From positions 31,373 to 95,372 of the forward strand of contig JABSOY010000015.1 of assembly GCA_013215385.1 (NCBI GenBank): a DNA stretch of 64,000 nucleotides. The letters run 5' to 3'. A program made the translations under genes and the position numbers. This DNA is from Colwellia sp. (GTDB lineage Bacteria; Pseudomonadota; Gammaproteobacteria; Enterobacterales; Alteromonadaceae). Positions 1-64,000 of this stretch are shown here, in pieces. Each line of letters begins with the position of its first letter. The stretch's first letter is position 1. The notes under the pieces were generated by a model. It ran no database searches. It saw only the letters and a program-made list of their open reading frames with translations, and was not told the origin of the DNA.

Positions 1-38
1 TTTTACTTAAGCGAAGTTGGTTGCGGGAGCCAGATTTG

Positions 39-115
<77 letters not shown>

Positions 116-479
116 TCCGAATGATTTAAATGTTACTAATTAAAGCTACATCTAAATAAGCCAATAACTGTTTTAGTTCTTGTTATTACAGAATTGATTT
201 CAAAAACATATGCCCTTGAAAGCGAGGCGTATCTTAAGGATAGTTACTTCACATTGCAAGGCGTTTCTTTAACTTTTCAACATCTAATTTCAGACAGTCT
301 GATTTTGCATTAATTATAGACTAAGGGGCTGTTTTATGAGCTATTGAGCGATAAGTGCAAAGTTTAAAATGTTAATAAAATAATTTTCACCTGAATATTC
401 GGCTTTTCTCTACGTATCTATATAAGTACTAACCGTCTTTGTTTATAATCGCGGGCATAAATCGGTCTGGAAAAATCTT
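116..479. other. intergenic region between tRNA-fMet and rlmKL
   Basis: A 364-bp AT-rich stretch separates the two divergently transcribed genes, so it must hold both promoters. I see no open frame or RNA gene that I can support. A perfect TATAAT at 444-449 sits 30 bp before the rlmKL start; the matching -35 element is poor. I cannot place the tRNA promoter with confidence. Confidence 0.5.
421..449 (+). promoter_or_regulatory. candidate promoter of rlmKL
   Basis: A consensus -10 TATAAT lies at 444-449, with a weak -35 (TATAAG) 17 bp upstream at 421-426. The expected transcript would start near 456 and give a leader of about 25 nt to the ATG at 480. The -10 is convincing; the -35 is not. Confidence 0.4.
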
Positions 480-2615
480 ATGCAGCAATTTTTAGCGTTA
501 ACATCCTTTGGTATAGAAATATTATTAGCTGAAGAGCTTAAAAACTTAAATGCTCAGCAAGTCGTTCAAAAACCTGAAGGGGTTTATTTTACAGCAACAT
601 TAGCTGACGCTTATAGAATTTGTCTTTATTGTCGTTTATCAACGCGAATATTATTAAAGATTGGTGAAGGTGATGCTGAAAATAAAGATCAATTATTTGC
701 GACAGCAGCAACGGTTAATTGGTCGGAGCAATTTACGTGTGACCGTACCTTTGCTATTGACTTTGTCGGTACCAGTGATGAAATTAGAAATACCCAATTC
801 GGTGGGCTTACGATAAAAGATGCCCTAGTTGACCATTTTCGCGAGCAAGGCATGGACAGGCCATCTGTTGACAAAAGCGCTCCAGACATTAGTTTTCAGG
901 CCCGCTTGTTAAGACAAAAAGTAACTATTTATCTTGATTTCTCAGGGCGTAGTTTATTTAAGCGTGGTTATCGTGAGCATTCGGGTGCAGCACCGTTAAA
1001 AGAACATTTAGCCGCAGCTATTATTAGGCGCTCTGGTTGGTTAGACGATACGACTAAACCCTTGGTTGACCCTATGTGTGGTTCAGGTACCATTTTAATA
1101 GAAGCGATAATGATGGCAGCCGACTATGCTGCAGGTATCGACAGAGCTAAATGGGGCTTTGAGTTCTGGACAGGCCATGAATTATATACCTGGCAAGAAC
1201 AATTAACGCAAGCTAAAGAAAAGTCACATCTAGGCCTTGAACAATTAAAGGCAAAAGTATTTGGTATTGATATTGATAGCCGAGTGATAAATACGGCACA
1301 AGTCAATGCGCGTAATGCCGGCGTTCAGAAATTTATTGAGTTTTCATGTAAAGACATTAATAACTTAAATAATGGCTTTGGCCATAACGGTACCTTCTTA
1401 CTTAATCCTCCTTACGGTGAGCGAATTGGTGAATTACCTGAGTTAGTTGAAAACTTCGTACTTTTAGGTCGAAAACTTAAAGCACAATTTGTTGACTGGC
1501 GTGTTGCTATTTTAACGGCGAATGTTGAATTACTGTCGATGATGAAATTGGCAAGTCGTAAACGCTATAAATTCAAGAATGGTCCATTAGATTGTCAACT
1601 AGCCATTTATAATGTCGATATTAAACAAGCGGCAGGTCAAAATAATGAAGATGAATTTGCAGATAAAGACTCTGATTTTGGCAATCGTTTATTAAAAAAT
1701 AAAAAGAACCTGAAAAACTGGTTGAAAAAAGAACAAATTGAATGTTACCGCCTATATGATGCAGATATTCCAGAATATAATGTTGCGGTAGATGTATATG
1801 GTGACTACCTAGTTATACAAGAATATTCTGCGCCTAAAATTATTGAAGAAAGTAAAGTTGCTAAACGGCTACAAGAAGTTATTTATTTTGCGCCTAAGGT
1901 ACTTGGCGTACCTACCGATAAAGTTATTTTAAAAACACGAGCTAAACAAAAAGGTAGTGCTCAATATCAGCGTGTTGATAAAAGTCAGCAATCAATGATT
2001 ATTACAGAACATGGCGCTAAGCTAAAAATAAACCTTTGGGACTACCTTGATACTGGTCTATTTTTAGATCATCGTAAAACTCGCCAAATAGTTGCTCAAA
2101 AAGCCAAGAACAAGTCATTGTTAAATTTATTCGCCTATACCGGTTCTGTTTCACTACAAGCTGCGCTTCATGGTGCTGCTAGTATTACCACGGTTGATAT
2201 GTCGAATACTTATTTGAATTGGGCGCAAGAAAACTTTTCGTTGAATAAATTATCAGGTCATAAATACCAATTTGTCCAAGCGGATTGTTTAACCTGGTTA
2301 AAAGAGCATAAAACAACTTACGATGTTGTTTTCGTTGATCCACCTACGTTCTCAAATTCGAAACGTATGGAAGAAAGTTTCGATGTACAAAGTGACCATG
2401 TAGCACTTATCACCGATGCCATGAAATGTGTCGCTGAAAATGGTGAACTTATTTTCACCAATAATAAAAGAAACTTTAAAATGGATTTTGACGCCGTTGC
2501 CGCTTTGGATTTTGAGGTCAAATGTATTTCGGATTTAACCCGCGATAAAGATTTTCAACGTAATAAGCATATTCATAATAGTTGGTTAATTACTCGTAAA
2601 AAAGGTAATGCTTAA
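480..2615 (+). CDS. rlmL: bifunctional 23S rRNA methyltransferase RlmKL
   Basis: This 711-residue protein has the fused layout of E. coli RlmL (RlmKL). An N-terminal ferredoxin-like/THUMP region covers about residues 1-160. The first SAM-dependent methyltransferase (m2G2445 activity in E. coli) has its PMCGSGT motif near residue 200 and the catalytic NPPYGER motif near 309. The second domain (m7G2069 activity, RlmK part) has FAYTGS near 555 and VDPPTFSNSK near 618. Length matches the family (about 700). It overlaps the next gene by one base (TAATG), and uup follows as in E. coli, so the three genes probably form one operon. It acts on 23S rRNA during 50S assembly; that role comes from the family, not from this sequence. 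Confidence 0.97.
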   Translation: MQQFLALTSFGIEILLAEELKNLNAQQVVQKPEGVYFTATLADAYRICLYCRLSTRILLKIGEGDAENKDQLFATAATVNWSEQFTCDRTFAIDFVGTSDEIRNTQFGGLTIKDALVDHFREQGMDRPSVDKSAPDISFQARLLRQKVTIYLDFSGRSLFKRGYREHSGAAPLKEHLAAAIIRRSGWLDDTTKPLVDPMCGSGTILIEAIMMAADYAAGIDRAKWGFEFWTGHELYTWQEQLTQAKEKSHLGLEQLKAKVFGIDIDSRVINTAQVNARNAGVQKFIEFSCKDINNLNNGFGHNGTFLLNPPYGERIGELPELVENFVLLGRKLKAQFVDWRVAILTANVELLSMMKLASRKRYKFKNGPLDCQLAIYNVDIKQAAGQNNEDEFADKDSDFGNRLLKNKKNLKNWLKKEQIECYRLYDADIPEYNVAVDVYGDYLVIQEYSAPKIIEESKVAKRLQEVIYFAPKVLGVPTDKVILKTRAKQKGSAQYQRVDKSQQSMIITEHGAKLKINLWDYLDTGLFLDHRKTRQIVAQKAKNKSLLNLFAYTGSVSLQAALHGAASITTVDMSNTYLNWAQENFSLNKLSGHKYQFVQADCLTWLKEHKTTYDVVFVDPPTFSNSKRMEESFDVQSDHVALITDAMKCVAENGELIFTNNKRNFKMDFDAVAALDFEVKCISDLTRDKDFQRNKHIHNSWLITRKKGNA

Positions 2616-2860
2616 TGAGGGTTTTATTTCACTTATACAGTAGTGAAGGCTGCCATTTATGTGAACAAGCGATCGAAATTATAAGCAATGTTATTCCCGT
2701 TCATCAAATCAGAGTTGTTGATATTATTGATACAAATATTGAAGGTGAACAAAATTTAGTTGAGTTATACGGTGTCCATATTCCCGTATTAGAACGCCTT
2801 AGTGATAACAGCAAGTTATTCTGGCCTTTTGAACAATCACAAGTAGTAGAGTTGATATAA
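2615..2860 (+). CDS. glutaredoxin-like thioredoxin-fold protein (DUF836 family)
   Basis: An 81-residue protein starting MRVLFHLYSSEGCHLCEQA. The CHLC (CxxC) motif at residues 14-17 sits after the first beta strand as in glutaredoxins. A VHIPVLER segment near residue 54 supplies the cis-proline loop. It resembles the short glutaredoxin family protein found between rlmL and uup in other gammaproteobacteria. Its start codon overlaps the rlmKL stop, and uup begins three bases after its stop, so translation is probably coupled. Substrate is unknown; a thiol-disulfide role is inferred from the fold only. Confidence 0.85.
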   Translation: MRVLFHLYSSEGCHLCEQAIEIISNVIPVHQIRVVDIIDTNIEGEQNLVELYGVHIPVLERLSDNSKLFWPFEQSQVVELI

Positions 2861-2863
2861 TCC

Positions 2864-4771
2864 ATGGAATTAATCAGAATAGCTCAAGGTGAACTAGCCT
2901 TTGGTGAAGACAGTATTTTAGACAAAGCAAATTTGACCATCAAAACGGGCGAAAGGATTTGTTTAGTTGGTAAAAATGGCGCAGGAAAGTCGTCATTAAT
3001 GAAAGTTTTAATGGGTAAGCAAAACCTTGACGATGGCCAAATTCTGATGTCGAACAATATTAAATTGGCGATGTTAGAGCAAGATCCACCTGAGTCATCT
3101 GACATGAGTGTCTTTGATTATGTCGCTCAAGGTGTCGCTGAAAATGCAGAATTGATTAAAAAATATCACCATTTAATTCACATCATTGGTGAAGATCCTT
3201 CAGAGAAAAACCTTAATAAGTTGGCTAATGCCCAACAGGAGCTTGATCAAGCGAATGCCTGGCAAGATGAGCAACGTATAGATAAGGTCTTAACCACTTT
3301 AGCGTTAGAAGCCGACAATAAGATTAATAGCCTTTCAGGTGGTTGGTTACGTAAACTTGCCTTAGCCAAAGCACTGGTAAGTGAACCTGATGTGCTATTA
3401 CTTGATGAACCTACTAACCATTTAGATATCAGTAGTGTCTTGTGGTTAGAGCAATTCTTGAAAGACTTTAAAGGGACTATCATATTTATTAGTCATGATA
3501 GAGCATTTATCCGCGGTTTAGCGACGCGTATTTTAGATTTAGATCGTGGTCAATTAGTGAGTTACCCGGGTAACTATGATCTGTATATTGAACAAAAAGC
3601 GCATGATTTAGAAGTAGAGTCTACCCAAAATGCACTTTTTGATAAGCGATTAGCCGAAGAAGAAGTCTGGATAAGACAGGGTATTAAAGCTCGAAGAACA
3701 CGTAATGAAGGACGAGTACGCTCACTAGAGAAATTACGTGTTGAACGCCAACAACGACGTGAAGTTAAGAAACAAGGCGAAATTAATATATCAACAGGAG
3801 ATCGCTCTGGTAAGTTAGTTTTTGAGTGTGAAAACTTGCATATGGCGTTTGGTGATAAAACAATATTCAAAGGCCTAGATTTATTAATTACTCGAGGGGA
3901 TCGTTTAGCACTTATTGGCGCAAACGGTACCGGTAAATCAACATTAATCAAGTTAATCATGGCACAACAACAGCCAACGTCTGGAAAAATGCGTGCTGGT
4001 GTTAATTTAGATATTGCTTATTTTGATCAGCATCGTGATGCTTTAGATTTGAATCTGACTGTGCAAGATACTGTTGCTGAAGGTAAACAAGAAGTGACAG
4101 TTAATGGTGTAACTCGTCATGTACTCGGTTATTTACAAGATTTCTTATTTAGTCCTAAGCGCGCAAGAACACCGGTAAGAGCATTATCAGGTGGAGAAAA
4201 GAACCGATTATTATTAGCACGTTTATTTTTAAGACCTAGTAATTTACTTATTCTCGATGAGCCGACCAATGATTTGGACATCGAAACTTTAGAATTATTA
4301 GAAGAAGTCGTTGCAAATTATGCAGGAACCGTTATTTTAGTGAGCCATGATCGCGACTTTGTTAATAATTGTGTAAACACTTGCCTTTACTTCGATGGAA
4401 GTGGTCAAATAACAAATATTGTTGGTGGTTATGAAGACGTTGATAGTTATTTAGCTTATAAAGCAGAACAACGAAAACAATTAGCTGACGGCGTGAAAAC
4501 ACCACAGACCTCGGCAAATGAAAGTAAAGCGGTTGCTCAAGTTACTTCGAAGAAAAGACTGTCTTTTAAAGAAAGTCGTGAGTTAGAAGTGTTACCTGAA
4601 CAAGTTGAAGAGCTCGAATCATTAATTAGCTCACTTCAAGAACAAGTCAATGATGCTAATTTTTTTAGTCAAGACAGCGACAAAACAAAAAAAATATTGA
4701 ACCAGCTTGAAGAAAGTGAGTCAAAACTCGAAATCGCTTTCGCTAGATGGCAAGAGCTAGATGAATTATAA
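2864..4771 (+). CDS. uup: ABC-F family ATPase Uup
   Basis: A 635-residue soluble protein with two ABC ATPase domains in tandem and no membrane segments, the ABC-F plan. Domain 1 has Walker A GKNGAGKSS near residue 36, signature LSGGW and Walker B LLLDEPTNHLD. Domain 2 has Walker A GANGTGKST near 351, signature LSGGEKNRL and LLILDEPTNDLD. A basic linker joins them and the C-terminal 80 residues form a charged coiled coil, as in E. coli Uup (635 aa). Family members bind ribosomes or branched DNA, and loss of Uup raises precise transposon excision in E. coli. It follows rlmKL and the glutaredoxin-like gene in the same operon. Confidence 0.95.
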   Translation: MELIRIAQGELAFGEDSILDKANLTIKTGERICLVGKNGAGKSSLMKVLMGKQNLDDGQILMSNNIKLAMLEQDPPESSDMSVFDYVAQGVAENAELIKKYHHLIHIIGEDPSEKNLNKLANAQQELDQANAWQDEQRIDKVLTTLALEADNKINSLSGGWLRKLALAKALVSEPDVLLLDEPTNHLDISSVLWLEQFLKDFKGTIIFISHDRAFIRGLATRILDLDRGQLVSYPGNYDLYIEQKAHDLEVESTQNALFDKRLAEEEVWIRQGIKARRTRNEGRVRSLEKLRVERQQRREVKKQGEINISTGDRSGKLVFECENLHMAFGDKTIFKGLDLLITRGDRLALIGANGTGKSTLIKLIMAQQQPTSGKMRAGVNLDIAYFDQHRDALDLNLTVQDTVAEGKQEVTVNGVTRHVLGYLQDFLFSPKRARTPVRALSGGEKNRLLLARLFLRPSNLLILDEPTNDLDIETLELLEEVVANYAGTVILVSHDRDFVNNCVNTCLYFDGSGQITNIVGGYEDVDSYLAYKAEQRKQLADGVKTPQTSANESKAVAQVTSKKRLSFKESRELEVLPEQVEELESLISSLQEQVNDANFFSQDSDKTKKILNQLEESESKLEIAFARWQELDEL

Positions 4772-4796
4772 CAAGATATGAGAGCTAAGTAGTTAT

Positions 4797-6584
4797 ATGA
4801 ACAAATTTGTAAAATCAGTATTAGCGTTAGGTATTACCAGTGCTTTAAGTTTAACCGCTGTCCATGCAGCGACATATGAAGTTATCGATAAAGGTGCTGT
4901 TGGTCTAGTGAAATATAGCTACGCGCAGCAAGAAAACAATCAGGGCCAAATGGCTATTTCTGGTACAGGAATTTATAACTTACCTGTGCAGTTTCAATAT
5001 CTTGATGAAGACGATTTCGACGCCATTGTTAGATTAGCAGAAATTCAACATGAAAATGTTCATGAATTAGTTGATATAGAAGATGAAAGCGCCTTACGAG
5101 CAGGAAATCCAACAGGGAATGACTTGTCATGGGTAATTCGCTTTATTAACTCATTGGCTGGCAGCAGTTTATACCAAAAATTTGGTGATATTGTTACTAT
5201 GCGTAATCTAACAGGAAACGCTGGTGACACTGAAGATTTTGCTGTATTTGACCAATATTTTCCGGGTACAACTACACTAACTCGCTCAACCATTGAATAT
5301 GTTAACGGAATTACCAATGATGGTTGGATATATGGCAATGGCTCTGCACCTTATGTAGCCTTACCGTTTACAGAAAGTAATGGCGATCAAGTTACTCATT
5401 GGGTCCGTGATTTCACCACTCGTGCTTATTTTTCTCCAGACGCGGGTGAAACAATCATTGAATTAAAACCACCGACAGAAAATGATGATGCTCCAGAAAA
5501 TTTACGTTTTGGTGGTGAATCGGCGATCTTCGATATTAGTGAGTCTTTATTTGCAGTTGGTTATGCAAGTACCAGTATTGACCAAGATGCCCTTGATTTT
5601 ATTAGCGATACTTCTGGTGGTTGTGCGGATGAAGATGTTTTAGATGATATCCCATATGAGGTTTGTATTCAGCGTGCTGTAGGCAGCATGTATAATACTG
5701 AAGCAATTAAATGGACAATTAGTTTAGAAGGGCAAACAACTGCTATTACTTTAGGACATTTAGTAACTCCACATGTAGAAGACGAACGTGAATTTGTAAA
5801 CTATGCCCAAGCGATTAATAATCAAGGTGTCGCGGTAGGTTTTGCACATGGTTGGTGGGATGAAAACGAAACAGAACCTAGCGAATTTGAATCACGTCAA
5901 TTATACGCAGTGGTATATAAGAATGGCGAAGTAAAAGATTTTACTGAAGATCACAGTGTATTTTTCGATTCTCGAACTTACGACATTAATGACGCTGGTA
6001 TTGCCGTAGGTCACGTTAAAACTTACGTAAATGGTAACCTTCGCACAAAATTTTATCATGTTGATACTAATGAATTTGACAGCGGCATGACGATGATAAG
6101 ACCCACTGATTTCTTTACTGGTTCTTCAAGTACTGCTCGCGCGATTAATGAAAATGGGATAATTGTTGGTGAAGGTGAAGTTGAAACTCATAATGACAGC
6201 TCAAGCGCACCTCGCAGAAAACATGCCTTTATGTATGATATAGCCAGTAAAACCTTTACTGACTTAAATGACTTTTTAACATGTACCTCGGAATACACTA
6301 TTATTGAAGCCCGTGATATTAATGATAATAATGAAATATCAGCTTCAGCATTAATCAAGGTACCTCGTCGAGACTCTAAAGGTGAGTTAATGCTTAATAA
6401 AGAAACTGGCGAACAATTAGTTGAAGATGTTGTTCGTGCAGTTACTTTAAGACCAATTGCGGGTGAAGTTGAAGATTGCTCTGTTGTTGAAGAAAAAGTA
6501 GAACGACAAGGTGCTAGTTTTGGCTTTGCCGGCTTATTTACTTTATTGGTATTAGGCTTTAGACGAACTTTGTTAAAAAAGTAG
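4797..6584 (+). CDS. DUF3466 family exported protein with C-terminal sorting-like anchor
   Basis: A 595-residue protein with a clear signal peptide (cleavage likely after AVHA, residue 24). It carries repeated segments of the type INDAGIAVG / INNQGVAVG / INENGIIVG, the hallmark of the DUF3466/HAF-like repeats that form beta-propeller-like folds. The C terminus has a glycine-containing stretch, one hydrophobic helix and a basic tail (FRRTLLKK), the tripartite plan of GlyGly-CTERM-like sorting signals. It starts 25 bp after uup and ends at a strong terminator, so it may be read from the uup promoter. The function is unknown; surface location is inferred from the two signals. Confidence 0.8.
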   Translation: MNKFVKSVLALGITSALSLTAVHAATYEVIDKGAVGLVKYSYAQQENNQGQMAISGTGIYNLPVQFQYLDEDDFDAIVRLAEIQHENVHELVDIEDESALRAGNPTGNDLSWVIRFINSLAGSSLYQKFGDIVTMRNLTGNAGDTEDFAVFDQYFPGTTTLTRSTIEYVNGITNDGWIYGNGSAPYVALPFTESNGDQVTHWVRDFTTRAYFSPDAGETIIELKPPTENDDAPENLRFGGESAIFDISESLFAVGYASTSIDQDALDFISDTSGGCADEDVLDDIPYEVCIQRAVGSMYNTEAIKWTISLEGQTTAITLGHLVTPHVEDEREFVNYAQAINNQGVAVGFAHGWWDENETEPSEFESRQLYAVVYKNGEVKDFTEDHSVFFDSRTYDINDAGIAVGHVKTYVNGNLRTKFYHVDTNEFDSGMTMIRPTDFFTGSSSTARAINENGIIVGEGEVETHNDSSSAPRRKHAFMYDIASKTFTDLNDFLTCTSEYTIIEARDINDNNEISASALIKVPRRDSKGELMLNKETGEQLVEDVVRAVTLRPIAGEVEDCSVVEEKVERQGASFGFAGLFTLLVLGFRRTLLKK

Positions 6585-6609
6585 CTGCTGTCTAATTTGA
6601 ATAAATATA

Positions 6610-6647
6610 AAAAAGGCCTAGATTAGTTATTAATCTAGGCCTTTTTA
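6610..6647 (+). terminator. intrinsic terminator between DUF3466 gene and bluB
   Basis: Two 16-base arms (6610-6625 and 6631-6646) pair perfectly around a 5-base loop, and the 3' arm ends in five Ts. The hairpin ends only 15 bp before the bluB start codon, which leaves little room for a promoter after it. Confidence 0.9.
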
Positions 6648-6661
6648 AATAGGTAAAATGA

Positions 6662-7315
6662 ATGGAAATTACCGAAAAAGAACGAGACGCAGTTTATAAA
6701 ACTATCTTTGCTAGGCGAGATGTTCGCAGCGACTTCACGAAACAAGAAATCAAAGATGATGTAATTAAACGTATTCTTACTGCTGCGCATCATGCACCAA
6801 GTGTTGGCTTTATGCAGCCATGGGATTTTATTGTTGTTACCGACATAGCAACAAAGAAAAAAATAAAAGCAGGCTTTGAACAATCAAATGCTGCCTCAAA
6901 AAAAATGTTCAGTGAAGAGCAGCAGCAAAAATACCAACAATTAAAATTAGAAGGTATTTTAGAGGCACCCTTAGGAATTTGTGTTACTTGTGATCGTAGT
7001 CGTAACGGTCCGGTAGTATTAGGAAAAACCATCAAAGAAGAAATGGATTTATACAGTGCTGTTTGCGCGGTACAAAATTTATGGCTTGCTGCAAGAGCTG
7101 AAAACCTAGGTGTTGGTTGGGTCAGTATCATTGAAGATGATATACTTAGAGGTGCTTTAGGTATCCCAAAAAATATCGAAATCATTGCCTATTTATGTAT
7201 TGGTTATGTGACAAAATTTAAAGAGAAACCAGAATTAGAGAGTGCAGGTTGGCTACCACGAAGATCCGTAGATAAAGCGATTCACTATAACAAATGGTCA
7301 ACAGAAAACTTATAA
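6662..7315 (+). CDS. bluB: 5,6-dimethylbenzimidazole synthase BluB
   Basis: A 217-residue nitroreductase-fold flavoprotein. It is more specific than a generic nitroreductase: RRDVRSDF near residue 18, HHAPSVGFMQPW at 43-54, the KLEGI..APL segment, a TCDRSRNGPVVLG region and MDLYSAVCAVQNLWLAARAE are BluB signatures. BluB cleaves reduced FMN with oxygen to give 5,6-dimethylbenzimidazole, the lower ligand of vitamin B12. The length fits (rhizobial BluB about 227). AGG at 6651-6653 precedes the ATG at 6662; an out-of-frame ATG at 6658 is not used. No other cobalamin gene lies in this window, so it may serve salvaged corrinoids or a cluster elsewhere. It is followed 21 bp later by hinT. Confidence 0.85.
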   Translation: MEITEKERDAVYKTIFARRDVRSDFTKQEIKDDVIKRILTAAHHAPSVGFMQPWDFIVVTDIATKKKIKAGFEQSNAASKKMFSEEQQQKYQQLKLEGILEAPLGICVTCDRSRNGPVVLGKTIKEEMDLYSAVCAVQNLWLAARAENLGVGWVSIIEDDILRGALGIPKNIEIIAYLCIGYVTKFKEKPELESAGWLPRRSVDKAIHYNKWSTENL

Positions 7316-7336
7316 TTTTTTATATTGGAGTACACC

Positions 7337-7687
7337 ATGGCAGAAGAAACTATTTTTTCAAAAATTATCAGGCAAGAAATACCAACACCCTTACTTTATC
7401 AGGATGAGCTTGTTACTGCATTTAGAGACATAACACCTCAGGCAAGTACTCATATACTTATAATTCCTAATAAACTCATTCCTACTATCAATGATGTAAA
7501 TGAAGCAGATGAGCTGACACTAGGTCGAATGATAACTGTTGCTAAGAAATTAGCCAAAGAAGAAGGCATTGATGAAAACGGTTACCGTTTGATCATGAAT
7601 TGTAATGAACATGGTGGGCAGGAAGTTTATCACCTTCATATGCATTTAGTAGGCGGACAGCCTTTAGGTAAAATGTTAAACATTTAA
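7337..7687 (+). CDS. hinT: HIT-family purine nucleoside phosphoramidase HinT
   Basis: A 116-residue histidine-triad protein. The catalytic HLHMH triad stands at residues 99-103, followed by LVGGQPLG as in E. coli HinT. HinT hydrolyses adenosine 5'-phosphoramidates in the cytoplasm. I chose the ATG at 7337 because a good ribosome site (TTGGAG, 7325-7330) lies 6 bp before it; a longer frame from TTG 7325 would begin inside that site. The gene lies 21 bp after bluB and may be co-transcribed with it. Confidence 0.93.
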
Positions 7688-7799
7688 AGAATTCACCAAT
7701 AATATCAAAAACAAATGAGATAAGAAGCAGAATTGCTAAGGTAAACGGTAATGCACAATCTAAAAACTGCTTCATAATCAATGTAAGCCCCTTTACTGG

Positions 7800-8882
7800 T
7801 TGTATTGTGTGAATTGGAAAGAATTGTTAGAAAATAAGAACCGATTATTTTGGTTAGTTCATAGCTCAAGCTGGTTAGGTTTTGCTCTAGTGCATTATCT
7901 CGGTTCGTTATTACATAATCCCCGCGATATTTTTGTCGTTATTATATTTTTGAATGCTTACGCAGGATGGTTATTTACCGTACCACTGCGTTATATTTAC
8001 CGTAGAGTTTGGAACTTCACTCCAGGTAAAATTGCTGGGGTTGTTATCGTCGCTTCTTATCTGGTCGGCGTCTTATGGCAAGTCGTTAAAAATATTAACC
8101 ATTGGGAAATATATAAACATGGTTATCGACCTGACTTCTGGCTTTATTACACGTCGAACAGTGTCTATTCATTTTTTATTATTTTAAGCTGGAGTGGTTT
8201 ATATTTCGGTACCAAGTATTATCAAATGCTGCAAAAGGAAAAACGTAACGTGCTAGAAGCCAATAACGTTGCTCATCAAGCACAGTTGAAGATGTTACGT
8301 TATCAGCTTAATCCGCACTTTCTTTTTAATACCTTAAATGCAATATCGACATTAATATTGGTAAAAGAAAACATCATAGCAAACGGCATGGTAACCAAGT
8401 TAAGTGAATTTTTGCGCTATTCTCTTGATAAAGATCCGATGAAAAAAGTAACGCTTAATAGCGAATTACACGCCTTAAAGCTGTATTTAGATATAGAAAA
8501 AGTTCGCTTTGAAGACCGTCTTTGTGTTGAATTTATTATTTCTCAAGACTGTGAACAGGCCTTAGTGCCAAGTATGATATTACAACCCATCGCAGAAAAT
8601 GCGATTAAATATGCCATAGCGAGCCAAGAAGATGGCGGCACAATTAGTATAACGGTAACTAGATTTGCGAATGACTTACTTTTAGAGCTTGCTGATACTG
8701 GCCCTGGTGCTGAAATAAAGAACGGTAACTTATATCGTGAAAATGGTGTTGGTCTGGCCAATAGCCGAGAAAGGTTGCAAGCATTATACGGTAATGATTT
8801 TTCTTTAGTTGTTGCCAATAATACCCCTAAAGGTGTTAAAGTAAGTATTAGGATGCCGTATAATTTAGGAAGCAATACATGA
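7800..8882 (+). CDS. LytS-type sensor histidine kinase
   Basis: A 360-residue membrane kinase. Four hydrophobic segments fill roughly residues 15-140, a short coiled coil follows, and the His_kinase (LytS/YehU type) domain has its phospho-acceptor in QLNPHFLFN (His about 173). The ATP-binding part shows the N box (PIAENAIKYA), ADTGPGAE and GVGLANSRERL. The 3' end overlaps the LytTR regulator by four bases (ATGA), so the two are a pair. The start is uncertain: TTG 7800 and GTG 7809 are in frame and neither has a clear ribosome site. The signal is unknown. Confidence 0.9.
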   Translation: MYCVNWKELLENKNRLFWLVHSSSWLGFALVHYLGSLLHNPRDIFVVIIFLNAYAGWLFTVPLRYIYRRVWNFTPGKIAGVVIVASYLVGVLWQVVKNINHWEIYKHGYRPDFWLYYTSNSVYSFFIILSWSGLYFGTKYYQMLQKEKRNVLEANNVAHQAQLKMLRYQLNPHFLFNTLNAISTLILVKENIIANGMVTKLSEFLRYSLDKDPMKKVTLNSELHALKLYLDIEKVRFEDRLCVEFIISQDCEQALVPSMILQPIAENAIKYAIASQEDGGTISITVTRFANDLLLELADTGPGAEIKNGNLYRENGVGLANSRERLQALYGNDFSLVVANNTPKGVKVSIRMPYNLGSNT

Positions 8883-9703
8883 GTATAAGCTTATCAACAA
8901 TTATTGTTGATGACGAACCCCTCGCACGTAAAGGTTTAGCGGTACGTTTAGCTGAGCATACAGACGTGGATATTATCGCCCAATGTAATAATGGTCGCGA
9001 AGCTTTAGAAGCTGTTCGTGCTTATCAACCAGATTTAATGTTTCTTGATATACAAATGCCAGGCTTGAGTGGTTTTGAAGTGGTGCAAGCAATTATTGAT
9101 CAGGGCTTAAAACTACCTTTAGTCATTTTTGTTACTGCCTTTGATCAATATGCTTTACAAGCTTTTGATGTACATGCACAAGACTACTTATTAAAACCTG
9201 CTGATGAAAACCGTTTAGCAGAAGCTATGGATAAAATTAGAAAAGACATAATTAACAAAGAGAACGCGGTACATAAATCTAAACTTGTCCGTCTAGTTAG
9301 TGATGTTACAGGCAATGATTGTGAAAAAATTCTTGAAGAATTAGCTAATAACCAACCAGTAAGTTTATCTTCTTTCTCAGATATTTTAGCGATTAAAGAT
9401 GCGGGTGAAGTGAGTCGAGTACCCGTTAAAGATATATTATGGATCGATGCTGCTGGTGATTATATGTGTGTTCATACCAGTGAGACTACACATATATTAC
9501 GAAAAACGATGAAACAGCTCGAAGAAAGCTTAGATCCCAAACAATTTATTCGCAGCCATCGTTCAACTATTGTCAATAAAAGTTATGTCGACAAATTTTG
9601 TAGTCAACTTAACGGCGAATATTATTTAGTGATGAGCAATGGTAAAGAATTGAAAGTGAGCCGTAGTTATAAAGAAAAAGTAAAACAAGCGGTAGGGGTT
9701 TGA
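8879..9703 (+). CDS. LytTR-family response regulator
   Basis: A 274-residue regulator. The receiver domain has the acidic pocket VDDEP, the phospho-acceptor Asp57 in FLDIQMPG, a VTAFD switch segment and KPAD. The C-terminal LytTR DNA-binding domain (about residues 165-270) has WIDAAGDYM, the FIRSHRSTIVNK stretch and a final LKVSRSYKEKVK. It is translated from an ATG overlapping the kinase stop. LytTR regulators often bind direct repeats upstream of exported-protein or membrane genes, but no target can be named here. Confidence 0.92.
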   Translation: MSISLSTIIVDDEPLARKGLAVRLAEHTDVDIIAQCNNGREALEAVRAYQPDLMFLDIQMPGLSGFEVVQAIIDQGLKLPLVIFVTAFDQYALQAFDVHAQDYLLKPADENRLAEAMDKIRKDIINKENAVHKSKLVRLVSDVTGNDCEKILEELANNQPVSLSSFSDILAIKDAGEVSRVPVKDILWIDAAGDYMCVHTSETTHILRKTMKQLEESLDPKQFIRSHRSTIVNKSYVDKFCSQLNGEYYLVMSNGKELKVSRSYKEKVKQAVGV

Positions 9704-9723
9704 TAAATTAATTTAAATTAAAG

Positions 9724-9761
9724 TAAAAAAATACCCGTTAGTTGATGACTAAACAGGTATT
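9724..9761 (-). terminator. intrinsic terminator of cspD
   Basis: On the minus strand an imperfect stem (AATACC...GGTATT outer arms with ACTAAAC/GTTAGT inner arms) runs into seven Ts. It lies 35 bp after the cspD stop and also separates it from the convergent LytTR gene. Confidence 0.75.
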
Positions 9762-9795
9762 GAAGAACATTTAATTTTCAGCTTTGAATTGAACG

Positions 9796-10017
9796 TTACT
9801 CTTCAGCTTCAATTTCATCCGGAGTGATACTTGCCGCGTGATGGCCCTTAGGGCCAGCATTAAGCTCATAATCAACATCTTGACCAGCTTTTAATGTACG
9901 GTATCCTTCCATTTGGATTGTTGAGTAATGAGCGAAAATATCTTCACCACCATCCTCTGGACGAATGAAACCAAAACCTTTTGCGTTATTAAACCACTTC
10001 ACTGTACCGTGAGCCAT
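9796..10017 (-). CDS. cspD: cold-shock-domain protein CspD
   Basis: A 73-residue cold-shock protein with RNP1 (KGFGFI) and RNP2 (DIFAHY) motifs, followed by STIQMEGYRTLKAGQ, which matches E. coli CspD rather than CspA. E. coli CspD is a stationary-phase, single-strand-binding inhibitor of replication. The gene is divergent from clpS-clpA, the same neighbourhood as in E. coli. The acidic tail (DEIEAEE) is also CspD-like. Confidence 0.93.
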   Translation of the reverse strand: MAHGTVKWFNNAKGFGFIRPEDGGEDIFAHYSTIQMEGYRTLKAGQDVDYELNAGPKGHHAASITPDEIEAEE

Positions 10018-10231
10018 ACTTCAACTTCCTTCTATATTCATCGGTAATTAGGTATGCTTGCCTAAAAGCATTAACATAAATATATTTTATGGCTAAAAAA
10101 TAGCCACTGTTTTAAATCGTAGATAATATTAAAAAATTGTCAAGTGAATTTATAATTTAATCAGCTTTTTAATATTATTATTTTTTGCAAATCGCCAAGC
10201 AAAATCATCAGGTACAGACTAATATAAAATT

Positions 10232-10552
10232 ATGAGTAAGTGGAAAGAGTTAATAGACGATCAAGAAGTTCTTGAAGAAGAGGTGGTTGAACAATTTGAA
10301 AAGCCACCTATGTATACTGTTATTTTATTAAATGACGATTATACGCCAATGGATTTTGTAATTGAGGTTTTATGTCAGTTTTTTAATATGAACGCAGATC
10401 AAGCAACTGACATCATGTTAGAAATTCATTATAAAGGGAAAGGTAGGTGTGGAACTTTTACCTCTGAAATTGCAGAAACAAAAGTAGACCAAGTTTGTAA
10501 ATATGCCTTAGAAAATGAACACCCATTGCAATGTACAATGGAAAAAGCGTGA
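10232..10552 (+). CDS. clpS: ATP-dependent protease adaptor ClpS
   Basis: A 106-residue adaptor with the conserved core [17 protein letters not shown] that forms the N-degron pocket, then the GKGRCGTFT and EIAETK segments. It delivers substrates with N-terminal Leu, Phe, Tyr or Trp to ClpAP. clpA begins 28 bp later with its own GGAG site. Two genes that make N-degrons (aat and bpt) lie 1.2 kb past clpA, so the pathway is clustered. Confidence 0.97.
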
Positions 10553-10580
10553 AGTCGCATGGTTAAAAGTGGAGTAGTCT

Positions 10581-12836
10581 ATGCTAAATAAAGATTTAGA
10601 AATTTCGTTAAATATGGCTTTCCGTCAAGCCAAGGACTCCCGTCATGAGTTTATGACGGTTGAGCATTTGTTATTAGCCTTATTAGATAACCCTTCTTCA
10701 ATTGAAGCCCTCAATGCTTGTGGCGCAGATATGGGGAAAGTACGTAAGGAGTTGTTAGATTTTATCGCAGAAACTACGCCTGTCATTCCTGAAGGAGAAC
10801 TTGAACGTGAAACTCAACCTACATTAGGTTTTCAACGCGTATTGCAACGAGCTGTTTTTCACGTGCAATCTTCAGGCAAAAGTGAAGTTACCGGGTCAAA
10901 TGTTTTAGTTGCTATTTTCAGTGAGCAAGAATCACAAGCGGCTTACTTTTTGAAGAAATCTGATATCAGCCGGTTAGATATCGTTAATTTTATTTCTCAT
11001 GGTATTTCAAAAATACAACATATTGATGCACCACAAACAGCAGATGAAGTACATATTAGTGAAGAAGAGCCGCGCACCATTGACAATTTTGCTACTAATC
11101 TTAATGAAGAAGCGAAAAAGGGTAATATAGACCCGTTAATTGGCCGAAGTAATGAGTTAGAAAGAACGTTGCAGGTATTGAGCCGTAGACGTAAAAATAA
11201 CCCCTTATTTGTCGGTGAGGCAGGTGTAGGGAAAACTGCGATTGCTGAAGGTTTAGCTAATTTAGTTATTTCTGATGATGCACCTGAATTTTTAGCTGAA
11301 ACAGTTATTTATTCTCTTGATATGGGCGCTTTGCTTGCTGGAACTAAATATCGTGGAGACTTTGAAAAGCGTTTTAAAGCGCTGTTAAAAGAGTTAGAAG
11401 AAGATGGTAATGCGATATTGTTCATTGATGAGATACATACCATTATAGGTGCAGGTGCTGCCTCTGGTGGCATGATGGACGCCTCTAATCTAATCAAGCC
11501 TTTATTATCTTCTGGAAAGCTACGTTGTATGGGATCAACAACCTATCAAGAATATCAAAGTGTCTTTGAAAAAGATCGTGCATTAGCTCGTCGTTTTCAA
11601 AAAATAGATATTGTTGAACCTAGTGTCGATGATACGACCAAGATACTGCATGGCCTAAAAGAAAAGTACGAATCTCATCATGGTATTCGATATACGAATA
11701 AGGCATTGCGTGCGGCAGCACAGTTATCAGCTAAGTATATTAATGAGCGTTTTTTACCTGATAAAGCAATTGACGTCATTGATGAAGCTGGGGCAAAACA
11801 ACAGCTGGTTGCAGCGTCAAAACGTAAAAAGGTGATTAACAATAGTGATATTGAATCTATTGTTGCCAAAATGGCAAGGATCCCTGAAAAATCAGTTTCT
11901 TCAACTGAAAAAGACAGTTTGAAAATGTTAGATAGAAATTTGAAAATGGTCGTTTTTGGTCAAGATCAAGCTATCGACGAATTAACGTCTGTCATCCGTT
12001 TATCTCGAGCGGGTTTAGGCAGTGAACAAAAACCAGTTGGGTCATTTTTATTCGCGGGTCCCACTGGAGTCGGTAAGACTGAAGTAACGCAACAATTAGC
12101 AAAAGCTTTAGGTGTTGAACTTTTACGTTACGATATGTCAGAGTATATGGAGAAACACGCAGTTAGTCGCTTAATTGGTGCTCCTCCTGGCTATGTTGGT
12201 TATGAGCAAGGTGGTTTACTTACTGATGCGGTAATAAAACACCCTCATTCAGTTGTATTGTTAGATGAAATTGAAAAAGCTCATGAAGACGTTTACAACA
12301 TTTTATTACAAGTTATGGATCATGGTACTTTAACGGATAACAACGGTCGTAAAGCTGACTTTAGAAATATTACGCTAGTATTAACCACTAATGCAGGAGC
12401 CCATGAGATAACACGTAAATCTATTGGTTTTAAACAACAAGATCAAAGTATTGATGCAATGGCGGTGATTAATAAAACTTTTTCGCCTGAATTTAGAAAC
12501 CGTTTAGATAACATTGTTTGGTTTAATCACTTAGATGAAGTTGTTATACAGCAAGTAGTTGATAAATTCATTGTTGAACTACAGGCATTACTCGATGAGA
12601 AAGGTGTTTCGCTAGAATTAACCAAAGACGCAAGAAAATGGCTTGCCGTTCATGGTTATGATAAAGCGATGGGCGCTCGACCTATGTCACGATTGATACA
12701 AGAGCACTTAAAGAAACCGTTAGCGAATGAATTACTGTTTGGTGACTTAACGCACGGTGGTGTTGCAAAAGTTGGTGTTAAAAAAGATAAGCTAGTACTT
12801 AGTTATATTCAAAAGAAAGAATTAGTAGAACATTAA
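10581..12836 (+). CDS. clpA: ATP-dependent Clp protease ATP-binding subunit ClpA
   Basis: A 751-residue AAA+ unfoldase with the ClpA layout. The N-domain (1-150) contains two Clp_N repeats that bind ClpS. D1 has Walker A GEAGVGKTA near residue 212 and Walker B ILFIDEIHT. D2 has Walker A GPTGVGKTE near 492, VVLLDEIEKAH and sensor 2 MGARPMSR. It lacks the long middle coiled coil of ClpB. It feeds unfolded substrates to ClpP, which is not in this window. GGAG at 10571-10574 precedes the ATG. Confidence 0.97.
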   Translation: MLNKDLEISLNMAFRQAKDSRHEFMTVEHLLLALLDNPSSIEALNACGADMGKVRKELLDFIAETTPVIPEGELERETQPTLGFQRVLQRAVFHVQSSGKSEVTGSNVLVAIFSEQESQAAYFLKKSDISRLDIVNFISHGISKIQHIDAPQTADEVHISEEEPRTIDNFATNLNEEAKKGNIDPLIGRSNELERTLQVLSRRRKNNPLFVGEAGVGKTAIAEGLANLVISDDAPEFLAETVIYSLDMGALLAGTKYRGDFEKRFKALLKELEEDGNAILFIDEIHTIIGAGAASGGMMDASNLIKPLLSSGKLRCMGSTTYQEYQSVFEKDRALARRFQKIDIVEPSVDDTTKILHGLKEKYESHHGIRYTNKALRAAAQLSAKYINERFLPDKAIDVIDEAGAKQQLVAASKRKKVINNSDIESIVAKMARIPEKSVSSTEKDSLKMLDRNLKMVVFGQDQAIDELTSVIRLSRAGLGSEQKPVGSFLFAGPTGVGKTEVTQQLAKALGVELLRYDMSEYMEKHAVSRLIGAPPGYVGYEQGGLLTDAVIKHPHSVVLLDEIEKAHEDVYNILLQVMDHGTLTDNNGRKADFRNITLVLTTNAGAHEITRKSIGFKQQDQSIDAMAVINKTFSPEFRNRLDNIVWFNHLDEVVIQQVVDKFIVELQALLDEKGVSLELTKDARKWLAVHGYDKAMGARPMSRLIQEHLKKPLANELLFGDLTHGGVAKVGVKKDKLVLSYIQKKELVEH

Positions 12837-12906
12837 AAATATTTCTATATCTCTAGTGGAGTGCAGGGACGCACTTTCTTAATGGTTTACCAACGTACGA
12901 TCAAAA

Positions 12907-12944
12907 ATAAAAAAGCCCCGTGAACTTTCATTCACGGGGCTTTT
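12907..12944. terminator. bidirectional terminator between clpA and infA
   Basis: Arms 12911-12924 and 12931-12944 (AAAAGCCCCGTGAA / TTCACGGGGCTTTT) pair perfectly around a six-base loop. A-rich and T-rich flanks allow it to end the convergent clpA and infA transcripts. Confidence 0.9.
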
Positions 12945-12961
12945 GATTTTATTTTGTTTAA

Positions 12962-13186
<225 letters not shown>

Positions 13187-13318
13187 CTAAACCTCTAAAG
13201 TTGTGCATAATACCAATTCCAATAAGTTTATTCTCACTAGGTGAGATTTAAAGGTTTGGCATAAATAAAAATCTGCGCAGATAATGCCGAAAACGTGATG
13301 AAATGTAAAGCTATAGTG

Positions 13319-14020
13319 TTATTTATTTACGGTATGCCATTTGTTTTCTGATAATACCTGATGAGGGTAGTAACGGTTTTTGTAATTCATCTTTTTACAA
13401 TCGTCGATTTGATAGCCTAAATAAAGGAATTCTTTCTTCATTTCTTTGGCTAATGACAATTGACTCAAAATAGAAAACACGCCGAGTCCATGGCGATTAT
13501 AATCAGGTTGATAAAAGGTGTATACGGCAGATAGAGCGTCATTAAGTACATCGGTGACTGCTACACTAATAAGTTGCTGATCATGCCATATTTCAAGGTA
13601 CAGCTGCTCGGTAATATGAGAATCAATAAAACTGTTATATTGATCAGTGGTTGCAGGGTACATAGAACCGTCTTGATGAAGTGTATTTATATAGTTTTTA
13701 TATAAAGAATAATAAATCGGCCTTTGTTGATGAGAAATCTTAATAGTGAAATGGTTATTTTTCTTAATATTACGCTTTTGACTTTTTGAAGGAGTAAAGT
13801 CCTTTGCTAAAACTCGAAGTGATTTACATGCAGAGCATAGTTCGCAATGAGGTCGATATATTTGATCGCCACTGCGTCTGAAACCTTGGGCCATTAACCA
13901 AGCATAATGCTCACCATTTTGTAAGCGTTCGTCCGTAGCAACTAACAACCGTTCATGCTGGTTGGGCAAATAATTGCAAGGAAATGTCTGAGTAATGCCT
14001 AACTGAAAATTTATGCTCAT
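13319..14020 (-). CDS. bpt: aspartate/glutamate leucyl-tRNA--protein transferase (Ate/Bpt family)
   Basis: A 233-residue N-end rule aminoacyltransferase. The N-terminal half has the cysteine cluster with [12 protein letters not shown] (residues 58-69). The C-terminal GNAT-like half contains [20 protein letters not shown] and [15 protein letters not shown], typical of the arginyltransferase-named bacterial Bpt group. Bacterial Bpt adds Leu to N-terminal Asp or Glu so that ClpS can bind the product. It follows aat by 7 bp in a trxB-aat-bpt operon. Whether it uses Leu-tRNA or Arg-tRNA cannot be read from the sequence. Confidence 0.93.
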
Positions 14021-14027
14021 ATTAATA

Positions 14028-14738
14028 TTATAGTGTGAGTTGACGAGGTCGCCAAAAATCTAGCGGTAGTTGAATCGCTAAGGCTTGTTCTTGCAGCTTA
14101 ATGTATTTTGCACGAGATACTTCAATACCACCCATATCTTGTAAAAATGGATTAAGCATTTGGCAATCAATAAAGGGAATGTTTTGACTTTTCAGTAATT
14201 CATGCAAATAGGTAATAGCTATTTTTGAACCATTACTTTGTCGGTAAAACATAGACTCACCTGAAAAATAACCATTTATTGCCACACCGTATAAGCCTCC
14301 CGCTAATTCATCATTCATCCAAACTTCAATGGAATGTGCAATACCATGCCTGTGCAGGTTTTGATAAGCGTTAAGCATATCGTCAACTATCCAGGTTTCT
14401 TCCTTGCGAAAGGGAGCATCGGCACAATAATTAATGACACGATCAAATGCTTGATTTAATGTCACCTTAAAATTTTGCTGTTTAATTATTTTTCGTAACG
14501 TGCGATTGATGTGTAATTGGTCAAGGTGAATAATACCGCGAGGTTCTGGGCTCCACCACATAATGGGTTCACCATCACTATACCAGGGAAATATACCTGA
14601 ACGATAAGCCGACTGTAATCGATTTACTGACAAATCACCGCCAATAGCAAGTAAGCCATTAGGCTCTTTCAGGGCATTTTTTAGAGGAGGGAATGCCAGA
14701 TTATCGAGTTCGAGTAATTCGATAATCTGGTTTTTCAA
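14028..14738 (-). CDS. aat: leucyl/phenylalanyl-tRNA--protein transferase
   Basis: A 236-residue Aat protein, with [13 protein letters not shown], the [20 protein letters not shown] core and SGESMF(YR) segment of the L/F-transferase family. It adds Leu or Phe to N-terminal Lys or Arg of target proteins, making ClpS substrates. The start appears to be TTG at 14738, three bases after the trxB stop; this keeps the N terminus the same length as in E. coli, and an AAAGG lies within the end of trxB. Translation is probably coupled to trxB. Confidence 0.95.
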
Positions 14739-14741
14739 AGA

Positions 14742-15725
<984 letters not shown>

Positions 15726-15861
15726 TTAATAGCTTATTAATTGGGATTTTAAGCAAAGATCTCAAGTGGGGGAAATGTTTTTTTGATAAAAATTTTTTTC
15801 AAGTGCAAGGTTAAATGTACAGTGACGACATATAAGCTTTTATATGCCGTCAAAAGAACAA

Positions 15862-16701
15862 CTATTTTACGCCTAGTTCTTGTAACCTTTCTAATAGATA
15901 ACTTTTTTGAGTATGGCGTTCTGATAGTACAACTTCATCGCGGGGATGAAGAAATAATGGCAATGAGATTCTAGACTTTTCACTGGCCTTTCCTGAAGGG
16001 TTAATAACACGATGGCTGGTAGATGGAAAATATCCACCTGATGCTTCTTGTAGCATATCACCAATGTTAATAATCAAGTTGCCAAAGTCGCAGGGAACGT
16101 CGATCCACGAACCATCTTGTTGTTGTACTTGCAGACCTGGCTCATTAGCCGCGGGTAATATTGTTAGCAGATTAATATCTTCATGAGCTGCAGCTCTAAC
16201 TGCTCCAGGTTCCTCATCCCCTTTAAGTGGCGGGTAATGCAAAATCCTCAATAATGTATTGGGCGTATTATTTATCATATTAGAGAGTTTTTCAGAATAT
16301 TTTTCTGAGATATTATCAGGACTGTATTTTTCTACCCAATCGAGTAATTCTGCGGCAAGCTCTGAAGCATTATTGTAATAAGTGAGTATTTCATCTTTAA
16401 GTTGTTTAGGTATTCTTCCCCACGGGTAAACATGAAAATATTCTTTGATGTCTTTTTTAGCGTGACCTTTTGCTGTTTCAGAAATTTCTGATGAAAAATA
16501 GCCATCTTGTGTTTTAGGATCAAAACTTAAGTCATGCTTTTCTTCACTACTAAAATATTGATGCCAATTTTTATAAATAGATTCAACAAGCTCTTGCTGA
16601 ATAGGGTGATTAATTAAAACGCCGAAACCTGTATCTCTAAGGCTTTGAACAAATAATTTTCCTGCATCTTTATTTTTGTAGTCGACAATCTGAATTTGCA
16701 T
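15862..16701 (-). CDS. isopenicillin N synthase-like 2-oxoglutarate/Fe(II) oxygenase
   Basis: A 279-residue member of the IPNS-like (DIOX_N plus 2OG-FeII_Oxy) family. The iron ligands are visible as His173 and Asp175 (AAHEDINLLT) and His230 (STSHRVINP). Arg244-x-Ser246 (SRISLPLF) is the expected 2-oxoglutarate site. The N-terminal part has the DTGFGVLINH motif of this family. Substrate cannot be assigned from the sequence. A RutR-like operator overlaps its predicted promoter (16755-16770), which suggests that it belongs to a pyrimidine-related regulon. Fungal thymine 7-hydroxylase is in the same superfamily, so a pyrimidine or nucleoside substrate is a reasonable hypothesis. The gene is inserted between trxB and ald and is transcribed alone. 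Confidence 0.85.
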   Translation of the reverse strand: MQIQIVDYKNKDAGKLFVQSLRDTGFGVLINHPIQQELVESIYKNWHQYFSSEEKHDLSFDPKTQDGYFSSEISETAKGHAKKDIKEYFHVYPWGRIPKQLKDEILTYYNNASELAAELLDWVEKYSPDNISEKYSEKLSNMINNTPNTLLRILHYPPLKGDEEPGAVRAAAHEDINLLTILPAANEPGLQVQQQDGSWIDVPCDFGNLIINIGDMLQEASGGYFPSTSHRVINPSGKASEKSRISLPLFLHPRDEVVLSERHTQKSYLLERLQELGVK

Positions 16702-16741
16702 GATTGAATCCCTATATTTTATTATTAGTCGTGTTTATAGC

Positions 16742-16770
16742 AATATAACATAACCTAACCAAATGGTCAG
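16742..16770 (-). promoter_or_regulatory. promoter and RutR-like operator of the IPNS-like oxygenase gene
   Basis: On the minus strand CTGACCATTTGGTTAG (16755-16770) matches TTGACCANNTGGTCAA at 11 of the 14 defined positions. Its first six bases serve as a -35 (CTGACC, 16765-16770), with a 17-bp spacer to a -10 TATATT (16742-16747). The same operator-on-minus-35 arrangement occurs at three promoters around the nucleoside locus. Confidence 0.55.
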
Positions 16771-16785
16771 CTTTAAGCTTAACAG

Positions 16786-16821
16786 TAAAAAAAACCTCTG
16801 TTATAAAGATAACAGAGGTTT
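16786..16821 (-). terminator. intrinsic terminator of ald
   Basis: Perfect 13-bp arms (16792-16804 and 16809-16821) with a four-base loop; on the minus strand the stem is followed by an eight-T run. It lies 31 bp beyond the ald stop and insulates the oxygenase gene. Confidence 0.92.
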
Positions 16822-16852
16822 ACTCAATAATAATTTGGCTATTTGTTAGCGA

Positions 16853-17974
16853 TTATAATGTTGCGAGAGCATCTTCAGGGGTAACGTAGTCGTAGCCTAA
16901 AACGTCAGCAACTGGCTTATAAGTGATTTTTCCACCTAAAACGTTCAAGCCATTCATTAAATGAACATCATCAAGTAATGCTTGCTTTGCGCCTTTATTC
17001 GCTAATGTTACTGCGAATGGCATCGTTGCGTTAGTTAGTGCCATTGTTGAAGTACGTGCTACACCGCCGGGCATGTTAGCGACACAATAATGTACTACTT
17101 CATCAACTACATAAGTAGGGTCTTGATGAGTTGTGGCTTTCGAGGTTTCAAAACAACCACCTTGGTCGATAGCAACATCAACCACTACAGCACCTTTTTT
17201 CATCATTTTGATGTGCTCTTTAGTGACTAATTTCGGCGCTGCTGCACCTGGAATTAATACAGCACCAATCACTAAATCAGCTTCAACAACTAAGTGGTTC
17301 ATTGCATCGGCAGTTGAGTAAACTGTTTTCAAGCGCCCATCGAATTCTGTATCTAATTGACGTAAACGAGGTAAAGAACGGTCTAATATAGTAACGTCTG
17401 CGCCCATACCAACAGCCATACGCGCTGCTTGAGTACCAACAACACCACCACCAACAATTAACACTTTAGCGGGAGCAACACCTGGAACACCACCTAATAA
17501 AGCACCTAAACCGCCTTGTGCTTTTTCTAAGGCATGAGCACCTGCTTGAATAGACATACGGCCAGCAACTTCTGACATTGGCGCTAATAAAGGTAAACCG
17601 CCTTCAGCTGCTGTAACAGTTTCATAAGCGATACAAGTGGCGCCTGATGCTACTAATAGCTCAGTTTGCTTTGGATCTGGTGCTAAATGTAAATAAGTGA
17701 AAAGAATTTGACCAGGACGAAGCATCTCACATTCAATAGTTTGTGGTTCTTTTACTTTAATGATCATGTCAGCTGTAGCGAAAATTTCTGCAGCAGAGTC
17801 GATTATTTTTGCTCCTGCAGTTACATATTGGTCGTTATCAAAACCTATAGATGCACCACCATTGTTTTCAACAATTACTTTATGGCCGTTAACGGTTAAT
17901 TCTTTAACGCCAGCAGGAGTTAAACCAATACGATACTCATGGTTTTTAATTTCTTTAGGAACACCAATAATCAT
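16853..17974 (-). CDS. ald: alanine dehydrogenase
   Basis: A 373-residue NAD-dependent enzyme that interconverts L-alanine and pyruvate plus ammonia. It starts MIIGVPKEIKNHEYRIGLTP, has KVKEP with the substrate lysine, and the Rossmann segment VLIVGGGVVGTQAA near residue 170. The length matches family members (about 371). AGAGAGAAG stands before the ATG. It is divergent from the Lrp-type regulator, which suggests that alanine or leucine status controls it; E. coli itself lacks ald at this place. Confidence 0.96.
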   Translation of the reverse strand: MIIGVPKEIKNHEYRIGLTPAGVKELTVNGHKVIVENNGGASIGFDNDQYVTAGAKIIDSAAEIFATADMIIKVKEPQTIECEMLRPGQILFTYLHLAPDPKQTELLVASGATCIAYETVTAAEGGLPLLAPMSEVAGRMSIQAGAHALEKAQGGLGALLGGVPGVAPAKVLIVGGGVVGTQAARMAVGMGADVTILDRSLPRLRQLDTEFDGRLKTVYSTADAMNHLVVEADLVIGAVLIPGAAAPKLVTKEHIKMMKKGAVVVDVAIDQGGCFETSKATTHQDPTYVVDEVVHYCVANMPGGVARTSTMALTNATMPFAVTLANKGAKQALLDDVHLMNGLNVLGGKITYKPVADVLGYDYVTPEDALATL

Positions 17975-18109
17975 AATCTTCTCTCTTTTTATATATTTGT
18001 TGTAATATTTGCAGCTATTATAGGGCGTTATTCTCGAATTAACCTGTCGTATTTAGTAATAATACGATATATTATGCTGATAAATGCAACCTTTACAGAG
18101 TATTATAAA

Positions 18110-18592
18110 GTGACAAACCCTCAAAATAAAAGTATTGATCGTATCGACAGAAATATATTAGTTGAATTACAAAAGAATGCTCGTTTATCAAATGTTGAAT
18201 TATCTAAAAGGGTAGGCCTCAGTCCAACGCCTTGTTTAGAAAGAGTAAAACGTTTAGAAAAAGAAAACTATATTAAAGGATATCAAGCCATACTCAATCC
18301 TGAAAAGCTTGAATCTGCTTTGCTTGTACTTGTTGAAATAACATTAACAAAAACTAGCCCTGATGTTTTCGATGACTTTTCTAAAGCGGTCCATGAACTC
18401 GATGTTATTCAGGAATGCCACTTAGTTTCTGGTGATTTCGATTTTCTACTTAAAACACGTGTTGCTGATATGGCGGCATACCGTGAATTGTTAGGAGATA
18501 CTTTGTTACGCCTTCCTTCAGTAAGTGAAAGTAGAACCTATGTGGTGATGGAAGAAGTGAAATCGACTAATTACTTGCCAATTAAACGTTAA
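18110..18592 (+). CDS. lrp: leucine-responsive regulatory protein Lrp
   Basis: A 160-residue regulator nearly collinear with E. coli Lrp (164 aa). The N-terminal helix-turn-helix contains LDRIDRN-like SIDRIDRNILVELQ and SNVELSKRVGLSPTPCLERV. The RAM domain has IQECHLVSGDFDFLLKTRV and ends YVVMEEVK. I chose GTG 18110, which gives the family length and has CAGAG about 10 bp upstream. An in-frame ATG at 18074 would add 12 unusual residues. It sits between ald and ftsK; lrp-ftsK order is as in E. coli. Confidence 0.93.
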   Translation: MTNPQNKSIDRIDRNILVELQKNARLSNVELSKRVGLSPTPCLERVKRLEKENYIKGYQAILNPEKLESALLVLVEITLTKTSPDVFDDFSKAVHELDVIQECHLVSGDFDFLLKTRVADMAAYRELLGDTLLRLPSVSESRTYVVMEEVKSTNYLPIKR

Positions 18593-18682
18593 ATTAAGAA
18601 AATGGCTTGAGTTAGACATTAAAACATTTAACTCCACACAATATTTTGGTACTTTACTGTATATAACAACAATACATTTTCC

Positions 18683-21214
18683 ATGGCTACTATATTGTCC
18701 TTACATTCTTCAAAATTAAACGGCGTACAACGACTGCTTGAAGCTGGTTTGTTGGTTTCTTGTCTTTTCGCCATGTTCATCATGTTAGCGCTATTCAGTT
18801 TTGATCCCGCCGATCCGGGTTGGTCGCAAACAGGCTATCAAACGCCTATTCGTAATTTAGGTGGGGCAGTTGGTGCTTATCTTTCTGATCTATTGTTAAA
18901 CCTTTTCGGCTTTATTGCTTATACCCTACCTTTTGTCACTGCCGTTATCGGTTGGTTATTATTTCAAAAGTATCACCGTCTCATTCAGCTTGATTATTTA
19001 ACACTGGGTCTAAAGTTAATTGGTTTCATTCTTTTCTATATAGGTATAACGTCCATTGCCAGTATGAACTTTGATGATGTTTTTTATTTTTCTGCCGGAG
19101 GGATCCTAGGGGATGTACTAAGTAATACCGTTTTGCCTTATTTCTCTTTTGTTGGCAGTACCTTGTTATTTTTAACTTTCTTATTTTCAGGTTTTGTTTT
19201 ATTAACCGGTGTTTCTCTCATTGCCTTTATTGATAAAACGGGGGCATACGCAATTCGAGCCGTGCAATATTTGTTAACAATTCCAGGGAAAATAAAACAG
19301 CATCTTGGTGAGTTGAAAAAATCAAAAGTAAATTCAGCATTAGTGATTGAAGACCAACAAAAAAATGAACAGCCTGTTGCACTAGCTAAAATTGAGCCGC
19401 AGCATGATCTACAACATTATAATGAAATAGCAGCGAATATCGAAAATGAGACAGATGAAGTGCATCAAGCATTTAATTCTATAACTGAACAAGAACATGA
19501 CAATATTATCGCACCAAGTAAAAATGATCTTCCTTTCGAGACTGAAGAGGGCGTTGAACACTTTGTTGCTATTGACGACCTTATTGGTGAACCGTTAGCT
19601 TTCAATGTTCAAGAGCATGTTAACGAAGAAGAAATAACTGCAGCATTTGAACAGGTTGAACCTATCGTAGTAGAAGAACCCGTTAGCTTAACACCGACCT
19701 TAAATAATGACCTTGCGCAAAGGTTGCCCTCTCTAGAGTTATTAGACCGCCCAGACAGAACTAAAAATCCTATCGATGAAAAAGAACTTGAGCAAGTAAG
19801 TCGCTTGGTTGAAGTAAAGTTATTGGAATTTGGGGTGAAAGCCGAAGTTGTTGGAGTCTTTCCTGGTCCGGTTATTACTCGATTTGAATTAAAATTAGCA
19901 CCTGGTGTTAAAGCAAGTAAAGTCAGTGGTTTATCACAGGATATAGCGCGTTCGTTGTCAGCTAAAAGTGTCCGGGTTGTTGAAGTTATTGAAGGGAAGT
20001 CAGTTATTGGTATTGAACTGCCAAATAAATATCGTGAAACGGTATTTTTTACTGATGTAATTTCTGCGCCAGACTTTGCTGAATCTAGCTCTCATTTAGC
20101 TATGGCCATTGGTAGCGATATCGCAGGTAAACCGGTAATAGCCGATTTAGCTAAAATGCCGCATTTACTTGTTGCTGGCACTACTGGCTCTGGTAAGTCT
20201 GTTGCTGTAAATACCATGATTGTCAGTATTTTATATAAATCAACACCTGAAGACGTTCGTATGATTATGATTGACCCTAAACAGGTTGAACTTTCAGTTT
20301 ATAATGGCATACCTCATTTGTTGGCTGAAGTCGTTACTGATATGAAAGAAGCCGCCAATGCACTCCGCTGGTGTGTGGGTGAAATGGAACGTCGTTATAA
20401 ATTAATGTCTGCGTTAGGTGTACGTAACCTCAAAGGGTTTAATGAAAAAGTAGCAAAAGGAATAGCAGCAGGGGAGCCGTTAATCGACCCATTATGGCAA
20501 CCTAATGATGCTTTTACTCAAACACCGCCCCTATTAGAGAAACTACCTGCGATTGTCATTCTTGTTGATGAATTTGCTGACATGATGATGGTTGCCGGTA
20601 AAAAAGTTGAAGAGTTGATTGCGCGTATCGCACAAAAAGCGCGTGCCGCAGGTATGCATTTGATTTTAGCCACTCAACGCCCATCAGCCGATGTCATTAC
20701 CGGTCTTATCAAAGCCAACATTCCGACACGTATGGCTCTTCGTGTACAATCTAGAATGGAGTCTCGCATTATTCTAGATCAGCAAGGTGCAGAACAATTG
20801 CTTGGCATGGGCGATATGTTTTACTTACCTCCTGGGGAAGCTGTATCAGTGCGTGTTCATGGCGCGTTTGTTAACGATGATGAAGTACATGCGGTTGTTA
20901 AAGATTGGAAGTCTCGAGGTGCTCCTGATTATGTTGACGAAATATTGTCAGGCGATAGCGATAATGAAATTTTACTACCCGGCGAACAAGCAGAAGGCGA
21001 AGAAGGCGTTGAACTTGATACCCTATATGATGACGCCGTATTATTTGTAACAACAGGTCGACGTGTCTCAATATCAAGTGTTCAACGTAAATTTCGTATT
21101 GGTTATAACCGTGCCGCACGTATTGTTGAAGATATGGAAAACCAAGGTGTTGTAAGTTCGCCCGGCCATAATGGTGCTCGTGAAGTGTTAGCACCACCCC
21201 CGATAAAAGATTAA
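18683..21214 (+). CDS. ftsK: DNA translocase FtsK
   Basis: An 843-residue FtsK. Four or five membrane helices fill residues 20-200. An acidic low-complexity linker covers about 210-350 and is much shorter than in E. coli (1329 aa total). The motor domain has Walker [10 protein letters not shown] near residue 498 and Walker [13 protein letters not shown]. The C-terminal gamma winged-helix domain has [20 protein letters not shown], which reads KOPS sequences and activates XerCD at dif. It follows lrp and precedes lolA, as in E. coli. Confidence 0.97.
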
Positions 21215-21224
21215 GGATTAAGCA

Positions 21225-21917
21225 GTGAACCTTTCCCTAAAAAAAACAGCAGTCATTTCATTATGTACCGCAGTGTTAGCAACGAATGTCAGTAGTTCAG
21301 CTTTTGCTGTGCAAACCAACCAAGCAGCAGATGCGGTTAATCTACTCTCAAATCACATAACTAATGCTAAATCAGCATTGATGGCAAAGCTGGCCACCAT
21401 TAAATACTTTTCTGCTGATTTTACCCAACAAATACTCGATGCTGATGGCAATGAATTATTGAACGCGTCGGGTACACTGGCAGTAAAAAAACCTAATTTA
21501 GTACATTGGAATACAGCCGAACCAGATGAATCATTAATTGTTTCAGACGGGCAAACCTTATGGTATCTCAATCCCTTTATAGAGCAGGTCAGTGCCTTTC
21601 GTCTCGATAAAGCCTTGTTGAATACGCCAATTTTATTATTAACAAGTAACGACCCTGAACTCTGGCAACATTATAGTGTCAGTTCGATGAATGAAAATAA
21701 TTTTCTTATTCATACTAATAACAATAATTCACAGGTGAAAACGCTAGAATTACGTTTTAAAAAGAATACCGATAAGCTTGATAGTTTTACTATATTAGAT
21801 GCAACAGGACAGTTAAGTATTTTTAAACTTTCTAAACTTGATCAAGATGTTCCACCTGATAATGCATTATTCAAATTTATTATTTCTGAAGGTATTGAGT
21901 TAGATGACCAACGCTAG
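21225..21917 (+). CDS. lolA: outer-membrane lipoprotein carrier protein LolA
   Basis: A 230-residue periplasmic chaperone. A signal peptide ends near SSAFA (residue 28). The mature part has the FSADFTQQ segment, [14 protein letters not shown] and a WYLNPF strand typical of LolA. It ferries lipoproteins from LolCDE to LolB across the periplasm. The start is GTG 21225 after an AAGGA-like site. The last 14 bases overlap rarA. Confidence 0.94.
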
Positions 21918-23277
21918 TGACTCTGCTAACGGCTCATTGCCTTTAGATTTTGCTGAAGATGAACAGACAAATAACTGCTTTCAGCCATTAGCGGCTAAAT
22001 TGAGGCCGTTAACATTGGCTGATTACCAAGGGCAACGGCACATTTTAGCGCCGGGTATGCCGTTAACAATAGCGATTGAACAGGGTAAGTGTCATTCCGT
22101 TATATTCTGGGGGCCGCCCGGAACAGGAAAAACCACCTTAGCCGAAATTATAGCAAGTCATGCAAACGCCGAAGTAGAGCGTTTATCGGCCGTAACATCA
22201 GGCATTAAGGATATACGTCAAGCGATAGACAACGCTAAACAACGATTATTACACCAGCAAAAACGTACGGTATTATTCGTTGATGAAGTTCACCGTTTCA
22301 ATAAAGGGCAGCAAGATGCTTTTTTGCCGTTTATTGAAGACGGAACCATTATTTTTATTGGCGCAACCACTGAAAACCCAGCCTTTGAATTAAACCAAGC
22401 CGTACTGTCTCGCGCCCGTGTTTACACCTTAAAAAAACTTAGCCGTGATGACCTCGCTAATATTTTACAGCGTGCTTGTGAAACCGAGCAAAAAAACCGT
22501 AAAGTTAGCATAGTGCTTGATAATAAGGCACAGCAACAGTTATTGATATTAGCTAATGGCGACGCTCGGCGTTTATTGAATATTTTTGAAAATTGTCTTG
22601 ATATTCTTTTAGGTGAAAGCAAAACGATTACTTTAGAAACTGTCGTACAAGTCGCGGGTAATAAAATAGCCTTATACGATAAAGGAGGCGATGCTTTTTA
22701 CGATTTAATCAGCGCTTTTCATAAATCCGTGCGGGGTAGTTCTCCCGATGCGGCACTTTATTGGTATGCGAGAATTTTAGCGGGTGGTGGTGATGCTTTA
22801 TATGTTGCACGAAGGCTATTAGCTATTGCCAGTGAAGATATTGGTAATGCAGATCCTCGCGCGATGCAACTTGCCATAAATGCTTGGGATACTTTTCAGC
22901 GAGTTGGACCAAGTGAAGGCGAACGCGCTATCGCACAAGCAACCGTTTATATGGCATTAGCTCCTAAAAGTAACGCGGTTTATATGGCTTTTAGTCAAGC
23001 AAAAGAATTAGCTAAAAACACCTCTGAACTTGATGTACCGTTTCATTTGAAAAATGCGACGAGTAGTATTACCAAAGAATTAGGTCATGGCAGTGAGTAT
23101 CGTTATGCTCATAACGAGGACAATGCTTTTGCGGCTGGAGAGTGTTACTTTCCTGAGTCACTTAAAAATACTTCATTGTATCAGCCTAGCGATCGGGGCT
23201 TAGAAAAACAGTTAAAAGATAAACAAAATTACCTTAACGAATTGAATCGTAAAAGTAATGAGCAACGCTATGACTAA
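21904..23277 (+). CDS. rarA: replication-associated recombination protein A (RarA/MgsA)
   Basis: A 457-residue AAA+ ATPase of the clamp-loader clade. Walker [10 protein letters not shown] lies near residue 70, Walker B is LFVDEVHRF, sensor 1 GATTENP, and sensor 2 is in GDARRLLN. The C-terminal tetramerisation part has [13 protein letters not shown] and [13 protein letters not shown]. It acts at stalled forks with SSB. The start overlaps lolA by 14 bases. The position between lolA and serS matches E. coli. Confidence 0.96.
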
Positions 23278-23671
23278 TACCATCAGTACTTTCTCTTTAT
23301 ATATGTTCATAGCCCTTGGCGGAGCATGTGGTGCGAGTTTGAGATTTTATTTTTCACAATTAATCTTAAATTGGCTCGGAAAAGGTTTCCCTTTTGCTAC
23401 GTTGGCGGTTAATATTTCCGGCTCGTTAATCATGGGCACTTTATATGGGCTCATTGAAAACGGTGTTATTGAAGTCAGTGTTTACCGAACCCTAATAGGT
23501 ATCGGCTTTCTTGGCGCATTTACCACCTTTTCAACCTTTTCACTCGATACCTTACTATTAATGCAGCAAGGTGAGTTTTTTAAGGCCATGATAAATATAT
23601 TACTTAATGTTAGCTTATGTGTATTTGCGGCTGGCATCGGACTCTATTTAGTGTCTTATGCGACTAAATAA
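23270..23671 (+). CDS. crcB: fluoride channel CrcB/Fluc
   Basis: A small four-helix membrane protein of about 133 residues. It has [10 protein letters not shown] near the N terminus, NISGSLIMG with the conserved Asn, and [13 protein letters not shown] with the phenylalanine/threonine track of the pore. It works as an antiparallel dimer exporting fluoride. It overlaps rarA by 8 bases; ATG 23270 has a GAG site at 23260-23262, though ATG 23258 is also in frame. No fluoride riboswitch is apparent, as the gene lies inside an operon. Confidence 0.93.
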
Positions 23672-23721
23672 ATGAGTCAAAACACATAAAAAATATTAAA
23701 CCATTCAACTTGTAGATGTGA

Positions 23722-25008
<1,287 letters not shown>

Positions 25009-25028
25009 GCTACAGTTCATACTTTCTG

Positions 25029-25058
25029 AAAATCCAGCCATGCTTGGCTGGATTTTTT
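25029..25058 (+). terminator. intrinsic terminator of serS
   Basis: Arms 25029-25040 and 25045-25056 (AAAATCCAGCCA / TGGCTGGATTTT) pair around TGCT, and the 3' side ends in a seven-T run. Confidence 0.93.
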
Positions 25059-25220
25059 TGTTTTAAATATCGGGTGAAATTTTATCGCTGTGAAATCTAA
25101 TTTATTTCATTTTTCTGGCATTTATGGCGCCACATGAAGGTAAATTATTGGTGAGTCGAAATTTATATTGGCTGAACGGGTCTATAAACTTAAGGTGTTA
25201 GTTTTAATTACAGGTGTCCT

Positions 25221-25706
25221 TTGTTTAAAAGCTTATTAATTCAAGTGGTTGTCTTTTTCGTTATCTTCCAAGGTCTCTCTATGATTAGAGAATCTAGCAT
25301 GCTGACAACGGGAGAAGTGCTCGTACCGAGAGATATATTTTTAAAAACCTTAGATAATAAAACTATTGAACTTACTAAGATAAATAAAACAACGATTGTT
25401 TACTTTTTCGCACCCTGGTGTCAAATTTGTCATATAAGTATTAGTAACTTACAGTCTATATATGAAAAAAATGAAGATATTAATGTTATTGCGGTAGCGT
25501 TAGATTATATCGATAAAAAAGAGGTTGCTGAATTTTCAAACCAACATCAATTAACCTTTCCGATCGCCTTAGGCTCTGAGCAAGTAAAAGCACTGTTTAA
25601 AGTAAAAGGTTACCCCAGTTATTATGTCTTAGACGAAGAAAATACCATTATTGCTAAATCTATGGGGTATTCATCTGAAATAGGGCTACTTCTTCGAACA
25701 CTTTAA
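25221..25706 (+). CDS. membrane-anchored TlpA/ResA-like thiol-disulfide protein
   Basis: A 161-residue protein with one N-terminal hydrophobic segment (residues 4-22) that probably anchors it with the thioredoxin domain in the periplasm. The active site is WCQIC (Cys67 and Cys70) after YFFAP, and the cis-proline loop is GYPSYYV. The TTG start at 25221 is supported by AGGTG at 25212-25216. It may reduce periplasmic disulfides, as TlpA-like proteins do; the partner is unknown. A carboxypeptidase gene follows 72 bp later. Confidence 0.85.
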   Translation: MFKSLLIQVVVFFVIFQGLSMIRESSMLTTGEVLVPRDIFLKTLDNKTIELTKINKTTIVYFFAPWCQICHISISNLQSIYEKNEDINVIAVALDYIDKKEVAEFSNQHQLTFPIALGSEQVKALFKVKGYPSYYVLDEENTIIAKSMGYSSEIGLLLRTL

Positions 25707-25778
25707 CGTATATTGCTTCTGATCTTTATCGTGTTTGTGTACACTGTTGCTATCATTTTTAATACAGTAGATCCTGTC

Positions 25779-26906
25779 ATGCAAATTTCATCAAACTTTG
25801 ATAGCGGTAATATCCGCGTTATTGAAGCAAACCAAGCCAGTAATATTCAGCTTGAGATAGTTAAAGACAATCAATCAGACTTCTACCAATGGTTTCATTT
25901 CAAACTTCACAATACCGAACGTTGCGAGCATACACTCCATTTAATGAATGCTTCAACGTCAGCTTATCTTGAAGGCTGGACCGATTATCAAGCTGTTGCA
26001 TCTTACGATCGTGAACATTGGTTTCGTGTGCCAACAGAATTTGATGGTGAAAAACTTAGTATTACTTTAACGCCTGAATTCGACTCTGTTTATTTTGCTT
26101 ATTTCGCCCCTTATAGCTATGAACGTCATCAAGATTTACTTCACCAAGCTCAATTAGATATTGACTGTCAGTTACAAGTTTTAGGGCAAACCATAGACGG
26201 ACGTGATGTGTCAGTACTTAAAGTCGGCGAAGAAGGCGAAGGTAAAAAAGTTATTTGGTTAACTGCTCGCCAACATCCTGGTGAAAGTATGGCTGAATGG
26301 TTCATGGAAGGTTTCATTGACCGCTTGTTAGATGAAGATGATGGTGTTGCACGTTCACTTCTCAATAGTGCGGTATTTTATTTAGTCCCTAATATGAACC
26401 CAGATGGCTCAGTACGAGGGCATTTAAGAACCAATGCTGTTGGTACTAACTTAAACCGTGAATGGGCCGCGCCTTCGATGGAACGTAGCCCTGAAGTTTA
26501 TTTAGTGCGTGAAAAAATGTTAGCTACTGGTGTCGATATGTTTCTTGATATTCATGGCGACGAAGCATTACCTTTTAACTTTGTTGCCGGTTGTGAAGGC
26601 GTGCCCGCTTACGATGCTAAACATCAAGCGCTAGAAGAAAAGTTCAAAGCCATTTTATTAGCAGTGACCCCTGAATTCCAAGATGATAAAGGTTACGATA
26701 AAGATGAACCGGGTCAAGCAAACTTAACGGTTGGCGCTAACTGGGTCGGCAATAACTTTAAATGTTTGTCATACACTGTAGAAATGCCATTTAAAGATAA
26801 TGATTTATTACCAGATCATAGCGTTGGTTGGTCTGATAATCGCAGTAGTTTATTTGGTCGTGATTTCTTAACGGCTATTTATCATGTTGTTGGCGATTTA
26901 CGCTAA
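25779..26906 (+). CDS. M14-type zinc carboxypeptidase (cytosolic Nna1-like family)
   Basis: About 375 residues from ATG 25779. The N-terminal beta domain begins MQISSNFDSGNIRV, the usual start of bacterial cytosolic carboxypeptidases related to Nna1/CCP. Zinc ligands His and Glu are in RQHPGESMAEWF near residue 165, and the third His in DIHGDE near 258; VEMPFKD carries the catalytic Glu. Length agrees with Pseudomonas and Burkholderia homologues. An open frame runs 66 bases further upstream to TTG 25713 and would add a hydrophobic stretch, but the family alignment favours the ATG. Natural substrate is unknown. Confidence 0.87.
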   Translation: MQISSNFDSGNIRVIEANQASNIQLEIVKDNQSDFYQWFHFKLHNTERCEHTLHLMNASTSAYLEGWTDYQAVASYDREHWFRVPTEFDGEKLSITLTPEFDSVYFAYFAPYSYERHQDLLHQAQLDIDCQLQVLGQTIDGRDVSVLKVGEEGEGKKVIWLTARQHPGESMAEWFMEGFIDRLLDEDDGVARSLLNSAVFYLVPNMNPDGSVRGHLRTNAVGTNLNREWAAPSMERSPEVYLVREKMLATGVDMFLDIHGDEALPFNFVAGCEGVPAYDAKHQALEEKFKAILLAVTPEFQDDKGYDKDEPGQANLTVGANWVGNNFKCLSYTVEMPFKDNDLLPDHSVGWSDNRSSLFGRDFLTAIYHVVGDLR

Positions 26907-26932
26907 CCAATAAAATTGTCATGGTCATTGTG

Positions 26933-26966
26933 TATAAGGAACTCTGATTAAATCAGGTTCCTTATA
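26933..26966 (+). terminator. hairpin after the carboxypeptidase gene
   Basis: TATAAGGAAC (26933-26942) pairs with GTTCCTTATA (26957-26966) and an inner CTGAT/ATCAG extends the stem. No long T run follows, so termination would be weak. Confidence 0.45.
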
Positions 26967-27037
26967 TTAGTTATCGATGGCAAAAATTTAAATATAACAA
27001 ACGAAATATAAAATAATAATAAATTTTGGAGTATCGT

Positions 27038-28528
27038 GTGCAAGAAATTGTTAATAATATTAATAGCTACATATGGAGTGATTATTTAATTTATCTCTGT
27101 TTAGGGACAGGTGTCTTTTTCTCTATTTTAACGCGCTTTGTTCAAGTTCGTCAGTTCCGTGAAATGATCCGCTTATTACTCTCAGGTAAAAGCTCAGAGA
27201 AAGGTATATCACCTTTTCAAGCATTAGCTGTTTCTTTATCAGGTCGTGTTGGTACCGGTAATATTGCAGGTGTTGCCGCTGCTATAGGTTTTGGCGGACC
27301 CGGTGCAGTGTTTTGGATGTGGGTCGTTGCGTTTTTAGGAGCAGCTACCGCTTACATTGAATCAACCAATGCTCAAATTTATAAAGAAGAAGAAGATGGT
27401 ATATATCGTGGTGGTCCAGCTTATTACATTGAAAAAGCACTAGGTCAAAAATGGTATGCATGGATATTTGCATTATCAACTATTCTTGCTTGTGGTGTTT
27501 TATTACCGGTTGTTCAATCAAACGGCATCGGTGATGCGATGGTGAATGTGTTTGGCTCAGGTGGTTCGGTAAGTTCATTTATGGGCGATTTACCATTAAC
27601 TAAGGTTTATACAGCGACATTTATTGTTTTATTACTGGGCTTCATCATTTTTGGTGGTGTTAAACGTATTGCAAGATTTACCCAAGTTGTTGTGCCATTT
27701 ATGGCTTTAGCTTATATCATCATTGCTTGTACAATTATTGGACTTCATATTGATCAACTACCTAATATATTTATGTTAATCATTTCTGATGCATTTACTC
27801 CAATGGCTGGTATGGGTGCTGCGATTGGTTGGGGCGTAAAACGTGGTGTTTATTCTAATGAAGCGGGTCAAGGTACGGGCCCTCATGCAGCTGCAGCGGC
27901 AGAAGTTGAGCACCCAGCACAACAGGGTTTAGTACAAGCATTCTCAGTTTATATTGATACTTTATTTGTTTGTACAGCAACTGCATTTATGATTTTAATT
28001 ACTAATTCATATAATGTTATGCCAGAAGGTGCGACGAGTTTTGTTGTACAGAACCTTGCAGAAGATGTAGTTATTAATGGCCCTGCGTTTACCCAAATTG
28101 CAGTCGAAAGCGTCTTAACCGGTTTCGGTAATCCTTTCATTGCTATTGCTTTGTTTTTCTTTGCATTTACAACAGTTTTAGCTTATTACTTTATTGCTGA
28201 AAACAACGTTTCATACATTAATAAAACTATCAAGATGCCAGTACTTAAGTTTGTACTGAAAGTGATACTTATGTCGGCAGTGTTTTACGGCACCGTTGCA
28301 GAGCCAAGTGCAGCTTGGGGCATGGGTGATATCGGTGTAGGCTTAATGGCATGGTTAAATATCTTTGCTATTATTGCTATATTCTTTATGGCTAAACCTG
28401 CCATTAAAGCGCTTAAAGATTATGAACGTCAGCAAAAAGACGGTGTAAAAAATTACACTTTTGACCCTAAAGCACTGGGTATTGAAAAAGCTGATTTCTG
28501 GGAAGATCGTATCAATAATTCCAAGTAA
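27038..28528 (+). CDS. sodium:alanine/glycine symporter (AGCS family)
   Basis: A 496-residue transporter with about eleven membrane helices. The AGCS signature is clear: ALAVSLSGRVGTGNIAGVAAAI near residue 70, GGPGAVFWMW, and the NEAGQGTGPHAAAAA motif near 285. It couples Na+ entry to uptake of alanine or glycine, a common mode in marine bacteria. I chose GTG 27038 because GGAG at 27028-27031 precedes it; a TTG at 27026 lies within that site. A terminator follows, so it is a single-gene unit. Confidence 0.94.
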   Translation: MQEIVNNINSYIWSDYLIYLCLGTGVFFSILTRFVQVRQFREMIRLLLSGKSSEKGISPFQALAVSLSGRVGTGNIAGVAAAIGFGGPGAVFWMWVVAFLGAATAYIESTNAQIYKEEEDGIYRGGPAYYIEKALGQKWYAWIFALSTILACGVLLPVVQSNGIGDAMVNVFGSGGSVSSFMGDLPLTKVYTATFIVLLLGFIIFGGVKRIARFTQVVVPFMALAYIIIACTIIGLHIDQLPNIFMLIISDAFTPMAGMGAAIGWGVKRGVYSNEAGQGTGPHAAAAAEVEHPAQQGLVQAFSVYIDTLFVCTATAFMILITNSYNVMPEGATSFVVQNLAEDVVINGPAFTQIAVESVLTGFGNPFIAIALFFFAFTTVLAYYFIAENNVSYINKTIKMPVLKFVLKVILMSAVFYGTVAEPSAAWGMGDIGVGLMAWLNIFAIIAIFFMAKPAIKALKDYERQQKDGVKNYTFDPKALGIEKADFWEDRINNSK

Positions 28529-28585
28529 CTGTGTGATTATTTGGTCTGGTTTTATTTCAGGCCAATAAAAAGTTAATATCATTTG

Positions 28586-28614
28586 AAAAAACGTCTTAAT
28601 AGACGTTTTTTTTT
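28586..28614 (+). terminator. intrinsic terminator of the symporter gene
   Basis: AAAAAACGTCT (28586-28596), loop TAAT, AGACGTTTTTTTT (from 28601). Strong stem and T tract. Confidence 0.92.
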
Positions 28615-28669
28615 GTTTAAAATTAGGTAGAATATTGATACTAATTATTTTATAAAATATCCTCAAAAA

Positions 28670-28996
28670 ATGGCTGTAATCAATTGTCCCAACTGTCAGA
28701 AAAAAATTTCCGATAAAGCGAAATCTTGTTCCCATTGCCAAGTCGATTTAGTGAATATAGATGTTGAACAAATAGCATCGATGAAAAAAGTTGATAAAAT
28801 TAATAAATCCCAAAGCTTAATGAATCACTCATTTTTTGCCATGTTACTTTTTTGTGGTGGTTTTTTATTCTTGTTTTGGCAAGATGCTCAGCAGGGAACA
28901 TGGCAATACTTCAGCAGTATAAGTTGTGCGGTAATAGGGTTTATATGGTATATCGCTACTCGTGTACGTTTATTATTACTTAAATATAGAAATTAA
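28670..28996 (+). CDS. small zinc-ribbon protein with two membrane helices
   Basis: A 108-residue protein. The N terminus is a zinc ribbon with two knuckles, CPNCQKK (Cys6, Cys9) and CSHCQVD. Two hydrophobic segments (about 54-70 and 80-96) and a basic C-terminal end follow. Zinc-ribbon/membrane proteins of this kind are frequent and mostly uncharacterised. It precedes the yeaC-like gene by 22 bp and may share its transcript. I do not recognise a specific function. Confidence 0.75.
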   Translation: MAVINCPNCQKKISDKAKSCSHCQVDLVNIDVEQIASMKKVDKINKSQSLMNHSFFAMLLFCGGFLFLFWQDAQQGTWQYFSSISCAVIGFIWYIATRVRLLLLKYRN

Positions 28997-29018
28997 AAAC
29001 TAAGGTTGTTATCAAACA

Positions 29019-29309
29019 ATGGATATTATTTCATTAGTCGACAATATGTCAGAAGATATGTACTTGCGCTTAAAATGCGCTGCAGAAACAGGTAAATGGC
29101 CAGAAGGCACCGTGGTTGACCTTGCTCAAAAAACGTCGGCGCTGCAAATCATTATGGCTTATCAATCAAGACATTTGAACTCAGACGAAATATTAACAGT
29201 TGGGGCAGACGGCCAAATTGTTGATAAAACGAAACGCGAATTAAAAACACAATTCGCTAACCTTAACGACAAACCCGAAAACAACATTGCCAGGTTCTCC
29301 GATTTATGA
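29019..29309 (+). CDS. YeaC-like DUF1315 family protein
   Basis: A 96-residue protein resembling E. coli YeaC in LRLKCAAETGKWPEGT, KTSALQIIMAYQSRH and DGQIVDKTKRELKTQF. The fold and role are unknown. The stop overlaps the start of the DUF349 gene (ATGA), so the two are translationally coupled. Confidence 0.85.
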   Translation: MDIISLVDNMSEDMYLRLKCAAETGKWPEGTVVDLAQKTSALQIIMAYQSRHLNSDEILTVGADGQIVDKTKRELKTQFANLNDKPENNIARFSDL

Positions 29310-32131
29310 TTTTTTCAAATTTCTTCAAAGCAAAGTGGCAGCATAAAGACCACAACGTCAGGCTTACTGCAATAAGTACCGAATTATCTTCGAGTGCAGC
29401 TGATGACATACAAATATTAACCAATTTAGCCGAAGGTGATAAAAATGAATTGGTCCGTCGTGCCGCACTCATTAAAATGGCGAATTTTGTTAGCTGGCAA
29501 AAAAATAGTATTGATAACGATAATAAAAAAGTACGAGAATATTGTATAAAGCAAGTTGAAAAAATTCTCCTTGGTCAGCATGAAATTACTATTAGCAGCG
29601 AAGATAAGCTAGCCTTGCTGAAAACTAATCATAAATTGCCGGCATTAGATCTATGGTTACAAAATGAAAATCAAACTAATGTTGTAATTGCTTTGTTTGA
29701 GAAAATCAATAAACCACAATTAACGCTTTCGGTATTTTCTAATAAACAAGATGAAAGTATTCAAGCTTATTTACTTGAGCAAGCGTTAACGGTTGAAGTA
29801 TTAGAAAAACTATTAAAAAAAGCATGTAACTCAGAGATTAAAAGTAATATTGAACAAAAAATAATTTACTTACATGAATTAACCGCAAGGCCAGAAAAAA
29901 TTAAAAAGGGTGTTCAGTTGGTGTTAGCTAAACTACTCGCTTTAAAAGACATTAATGAATATCAGCAACTAAAAAGTAAGCAAACCGTGTTGGAAGAACA
30001 ATGGCATGGTTATCATCATGAATTTACTTGTCTAACCTCACTTGAATGTGAAAACTTTAATAGTAAATACCAAGAAATTAATAAACAGCTAGCAAAACAC
30101 TTCGCGCCTTTGCACGAAGTGTTTGAACAACAAATAATAATAGACAAATTAATTCAAGATAAAAAATCAGCAAGTGAAGGTTTTAACCAGCAGCTTAAGA
30201 TACTTAATCAGCAATTAACCACAACTATTTTTGAAAGTGGTAATCTTGATGAACAACACTATCAAAGTGAACTTGAACAATTAACGTCAGCTATAAAATC
30301 ATCCGTACTTAATGCAACCGAACAGAATAGTTTTATTGTCTTAGTTGAGGCACACCACAAAAAACTTTCACAATTGCCTGCTATTGCTCAATCGGTAAGC
30401 GAAGCTACGCATTTAATTTCAAAAATCTCACAAGTTGCTCTACCAAAGGATATTGATGAATTAAATATTCGTAAGCCATTATTCGATCAATGGTTAAAAG
30501 AATGGCAAAGTGTTGAAAAGAAAGCTGCGGGTGTACTACCAGAATCAATTGTTAGTGCTTTTAAAGAAATACAACAACAATGGCAAAAGGGTCTTAAGCC
30601 ACTGATTAAAGAGCAGGGTGCTTTGTTGTCTCAATGTCAGAAAAAGATAGCGGACGTTAATCGTTTAATCTCTACTGGAAAATATAACGCTGCCTTTGGT
30701 GTTTTTAAAAAGGTCACCAAGCACTTTGAGTTATTGTCTGATATACAGAAATTACGTGTGCAACGTGATTTTGATGAGGTATCAAACAAGATATTGGAAC
30801 TCAGTGACTTAGAGCAATCAATTGCGACACCTAGAAAAAAAGAGCTCTTGCTTGAAATACAATTGTTAGTGGAACAGCCTTTTGATAATCCAAATGACCA
30901 AGCAACTAAGGTCAAACAGTTTCGTGTCACTTGGAATGCATTAGGTCATGCAGAAGAAGCATTAGACAAAGATTTAAACCATAAATTCAATGCGCTTTGT
31001 GAGCAAGCTTTTGCTCCTTGTCGTTTATTTTATGCTGAGCAAGAAAAATTACGTGAGCAACACCTTGAAGCACGTAGACAGTTGATTGAACAAGCTAAGA
31101 CATTTGCTGATAACTTTTTGGCAACGTTTAATGGCAGTATTGAAAATAAGACGGTTGATTGGAAGTTTATTGATGGAAAACTCAATAAGTTGCAGCAACA
31201 ATGGCAAAGTTCTGGGCAAGTCGATAAAAATAAATTCCAATCACTTAACCAGCATTTTATTGAAAACTTACAACCTGTAAAAGTTGAATTGAGAAATTAT
31301 CAACAAGCTAATACAGAAAGTAAAATGTTATTGATAGCACAAGCGAAACAATCATTAAATGATGAAGATGTTTTTTCAGCAATCGAGAACGTAAAAAAAT
31401 TACAAGCGCAATGGCGAACCATAGGTTATAGCGGTCAACGAGAAGAAAACCATCTTTGGCAGAAATTTAGGCGTTTGAATGATCAATTATTCGAAAAGCG
31501 TGATGCTGCTAAGCAAGCAGAACAATCAGAGCGTCAACAACAGCAAGTTGAATTTACTCAGCAATTAGAATGTTTTCAACAACAGTTATCAAAACCTTTA
31601 TCTGAAGCTGATCTTTTATCCGTAAAAGAAAATATTAACAGCCTACTCACCGAAATTATCAACCAGAGGCCAGTAGTAAAGGTTGCCGCTAATCTTGCGG
31701 ATAAACTGTTAGTTCAACTTTCAAAACAACTAGAAAAAATTAACCAAGATAAACAAGCAATAATTTGGTCAAATGTTTTTACCTGTTTGAATACCATAGC
31801 GAGTAGTAACACCTTAACACCAGATGAATTGGCTGAATCTTTAGCTGAACTCCCTAGTAATTGGCAAAAACGATTACAGGAATGTAATCAAAATAAAAAT
31901 GTTATAGACCGTAGCGATAAAACGTTAGAGCTAGAAATATTAGCCAGTAAAGATTCCCCCGAAGAATTTAAAGCACAACGCATGCAAGTACAGGTTTCGC
32001 TGATGCAAAGCCAAATGTTGTCTGGTCAAAATATCGACTTAACCAAATCACTTATTGAGTGGCTAAAATTAGGTAAGCTCTCTGAAGAGGATCTGCCTTT
32101 ATTGGCGAGAGTTAAATCGATTTACTGTTAA
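29306..32131 (+). CDS. large DUF349 repeat protein
   Basis: A 941-residue, almost wholly helical protein. DUF349 repeats are seen as W-rich helical hairpins: WLKEWQSVEKK / IQQQWQKG near 395-425, LNKLQQQWQSSG near 635 and LQAQWRTIGYSGQREENHLWQKF near 700-720. No signal peptide or membrane segment is present, so it is probably cytoplasmic. The function of the family in bacteria is not established. It overlaps yeaC by four bases and ends at a strong terminator. Confidence 0.85.
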   Translation: MIFSNFFKAKWQHKDHNVRLTAISTELSSSAADDIQILTNLAEGDKNELVRRAALIKMANFVSWQKNSIDNDNKKVREYCIKQVEKILLGQHEITISSEDKLALLKTNHKLPALDLWLQNENQTNVVIALFEKINKPQLTLSVFSNKQDESIQAYLLEQALTVEVLEKLLKKACNSEIKSNIEQKIIYLHELTARPEKIKKGVQLVLAKLLALKDINEYQQLKSKQTVLEEQWHGYHHEFTCLTSLECENFNSKYQEINKQLAKHFAPLHEVFEQQIIIDKLIQDKKSASEGFNQQLKILNQQLTTTIFESGNLDEQHYQSELEQLTSAIKSSVLNATEQNSFIVLVEAHHKKLSQLPAIAQSVSEATHLISKISQVALPKDIDELNIRKPLFDQWLKEWQSVEKKAAGVLPESIVSAFKEIQQQWQKGLKPLIKEQGALLSQCQKKIADVNRLISTGKYNAAFGVFKKVTKHFELLSDIQKLRVQRDFDEVSNKILELSDLEQSIATPRKKELLLEIQLLVEQPFDNPNDQATKVKQFRVTWNALGHAEEALDKDLNHKFNALCEQAFAPCRLFYAEQEKLREQHLEARRQLIEQAKTFADNFLATFNGSIENKTVDWKFIDGKLNKLQQQWQSSGQVDKNKFQSLNQHFIENLQPVKVELRNYQQANTESKMLLIAQAKQSLNDEDVFSAIENVKKLQAQWRTIGYSGQREENHLWQKFRRLNDQLFEKRDAAKQAEQSERQQQQVEFTQQLECFQQQLSKPLSEADLLSVKENINSLLTEIINQRPVVKVAANLADKLLVQLSKQLEKINQDKQAIIWSNVFTCLNTIASSNTLTPDELAESLAELPSNWQKRLQECNQNKNVIDRSDKTLELEILASKDSPEEFKAQRMQVQVSLMQSQMLSGQNIDLTKSLIEWLKLGKLSEEDLPLLARVKSIYC

Positions 32132-32149
32132 TAAATTTACAACGAATAT

Positions 32150-32178
32150 AAAGCCACCGATTATTCGGTGGCTTTTTT
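32150..32178 (+). terminator. intrinsic terminator of the DUF349 gene
   Basis: AAAGCCACCGA (32150-32160), loop TTAT, TCGGTGGCTTT followed by more Ts. Confidence 0.93.
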
Positions 32179-32268
32179 ATGCCTATTACAAAATAAAACT
32201 AATTATTCCACCCTTGTTATTCCTGACTATAATGAATGTAATTTGTAGCTGTTTTTAAAAAGGGGCCT

Positions 32269-33357
32269 ATGAAAGTTATCTTTATTATTTTTTTACTCAG
32301 TTTACCTTTGCATGTATCAGCAATTGATGTGGTCTTAATAAACCCATCTGTACCGGGAACCCCGTTTTGGGATCGTGTCACAGTGGCTGCGAAGCGAGCA
32401 GCACAAAGTCTTGGTATCAATTTAACCGTCATTTACGGGAAAGATAATCGTATTTATAATTACAATGCGTTAAAGGCTTTAGTGGCTCAAAAGAATAAAC
32501 CAGACTATGTGATTTTCTCACCATTTGATGGTACCGCTCAGAGTTCATTTACTTTACTGAATAGTAAAAAAATTTCTTTTGTCACCTTAGAGCGAACTTT
32601 ACATGAAGCTGAGCAAACTATAATAGGTTTACCTCAAGAAATTTATTCTTACTGGTTAGGTGAGATTTTTCACGATAATGTACAAGTAGGGCGGTTATTA
32701 ACAACAACATTAATTGATTTGGCGAATGAAAAACTCCCTCAAAAAAATCGCAAATTTAACGCGATTGGGATTTCAGGCAGCTTCAGTGGCGAATCAGCAG
32801 ATAGAACAAAGGGCCTGTTAGATAGCACTAAAAATCAAGAAAACTTGCAGGTGCTGCAAATAATTAGTGCTGGATGGAGTCGAGAAAAAACCCGCAGTAT
32901 TTTTTTCCAATTTAACGAACGTTATAGCAATATCGATATAATATGGGCGGCTTCTGATGGTATGGCATTAGGCGTTATGGATGCGATATTGAGTGGTCAC
33001 AGCAAAATAATCAGAGAGAGTGTTGTTATAGGAGGAGTTGACTGGACCCCAGAAGCCATAAGAATGATACAAGAGAAACAGATAGATGCTTCAGTCGGAG
33101 GTCATTTTATGCAGGCTGCATGGGCATTAGTGAAAATTTACGACCATCATCATGGTATCGAGGTGTTTAAAAAATCAGCCGATAATTACAGTTATGACCT
33201 AGAAGTGATCACTGCAAAAAATGTAGAGCAATATATGCCAATATCAAAACATATCGATTGGTCGAGAGTCGACTTTAAACGTTTTTCACTTTTTAATCAT
33301 AAAAATGTTACCGACTACGACTTTAGCTTTGAAAGGATCATTGAACAAATAAAATGA
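32269..33357 (+). CDS. solitary periplasmic sugar-binding-type protein (Peripla_BP_4)
   Basis: A 362-residue exported protein; the signal peptide ends near HVSA (residue 18). The mature part has the type-1 periplasmic binding fold: PSVPGTPFWDRV for ligand contact, VIFSPFDG, IGISGSFSGESADRTKG and IIWAASDGMALGVMDA. AGGGG at 32261-32265 supports the ATG. No permease or ATPase gene is near, and neighbours are flanked by terminators. Such orphans often feed a ligand signal to a membrane sensor rather than a transporter; this is inference. The ligand is unknown. Confidence 0.85.
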   Translation: MKVIFIIFLLSLPLHVSAIDVVLINPSVPGTPFWDRVTVAAKRAAQSLGINLTVIYGKDNRIYNYNALKALVAQKNKPDYVIFSPFDGTAQSSFTLLNSKKISFVTLERTLHEAEQTIIGLPQEIYSYWLGEIFHDNVQVGRLLTTTLIDLANEKLPQKNRKFNAIGISGSFSGESADRTKGLLDSTKNQENLQVLQIISAGWSREKTRSIFFQFNERYSNIDIIWAASDGMALGVMDAILSGHSKIIRESVVIGGVDWTPEAIRMIQEKQIDASVGGHFMQAAWALVKIYDHHHGIEVFKKSADNYSYDLEVITAKNVEQYMPISKHIDWSRVDFKRFSLFNHKNVTDYDFSFERIIEQIK

Positions 33358-33364
33358 TCCTTTT
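33332..33364 (+). terminator. terminator overlapping the end of the binding-protein gene
   Basis: AAAGGATCATT (33332-33342) pairs with AATGATCCTTT (33353-33363); the TGA stop codon lies in the 3' arm. The T run is short. Confidence 0.55.
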
Positions 33365-33390
33365 AGACATGCTTTTGTTATAAACTTGGC

Positions 33391-34401
33391 TTAATTAACT
33401 GAAAGTTCACCACGTAAATTTTCTTGTAATAACCGGCAGACTTCCGCTTGAGGTAGGTTTTTACTGAGTAAATAATGAAGTTTAGTTAACGTCGCTTCCA
33501 AGGTCATATCGCCACCGCCAACAACACCGCATCTTCCTAGCGCGACACCGGTTGCGTAGCCTTCCATATTGACCGTGCCTTTTATGCATTGACTGCAATT
33601 AACGACCACAATACCTTGCTGGTATGCTTGAGTTAAACATGCAAGAAGTTTCTCGTCTTGAGGAGCATTACCAACACCATAACTGCGAATGATCAAGGCT
33701 TTTACTGGTTGCTTGATAATATTTTCAATCAATTCACTTGATATTCCAGGATATAAATGAACAACACCAATGGGTTGTGGCGTGATCTGTGCCAGTGTTA
33801 ATGCTTTACTCGTTGGCTTCGATAATTCGCCCTCAACTAACTTTATATTAATGCCTGCTTCTAAAAGTGGTGGCATATTGGGTGAGTCGAACGCATTGAA
33901 ACCGTCTGCATATGCTTTAATACAGCGATTGCCACGAAACAATTTATTATTAAAATATAAACTCACTTCACTAATAGGGTAATTGGCCGCAATATAAAGA
34001 GAATTTAACAGATTCACTTGGCCATCAGAGCGTAGTTGGCTTAATGGAATTTGCGAGCCAGTAACAATAATAGGCTTAGCTAAATTTTCAAACATAAATG
34101 AAAGTGCTGAGCTGGTGTAGGCCATGGTATCAGTACCATGTAATACCACAAAACCATCGTAATTATCATAATTCGCTTTTATGTCATCAGCGATACGTTG
34201 CCAATCTGAAGGCGCCATATTTGATGAATCAATCAAGGGCGAATATTCATTAATGGTAAAGTCAGGCATCTCTTCACGATGAAAGTCAGGGGTATTATTA
34301 ATGGACTCTGTTAAATGACCTTTTATCGGGACATAACCTTGGCCATTATCCTTCATACCAATAGTACCGCCAGTGTAAGCGATATAGATGCGTTTTTTCA
34401 T
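33391..34401 (-). CDS. ansA: cytoplasmic L-asparaginase (type I)
   Basis: A 336-residue enzyme without a signal peptide. The first catalytic threonine is in AYTGGTIGM near residue 12, and the second in VLHGTDTMAYTSSALSF near residue 90. VTGSQIPLSQLRSDG and VVNCSQCIKGTV agree with AnsA rather than the periplasmic AnsB. It converts asparagine to aspartate and ammonia. In E. coli ansA lies next to sppA, and here sppA is also the upstream neighbour on the same strand, but a 317-bp gap with tandem repeats separates them. Confidence 0.95.
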   Translation of the reverse strand: MKKRIYIAYTGGTIGMKDNGQGYVPIKGHLTESINNTPDFHREEMPDFTINEYSPLIDSSNMAPSDWQRIADDIKANYDNYDGFVVLHGTDTMAYTSSALSFMFENLAKPIIVTGSQIPLSQLRSDGQVNLLNSLYIAANYPISEVSLYFNNKLFRGNRCIKAYADGFNAFDSPNMPPLLEAGINIKLVEGELSKPTSKALTLAQITPQPIGVVHLYPGISSELIENIIKQPVKALIIRSYGVGNAPQDEKLLACLTQAYQQGIVVVNCSQCIKGTVNMEGYATGVALGRCGVVGGGDMTLEATLTKLHYLLSKNLPQAEVCRLLQENLRGELSVN

Positions 34402-34450
34402 TGTGTTTACCTTCGAATACTTACGTTGTAGAAATCTGTTGCATTAGCAG

Positions 34451-34682
34451 AACATAAATCATCACTGTTCATCCTGAACATCGCCATTCTTTCACATCCA
34501 TGTGATCATGGCATTGCATACATGGATGTATGTACTGATGATTTGTCAGGAACATAAATCATGACTGTTCATCCTGAACATCGCCATTCTTTCACATCCA
34601 TGTGATCATGACATTGCATACATGGATGTATGTACTGATGATTTGTCAGGAACATAAATCATGACTGTTCATCCTGAACATA
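34451..34682. repeat. 100-bp tandem repeat, 2.3 copies, between sppA and ansA
   Basis: Units 34451-34550 and 34551-34650 are each exactly 100 bp and differ at only two positions (offsets 13 and 61). A third partial unit continues to 34681 or 34682. Each unit contains 9-bp inverted arms ACATCCATG / CATGGATGT and a small GTTCA-TCC-TGAAC hairpin. The unit has no open frame and is not CRISPR-like, having no short repeat with variable spacer. It fills most of the 317-bp gap between ansA and sppA. It may be a tandemly amplified intergenic element. Confidence 0.95.
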
Positions 34683-34718
34683 AAACGGGGCTATCATATA
34701 CGCTTCGTTCATCGCTTA

Positions 34719-36605
34719 CTAATTAATTTCACAAGCCATACATAAAGAATAAACACCTTGTGGATCATTCAGCAGATTTAAATGAGAAAACTCAGCGTTA
34801 AGTTGCATAAATAACTTTTCTGTAGCACTTAAACTACTCGCTGAGGTTTCAGGAAGGAAACCTACCGCTTGACCAAATAGGCTTTGTAAAAATATATCTT
34901 TAGGTGATTTTTCTTTTTCAATCAATAAGGTATCAAAGTTTGTTAACTCGGCTAACTCTGCTGCTGCAGCAATTGCTGCATCTAAACCGCCAAGTTCATC
35001 AACTAAGCCTAACTCTTTCGCCTTCAAACCTGACCATACTCTGCCTTGAGCAATGATATCAACTTGTTCAATAGTCATGTTTCTGTTGTCAGCAACTAAG
35101 CTAATAAAGTCTTGATAGCCGCGATTAATATTCAATTGAAGTATTCTGGCCATGCCATCGCTAAGTGGACGAGTAACACCAAAACCGGCAATATCTGTGG
35201 TACCAACGCCATCAGTGTGAATGCCTAATTTGCTTAAGGTATTCTCAAAGGTCATAAAAAAGGCATAAATACCAATTGATCCTGTGATAGTCGCTGGAGA
35301 GGCGTATATTTTATCAGCAGGAGCCGAAATCCAATAACCACCAGAAGCGGCATACGTACCCATTGAAGCGATAACCGGTTTGCCCGCTTGTTTAATTAAT
35401 TCTATTTCTTGTCTAATTATTTCTGAAGCGTAAGCACTACCACCGGGGCTGTCGACACGTAATACCACAGCTTTAACATTTTTATTTAAACGAGCCTTAC
35501 GTAATAACTTAGCCGTACTATCACCACCAATAGTACCGGGTTTTTGGCTGCCATCTAAAATTGTTCCTTTAGCTACAATCACAGCGACTTTGTCTGAATT
35601 TGGGTTCACTAACGGAAATATTGGTTTGGTGGCGGTTAAGTAATTTTTGAAACTAATATGGTTATAGCTATCTCCCTTTTCACTACTACCAACTAACGCA
35701 ATCAACGACTCCTTCATATCTTGACGACTTTTCAGAGCATCTACCCATTGGTTGTCTAAAGCATATTGGGCAATATTACCGTCAGCTTCTTCAAGTTTAC
35801 TCACTAAAACGTCGGCATCTTCATCAAAATTATCTATGGTAAAGCCACGCGCATTAGCGACGTCATTTTTGTATTGCGACCACAAATCGTTCAGCCATAA
35901 CTTATTTGCTTCCTTTGCCGCTGCCGACATGTCATCGCGTATATAAGGTTCAACCGATGATTTATAAGTACCGACACGAAAAATATGTTGGCTAATAGAT
36001 AACTTTTCTAAAGCAGATTTGAAATAAAGTTGATAACGACCATAACCTTCTAGTAATAACCAACCCCGTGGGTTTAGCCAAACTTCATCAGCGGTACTGG
36101 CTAAGTAATATTGATCTTGTGAGTATTGGTCGCCAACAGCAATAACTTTTTTACCTGAGGCTTTGAACTCTTCTATCGCTTTCGCAATATCTTGAAGTTT
36201 GCTCAATCCAGTACGGTTGAGACCTTGTAGCTGTAGCACCATCATTTCAATACGACTGTCATTTTTGGCACGTTCAATCACATCAATAAGGTCACTCATC
36301 AATATTTCAGGTTTTTTATTCTTCTCTTCAAGTGCTTCAGTCATAAACGCATCTAAAGGGTCAATCGCATGTTTTTGTTCAACGACATCGCCAGACAAAT
36401 TTAATAATAGCGCGCTACTCTTTGGCACTATAATTTCGTTCTCGTCACTGCCAAGTGCGGTAATGAATAAAAGTAGTATGATAAAAAATACGGTATTAAC
36501 GATAATTTTTCTAAAAGTATTTAACAAGCTGAATAATTTCAACATAAATGTTTTAAATTTACTCTGTTTTACTTGTTCCCGAGGAAGTGATGTAGCTTCT
36601 GTCAT
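34719..36605 (-). CDS. sppA: signal peptide peptidase SppA, 67-kDa type
   Basis: A 628-residue membrane protease with an N-terminal anchor (about residues 33-51) and two tandem S49 domains. The catalytic lysine is Lys215 in GTYKSSVEPYIR of the first domain, and the serine is Ser421 in TYAASGGYW of the second, as in E. coli SppA. It degrades cleaved signal peptides in the inner membrane. The protein is complete and of family length. Next downstream is ansA, the same pair as in E. coli. Confidence 0.96.
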   Translation of the reverse strand: MTEATSLPREQVKQSKFKTFMLKLFSLLNTFRKIIVNTVFFIILLLFITALGSDENEIIVPKSSALLLNLSGDVVEQKHAIDPLDAFMTEALEEKNKKPEILMSDLIDVIERAKNDSRIEMMVLQLQGLNRTGLSKLQDIAKAIEEFKASGKKVIAVGDQYSQDQYYLASTADEVWLNPRGWLLLEGYGRYQLYFKSALEKLSISQHIFRVGTYKSSVEPYIRDDMSAAAKEANKLWLNDLWSQYKNDVANARGFTIDNFDEDADVLVSKLEEADGNIAQYALDNQWVDALKSRQDMKESLIALVGSSEKGDSYNHISFKNYLTATKPIFPLVNPNSDKVAVIVAKGTILDGSQKPGTIGGDSTAKLLRKARLNKNVKAVVLRVDSPGGSAYASEIIRQEIELIKQAGKPVIASMGTYAASGGYWISAPADKIYASPATITGSIGIYAFFMTFENTLSKLGIHTDGVGTTDIAGFGVTRPLSDGMARILQLNINRGYQDFISLVADNRNMTIEQVDIIAQGRVWSGLKAKELGLVDELGGLDAAIAAAAELAELTNFDTLLIEKEKSPKDIFLQSLFGQAVGFLPETSASSLSATEKLFMQLNAEFSHLNLLNDPQGVYSLCMACEIN

Positions 36606-36766
36606 AATATCCAGCGTAGTTAATATGTTATAAATAGTTACCCGCTATGCTACTTAATTATTACTCAGTTATGTAGTCTCAATAGTAAATAAATGTGATT
36701 TTGAAAGGATTTATGCTTATATAAGGTCTAAATACAGGCGAACTTATTAACTACGTTATAGATGAT

Positions 36767-37483
36767 ATGAAAATGACTGTTTTAACTTATATAAATACTT
36801 ACCAAAACTTTTTAGAAAAGCTTAAAAACTTCGACGGACTTCCTGCTTTATTATTGCGCTTGTACCTTGCACCTATTTTTATAATGGCGGGTTATGGAAA
36901 AATGCAATTTAGCGATCCACAAGTGAGCGGTTTAGCTAATATCTTTACTAGCCCCGATATAGTCGCTTGGTTTGGTAATGCTGAATGGGGTTTAGGTTTA
37001 CCTTTTCCTGAATTACTTGCCAACATGGCTACTTGGGTTGAATTTTTTGGTGGTTGGTTGTTATTGATTGGCTTATTCACTCGACTGCTCAGCATTCCTT
37101 TGATGTTCACTATGGTTATTGCGGCCACTACAGTACATGCAGATAATGGCTGGTTTGCCATTACTCCGACCAATCCAGACACAAGTCCCGCTAAGATGTT
37201 AACTTGGCTTGGCGTTGATAGTGCACAAGCAAGCCTTGAAAATAGTACTGACACAGGTACACGTTTAGCAGTGATGCGTGAATTACTAGAGGATAATGGC
37301 AATACTGAATGGTTATACGAAAATGGCGCTATTGTTGTATTGAATAATGGCATTGAATTTGCCACTACCTATTTTATTATGTTACTCGCGTTGTTTTTTA
37401 TTGGTGCAGGGCGCTTTACCAGTGCTGATCATTATCTGTATACTTATTATCAACGTAAACATAAGAAGAGTCTTTATAGTTGA
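36767..37483 (+). CDS. DoxX-family membrane protein
   Basis: A 238-residue protein with LRLYLAPIFIMAGYGKM at the start of the DoxX domain and about four membrane helices (50-60, 85-105, 110-130, 205-225). A hydrophilic insert of about 60 residues between helices three and four is longer than in minimal DoxX proteins. The role of the family is loosely defined (quinone or sulfur redox links have been proposed). The stop overlaps the start of the nitroreductase gene, so the two are coupled. Confidence 0.82.
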   Translation: MKMTVLTYINTYQNFLEKLKNFDGLPALLLRLYLAPIFIMAGYGKMQFSDPQVSGLANIFTSPDIVAWFGNAEWGLGLPFPELLANMATWVEFFGGWLLLIGLFTRLLSIPLMFTMVIAATTVHADNGWFAITPTNPDTSPAKMLTWLGVDSAQASLENSTDTGTRLAVMRELLEDNGNTEWLYENGAIVVLNNGIEFATTYFIMLLALFFIGAGRFTSADHYLYTYYQRKHKKSLYS

Positions 37484-38049
37484 TGAATGCACAAGAGTTA
37501 TTACTACAACGCCAATCTACCCCTAAGCTTATTGCGCCGGCCCCAAGTGAAAGCGATCTAACGTTTATACTTAATGCTGGTATGCGCGTGCCAGACCATG
37601 GCGCGCTATCTCCCTGGCTTTTTACTGTGGTAGAAAATCAAGGCTTGGACAAATTAAGTCAAATATTTGAAAAAGCAGCTATTGACCAAGGTAATAATGA
37701 CGTAAAAATAAAAAAATCTAAAAATATGCCGTATCGTGCACCTTTAATTATTATTATTAGTACACAATATCAATTCCACGAAAAAGTACCTAAGTTAGAG
37801 CAAGCAATCGCAGCAGGTTGTGCAGTTCATGCTATGCAAATGGCAGCTTTTAGTCTTGGTTATGGGGCTATGTGGCGAACGGGTGACTTTAGCTACAATA
37901 CTGATGTTAAACAGGCCTTAGCTATTAATACAGAAAACGATATTGTTGGCTTTCTCTATATTGGTACCGCTGAAAATAAACTGCCGCTCAAAGCGCTTAA
38001 AACTTTTGAGCATCATGTTAACTATTTAGAAAATTTCCCGTTGAGTTAA
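37483..38049 (+). CDS. YdjA-like nitroreductase
   Basis: A 188-residue flavoprotein of the small nitroreductase group. It matches E. coli YdjA in ILNAGMRVPDHGALSPW, RAPLIIIIS, AAGCAVHAMQMAAFSLGYG and VGFLYIGT. It lacks the BluB signatures seen in the gene at 6662. It is probably an FMN-dependent oxidoreductase using NAD(P)H; the physiological substrate is unknown. The ATG at 37483 overlaps the DoxX stop (TGATG). Confidence 0.9.
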   Translation: MNAQELLLQRQSTPKLIAPAPSESDLTFILNAGMRVPDHGALSPWLFTVVENQGLDKLSQIFEKAAIDQGNNDVKIKKSKNMPYRAPLIIIISTQYQFHEKVPKLEQAIAAGCAVHAMQMAAFSLGYGAMWRTGDFSYNTDVKQALAINTENDIVGFLYIGTAENKLPLKALKTFEHHVNYLENFPLS

Positions 38050-38052
38050 TAG

Positions 38053-38469
38053 ATGAATATTGAAATAATTGATCAACCAGAACAAGAGCTCATTGATTTT
38101 CTTGATAAACAAATAGCTGAGTTTAACTGGGCTCATTGGGAAGTCAGTGAGCGAAAGCCGTTAGCTATTCAAATAAAAAGTGATGACGGAAGTATTATAG
38201 CAGGCTCATCTGCACGCACCTTTGGCAAGTGGTTGTTAATTGATACGCTATGGGTTGCTGAACAATTACGTGGACAAGCTGTTGGACGAAAAATTTTAGA
38301 GCAGCTTGAAAATACCGCTAAAGCGAGAGGTTGTACACACAGTATGTTAGATACACTAAACTTTCAGGCAATGCCTTTTTATCAAAAATATGGCTATGAA
38401 ACACAGTGGGTCCAAGAGAATTACCCTGCAACAGGCTGTAAATATTTTATGGTAAAAACACTTGGCTAA
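38053..38469 (+). CDS. GNAT-family N-acetyltransferase
   Basis: A 138-residue acetyltransferase with the acetyl-CoA binding loop in EQLRGQAVGRKILEQLE (R/Q-x-x-G-x-G/A pattern) and the terminal FYQKYGYE motif. The start ATG is three bases after the nitroreductase stop, making it the third gene of a DoxX-ydjA-GNAT operon. Substrate cannot be inferred. Confidence 0.88.
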   Translation: MNIEIIDQPEQELIDFLDKQIAEFNWAHWEVSERKPLAIQIKSDDGSIIAGSSARTFGKWLLIDTLWVAEQLRGQAVGRKILEQLENTAKARGCTHSMLDTLNFQAMPFYQKYGYETQWVQENYPATGCKYFMVKTLG

Positions 38470-38533
38470 TAATTAACATCTCATTTCGCAGATAATAAAA
38501 GCTCTTTTATAACGGGCTATTTACTGAACTTGG

Positions 38534-38563
38534 AGCGACTCAATTACTTTGAGTCGCTTTTTT
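38534..38563 (+). terminator. intrinsic terminator after the GNAT gene
   Basis: AGCGACTCAA (38534-38543) pairs with TTGAGTCGCT (38549-38558), followed by a T run. Confidence 0.92.
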
Positions 38564-39294
38564 AATGAAAAAAAATTACTCCTGTCACTGTCTACAAGGG
38601 CATCTGTTTGTAACTAAAGATTGAAATAAGTATAAATACGTACGATTAGTCTAGTTTATTCAATTAGTTATACTCAAATCACCTGATAAAACTATACTCT
38701 ATATTCGAGCGGACTGCTGACAGATATTCGCTACATATTTATTGATACACAAACCACGGGCTTATCGCACTTTTCAACGAGCCATAGCGTCATTGAATTG
38801 TCGAGTTTTGCAGATATTGCTCCGGTCATAATAGCTAAAGTCTTTAGTCAGCTGTGTTGAGTAACGTATTCTTGAGGTATCTAGTTTAGTTTCGTGCTTT
38901 AGCTAAAATTTCAGCTCGGTATTTTATTCAATAAAAAATGATTAAGCAGGGTTGGCAGTTTCCTACTATATTTAGCGCGTATCATCGTATTTGAACAAAA
39001 AATTTTGACAGTAAGTGCCTAGTACTAAAAAACGTTGGCATAAATTAGAATATATATAGTGGCTTAGAAAATAATTCAGCCGAGAAATAATCGACTATAC
39101 TGTATAAATAACGCCAACAAGCCAGTGCAGGGCACAAGATAAGGCCTCTATCAAGTCATAGGGCCAACCGAATCTAAAGCTTATGATTTTTATATATATC
39201 ATCGATTCACTGCTGGTATCAATATGATAGCTACAACAAGTGAATATGTTGACTTATCGGTTAAACGACAAATTAAAACTGAGGACAAAGCCTA
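38564..39294. other. 731-bp gene-poor leader region before the chemoreceptor gene
   Basis: No open frame, tRNA or terminator that I can support lies here. Short direct repeats of GTTGACTTATCG occur just before (39248) and at the start of (39300) the chemoreceptor gene. The region may be a decayed gene or hold a long regulated leader, but nothing shows which. Confidence 0.4.
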
Positions 39295-40995
39295 ATGAAA
39301 GTTGACTTATCGATTCGCCAGCGCATTATCAGCATGGTAGTTATTACCTTTATCATACAGCTCGTTGCAACAGGGATTATTTTATCGCAAGTCGTCACAA
39401 TCGAACATCATGTTAACTCCGTTGCCACCAACGATATTCCCATCACTAAAGCGGTCACCAGCATTACCGAGCATCAACTAGAGCAAGAGATACTGTTTGA
39501 GCAAGCATTTCGTTATGCTTTATTAATGAAAACTGAACAGCATGCAGAGGATAATTTTCGCCAAGCGATAAAACATTTTGAATCCATAAACGATAAAATT
39601 GAGCAAGAAATTAAGGGTGTAGAAACGACCCTAAAAATTGCCAAAGAAAACGCTACAGAGCAGCTCGACATTGCTGAGTTTGACTCGTTATATCAAGAGA
39701 TGACTGTGCTTGAGAATCAGCACCATAAATGGTATCAAGATGTCGAAAAGGTTTTTGTCGCCCTACAAGCTCATAATTTTCATCAAGCTGAGCAACTCAG
39801 TGAAATCGTAGAGCACGAGGCGCTGGAGCTAACCAAACATGTTGAAGATATCCTGGCGGAGTTAGAGAACTTTACTGAAGCGGCGGTATTAGCCATAGAT
39901 GCTGAAGCTGTGCAACTAGAAAGTATTGCCGTCATTGCGGTAATCATTAGCATTATTATCACCAGTTTTAATGCTTGGTTAGTGGTACGTGCAGTAAGAA
40001 AAGGTCTGCAAAAAGCGGTTGACTCATTGGAAAATATATCCCACGGTGATTTTAAGCATCACGTTGAAATTGATGAACCAGGCGAAGTAGGCGAGATGTT
40101 GAGTCATATGGAGCACATGCGAGAAAACGTCAATACTATCTTGTCAAAGGTCAATCATTCCTCCGAAGAAGTACAAAAGGCTGCCGAAGTCTTGGTTAGT
40201 ACGAATAACGCCATCCAAGAAAATTTAACCGCTCAATTTAGCCAGATAGACATGGTGGCGACAGCAATGACGCAATTGTCTTCAACCGCAGAAGAAGTTG
40301 TTAGTAATACCTCAAGTACCCTTAAAGTAACTGAAGCTGCTTCCTCGAGTTCAAAACAAAGTCAAGGTGCCAGCGTGCAAGCGATGGAACAAATAAAGCA
40401 ACTGGTCGATAGTTTATCTGAAAGTAGCGCGGCTTTAACCGAATTAGAGGCTAATAGCGAAAAAATTGAATCCGTGCTTGATGTCATTAAAGGCATTGCC
40501 GATCAAACCAATTTATTAGCCTTAAATGCCGCGATTGAAGCAGCAAGAGCCGGCGAACAAGGCAGAGGTTTTGCCGTCGTTGCCGATGAAGTACGAAACT
40601 TAGCAAAACGCACGCAAGAATCAACTTTAGAAATTGAACATATGATAGAGCAATACCGTACTGGTACCCATAATGCCGTGGTCGCTATGGATCACAGCCG
40701 TATGCTCAGTAATAAAACCATTGAGTTTTCTGAAATGTCTAGTGAATTAATGGCCGATGTTGATAGTGCGATAGACAGTGTAAATGAAATGACGAGTCAT
40801 GTCGCCACGGCCACCAATGAGCAGCATACTGTGGTAGATGAATTAAGTCATAATATCAACCAAGTAAGCGATGCCTCCCACGAAAATAAACAGAAAATAG
40901 AGCAAGCAGCAAGCAGTACAGACCAGCTACTGCATACTTCTCATGACCTACAAGAAGAAATGCATGAGTTTCAACTTGAAGATAAGCAAAGCTGA
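39295..40995 (+). CDS. methyl-accepting chemotaxis protein
   Basis: A 566-residue chemoreceptor. TM1 is about residues 10-32 and TM2 about 205-230. The periplasmic part between them is helical and glutamate-rich, as in four-helix-bundle sensors. A HAMP domain follows (about 230-285). The cytoplasmic tip is textbook: [49 protein letters not shown] before the ATG is a good ribosome site. It stands alone between long intergenic stretches. The ligand is unknown. Confidence 0.94.
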
Positions 40996-41230
40996 CTTAA
41001 TAACTCAGAGCAAATAAGCCATGTTCAATGCCAGCGTAAGCTGGTTAACCTCTGCTCAGTGCTTGAACCTTTTCGACACTTACTAGCAAGAAAATATAAC
41101 TGGCAGAGACTTCAGGCGTAGCATCCTTAGTGTATACAATTGAATTTTTTGAACTAATCTCGAACTCGACATACTTTTAATTATTGTTAAATACACTTGC
41201 CTAATAATTAAAACATAATTTACAGAGATA

Positions 41231-41258
41231 AAAAAACCTCTTATAAAAGAGGTTTTTT
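41231..41258. terminator. bidirectional terminator between chemoreceptor and asnS
   Basis: AAAAAACCTCTT (41231-41242), loop ATAA, AAGAGGTTTTTT (41247-41258). T runs form on both strands. It lies 29 bp past the asnS stop and about 235 bp past the chemoreceptor stop. Confidence 0.9.
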
Positions 41259-41286
41259 ATTAAAAGTCATTTACCAATCACCCTGA

Positions 41287-42687
41287 TTAGAATGCCGCGT
41301 TATTTGGCGTTCTTGGGAAAGGAATTACGTCACGTACATTCTGCATACCTGTTGCATAAGCCACTAAACGTTCGAAACCTAAACCAAAACCTGAATGAGG
41401 AACCGTACCGTAACGACGTAAATCGCGATACCAGCTATAATCATCTATGTTTAAATTCATTTCTTCTAAACGAGCGTCAAGTACGTCAAGACGTTCTTCA
41501 CGTTGGCTACCACCAATAATCTCACCAATACCAGGAGCTAAAATATCCATAGCGGCAACGGTTTTACCGTCGTCATTTAAACGCATGTAAAATGATTTAA
41601 TATCTTTTGGATAATTTTGTAAAACGACTGGGCCATTGAAGTGCTCTTCTGCCAAGTAACGTTCGTGCTCTGAGTTTAAATCTACGCCCCAAGCAACTTT
41701 ATTTTCAAACTTTTTACCACAGTTTTCTAAAATGGTAATAGCATCAGTATAATCTAAACGCACAAAATCATTATTTATCACTGAATTCATCCGCTCGATA
41801 ACTGTTTTATCAACACGCTGTTGGAAGAAGTTCATATCATCGCTGCGCTCATCAAGAACCGCTTGGAAAACATATTTCAACATTTCTTCAGCAAGATCGG
41901 CAGCATCAGATAGATCAGCAAAAGCGATTTCTGGTTCGATCATCCAAAACTCGGCTAAGTGACGAGTAGTATTTGAATTTTCAGCACGGAAGGTTGGACC
42001 AAAAGTATAAACTTTTGAAAGGGCACAAGCGTATGTTTCTACGTTTAATTGACCTGAAACCGTTAAAAACGTTTCTTTACCAAAAAAATCTTTTGCGTAG
42101 TCTACATCGCCTTTATCTGTGCGCGGTAAATTTTCCATATCAAGTGTACTAACACGGAACATCTCACCAGCACCTTCACAGTCAGAACCTGTAATCAAAG
42201 GGGTGCTGATCCAAAAGTAACCTTTGTTATGTAAAAAGCGATGAACTGCTTGAGCTAAAGTATTACGAACACGAGCTACTGCACCGCCAATATTGGTACG
42301 AGCACGTAAATGTGCTTGTTCGCGTAGAAATTCAATACTATGGCGTTTTGCTGCCATTGGATACGTATCTGGATCATCAACTAAACCAAGAATTTCTACC
42401 TTGGTCGCTTGAATTTCATATGACTGACCTTTCCCTGGCGATTCAACTAAAATACCCGTGACCTTTACGGATGCACCAGTAGTTAATTTTAATACTTCTG
42501 ATTGATAATTATCGAGATCACTGGGTGCGATAGCTTGAATAGCATCAAAACATGAACCGTCATGCACGGCTAAGAATGAAATACCGGCTTTAGAATCACG
42601 GCGAGTACGGATCCAACCGTGTACTGTCACTGCTTCACTTACTGGGTATTTCCCCGCAAGGACATCAGTGATTGAGATAACTGACAT
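41287..42687 (-). CDS. asnS: asparaginyl-tRNA synthetase
   Basis: A 466-residue class IIb synthetase. The N-terminal OB fold (about 15-105) binds the anticodon and starts [18 protein letters not shown]. The catalytic core has [21 protein letters not shown] (motif 2 region) and the terminal [15 protein letters not shown] (motif 3). The length equals E. coli AsnRS (466). It is a single-gene unit with an upstream hairpin at 42738-42758 in its promoter region. Confidence 0.98.
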
Positions 42688-42737
42688 TTATCAACCTCTT
42701 TACTTTATTTAATTATTGTTACTAATTTTGTACATAG

Positions 42738-42758
42738 ATCCAGTTTTGTTTACTGGAT
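42738..42758. promoter_or_regulatory. inverted repeat upstream of asnS
   Basis: ATCCAGT (42738-42744) and ACTGGAT (42752-42758) form perfect arms with a 7-base spacer in the divergent region between asnS and the small membrane protein gene. It may be an operator or a leader hairpin; nothing decides this. Confidence 0.35.
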
Positions 42759-42882
42759 TATTCTGTACTAGCATTAAGGTGTGATATGTTACCTTTACTA
42801 CTGTGTTTAACAAGTAAAAGTTGCTGATCCGGTCTATATAAAAATAAAAAACAGTAATATTGGCTTAAGAGGTATTAAATCA

Positions 42883-43263
42883 ATGGTATTGAAATCAAAA
42901 AACAGACGGAGTTCGACAGATATTGGGGTAGTGTTAATACGAATTTTAGCCTTAAGTGGTTGGCTGTTATTTATAATTGCTATAGGTATGTCTTATTATG
43001 CTGCACCAGAACAGGATTATGGCTTACTGCGATATAAAGGCATTGAAATAAGACAATTTTGGCTAACACCATTAACAGGCTATTTATATATAGTACTTTG
43101 GGTTAGTGCATTATGTAGCTATTTTTGTTTGGTGCTTGACCATTACCGTAGCCGCAGAAAAAGTGACAGTAAGCATTTTAATTTAGTGCTGCTACTTACT
43201 GTCACGTTTGCTTGGGTAATGTATATTTTGGTTAAACTAGATGAATTACAAGTTTATCCATAA
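42883..43263 (+). CDS. uncharacterised small membrane protein with three helices
   Basis: A 126-residue protein. A basic N terminus (KSKNRRSS) precedes a helix at about 18-42, a second at 66-86, a basic cytoplasmic loop (HYRSRRKSDSK) and a third at about 99-117. The positive-inside pattern is clear. It has normal composition for this genome and lies between asnS and bioA with its own promoter space. I do not recognise the family. Confidence 0.7.
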   Translation: MVLKSKNRRSSTDIGVVLIRILALSGWLLFIIAIGMSYYAAPEQDYGLLRYKGIEIRQFWLTPLTGYLYIVLWVSALCSYFCLVLDHYRSRRKSDSKHFNLVLLLTVTFAWVMYILVKLDELQVYP

Positions 43264-43305
43264 ATATAGTTAGCGATATCTACAACCTATTGCTTCGGCG
43301 GTATA

Positions 43306-44604
43306 TCAAACAAAGCATGGTGCTTCATCGAGCACTGTGGATATTGCTGTAATAAGTAAGCTTAATTCTTCGGTATTACTTATGAATGGCGGCATAATAT
43401 AAATAAGCTTGCCGAAAGGTCTGATCCATACACCCAATTCAACGAACCTTTTTTGTATATATTCCATATCAACAGCATCGACTGTTTCAACTACGCCAAT
43501 TCCTCCAAGCACGCGTACGTTGTTCACTCTATAATGACTATTCAATGGTAATAAGTGTTCTTGCAAAAAGTGTTCAATAAAACTTATTTGCTGCTGCCAC
43601 TCTCCCGTTTCTAACAGTTTTAAACTTGCATTTGCTACGGCACAAGCGAGAGGATTTGCCATGAAAGTGGGGCCATGCATGAAACATCCTGCTGCACCGT
43701 TACTGATTGTATCTGCAACATCGTCGGTACATAATGTCGCGGCAAGTGTCATATAACCACCGGTTAAGGTTTTTCCTAAACACATAATATCAGGACTAAT
43801 ATCTGCCCAGTTACAAGCAAACATTTTACCGGTACGACCTAAACCAGTAGCAATTTCATCAGCAATAAAAAGAATGTTATATTTATCGCAATATTCGCGA
43901 CACGCTTGTAGGTATTTAGGATGATAAAAGCGCATGCCGCCAGTACCTTGCACGATAGGTTCTATAATAAATGCAGCAACTTCATGATGATGCTCCGCAA
44001 ATATTTTTTCTAATGTTATTAATTCACTATCATCCCATGTCTGGAAAAAATTGCTTTGCGGTGCGGGCGCAAAAATATTTTTCATTAATACCGATTCAAA
44101 AATTTTATGCATACCATTGACAGGGTCGCACACCGCCATCGCAGCAAAAGTGTCGCCATGGTAACCATTCTTCACGGTCAGTAGTTTATGTTTCTCGCTT
44201 TTTCCTAGGCTATGCCAATACTGTAGAGACATTTTGATAGCAACTTCAACAGATACAGAGCCCGAGTCTGACAAGAAAACCTTTTGTAGTGGCTTAGGAG
44301 TAATAGCGATTAATTTTTTACATAAATTTATCGCGGGTTCATGTGTTAAGCCGCCAAACATGACATGCGCCATCTTTTGGCTTTGTTCAATAAGTGCTTT
44401 ATTCAGCTGTGGATGATTATAACCATGCAATACCGACCACCATGATGACATGCCATCGACCAGTTTTTCGCCGCTAGCAAGTTTTATATAAACACCTTCG
44501 GCAGACTCTACTAAATAAGAAGGTAAGGGCTTGGACATTGAAGTGTAGGGATGCCAAACATGTTTTTTATCAAAATCGAGCATTTCTGTGTGTTTTTTGT
44601 TCAT
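43306..44604 (-). CDS. bioA: adenosylmethionine-8-amino-7-oxononanoate aminotransferase
   Basis: A 432-residue PLP aminotransferase that converts KAPA to DAPA in biotin synthesis. It starts near KKHVWHPYTSM, has VDGMSSWWSVLHGYNHPQL, FIADEIATGLGRTGKMFAC, and the PLP lysine in CLGKTLTGGYM. ATG 44604 and ATG 44583 are both possible starts and neither has a strong ribosome site. It is divergent from bioBFCD, the E. coli arrangement, with a BirA-like operator between. Confidence 0.96.
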   Translation of the reverse strand: MNKKHTEMLDFDKKHVWHPYTSMSKPLPSYLVESAEGVYIKLASGEKLVDGMSSWWSVLHGYNHPQLNKALIEQSQKMAHVMFGGLTHEPAINLCKKLIAITPKPLQKVFLSDSGSVSVEVAIKMSLQYWHSLGKSEKHKLLTVKNGYHGDTFAAMAVCDPVNGMHKIFESVLMKNIFAPAPQSNFFQTWDDSELITLEKIFAEHHHEVAAFIIEPIVQGTGGMRFYHPKYLQACREYCDKYNILFIADEIATGLGRTGKMFACNWADISPDIMCLGKTLTGGYMTLAATLCTDDVADTISNGAAGCFMHGPTFMANPLACAVANASLKLLETGEWQQQISFIEHFLQEHLLPLNSHYRVNNVRVLGGIGVVETVDAVDMEYIQKRFVELGVWIRPFGKLIYIMPPFISNTEELSLLITAISTVLDEAPCFV

Positions 44605-44659
44605 ATGTAAGGCTGGCTTTAAGTTTTAGGTTGACAATTAATGACTGTCGCATAGATTA
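44605..44659. promoter_or_regulatory. BirA-like biotin operator and bioB promoter
   Basis: ATGTAAGGC (44605-44613) and GGTTGACAA (44629-44637) are separated by 15 bp. The BirA consensus is TTGTAAACC-N14/15-GGTTTACAA; the right half fits 8 of 9 and the left 6 of 9. The right half contains a perfect -35 TTGACA (44631-44636), with TAGATT (44653-44658) as -10 after 16 bp, so bound BirA would block the bioB promoter. The bioA start codon abuts the left half. Confidence 0.6.
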
Positions 44660-44717
44660 CCTGTTAATATTTATCGATGCAATTTTCAAATTTACCCATT
44701 TAAAGTAAAGGTCTCAC

Positions 44718-45767
44718 ATGTCACAAACGAATTTACCTCGCCATAACTGGTCAATACAAGAAGTAGACGCTTTATTTGCACTGCCTTTTAGCGACCTTAT
44801 GTTTCAAGCCCAAACCGTTCATCGTCAACACTTTAATCCTAATGAAGTACAAGTGAGTACTTTATTATCGATAAAAACAGGTGCTTGTCCTGAAGATTGT
44901 AAGTATTGCTCGCAAAGTGCTCGTTATAATACGGACGTTGAAAAAGAGCGTTTAATGGAAGTTGAAAAAGTATTAGAAGCTGCAAAAATAGCAAAAGAGC
45001 AAGGTTCTACTCGCTTTTGTATGGGCGCAGGTTGGAGAAACCCGAAAGCACGTGATATGCCGTTTGTTCTAGAAATGGTTAAAGGCGTTAAAGCTTTAGG
45101 TTTAGAAACCTGTATGACTTTAGGCATGATCGATGGTGGCCAAGCAGATGAATTACAAGGTGCGGGTTTAGATTATTATAATCATAACCTTGATACTTCA
45201 CCTGAGCATTATAACTCAATAATTACCACTCGTAGTTTTCAAGATAGATTAGACACATTACAAAATGTACGAAATTCAGGCATGAAGGTTTGCAGTGGTG
45301 GCATAGTCGGATTAGGTGAAAGTGCTCAAGACAGATCCTCATTCCTCGCGCAATTAGCAAATTTACCTAAACACCCTGAAAGTGTACCTATTAATATGCT
45401 GGTAAAAATTGCTGGAACACCTTTAGCAGATGTTGACGATTTAGAGCATTTTGACTTTGTTCGTTGTATTGCTGCCGCACGTATTATGATGCCGAAAAGC
45501 CATGTTCGTTTATCTGCGGGACGTGATGCGATGAACGAGCAAATGCAAGCAATGTGTTTCTTAGCCGGAGCCAATTCAATATTTTACGGGTGTAAATTAC
45601 TAACAACAGGTAACCCTGAAGCAAATAAAGACATGCAATTGTTTGCTAAGTTAGGTATTAACACAGAAACCGTGACAAGTAATGATGTTGAAGAAGAAGA
45701 ACAACAAATAACAACAGCTGTTGTTAATCAACAAAATAAAGAACTTTTCTACGACGCTGCTATATAA
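44718..45767 (+). CDS. bioB: biotin synthase
   Basis: A 349-residue radical-SAM enzyme. The 4Fe-4S cluster motif CPEDCKYC has Cys57, Cys61 and Cys64, and [22 protein letters not shown] and the Arg in RLSAGRD near 265 match BioB and its second 2Fe-2S site. It inserts sulfur into dethiobiotin. AAAGG is 8 bp before the ATG. It is the first gene of bioBFCD. The C terminus is about 30 residues past the conserved core and is acidic. Confidence 0.98.
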
Positions 45768-45799
45768 AACATTGTCGATATAAAGTAAAACGGAATATT

Positions 45800-46945
45800 A
45801 TGTCTTTTAACTTTATTGCTGAGCAAGTTGCTCAGCAAAAAGAAAAATTCCAATACCGGCAACGTCAATGCATTAGCGAACAAAGTGGTCGTGAAGTTAT
45901 TGTCGCAGGAAAAAACTATCTAAATTTTTCCTCGAACGATTATTTGGGTTTAAATCACCACCCTTTGATCAATCAAGCATTACAAGAAGGTGTTGACCGA
46001 TTTGGCAGCTGTGCCAGTGCGTCTAGCTTGATCACTGGATTTCATTATGCCCATCAAGCCTTAGAAGAAGAGGTTTGCCAGTGGTTAAATAAACCTAGAT
46101 GCCTACTTTATAGTAGTGGGTTTTCAGCAAATTCTGGTGTTCTGCAAGCTTTAGGTAAGAAAGACTGCCAATTCATATTAGATAAGTTAAGTCATGCATC
46201 ATTAATTGACGGTGCATTAGCAAGTAAAGCCAGTGTAAAACGTTATTTGCATAATGATCATCAGCAGCTTGAACATTACTTAGCTAAAAGTGAGCAAGAA
46301 AATAAGCTTATTATTTCTGAAGGTGTGTTTAGCATGGACGGTGATTGTGCTGATGTCAGCCAACTACTCGATATTGCCAAAGACAATCAAGCTTGGCTTT
46401 ATATGGATGACGCACACAGTATAGGTGTTGTTGGCGAACAAGGTCAGGGCAGTTGTAGTTTTGGTGATGTTGATATCGTGATGGCAACGTTTGGTAAAGC
46501 GTTAGCGACCAGCGGTGCATTTATTGCTTGTGATGAAAATGTTTATGATTATTTAGTAAATTTTTCTCGTCACTATATTTATTCAACAGCCATTTCGCCA
46601 GCGCTAGCATGGGCGACGAAAAGCAGTATCAAATTGGCAAAAACTGAATCTTGGCGACGAGATAAAATAACTGAGTTAAGTCAAATTTTATCAGCTAAAC
46701 TTGATAAAAGTATCAAAATATTACCTTCGGCTTCATCTATTCATGCCATCGTTATTGGTAATGAAGACAAAACACTACAAGCGTGTGAAATTATGAAAAG
46801 CAAAGGGATTTGGTTAACTGCAATTAGGCCTCCTACGGTGGCAAAGAATAGCTCAAGGTTACGCGTTACCATAACAGCCAACCATAAAAAGAAAGATATC
46901 AATTACTTAGCTGATTGTTTAAATGAGGTTTTAATAAATGCCTGA
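45800..46945 (+). CDS. bioF: 8-amino-7-oxononanoate synthase
   Basis: A 381-residue PLP enzyme that joins pimeloyl-ACP and alanine. It has [43 protein letters not shown] and the PLP lysine in [14 protein letters not shown] near residue 235. The stop lies eight bases into bioC, so the genes are coupled. Confidence 0.97.
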
Positions 46946-47723
46946 AGTATTAAACAGAATTAAAATAGCAAAATCATTTGGCTCAGCCAGCCATTCATAT
47001 GACGTTTCTTCTCGATTACAACGTTATACAGGTAAAAAACTAATGTCGTTTCTTCCTAACCGTACCGATTTAACCGTGGTAGATTTAGGCTCAGGAACCG
47101 GTTTTTTTACCGACATATTAGCCAGTAAATATCAGCAAACCATTGGGCTAGATATATCAACTAAAATGCTTTCTTTCGCTCAAGAGAAACGCAGTAAACA
47201 AATTCATTGGCTAGAAGCAGATGCTTACCATCTTCCTTTTCAAGACAATAGTATCGACGTAATTTATTCAAACCTAGTGATCCAATGGTGTGATCCATTA
47301 GATATTCTTGTTAAAGAAATTTTACGGGCATTAAAACCGGGTGGCTTATTTATATTTTCGACATTACTTGATGGCACTTTACATGAGTTAAAGTCTTCTT
47401 GGGCACAAGTTGATGATGATAAACATGTAATAGACTTTAAAACGGCAGAGCAACTAACGGCGATACTTGATAACTCATCGAGTCGATTACTTGAGCATAG
47501 TAAGGTAGATCTAGTTTTGGAATACGAAAACGTTATTCATCTTGCTCGGGAATTGAAAGGCCTAGGTGCTAACCATATACCTAAACAAAAAGGTAAGGGG
47601 TTGGCTGGCAAAGATAAATGGCAAAAAATGACAGAAAGTTATCAAGACTTTCAAGAGCCTAGTGATATTTATCCCGCTACGTATTGCGTATATTCAGGAC
47701 TCTTAGTAAAACTTAATGATTAA
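46938..47723 (+). CDS. bioC: malonyl-ACP O-methyltransferase
   Basis: A 261-residue SAM methyltransferase. It begins with [14 protein letters not shown] and has the SAM-binding [13 protein letters not shown], then [24 protein letters not shown] and [11 protein letters not shown]. It caps malonyl-ACP to start pimelate synthesis through the fatty-acid pathway. Position between bioF and bioD fits. It overlaps both neighbours by eight bases. Confidence 0.96.
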
Positions 47724-48405
47724 ACTTTTTATTACCGCAACGGATACCGACGCGGGAAAAACCTATGTAGCACAAGCGTTAACGTCAGCTTTAGTTAAAC
47801 AAAATTACCGTGTTGCGGTTTTTAAACCAATATCCGCTGGTTGTCGGTTAGTACATTTGCCGGAAGGTGATGTGTTGATTAATGAAGATGCTGAACAGTT
47901 AATGTATCAAAGTAACTGTTCACAAAGCATAACTGAAATTAACCCGATAGCGTTTCAGCCAGCGATAGCACCACATATTGCGGCTAAATTAATTGATACT
48001 GAAATAACAATGAGTGAAATACACGCTAGCTATAAACATATAGTGAACAGAGCAAGTGATTGTCTTATTACTGAAGGTGCAGGTGGTTGGCGCTTACCGT
48101 TAGGTAATGGTAAGTATTTATCAGAATTTGTACAGTTAACAGAGCAAAAAGTTATTTTAGTGGTGAATATGAAGCTCGGTTGTTTAAACCATGCGGTGCT
48201 TACTTATGAAACAATAATTGCTGATGGCCTAGATTGTATCGGTTGGGTGGCAAATTGTCCTGAGCCTATGGCTTATTTATCTGAAAATATTAGTGAATTA
48301 AAAACATTAATTTCAGCCCCTTTACTTGCTCAGCTAGGATTTCAAACCGATATAAGCAAAGCAGCCTCAGTGATAGACTTGTCACCTATCACTAAGCTGC
48401 TTTAA
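47716..48405 (+). CDS. bioD: dethiobiotin synthetase
   Basis: A 229-residue P-loop enzyme. Walker A-like TATDTDAGKTYVAQAL near residues 7-22, FKPISAGC and EGAGGWRLPL are BioD motifs. It closes the ureido ring of dethiobiotin with CO2 and ATP. It ends the bio operon only 13 bp from the convergent pepE stop, with no evident terminator between. Confidence 0.96.
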   Translation: MIKLFITATDTDAGKTYVAQALTSALVKQNYRVAVFKPISAGCRLVHLPEGDVLINEDAEQLMYQSNCSQSITEINPIAFQPAIAPHIAAKLIDTEITMSEIHASYKHIVNRASDCLITEGAGGWRLPLGNGKYLSEFVQLTEQKVILVVNMKLGCLNHAVLTYETIIADGLDCIGWVANCPEPMAYLSENISELKTLISAPLLAQLGFQTDISKAASVIDLSPITKLL

Positions 48406-48418
48406 CAATATAGACTAA

Positions 48419-49141
48419 CTAAAGTAAAAAACTTAATACTTCTGATAATTCAATCTTACGTTTGTTACCTGCTTTAAATAAAAAGCCACTGGGCTGTTCG
48501 ACTAACTCACTGGCTAGTAATGAAAGCTTGTTATTTTCAAGTTTTAAAGCGCTACCTTCAACAATACCTACAATGGGCATTTCAGCATTAATCACCATGA
48601 ACTCGGCTAATCGTTGCTCTCGAGTTTCACCATTGTGACCCGGCGGATTAAAGTCGGTGTAATGAGGGTTAAGCTGAAAGGGCACTAAATTAAGAGCATT
48701 AAAACTTTCAGGTTCAATAATTGGCATATCGTTGGTAGTACAAATACTGGCACCAGCAACATTAGATCCCGCACTCCATCCTATGTATGGAATTGCGTTA
48801 TTTACTCTCTCTTGAATAACGTTTATCAACTTATGTTCATAGAGTTGGTGCAATAAATGAAAGGTATTACCACCACCAATCACAATCGCTTGGGCATTGT
48901 TTATTGCTTCAATCGGGTTATCGAATTGATGAATACCTGTCACTTTAATGTCTAGTGGCTGCAATGCATTTTGTACTTTGTTCGTATAATCGTCATAAGT
49001 TAGGGTAATACCCGCGTAAGGAATAAATAGAATTTCTTTAATGCCTGCTAAGTGATCTTCGATCATGTTTTTTGCATGATCTAAATACGGAGAATTACCC
49101 GCGCGTGAGCTACTTAGGAGTAGCAATTTTTTATTTGTCAT
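48419..49141 (-). CDS. pepE: peptidase E (alpha-aspartyl dipeptidase)
   Basis: A 240-residue S51 serine peptidase. The nucleophile is in IGWSAGSNVAG near residue 122, and VIGGGNTFHLL and NPHYTDFNPPGHNGETREQR contain the rest of the active region. It splits Asp-X dipeptides in the cytoplasm. The HicB-like gene lies 55 bp upstream on the same strand; there is no reason to link their functions. Confidence 0.94.
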   Translation of the reverse strand: MTNKKLLLLSSSRAGNSPYLDHAKNMIEDHLAGIKEILFIPYAGITLTYDDYTNKVQNALQPLDIKVTGIHQFDNPIEAINNAQAIVIGGGNTFHLLHQLYEHKLINVIQERVNNAIPYIGWSAGSNVAGASICTTNDMPIIEPESFNALNLVPFQLNPHYTDFNPPGHNGETREQRLAEFMVINAEMPIVGIVEGSALKLENNKLSLLASELVEQPSGFLFKAGNKRKIELSEVLSFLL

Positions 49142-49196
49142 TTTTATCTCTTAATATTTAGTGTTCTTAACGCTAATAAACTAAAACCACTTTCGA

Positions 49197-49595
49197 TCAC
49201 TTATTCAATTCATTCATACAAGCACTAGCAATAAATGCTGAGCGTGTCTTATATGCAGAAGTTTTACTGACCCGATCATCAATTTGTTTGATAAGCAATT
49301 CAGGTAAGGTGACATTGATTTTATGACTTTTACCTAAATAGGGTGTTATGTCGATATCAATAATACACCAGATAACATTTAGGTTTGTTTCTAGATGATT
49401 ATTAATCGTTGTGGCGTGCGGTATCGATTCTCCATACTCAGACAATATCGATAAGTGTGCAGCAATACTATCGTTTATTTTATTTAACGCGATATCAATA
49501 TCTTCCCCATTACATTCACAGCCCGGTAAGTCAGGCACGGTGACTTTATAGTGTTCAACACCAATTATTTTCTTTAATGCAACAGGGTACTTCAT
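49197..49595 (-). CDS. HicB-like antitoxin-family protein without HicA partner
   Basis: A 132-residue protein. The N-terminal half is the HicB partial RNase H fold (YPVALKKIIGVEHYKVTVPDLPGCECNGED, with the usual VPDLPGC). The C-terminal part (INVTLPELLIKQIDDRV..YKTRSAFIASA) is a ribbon-helix-helix DNA-binding domain. A HicA toxin of 55-90 residues should adjoin; I find none in 49142-49196 or 49596-50090. It may be a solitary regulator or a relic. Confidence 0.82.
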   Translation of the reverse strand: MKYPVALKKIIGVEHYKVTVPDLPGCECNGEDIDIALNKINDSIAAHLSILSEYGESIPHATTINNHLETNLNVIWCIIDIDITPYLGKSHKINVTLPELLIKQIDDRVSKTSAYKTRSAFIASACMNELNK

Positions 49596-50036
49596 GATTA
49601 TTTCCTTTTATAAAAAGTCACTTTATTATAACTCCGGCAACCCTGTGGGTCAACGCAAATTAGACCCTACTAACCCCGTATGATTAAGTATCGCAACCCC
49701 AGTAACCCTGCACTTTTCATTATCAATAACCCCGGCAACCCTAAAAACAATCGGTGTGAATACTTACTAAAAGGGAAAGTGTTTTATTAAGGGGGAGTTA
49801 GTTTAAAACTTTAGATAGCTGTTGAATTGTTAACAATTGAATTTATAGAGGTGTTGGAGTTATCTGTTGAGGTTTGTATTTAATTAGACCTTGTACAAAT
49901 TACCGAATATGTTGCTGATGGTTAGGTGTTTTGTCTTCAGCCAAGGGGGATATTTTAATAATATTACTAGATGATTTACGCAGGAATGAAAGCTTGGTCT
50001 AGTTATTAACTGCATGTGTCTATGGCGTTATAGAGA
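49596..50036. other. gene-free region with degenerate CCGGCAACCCT repeats
   Basis: About 440 bp without a credible gene. A motif of the form AACyCCrGyAACCCT occurs at 49628-49644, 49692-49709 and 49725-49742, with a shorter TAACCCCG near 49671. Spacing is irregular (about 64 and 33 bp). The remaining 290 bp toward phoA shows no features that I can name. Confidence 0.5.
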
Positions 50037-50070
50037 CAAAAAAGCCGCTAACCTAAATTAGCGGCTTTTA
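50037..50070 (-). terminator. intrinsic terminator of the rutR-like/EEP/phosphatase operon
   Basis: AAAAGCCGCTAA (50040-50051) pairs with TTAGCGGCTTTT (50058-50069); on the minus strand the stem runs into a six-T tract. It lies 21 bp after the phosphatase stop. Confidence 0.92.
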
Positions 50071-50090
50071 CTTTTAAAGCATTCTATTGA

Positions 50091-51494
50091 TTACTTTTGG
50101 CCGAGCATTACGAAAATTTTCTTGGCAATATCTGTGTTATCAATATTGCCATTAAACACTTCACTGCTTTTGCCTAGTGCATGAACAGGAACATCAATTG
50201 CAGTATGGCCAGCTGATGTCCAACCCGTGTTGGTTCTAATATCAATGATGCTCTTAATCGCTGTAGATATAATATTATTGATATCAGGCTTTGTTGTTTT
50301 AAGCTTCATTTCTTCATCAAGTTGCTTATACACTGACGACTGTTCAACGGCGATAATTTTAGCTGTTTGAATTTGTTTAACTTCATAGTCAGTTACCTTA
50401 AAATTAAGTAATTCAGTTAATAAATTTTGTGTTATTTCATTCTTTGACAATTTTTTTGCTATCGTTTCCGGTGAACTTGTCATTGTACGTAGAATTTCAG
50501 GATGCCATTCATACTTGCCATTCGCACCTACTGTTAAACCACCTGTACTATGATCTGCCGTTAATATCACTAAGGTGTCCGGATTTTCATTTACGTATTT
50601 TTCTAGGTATTCCATTGTTGTGGCTAAGTCTGACATTTCGGCCATTGCTGCGGCGATATCATTTGAATGCCCAGCCCAATCAACTTGGCTCGCTTCAACT
50701 AACATAAAATAACCGTTATTATTTTCAAGTTGCTTAATTGCAGCTTTAGTCATTGTTAATAAACGTTTTGGATCATTGTCATCTAGAGCCCAAGGTAACC
50801 CCATCTCAGCAAACAAACCGATAACCGGTGTATTGTCTTTAAGATGAGCCAATGCATTATAATTATCGACATACTGGAAACCAGATGCTTTAAACTCATC
50901 GACTAATTTTCTGTCTTCACGAATAAAATATTGCCAGCCGCCACCCAAATAGACATCAGCCTTAATACCATTATCTATATAACTGTCGGCAATGGCATTA
51001 TAATTTCTTCTACTTTCGTTATGCGCTAGATACGAAGCAGGGGTCGCGTGGTTTATTTGTGATGTAACTACTATGCCTGTTCTTTTACCTTGTTTTTTAG
51101 CAAACTCTAACACCGTTTCGACACTGTTTTTATTAACGTCTACACCAATAGCACCATTGTAGGTTTTTACACCACTAGCCAGAGCCGTTGCACTTGCCGC
51201 GGAATCAGTAACGTAGCCTGAAATACGTGCAGGATAAGTACTTGCTGTCCCGACTAGCAGACGGTCAAATACCGTATCTTCAATCAATTCAGTCGCTGGG
51301 TCATCATTGAAATATCGGTAAGACGTTGTGTACGCGGGCCCCATACCATCAGCGATTACCATAATGATGTTTTTTGGCGATTGCATGGTTTTTTGAGTGT
51401 TTATTTCTACAGTTGCAATGGACGTAGAATTTTCAATAGTTTTACACGAGGTTAAGGCGAGTAGGATACTGACAGCAGAAAAAAGTTTTTTCAT
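50091..51494 (-). CDS. lipoprotein alkaline phosphatase (PhoA family)
   Basis: A 467-residue alkaline phosphatase. The N terminus is a lipoprotein signal with lipobox LTSC (Cys17), so it is probably membrane-tethered outside the cytoplasm. The metal Asp49 is in VIADGMGPAY, the nucleophile Ser98 in VTDSAASATALASG, and the DH and H ligands occur in ILTADHSTGG and TSAGHTAIDVPVHA. It would release phosphate from nucleotides and other esters. It lies 24 bp after the exported EEP-family gene in an operon headed by a RutR-like regulator, which points to nucleotide rather than general phosphate use. Confidence 0.92.
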   Translation of the reverse strand: MKKLFSAVSILLALTSCKTIENSTSIATVEINTQKTMQSPKNIIMVIADGMGPAYTTSYRYFNDDPATELIEDTVFDRLLVGTASTYPARISGYVTDSAASATALASGVKTYNGAIGVDVNKNSVETVLEFAKKQGKRTGIVVTSQINHATPASYLAHNESRRNYNAIADSYIDNGIKADVYLGGGWQYFIREDRKLVDEFKASGFQYVDNYNALAHLKDNTPVIGLFAEMGLPWALDDNDPKRLLTMTKAAIKQLENNNGYFMLVEASQVDWAGHSNDIAAAMAEMSDLATTMEYLEKYVNENPDTLVILTADHSTGGLTVGANGKYEWHPEILRTMTSSPETIAKKLSKNEITQNLLTELLNFKVTDYEVKQIQTAKIIAVEQSSVYKQLDEEMKLKTTKPDINNIISTAIKSIIDIRTNTGWTSAGHTAIDVPVHALGKSSEVFNGNIDNTDIAKKIFVMLGQK

Positions 51495-51518
51495 TTTTTA
51501 CTTCTTGTTTAAGTTTTA

Positions 51519-52742
51519 TCAATTATTAGGTGTTGGTTGTGCTTTATTATTTTTAAGTAAGAGCTCAACCCATACCATACGGTGATCTGAAGATGCTTCT
51601 CTATCCTTAATCAGCCTAAAGGTATCTTCATTGTCTGTTGGCCAAAAAACGCCCGAAGCTTTAATGCTAACCCCCATCTTTGATGGCAAAACGTAATCAG
51701 CTCTCATGCGCCAAAAAGCGCTATGATATTTAGCATTGACGTTATCTGGGCTATGTTGTTTTGCACCTTGGCTCTGAGGTTTAGTATCTTGAATTTTATC
51801 ATGGGATAATAGAGCTGAAATCCCTGCAGTTAATGCGTCTCCATCGACAGTTGACGCATTTAAATCACCAAGAATTACGAAAGGAGATGATGTTTTCAAA
51901 CCCCCTTTACCTCCTTCATCATCATATATATAAGCAGACTTGTTAGTTGACAGATAATCGGACCAGAAACGAATTTCATCATGGTTGCGTTTACCATTTC
52001 TATCTTCTGGTCCATCAAATACGGGTGGTGTCGGGTGACTCGCTAATATATGAATAACTTGCCCGTTAACCTGAACAGGAATATCCCAATGAGACTTAGA
52101 AGACAATCTCATGTTATGCCAAGCTTGGGCAGAAAACCAAGGCTTGGAAGTATTAGCATCAATAGGCTGCAAGGCATTAGGCATATCACGCCATTTAAAG
52201 TACTGAAATGTTCGTACGTTTTTCATATCAATTGGGTATTTTGACAATAACACCATACCAAAGTGGCCGGAGAAATGACCGTAACCAAAACCATCACCAG
52301 GTAAAAGACCTTTTTTACCATTGCCATCTAAGTCAAAACCAGAGTTAATACCGGTATTGACTTGTCCTTGATAAAAATAAGGGAAATCAATCGCAGTCTG
52401 GCCATGCTGACTTTTGTTTAGGTACCGCTCAATGAATATCTTCAATGAACGGTGTTGGTTATTTTTACTATTTTCTTGATTATCAAATTCATTAAGCAAA
52501 ATTATATCAGGGTTAACGCGTTGAATAATTTCCGCAATATTTTTTATTTGTTGATGGTCAGCTTCTAAAGCTAGTTGTAAGGCTTTATTTGAAACATCAG
52601 CCGTTTCGCTATTTTCTTGAGACCGGTAGTTTAGTGCTTCCATGCTGACATTAAATGTTGCTATTTTAAGTTGTGTTGCCTGTGTTGTGCTCATGTAAGT
52701 TAGCGCTATTGTCATAGAGAGATGTAAAATGGTTTTTTTCAT
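51519..52742 (-). CDS. exported endonuclease/exonuclease/phosphatase (EEP) family protein
   Basis: A 407-residue protein with a signal peptide (about residues 1-22, cleavage near TQA). The EEP fold is shown by KIATFNVSMEA near 26, DIILLNEFDNQ with the metal-binding Glu85, FVILGDLNAST and the terminal SDHRMVWVEL. Such secreted EEP proteins include nucleases and phosphodiesterases. It begins five bases after the RutR-like stop, so it is co-transcribed with that regulator and the alkaline phosphatase. A role in cutting external nucleic acid or phosphodiesters is inferred from family and context. Confidence 0.87.
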   Translation of the reverse strand: MKKTILHLSMTIALTYMSTTQATQLKIATFNVSMEALNYRSQENSETADVSNKALQLALEADHQQIKNIAEIIQRVNPDIILLNEFDNQENSKNNQHRSLKIFIERYLNKSQHGQTAIDFPYFYQGQVNTGINSGFDLDGNGKKGLLPGDGFGYGHFSGHFGMVLLSKYPIDMKNVRTFQYFKWRDMPNALQPIDANTSKPWFSAQAWHNMRLSSKSHWDIPVQVNGQVIHILASHPTPPVFDGPEDRNGKRNHDEIRFWSDYLSTNKSAYIYDDEGGKGGLKTSSPFVILGDLNASTVDGDALTAGISALLSHDKIQDTKPQSQGAKQHSPDNVNAKYHSAFWRMRADYVLPSKMGVSIKASGVFWPTDNEDTFRLIKDREASSDHRMVWVELLLKNNKAQPTPNN

Positions 52743-52747
52743 AAACG

Positions 52748-53380
52748 TTATTTTAAACCACAGCCGCGTAATATCATGTCTGTTAAGAATGAAATAACGG
52801 TTTCTACGTCTTCGTCTTCGTAATCTGCTCTATTCATTATGGTTAGAATTTGCGTTTCAAAATCGGCATAATGTTGTGTTGACGACCAGATAAGAAATAT
52901 TAAATGAACTGGGTCAACATCGCGCATTTCGCCATTATCTATCCACTGTTGGAACAGTTGGGCTTTTTCTCTTACCCATTTACGTTGATACGTACGGGCA
53001 AAATCTTTTAAGTGTTGCGCACCTTGAATTATTTCCATCGCGTAGATTTTTGACGACTCAGGGTGTTTAAACGACATTCTTACTTTGGCATCAATAAACT
53101 TTTCGATTGCCGCTTTAGGGCCATCCTCAGGGTTTATATCTCCAATGCCTTCATCCCACATTTGTAGGGTATGCTCTAATACTGCATGGTAAATATTTTC
53201 TTTATTTTTGAAATAATACAAGATATTAGCCTTAGGTAGGTTTGCTCTATCAGCAATCGACTGCACCGTAGCTCCTCTATACCCTTGCAAAACAAACTCA
53301 GTACTTGCCGCCATCAAAATTTTATTTTGGCTTTGAAGTCGAATATTCCCTGTTTTTTTTATTTCTTTACTATTATTCAT
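52748..53380 (-). CDS. RutR-like TetR-family transcriptional regulator
   Basis: A 210-residue regulator. The N-terminal HTH (about residues 37-58: TVQSIADRANLPKANILYYF) and the C-terminal segment LIFLIWSSTQHYADF at 160-174 are very close to E. coli RutR (LIFMIWASTQHYADF), whose effector is uracil or thymine. It is the first gene of an operon with the exported EEP protein and the alkaline phosphatase. Four sites matching the RutR operator occur in the window, including one over its own -35. It likely represses pyrimidine or nucleoside genes; direct ortholog status to RutR is inferred. Confidence 0.9.
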   Translation of the reverse strand: MNNSKEIKKTGNIRLQSQNKILMAASTEFVLQGYRGATVQSIADRANLPKANILYYFKNKENIYHAVLEHTLQMWDEGIGDINPEDGPKAAIEKFIDAKVRMSFKHPESSKIYAMEIIQGAQHLKDFARTYQRKWVREKAQLFQQWIDNGEMRDVDPVHLIFLIWSSTQHYADFETQILTIMNRADYEDEDVETVISFLTDMILRGCGLK

Positions 53381-53430
53381 AAGGTTGCTCTATATATAAA
53401 AGGTATAAATCAAATATTTTTAATGGATAT

Positions 53431-53467
53431 ATTTTACTTTTCTATCATCTGTTGACCATATAGTTAA
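53431..53467 (-). promoter_or_regulatory. promoter and RutR-like operator of the regulator/EEP/phosphatase operon
   Basis: TTGACCATATAGTTAA (53452-53467, plus strand) fits TTGACCANNTGGTCAA with two mismatches. On the minus strand it supplies a -35 TGGTCA (53453-53458), a 16-bp spacer and -10 TAAAAT (53431-53436). Binding here would give autoregulation. Confidence 0.6.
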
Positions 53468-54032
53468 GTTTTTTTGTGCGTTAGATTTTATTCTATTTTG
53501 TAACAGATTTAAGGGACAAAATTACATTTAGTGATGAATTTATACTATAAATGTTTCCACATTTATTTGAAAGCGAACTTTAATGCTTGCAAAGATATAT
53601 TTAGTTTCGGATTTATGGGTTTATTGTTCGGGCAACTCATCATTTTAAATTTAAGTTGTTGTTAGTTATGTTTTTTGTAGGTTATTTGTTGTTTTAAAAT
53701 CTGACTGGTTGAACAGCTTTATAATTAAAGGACATTAAAAGCAATTTATAGATATTAATTTCTTATAGATAGAATATATTCATTATCAATTCTAGTGATA
53801 GTGATTTAATTACGGCAAGTCTTTGTTAATAAAGGGTTATAATTGCATTTGTCACTTGGGTAATAGTCATATGTTATTTGAATTTAAAAATGTGTAAAAA
53901 TATGTAATGAAAATGAAATAAAAATCTGGTCTAATTTCACCCTAAATAAAAAACAGAGCAACTGGTTAGGTTTTTGGTTGCTTAGATAATAAAAATAAAT
54001 TGATACTTTAAAACGTAACCAAGGAATAATAG
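53468..54032. other. long AT-rich leader between the regulator operon and the TonB receptor gene
   Basis: About 565 bp without a credible gene. A hairpin with arms AGCAAC / GTTGCT lies near 53958-53982, about 50 bp before the receptor ATG. No second good RutR-like site is visible, so the receptor's own control is open. A ribosome site AAGGA precedes the ATG. Confidence 0.45.
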
Positions 54033-57000
54033 ATGAACACTCATCGTCTCTCACGAATAACTGGCGCAATAGTACTAGCGCTTGGACTTACTACATCAGC
54101 AATTGCTGCTGATACTTCATCATCTTTACGAGGAAAAATAGTAAGTAATAGTGGCGCGCCTGTTACAGGTGCAACAGTAACTGTTATACACACGCCGTCG
54201 GGTTCTAAGAAAACAGTTAAACTAAATGAAAATGGCATTTTTTCTGCTAGCGGCTTAAGAGTCGGTGGACCTTATAAGATTATTGTTGACTCTACACTCT
54301 ATCAAGATCAAACATTAGAAAATATCTTCCTAATGTTAGGTAAAACCTCACAAGTTAATATCGAATTAGCTTCAACTGATATAGAGCGTATTTCAGTTAC
54401 TGGTAATAATCGTCATACTCTGCTCAATGGTTCTAAAAATGGCATTGGCAGTGTATTTGGTAGTGATGCGATTAATCGTGCGCCAGCATTTGACCGTGAT
54501 TTAAAAGACATCGTTCGTCAAAACCCTTTGGTTAATATTGCCGACTCTGCTTATGGAGAAATGTCTGTTGCTGGTGTTAATCCTCGTTTTAACAGCATTT
54601 CTGTTGATGGCGTTAAATTAAATGATGATTTTGGTTTGAATAGCAATGGTTATCCAACCAATGGCTCGCCCATTTCGATGTTAGCTATAGAGCAAGTATC
54701 AATTAACATTACTCCTTTTAATGCTAAAGCCTCTGGTTTTACAGGCGCTTCTATTAATGCAGTAACTAAGTCTGGAACAAACGAACTTTCCGGTGAAATG
54801 TTTTACGAATACGGAAGTGACTCATTAGCTGGCAAGCCAAAAAGAGAAGACGGTACCGAAATTGATTTAGACTTTGAGCGTAAAACTTACGGCCTTGCCT
54901 TAGGTGGTAAGATTATCGAAGATGAATTGTTCTTCTTCGTTACTTATGAAGAATCAGAAAATCCTTATGTTAATAACTATGGTCCAGCAGGATCTGGTGC
55001 ATCGCAAGAAAAAGACTGGTTAACAAGCGATATTATTACCCGAGTGCAAAATATATCACAAGATGTCTATGGTTTTGACGCAGGTGGTTTGGCACAAGGT
55101 TTATCAAATGACAGTGAAAAGCTCATCGTAAAACTTGATTGGAATATCAATGAAGATCACCGTGCCGCATTTACTTACCAAGACACCAAAGATAATTCTG
55201 TTAGAGCACAGCATACATCGCGCTCTAATGAGTTTTCTTTATTAAGTAACTGGTACAACGTTAATGCCACTATCGAAGCTTATGCTTTGCAAGTATATTC
55301 TGACTGGACTGATGAATTTTCAACTCAATTGAAAGTAGCTTATAAAGAAACAGCAAATGCGAGCCAATCTTTTTCAGATGCTTTAAATACTGATAAAATT
55401 GGGCAAGCCTGTATTCGCGTAGTCGATACAAACTCTCGATGTAATCGAGCGGATTCAATTTGGGTTGGAGCTGATGCATACCGACATAATAACCAATTGA
55501 GTAATGAAACATTGACCGTTGACCTTGAAGGTGAATATTTACTTGATGAACATACTTTGTCATTCGGTATTGGTTATGAAGAAATCGAAATCTTTAATAC
55601 TTTCGTGCCATTTTCTCGTGGTGATTGGGTTTTTGATTCAGTAGATGATTATGAAAATCAAAATGCTTCATATGTTTCATACTCTAATGCTTATACTGGT
55701 AATTCTGATGATGCTGGAGCGAGCTTTTCAATTGAAAATTTCCATCTTTTCATTGAAGATAAGTGGGATATTAATGACACTTTATGGATCAATGCTGGTC
55801 TTCGTTATGAAAAAATTGGCAGTTCAGGCCTGATCAGAGAAAACGAAAAATTCGTAGATTTATATGGTTTTACTAATACCAATAGTTTAGATGGTAAAGA
55901 TATTTTCTTACCACGGGTTGGTTTTAACTGGACAGTGCAAGACGATGTTACTGTTAGTGGTGGTATCGGTCGCTACTATGGTGGTACACCAAACGTTTGG
56001 ATCTCAAACTCATATTCGAATGATGGCCAAATCAACGTACGTGCTAATACTTGGGATGTTGATTTAACCAATGCTATGTTAAACCAACCGCCAGTAGGTG
56101 CAGTTTTAACACCAGGCGATGGTGATGTGAATGCTATTGATCCTAACTTTAAGTTACCAAGCGAATGGCGTGCAGGTATTACGGTAAACCACACTGCAGA
56201 TTTAGGTGAATACCTAGGCGATGAATGGAATCTTGAAGCAAGTTATATGTATGTTAAACAAGAAAACTCTGTACAGTGGAAAGAATTGTACCGTGACACG
56301 CTTGAAGTAACTGTTGGTCCTGACGGACGTAACCTTTATACGGGTATTGAACCAGATAGCCGCAGTGAACGTTATGATATGTTACTTACCAACTCAGACC
56401 TTAATGGTAAGCGTAAAACTTTCACATTAAGTGCATCAAAGAGTTTTGATAATGGCGTGTATTTCAACATGTCTTATGCAAACCAAAATGCAACCAATGT
56501 TGTTCCTGGCACTAACTCTACAGCAACCTCTAACTTTGAAAAATATCAAGTTGCTGATCGAAACAACCCAACTATTGGCAGAAGTCGTTACGAAATAGAA
56601 CACAGCTTTAAATTCAATTTATCTTACAATACTGAATTTTTCGAAGGTTACGGTTCGACATTTACGCTACAAGGTGAGCGTTCATCTGGTCGTCCATATA
56701 GCTGGGTATATGCAGATGGTTTTGACACCTTTGGTGCTCAACACAAGTTTGATGATGGTGAATTTTTACCTTATATTCCAACGGGTGCTGATGACCCAGC
56801 TGTAAACTATGCTGATGGATATAGTTACGAGCAGCTTAAAGCAACGTTAGATGCTAATGGTTTATCGGGTAGTGGTGGTCAAATATTATCTCGTAATACT
56901 GAAAATGGTCCTTGGAACTCACGTTTAGATTTTAAATATGAGCAAGAAGTACCTGGCTTCATGGAAGGGCATAAAGGTGTATTTTATGTATCAGTTAAAA

Positions 57001-57203
57001 ACGTACTTAACTTAATTGATAGCAGTGCTGGTAAAGTTAATACAACTAACTTCTTTAATAATAGAGAATTAGTTGGTGTTAGTTATGATAAAGATAGCAA
57101 TGTTTATACATACAGCGAAGACTTTAGAGAAACTGAACCAACATACTTTGACGCAGAACGTTCTGCGTGGCGAGTTAAAATAGGCATTAGCTACAAGTTC
57201 TAA
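54033..57203 (+). CDS. Oar-like TonB-dependent outer-membrane receptor
   Basis: A 1056-residue receptor. The signal peptide ends near SAIAA (residue 26). An N-terminal carboxypeptidase-regulatory-like Ig domain (about 30-105, SLRGKIVSNSGAPVTGATV) precedes a TonB-box-like ERISVTGN, the plug domain (about 125-245) and a large beta barrel that ends in WRVKIGISYKF with the terminal Phe of outer-membrane proteins. This is the Oar/CarboxypepD_reg type common in marine bacteria for large substrates. It is divergent from a RutR-like/nuclease/phosphatase operon and upstream of nucleoside genes, so uptake of nucleic-acid fragments or nucleosides is the leading guess. A terminator follows at once. Confidence 0.92.
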   Translation: MNTHRLSRITGAIVLALGLTTSAIAADTSSSLRGKIVSNSGAPVTGATVTVIHTPSGSKKTVKLNENGIFSASGLRVGGPYKIIVDSTLYQDQTLENIFLMLGKTSQVNIELASTDIERISVTGNNRHTLLNGSKNGIGSVFGSDAINRAPAFDRDLKDIVRQNPLVNIADSAYGEMSVAGVNPRFNSISVDGVKLNDDFGLNSNGYPTNGSPISMLAIEQVSINITPFNAKASGFTGASINAVTKSGTNELSGEMFYEYGSDSLAGKPKREDGTEIDLDFERKTYGLALGGKIIEDELFFFVTYEESENPYVNNYGPAGSGASQEKDWLTSDIITRVQNISQDVYGFDAGGLAQGLSNDSEKLIVKLDWNINEDHRAAFTYQDTKDNSVRAQHTSRSNEFSLLSNWYNVNATIEAYALQVYSDWTDEFSTQLKVAYKETANASQSFSDALNTDKIGQACIRVVDTNSRCNRADSIWVGADAYRHNNQLSNETLTVDLEGEYLLDEHTLSFGIGYEEIEIFNTFVPFSRGDWVFDSVDDYENQNASYVSYSNAYTGNSDDAGASFSIENFHLFIEDKWDINDTLWINAGLRYEKIGSSGLIRENEKFVDLYGFTNTNSLDGKDIFLPRVGFNWTVQDDVTVSGGIGRYYGGTPNVWISNSYSNDGQINVRANTWDVDLTNAMLNQPPVGAVLTPGDGDVNAIDPNFKLPSEWRAGITVNHTADLGEYLGDEWNLEASYMYVKQENSVQWKELYRDTLEVTVGPDGRNLYTGIEPDSRSERYDMLLTNSDLNGKRKTFTLSASKSFDNGVYFNMSYANQNATNVVPGTNSTATSNFEKYQVADRNNPTIGRSRYEIEHSFKFNLSYNTEFFEGYGSTFTLQGERSSGRPYSWVYADGFDTFGAQHKFDDGEFLPYIPTGADDPAVNYADGYSYEQLKATLDANGLSGSGGQILSRNTENGPWNSRLDFKYEQEVPGFMEGHKGVFYVSVKNVLNLIDSSAGKVNTTNFFNNRELVGVSYDKDSNVYTYSEDFRETEPTYFDAERSAWRVKIGISYKF

Positions 57204-57224
57204 GACTTTTTCACGATTGCAATC

Positions 57225-57256
57225 AAAACCCTTTAGCTATGCTAAAGGGTTTTTTT
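57225..57256 (+). terminator. intrinsic terminator of the TonB receptor gene
   Basis: AAAACCCTTTAGC (57225-57237), loop TAT, GCTAAAGGGTTTT (57241-57253) and further Ts. Confidence 0.94.
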
Positions 57257-57298
57257 ATGAGTCAATTTTATCGTTGGAATAGATATCAGACGCATTAC

Positions 57299-57326
57299 TT
57301 GACCACATGGTCAGGTATGTTATTCT
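57299..57326 (+). promoter_or_regulatory. promoter and RutR-like operator of cdd-deoA
   Basis: TTGACCACATGGTCAG (57299-57314) matches the RutR consensus at all but the last base. Its first six bases act as -35 (TTGACC), then 16 bp, then -10 TATTCT (57321-57326). The operator thus covers the -35 and most of the spacer. Confidence 0.7.
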
Positions 57327-57359
57327 TCTAATCATTACTTCTCTATAATACGGAAGATT

Positions 57360-57773
57360 ATGAATAGATTTGAAATCCCCGCAGACTTAAAAAAAGCGGC
57401 AATAGCGGCATATCATAAGGCTTATGCTCCTTATAGTAACTTTCATGTTGGTGCAGCAGCTTTAACAACGCAAGGCAATATTGTTCAAGGTTGTAATGTC
57501 GAAAATGCTTCTTATGGCTTAACCGTATGTGCTGAACGTAACTGTATTAGTCATGCGGTTATTAATGGCGAACAGAGCTTTCAGATGATCGTTATCTACA
57601 CTGAGCAAGATAAACTAACGCCACCATGTGGTGCTTGCCGCCAAGTAATCGCTGAGTTTTTTGAACAATCAGCCCCAGTGATAGCAGTTAACCATAAAAA
57701 TGAACAACAAGTGTGGAGTGTAGCGCAATTATTACCTAATGCATTCACACCTAAAGATTTGTTGGACGCATAA
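57360..57773 (+). CDS. cdd: cytidine deaminase (short tetrameric type)
   Basis: A 137-residue zinc deaminase with the catalytic VCAERNC (zinc Cys and proton-shuttle Glu) and PPCGACRQ. It is the short form found in Bacillus, not the 294-residue form of E. coli. It deaminates cytidine and deoxycytidine to uridine and deoxyuridine, feeding deoA nine bases downstream. A RutR-like operator overlaps the promoter of this pair. Confidence 0.96.
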   Translation: MNRFEIPADLKKAAIAAYHKAYAPYSNFHVGAAALTTQGNIVQGCNVENASYGLTVCAERNCISHAVINGEQSFQMIVIYTEQDKLTPPCGACRQVIAEFFEQSAPVIAVNHKNEQQVWSVAQLLPNAFTPKDLLDA

Positions 57774-57782
57774 GGAATTACC

Positions 57783-59087
57783 ATGATGATTTTACCGCAA
57801 GAACTTATACGCATTAAGCGCGATGGACAAGCGCTAAGTGAAAACCAAATACACAACTTTGTTAATGGTTTAGTTGATGGCAGTTTTTCTGATAGCCAAG
57901 CTGGCGCAATGGCGATGGCCATTTTTCAACACGGTTTGTCAGTTGAAGAAAAAGTAACCTTAACGAAAGCTATGATGAATTCAGGCGATGTGCTTAGTTG
58001 GCAAGGATATGACGCACCGGTTGTTGATAAACATTCTACAGGTGGTGTTGGTGACAAAGTGAGTTTTATGCTTGCTGCTATTGTTTCTGCCTGTGGAGCA
58101 TATGTTCCGATGATCTCAGGTCGAGGGTTAGGGCATACCGGTGGAACTTCAGATAAATTAGAAAGTATTGCCGGCTTTAATGTTGAACCGACTATTAGTG
58201 AATTTAAACGTATTGTCAAAGATGTTGGTTTCGCGATTATTTCGCAAACTGATAATTTAGCACCTGCTGACAAAAGGCTTTATGGTATACGCGATGTCAC
58301 TGCAACCGTAGAGTCAATTCCGTTAATAACCGCTTCTATTCTATCGAAGAAACTTGCCGCTGGTCTTGATACTTTAGTGATGGATGTGAAAGTAGGAAAT
58401 GGCGCAATGATGACATCATTAGCAGATGCTAAAGCCCTTGCTGATAGTATTTCAAGTGTTGCCAATGGTGCCGGCGTAAAGACTCAGGCGATAATAACTG
58501 ACATGAACCAAGTCTTAGGAACAAGTGCAGGCAATGCCGTTGAAATGTATGAAACGGCTAAGTATTTAACCGGTAAACAACGGGAGCCTCGACTGCATAA
58601 AGTGGTTAAAACCTTAGCTTGCGCTATGTTAGTTAGCTCTGGTTTGGCAAATAATGACCAAGATGCGCACCTTAAAATTGATAAGGTACTTCACTCAGGT
58701 AAAGCGGCAGAAATTTTTGAGCGAATGATAGCTGCTTTAGGTGGGCCAAAAAACTTTGTAGAAAACCCATGGGGTTCAATGAATAAAGCTGAAGTTATTA
58801 TGGAAATAAAAGCGACTCAACATGGTTATTTAGCGCAAATGAATACCCGTGATGTTGGTATGTCGGTTGTTGGCTTAGGTGGAGGAAGAACGGCACCAAA
58901 ACAGCTTGTTGATCATACCGTCGGCTTTGATCGTATTTTACCACTCGGTGTTTTGGTAAATAATGGCGACGTGATAGCTCGGGTTCATGCTAAAGATGAA
59001 AGCTCTGCATTGCTTGCTTCGCAACAGTTTAAACAAGCAATAACCTATTCTGAAGAAGCGCCTGAATTGGCACCGGTAATTTACTAA
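57783..59087 (+). CDS. deoA: thymidine phosphorylase
   Basis: A 434-residue phosphorylase that splits thymidine and deoxyuridine to base plus deoxyribose-1-phosphate. It has VVDKHSTGGVGDKVS (phosphate loop), ISGRGLGHTGGT and VGLGGGRTAP, and the length matches E. coli DeoA (440). It starts nine bases after the cdd stop with AAGGA before the ATG, so the two form one operon. Confidence 0.97.
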   Translation: MMILPQELIRIKRDGQALSENQIHNFVNGLVDGSFSDSQAGAMAMAIFQHGLSVEEKVTLTKAMMNSGDVLSWQGYDAPVVDKHSTGGVGDKVSFMLAAIVSACGAYVPMISGRGLGHTGGTSDKLESIAGFNVEPTISEFKRIVKDVGFAIISQTDNLAPADKRLYGIRDVTATVESIPLITASILSKKLAAGLDTLVMDVKVGNGAMMTSLADAKALADSISSVANGAGVKTQAIITDMNQVLGTSAGNAVEMYETAKYLTGKQREPRLHKVVKTLACAMLVSSGLANNDQDAHLKIDKVLHSGKAAEIFERMIAALGGPKNFVENPWGSMNKAEVIMEIKATQHGYLAQMNTRDVGMSVVGLGGGRTAPKQLVDHTVGFDRILPLGVLVNNGDVIARVHAKDESSALLASQQFKQAITYSEEAPELAPVIY

Positions 59088-59102
59088 GCTTCATTTATAT
59101 AA

Positions 59103-59145
59103 AGTCACTTTTTATTCATTGAGTAATAAGTGACTGTTATTATTT
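59103..59145 (+). terminator. weak terminator after deoA
   Basis: AGTCACTT (59103-59110) pairs with AAGTGACT (59128-59135) across a long AT loop, with an ATTATTTTT tail. It separates convergent deoA and upp. Confidence 0.4.
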
Positions 59146-59157
59146 TTAATCTTTCCG

Positions 59158-59784
59158 TTACAAAGTACCGAATATCTTATCTCCGGCATCACCAAGTCCC
59201 GGTAAAATATAACCTTGTTCATTTAGCTTTTCATCAACAGCGCCAATAATTAATCTCACTTCAGGGTGAGCATTTTTTATTAACGCAATACCCTCTGGTG
59301 CGGCTACTAAAAATAGTGCAATGATATGCTTACAGCCCGATGACTTTAATAGGTCGATGGTTGCTAATGCGGTACCACCTGTTGCTAACATAGGATCAAT
59401 AATAATTGCTGTTCTGCTTGTTATATCAGCAATGATATTTTCGTAATAGCTTTCAGGTTGCAGTGTTTCTTCATTACGCTGTATACCAACAACACTTATT
59501 TTTGCACAAGGTAAGATTGCAAGTGAACCTTCGAGCATTCCTAACCCAGCACGTAAAATAGGAACCAGTGTCGGTTGCTTATCAGCAAGTATCGGCGCTG
59601 AAATCTCGCCAGACCAGCAAGTTATAGGCGTGTTTTCTAAAGGTAAATATTGAGTTGCTTCAACCGTTAGTAACATTGAAATTTCTTTGGCCAATTCACG
59701 AAAGGCTTTGACCGAAATATTATGGTCACGCAATAAACTTATTTTATGTTTAACAAGTGGATGTGAACTTTCAACAACTGACAT
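59158..59784 (-). CDS. upp: uracil phosphoribosyltransferase
   Basis: A 208-residue enzyme that makes UMP from uracil and PRPP. The PRPP-binding loop is IIDPMLATGGTALA, the family TRAD-type helix reads VPILRAGLGMLEG and the C terminus has GYILPGLGDAGDKIFGT. It is the last gene of udk-nupC-deoC-tdk-upp, 90 bp after tdk. It recaptures the uracil released by nucleoside cleavage. Confidence 0.97.
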   Translation of the reverse strand: MSVVESSHPLVKHKISLLRDHNISVKAFRELAKEISMLLTVEATQYLPLENTPITCWSGEISAPILADKQPTLVPILRAGLGMLEGSLAILPCAKISVVGIQRNEETLQPESYYENIIADITSRTAIIIDPMLATGGTALATIDLLKSSGCKHIIALFLVAAPEGIALIKNAHPEVRLIIGAVDEKLNEQGYILPGLGDAGDKIFGTL

Positions 59785-59874
59785 GGCGCGTTCCTTGTTC
59801 TTGTTATTATAATTAAAATTAAAGGGATTCTGCTGATAATGCTTGTAAGTAAAGCGTAGAATACCCTAGCACTA

Positions 59875-60450
59875 TTACCAGACTAATTCCTTAAAATGTG
59901 CTCTACATAAAGGTTCATAACGTTCATTACCGCCCACTTCGACTTGTTGCCCAACTTTAACAGCAACACCATTTTCATCTTGGCGGATAACAAAGTTTGC
60001 TTTACGGCCGCAATGGCAAATTGTTTTTAATTCAACCAGTTTATCAGCCCAAGCAAGCAGGGCGGCACTTCCTGAAAAAGTTTCACCGAGAAAATCTGTT
60101 CTTATTCCATAGGCTAATACCGGAATATGCAATAAATCGACAACATCTGTTAGTTGTTTTACTTGTTCGGTAGAAAGAAATTGTGCTTCATCAATAAGTA
60201 CACAATCAATTTTAGCGGCTTGATTTTTTTTGTTAATTTCATCAAGCATGTTACTGCTTTCATCAAATAAAAACGCATCTGCGTCTATACCTAACCGTGA
60301 AGCAACCTTACCCTTGGCAAATCTATCATCAATTTTAGCGGTATAAATTGCCGTTGCTAAACCACGCTCCCGATAATTATATGAAGACTGAAGAAGGTGG
60401 GTCGACTTACCCGCGTTCATTGAGGAGTAATAGAAATACAGTTGCGCCAT
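59875..60450 (-). CDS. tdk: thymidine kinase
   Basis: A 191-residue type II thymidine kinase with P-loop [16 protein letters not shown] as Walker B, and the zinc-binding CHCGRKA and a later CRAH. It phosphorylates imported thymidine and deoxyuridine. It lies 22 bp after deoC in the salvage operon, next to a CNT transporter, so imported deoxynucleosides can be either cleaved or reused. Confidence 0.97.
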
Positions 60451-60472
60451 AATTTACTTCTTAAAATGAGTA

Positions 60473-61246
60473 TTAGTAGCTGTTAGATGAGTTGTTATCT
60501 ATATTATGTCCAAGTGTAGCAAGTAAACTGGTAAGTAAGCTACTAGCACCAAAACGGAAATGATGACTATCCGCCCACTCTGGACCTAAAATGTTATCGG
60601 CTAAATCGAGGTAAACAGAGGCATCTTCAGCGTTTCTAACGCCGCCCGCTGGTTTGAAACCGACAGCAACATTTTTATTTTTTATTACTTCTAACATTAT
60701 TTTAGCCGCTTCTGGTGTTGCATTAACCGCTACTTTACCGGTAGAGGTTTTAATAAAATCAGCACCGGCATTTATGGCTATTTCACTCGCTTTTTGAATC
60801 AATTGTGCTGACTTTAGCTCACCTGACTCAATAATTACTTTAAGCTTTGCAAAGTCACCACAGGCTTGTTTACAGACCTTTACCATATCAAAACCAATAT
60901 TTTCATTACCCTGTATCAAGGCACGATAAGGAAAGACCAAGTCGATTTCGTCAGCTCCATAAGCAACGGCAGCTTGAGTTTCGGCTAAGGCAATATCTAA
61001 ATCATCATTACCGTGCGGGAAATTAGTTACCGTAGCCACTTTAATCTGCGGTGTTTGTTGTGCTTTTAATAATTTTTTCGCCAGTGGTACGAAGCGGGGA
61101 AAAATACAAATAGCGGCGGTTGCTCCGGCGGCAGATTTTGCTTGTTGGCATAAAATGTTAATTTCATGCGCTGTTTCGTTATCAGTAAGACTGGTTAAGT
61201 CCATTAAAGAAAGGGCGCGTTGAGCGATAGCTTTAAGGTCTGACAT
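60473..61246 (-). CDS. deoC: deoxyribose-phosphate aldolase
   Basis: A 257-residue class I aldolase. The Schiff-base lysine is Lys166 in [11 protein letters not shown], and [11 protein letters not shown] and VIIESGEL carry further active-site residues. It splits deoxyribose-5-phosphate to acetaldehyde and glyceraldehyde-3-phosphate, which completes deoxyribose use after DeoA and DeoB. In E. coli deoC heads deoCABD; here it is in the nupC operon instead. Confidence 0.97.
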
Positions 61247-61270
61247 AATTTATATTTTCCTATTACGTAT

Positions 61271-62515
61271 CTACAAAGAAATGAATATGCCAGCGATTGC
61301 TGCACTCATTAAGTTAGCTAGTGTTGCGGCAAGCATGGCGTGCACGCCAAGTTTAGCGATATCATGACGTCGGCCTGGAGCCATTGAACCTATACCACCG
61401 AGTAAAATAGCGATTGAAGATAAATTAGCAAAACCACAAAGAGCGAAAGTAACAATTGCTTGGGTTGCAGGTGAAAGCGTATCTTTTATTTCAACGAAAT
61501 TTACATAAGCAAAGAATTCGTTTACGACAATCTTTTGACCTATAAAGCTACCAGCTTGCAGCATTTCACTCACCGGTACACCAATAATATATGCGAAAGG
61601 TGCGAACAAGTACCCCAAAAGAAATTCAATGGTAATGCCTTCAAAGCCGAATAAGCCGCTAATACCACCAACAATCGTATTTAATAAGGCAATTAACGCG
61701 ATAAAGGCGAGTAACATAGCACCAACATTAACCGCTAACTTTAATCCAGACGCTGCACCTGTCGCGGCTGCATCTATTACGTTCGCTGGTTTGTCATCAC
61801 CTTCATCAAAATCAATAGGGTCTTGCAGAATTTTTTCAGGCTCTGTTTCTGGGTAAATAATTTTAGCCATTAATAAACCACCGGGGGCGGCCATAAATGA
61901 TGCAGCTATGAGGTACTTAAGATCAATTCCTAAACCAGCGTAACCCGCCATAATTGAACCGGCCACAGAGGCCAAACCACCAACCATAATGGCAAATAAC
62001 TCAGATTGGGTCATTTTCGCTATATAAGGACGAACAACTAACGGCGCTTCTGTTTGGCCAACAAATATATTAGCTGTAGCTGAAAGCGATTCTGCTTTAC
62101 TGGTTTTTAATAGCTTTTGTAAACTACCACCAATTATTTTGATCACCCACTGCATGATACCTAAGTAATAAAGTACGGCGATTAAAGAAGAAAAGAAAAT
62201 AATATTGGGCAGAACCCGAATGGCGAATACAAAACCCACGCCATTTTCATACATAGCATCGGTGCCAAGACCACCAAAGAGGAAATTAATGCCTACTTTG
62301 GCGCTATCAATAACACTCTGCACACTTGCTGTTATTGCGGTTAAGAAGTCTTTTCCAGCCGGCAAATATAGGACAAAAGCACCCAGTAATATCTGTAAAA
62401 GAAATGCAAAACCGACCGTACGAATGTTTATACTTTTTTTATGTTTTGAAAGTCCGTAGGCAATTGCTAATAAAACAAATATACCTATTACCCCTCTAAA
62501 TGCGGCAAAATCCAT
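61271..62515 (-). CDS. nupC: concentrative nucleoside transporter (NupC/CNT family)
   Basis: A 414-residue membrane protein with about ten helices. The CNT motifs are [15 protein letters not shown]-like ([17 protein letters not shown]), a GAASGLKLA stretch and [14 protein letters not shown] near the C terminus. It imports nucleosides with Na+ or H+. It lies between udk and deoC and would take nucleosides made in the periplasm by the upstream phosphatase. Confidence 0.94.
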
Positions 62516-62560
62516 AAATCCCTCTTACTTTAGTTATTATTATTTTGATTTTTATTGTTT

Positions 62561-63211
62561 TTATTTTTGTAATGGTAATTTCGATAACTGACGAATTTTT
62601 GCTTTCAGTACTTCTATGGCCATTCTATTTTTCCCGCCTCTCGTGATCACTATATCAGCCCAAGCTTTAGAGGGTTCGATAAATTGATAATACATCGGCC
62701 TAACGGTTTCTAAATATTGGCTGGTCACCGATTCGATACTTCTATTTCGTTCAATTAAATCACGTTTTATACGTCTAATTAAGCATATATCAAGAGGGGT
62801 ATCCATATAAACTTTTATGTCAAATTGCTCTCTGAGTGCTTTATTAGACAGCAGTAAAATCCCTTCAACTAAAACGATTTTTGTTGGGGTAAATACCCGG
62901 GTTTCATTGAGGCGTGTATGTGTCTTATAACAATAAATAGGAACATCTACTGATTGGTTGTCAGTGATTTTTTTTAAATGTGTTACTAATAAATCATGCT
63001 CAAAGGCACTAGGGTTGTCATAATTAGTTTGCTCGCGCTCAGACATCGACAAGTGAGATTGATCGCGATAATAGGCATCTTCATTAAGAATAGAAATACC
63101 CTCTTCACCTAATTCATCAATAAGCTCGTCATGTATAGTTTGTGCAAAAAGTGTTTTGCCGGATGCTGATGGGCCAGTAATGGTAATAATTGTCGGTTTA
63201 TTTGTTTTCAA
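62561..63211 (-). CDS. udk: uridine kinase
   Basis: A 216-residue P-loop kinase with ITGPSASGKTLFAQ, the DAYYRD segment, NYDNPSAFEHDLL and VDVPIYCY..HTR, all typical of Udk. It phosphorylates uridine and cytidine. It is the first gene of udk-nupC-deoC-tdk-upp. The RutR-like operator at 63408-63423, about 200 bp upstream and shared with deoB, could control this operon too. Confidence 0.96.
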   Translation of the reverse strand: MKTNKPTIITITGPSASGKTLFAQTIHDELIDELGEEGISILNEDAYYRDQSHLSMSEREQTNYDNPSAFEHDLLVTHLKKITDNQSVDVPIYCYKTHTRLNETRVFTPTKIVLVEGILLLSNKALREQFDIKVYMDTPLDICLIRRIKRDLIERNRSIESVTSQYLETVRPMYYQFIEPSKAWADIVITRGGKNRMAIEVLKAKIRQLSKLPLQK

Positions 63212-63407
63212 TGTTATTGCCTGTTAATACCTGTTGATAATTACGTTTTAAAAATAATAATAGAAGCTATTATTAACGGTAAATCTCATAGTAATTAAAA
63301 ACTAAATTTATACTTTTAGGGTCACAAGATAAAAAATGCGTTACTTTATCGAATATATTTAAAAACATTATTTACCCTATTTTTAAAAGATGATAAATTA
63401 TCACAAC

Positions 63408-63433
63408 TTGACCATGTGGTCATGTTTTATTCT
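63408..63433. promoter_or_regulatory. RutR-like operator between udk and deoB
   Basis: TTGACCATGTGGTCAT (63408-63423) matches the consensus at all but the last base. TTGACC can act as -35 for deoB; the best -10 choices are TATTCT (63428-63433, short spacer) or an extended TATTTA near 63436. On the minus strand ATGACC (63418-63423) with TAATTT at 63395-63400 after 17 bp could serve udk. The site may thus control both operons. Confidence 0.65.
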
Positions 63434-63477
63434 GGTATTTATGAATATAAATTGAAAATGATTAAAAAGGAAATGGC

Positions 63478-64000
63478 ATGGCGCGCGCAATAGTATTAGT
63501 TATCGACAGTTTTGGAATAGGCTATTCACCAGATGCTAATAGTTTTGGTGATGTTGGCGCGAATACTCTCGCCAATCTTGCTAAGGCTTATTATGCAGAA
63601 ACAGGCAAAGCTATTAATTTGCCTAATCTTGCTAGCTTAGGATTATTTAAAGCTTCTCACCAGGCATCAAACATAGATTTCCCTCATCAGGGTGGTACTC
63701 CAAAAAAAGGGGCCTATGGTTATATGCAAGAGATAAGTACGGGCAAAGATACCCCCAGTGGTCACTGGGAAATGGCAGGCGTTCCGGTACTTTTTGACTG
63801 GGGATATTTTACCGATAAAGAAAATGCATTCCCTTTAACGTTAATTGAAAAAGTTAATCAAACGACTGGCTATGATGGCATGTTAGGAAATTGTCATGCA
63901 TCAGGTACAGATATTCTAGAAAAATTAGGTGAGCAGCATATAAAGTCGGGACTACCTATCTGTTATACCTCTGCAGATAGTGTTTTTCAAGTGGCCGCTC
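63478..64000 (+). CDS. deoB: phosphopentomutase, N-terminal part (cut by window end)
   Basis: The first 174 codons are present; the gene runs off the window. It begins [20 protein letters not shown], with the metal-binding Asp in VIDSFGIG, and continues with FGDVGANTL and [13 protein letters not shown], all conserved in DeoB. AAAAAGGA precedes the ATG. It moves phosphate between C1 and C5 of (deoxy)ribose, linking DeoA to DeoC. A RutR-like operator overlaps its promoter. Confidence 0.95.

What the first reader, a model, noticed from the sequence alone, without database searches (positions are those of the whole stretch)
34451..34682. Exact 100-bp tandem repeat between sppA and ansA
Two units differ by only 2 of 100 bases and a third is partial. 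The unit contains 9-bp inverted arms (ACATCCATG / CATGGATGT) and a GTTCA-TCC-TGAAC hairpin. High identity points to recent expansion. The period is long for slippage repeats and the element is non-coding. It may be a mobile intergenic repeat amplified in tandem, or a processed RNA leader for ansA.
Basis: seen in the sequence. Interest (0 to 1): 0.55.

Follow-up and report, generated by a model that had tools for sequence, protein, structure and literature searches.

The report
Hairpin repeats docked behind transcription terminators
The tandem repeat is one copy of a widespread family of roughly 50-base double-hairpin DNA repeats that sit immediately behind the stop signals of bacterial genes, insert into one another and multiply in tandem; what moves them, and whether their RNA-protein-binding-like loops do a job, is open.

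Summary
In detail: 34450-34681, 2.3 units of 100 bp, 98% alike. The unit is composite. Colwellia sp. MB3u-41 carries plain 51-bp units at the same sppA-ansA site; each window unit is that unit plus an inverted 49-bp second unit. Another close relative has only an intact terminator there. The 51-bp unit folds on the minus strand into two GGA-loop hairpins whose stems covary. The family is dispersed: 48 places in this genome, 87 of 196 family genomes, 51 of 369 class genomes. In this genome 29 of 32 arrays start at a T-run, 26 of them behind a strong hairpin; in a second set 40 of 55 pass a strict terminator rule, against 11 of 1052 control sites. Inverted units sit in GG|A loops of other units. 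Best reading: a mobile, tandem-growing double-hairpin repeat that docks on terminators. No Y1 transposase or reverse transcriptase was found in this genome, so the mover is unknown. The loops resemble CsrA sites; binding is untested. My literature searches found no description. A leader role for ansA is unproven.

The parts
34450..34681 (-). whole array: 2.3 units of 100 bp; read on the minus strand it follows sppA and precedes ansA
   Evidence: dispersed copies
34667..34679 (-). hairpin A, first copy behind sppA: GTTCAGGATGAAC, loop GGA
   Evidence: within the CM R1 match 34659-34682, 21.8 bits
34567..34579 (-). hairpin A, second copy
   Evidence: 13.9 bits, E 0.079
34467..34479 (-). hairpin A, third copy
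   Evidence: 13.9 bits, E 0.079
34583..34612 (-). hairpin B, first copy: outer stem, GA/AAGA internal loop, inner hairpin CACATGGATGTG with GGA loop
   Evidence: within the CM R1 match 34581-34634, 48.4 bits (there the model's hairpin A is filled by the second unit's hairpin); for the family stems
34483..34512 (-). hairpin B, second copy (outer stem GCCAT/ATGGC)
   Evidence: within the CM R1 match 34481-34534, 50.2 bits
34613..34662 (+). inverted 49-bp second unit between hairpins A and B; absent from the units of Colwellia sp. MB3u-41 at the same locus; GGA loops on the plus strand (CATACATGGATGTATG; TGTCAGGAACA); its exact ends are uncertain by a few bases
   Evidence: alignment A2
34513..34562 (+). 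second copy of the inverted 49-bp unit
34450..34466 (+). truncated third copy of the inverted unit
34680..34692 (-). remnant of the sppA terminator: 5' arm AGCCCCG followed directly by TTTTAT and the array; a close relative (L180) has a full hairpin and T-run here
   Evidence: no terminator found
34719..36605 (-). sppA, signal peptide peptidase
33391..34401 (-). ansA, type I asparaginase

Best explanation
A copy of a dispersed, non-coding, self-spreading repeat whose basic unit (about 51 nt) is a double hairpin: hairpin A (stem up to 5 pairs, GGA loop), a 5-6 nt linker, and hairpin B (outer stem, GA-type internal loop, inner GGA hairpin). New copies dock at the 3' edge of an intrinsic terminator's T-run, or inside or beside hairpins of resident units, and then grow by tandem duplication. 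In this window a 51-nt unit settled behind sppA, an inverted 49-nt unit of a sister subfamily inserted between its hairpins, and the 100-bp composite then duplicated. Shown: anatomy, covariation, dispersal, position behind terminators, nesting, presence/absence and copy-number differences between relatives. Inferred: the order of events, that copies move as DNA or RNA hairpins with the help of a trans-acting, unidentified activity, and that tandem growth is by slippage or recombination.
For: Dispersal. Double-hairpin fold: covariation score 0.383 against 0.149 (sd 0.011) shuffled and at most 0.093 slid; of 137 units chosen by loop and linker letters alone, 134 have at least 7 of 14 stem pairs. 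Docking: 29 of 32 arrays of this genome start at a T-run, 26 of these with upstream folding of -12.3 kcal/mol or better, upstream ORF in sense in 28 of 32; in a second set of 55 distinct first units (one from this genome) 40 pass T>=3 plus stem>=5 against 11 of 1052 control TATG sites. Nesting: 15 of 39 inverted units have flanks pairing over 5 or more bases, about 1.5% in shuffles. Same locus: window and L181 differ by the 49-nt unit, L180 has only the terminator. The lysS terminator is followed by 1 (G002) or 3 (G004) plain units, composites in G000 and G005, and at most a remnant in G001.
Against: No mover identified: no Y1_Tnp and no RVT_1 in this genome. No target-site duplication or inverted repeat evident. 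24 of 39 inverted units have flanks pairing over fewer than 5 bases, and related copies are not independent insertions. Three of the 32 arrays here do not start at a T-run, and three of the 29 that do lack a strong hairpin upstream, the window's own included; 15 of 55 fail the strict rule. No excess on one replication strand over genes: G018 45 of 53 arrays versus 135 of 179 genes, p=0.19; G001 11 of 18 versus 95 of 155, p=1 (the listing was slightly truncated). Conserved loops and linkers would also fit a selected host function.
Confidence: 0.6

Rival explanations
1. The arrays are selected RNA elements: read-through or downstream transcripts expose paired GGA-loop hairpins that bind CsrA/RsmA and act as a sponge or regulate mRNA 3' ends or leaders.
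For: The three unit subfamilies that I read here keep GGA in two hairpin loops while stems vary. On the window array the only Rfam match up to E=1 was CsrB, 12.2 bits; rsmX, 29.0 bits, overlaps the array start of L158. G.U mismatches exceed A.C on the GGA strand, 43 to 19, p=0.003, as expected if that single strand folds. RF01731 TwoAYGGAY, of like layout, was proposed to bind CsrA (PMC4333381, passages).
Against: These matches are far below gathering scores (71 and 56), and other weak matches on arrays are to unrelated families (STnc50, 37.4 of 55 bits, on L161). Arrays lie behind the terminator, so should be little transcribed with the upstream gene. Linkers are about as conserved as loops, though both served to pick the rows. 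This draft genome has only a partial CsrA match just over the cut-off (27.2 bits), unlike the 24 other genomes searched. Units are related, so the G.U test is not of independent events, and strand-biased mutation could mimic it; on the smaller set A1 it was 24 to 13, p=0.10. Inverted units put GGA on both strands of one array.
Confidence: 0.2
2. REP/REPIN elements moved by a RAYT (Y1 HUH transposase).
For: Short palindromic, intergenic, tandem and nested; no visible target duplication.
Against: Y1_Tnp absent from this genome and from unit-rich G005, G012 and G018; the hairpins of a unit run head-to-tail, not as an inverted doublet; no GTAG/GGAG at the stem foot in alignment A1 (that hallmark is recalled).
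Confidence: 0.07
3. A regulatory leader specific to ansA (riboswitch-like or processed RNA).
For: The array ends 48 bases upstream of the ansA start on its coding strand, and the sppA terminator is broken.
Against: The plain-unit model matched 1 of 80 ansA loci (L181; it does not pick up the second-subfamily units seen in L183, and the output was cut, so not all 80 gaps were read by eye). The family sits behind many other genes.
Confidence: 0.06
4. Plain local tandem duplication or an assembly artefact without a family.
For: 98% identity of the two units.
Against: Dispersed relatives.
Confidence: 0.02

Closest known systems
Double-hairpin elements (DHEs) of fungal mitochondria and GC clusters of yeast mtDNA
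   Same: tiny palindromic or double-hairpin elements held to be mobile, with merger and shuffling of clusters (PMC4478555, passages; the DHE paper of Paquin et al. seen only as an entry in its reference list)
   Different: organelles, other sequences; docking behind bacterial terminators and GGA loops were not in the passages I saw
REP/BIME/REPIN with RAYT transposases
   Same: bacterial, extragenic, palindromic, non-autonomous, tandem clusters (PMC3116915, passages)
   Different: no Y1 transposase found here, head-to-tail double hairpin rather than inverted doublet, placement at terminator T-runs
TwoAYGGAY RNA (RF01731), CsrB/RsmX (Rfam clan CL00106)
   Same: neighbouring hairpins with GGA loops; CsrA binding proposed for TwoAYGGAY (PMC4333381, passages)
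   Different: the arrays scanned do not reach the families' gathering scores; the four TwoAYGGAY copies inspected are not behind a T-run
Group IIC introns (recalled)
   Same: insertion just after intrinsic terminators
   Different: 51-nt unit without intron structure; no RVT_1 in this genome

Membership tests
REP/REPIN-RAYT | Y1 transposase gene in the genome | tested here: not met
   0 Y1_Tnp matches in G000; also 0 in G005, G012, G018
REP/REPIN-RAYT | GTAG/GGAG tetranucleotide at the foot of the palindrome (recalled) | tested here: not met
   columns beside the stems read TATG and GGTATG (A1)
REP/REPIN-RAYT | inverted doublet of palindromes | tested here: not met
   the basic 51-nt unit is a direct pair of GGA hairpins; only nested second units are inverted
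CsrA-binding RNAs (CL00106: CsrB, RsmX, TwoAYGGAY) | score above the Rfam gathering threshold | tested here: not met
   window: CsrB 12.2 of 71 bits; L158: rsmX 29.0 of 56; arrays of six loci and the window scanned
CsrA-binding RNAs (CL00106: CsrB, RsmX, TwoAYGGAY) | two or more hairpins with GGA in the loop | tested here: met
   (GGA letters served to select the rows of A1; in the window they are seen directly)
CsrA-binding RNAs (CL00106: CsrB, RsmX, TwoAYGGAY) | transcribed and bound by CsrA | not testable with these tools
   no expression or binding data
Mobile double-hairpin elements (DHE-like) | two neighbouring hairpins conserved as structure | tested here: met
Mobile double-hairpin elements (DHE-like) | presence/absence at orthologous sites | tested here: met
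   sppA-ansA, lysS
Mobile double-hairpin elements (DHE-like) | common descent with mitochondrial DHEs | not tested
   no sequence comparison made
Group IIC intron derivatives | insertion right behind an intrinsic terminator | tested here: met
Group IIC intron derivatives | reverse transcriptase available in the genome | tested here: not met
   0 RVT_1 in G000, G003, G004
MITE of a DDE transposon | terminal inverted repeats and target-site duplication | tested here: inconclusive
   no inverted repeats in 34300-34800 (length 12 or more) and no duplication evident against L181; not examined across all copies

The most novel reading that the evidence does not exclude
A Gammaproteobacteria-wide class of minimal mobile hairpins that uses terminator hairpins and its own GGA loops as docking sites, and whose tandem arrays, when read through, act as dispersed, copy-number-variable CsrA sponges.
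Probability: 0.15. Interest if true: 0.88.

Novelty: new variant of a known kind. Interest (0 to 1): 0.6.

Why it matters
It describes a repeat family, with no Rfam match over threshold in the arrays scanned, whose arrays start at a fixed base behind transcription terminators and which matches genomes of 31 families of the class. How so small a hairpin spreads without a recognised transposase, and why its loops look like CsrA sites, become testable questions; it also bears on where read-through RNA and assembly breaks arise.

Tried and rejected
Coding: many arrays have period 51, but periods of about 50, 58, 61 and 101 and the 100-bp composite break a frame, and changes follow stems; rejected. 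RAYT and reverse transcriptase as movers: not found here. Lagging-strand bias: looked striking in G018, but 75% of sampled genes there are co-oriented too; no excess. GGA-loop palindromes in a 400-kb sample of contig C37: 12 intergenic and 7 coding with a 3-base GGA loop, level with AAA (12 and 35), arrays of the family included; I did not pursue a role outside the family. Plasmid and phage collections: no match with one array each, plus a second array against plasmids; an exact pattern matched two viral contigs. TwoAYGGAY as the parent family: related layout, but no T-run before the four copies inspected. Literature: searches gave no description of this repeat in listings or passages; the library is open-access PMC only and listings were capped.

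Rows dropped and checks: one search took 87 windows by loop, linker and tail letters; 14 with fewer than 2 pairs in both hairpins were dropped (a weak selection on stems), then 17 of 73 by loop letters, leaving 56. One search repeated the choice without a stem rule: 137 units, 3 left out of the G.U count. One search examined 68 loci, 55 distinct first units, one from this genome; several failures follow a T-run by eye.

Full report
Observation. The repeat is real: 34450-34681, period 100, 2.3 copies, 98% alike, between sppA and ansA, both on the minus strand. It is the only strong match to the unit model in the window.

The unit is composite. ansA loci were fetched from named genomes (80 kept), and the nearest differ exactly here (its output was cut, so the nearest ones and part of the rest were read). 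Colwellia sp. MAG DT_21 (ansA 90% identical) has a plain terminator behind sppA. Colwellia sp. MB3u-41 (89%) has tandem 51-nt units and no terminator hairpin. MAG DT_19 (82%) has a terminator followed by the second kind of unit. C. hornerae (88%) has neither array nor T-run terminator by eye, only a short hairpin. In alignment A2 the window and MB3u-41 agree in plan except that each window unit carries an extra inverted stretch of about 49 nt between its two hairpins. The 100-bp period is therefore 51 + 49, and I infer that the composite was then duplicated. In the window the 5' arm of the old sppA terminator remains (34686-34692) but its 3' arm is gone, and a terminator scan finds nothing.

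Dispersal. DNA searches with three copies mark 48 places in this 5.10-Mb draft genome (merged at gaps over 600 bases; one search matches weaker than E 0.01 left out). The window copy matched 13 of 40 genomes, this one included. A covariance model of the 51-nt unit (R1) matched 87 of 196 genomes of the family at E<=0.01, 31 of 52 genera, and 51 of 369 genomes of the class at E<=1e-4, in 31 families; this genome is counted in both. Copy counts per genome there are lower bounds because only 29 or 15 candidates were scored; weak matches in distant genomes were not all inspected. With 150 candidates scored, G001 has 43 and G018 110 matches.

Structure. The plain unit has hairpin A (GGA loop), a linker close to GGTATG, and hairpin B (outer stem, internal loop of G(A/G) against AAGA, inner hairpin with GGA). 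On 56 units, 92.7% of pair cells are standard, 9 of 15 pairs show changes on both sides in 126 cells, and the covariation score is 0.383 against 0.149 (sd 0.011) for shuffles and at most 0.093 for slid partners. These rows were picked by loop and linker letters and, weakly, by stems; picked by letters alone, 134 of 137 units still have at least 7 of 14 pairs. Two further subfamilies, read on their GGA strand, have the same plan with other stems and linkers (my reading). G.U exceeds A.C on the GGA strand, 43 to 19 (p=0.003; on A1 24 to 13, p=0.10), which hints that this single strand folds; units are related, so the p-value is generous.

Docking. Of 32 arrays in this genome, 29 begin at a T-run; in 26 of the 29 the 41 bases upstream fold at -12.3 kcal/mol or better (the exceptions are the window, L157 and L176), and in 28 of 32 the upstream ORF points towards the array. 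The terminators printed there differ in sequence. In a second set, 68 loci from congeners to other families of the class, 40 of 55 distinct first units follow T>=3 and a stem of at least 5 pairs, against 11 of 1052 other TATG sites. Of the 10 class-level loci (nine other families) 4 pass the strict rule and 8 follow a T-run by eye. One viral contig (L379) shows the same layout ahead of a 1524-aa ORF that I take for a tail tape-measure protein (no family search); another (L378) carries a copy without an evident terminator.

Nesting. For 39 inverted units found by their core sequence (36 here, 3 in relatives; two rows are the window's own second unit), the flanks pair with one another over 5 or more bases in 15, where shuffles give about 1.5%; there the break falls between GG (once GA) and ATG of a host GGA loop. 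In one array (L163) an empty and a filled copy of the same hairpin lie side by side. A few others sit at CAGGATG|AACGG.

Turnover. Behind lysS a near-identical terminator is followed by a composite in G000 and G005, one plain unit in G002, three in G004 and at most a remnant in G001; in G018 another terminator behind lysS carries a nine-fold array of a further unit with ACGGAA and ATGGAT loops.

Mechanism. These facts describe an element that gains copies at hairpins and then multiplies locally. A ssDNA mechanism like that of IS200/IS605 (recalled) would suit hairpin targets without target duplication, but Y1_Tnp is absent here and in three other unit-rich genomes, RVT_1 is absent here, and there is no strand bias beyond that of genes. 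The mover is unknown. The rival, an RNA that binds CsrA, rests on the loops and on weak Rfam matches among which unrelated families also occur; the CsrA consensus itself is recalled. CsrA is strongly present in 24 of 25 genomes searched, but in the window's own draft genome only a partial match of 27.2 bits was found.

Known or new. Nothing in Rfam reached its gathering score on the window array or on the arrays of the loci scanned. TwoAYGGAY, a family of unknown function with two GGA-loop hairpins, has been suggested to bind CsrA (PMC4333381, passages; a table entry in PMC2864571; a table entry in PMC11701678); it scores over threshold in 9 of 25 genomes, this one included, but as a separate repeat. 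REPINs (PMC3116915, passages) and mitochondrial GC clusters and double-hairpin elements (PMC4478555, passages) are the nearest kinds in behaviour; PMC2267715, a survey of stem-loop families, mentions none of the four marine genera I looked for (passages). I file it as a new variant of short mobile hairpin repeats. Searches for a description in print.

Noticed in passing
L412 (G000:C14:49600-50900): In the window's own draft genome the only CsrA match is partial (27.2 bits, cut-off 27), in a 65-aa ORF, while the 24 other genomes searched have matches of 60 bits or more. A draft gap is possible.
   Followed up: partly
L081:1501-1611 (G000:C1:194009-194119); L079, L080: TwoAYGGAY (RF01731) scores over threshold in 9 of 25 genomes; the copies in L079-L081 share flanks and look like parts of a larger repeat with CATTAAA / TTTAATGCAG ends.
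   Followed up: partly
L160, L021, L389: A different dispersed hairpin repeat (CGTCATCCTGAA...TTCAGGAT); second-subfamily units sit in its loop in at least two copies seen.
   Followed up: no
L393 (G018 behind lysS): Nine-fold tandem array of a further unit with ACGGAA and ATGGAT loops directly behind a terminator.
   Followed up: partly
G000:C12:181760, G000:C30:26458, G000:C2:268166 and some G003/G005 contig ends: Contigs end in or within about 100 bases of these arrays, so they probably break assemblies.
   Followed up: no
L378, L379: Two IMG/VR viral contigs carry the unit, one of them right behind a terminator and ahead of a 1524-aa ORF.
   Followed up: partly
window 18-59: Perfect 21-bp tandem duplication.
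   Followed up: no
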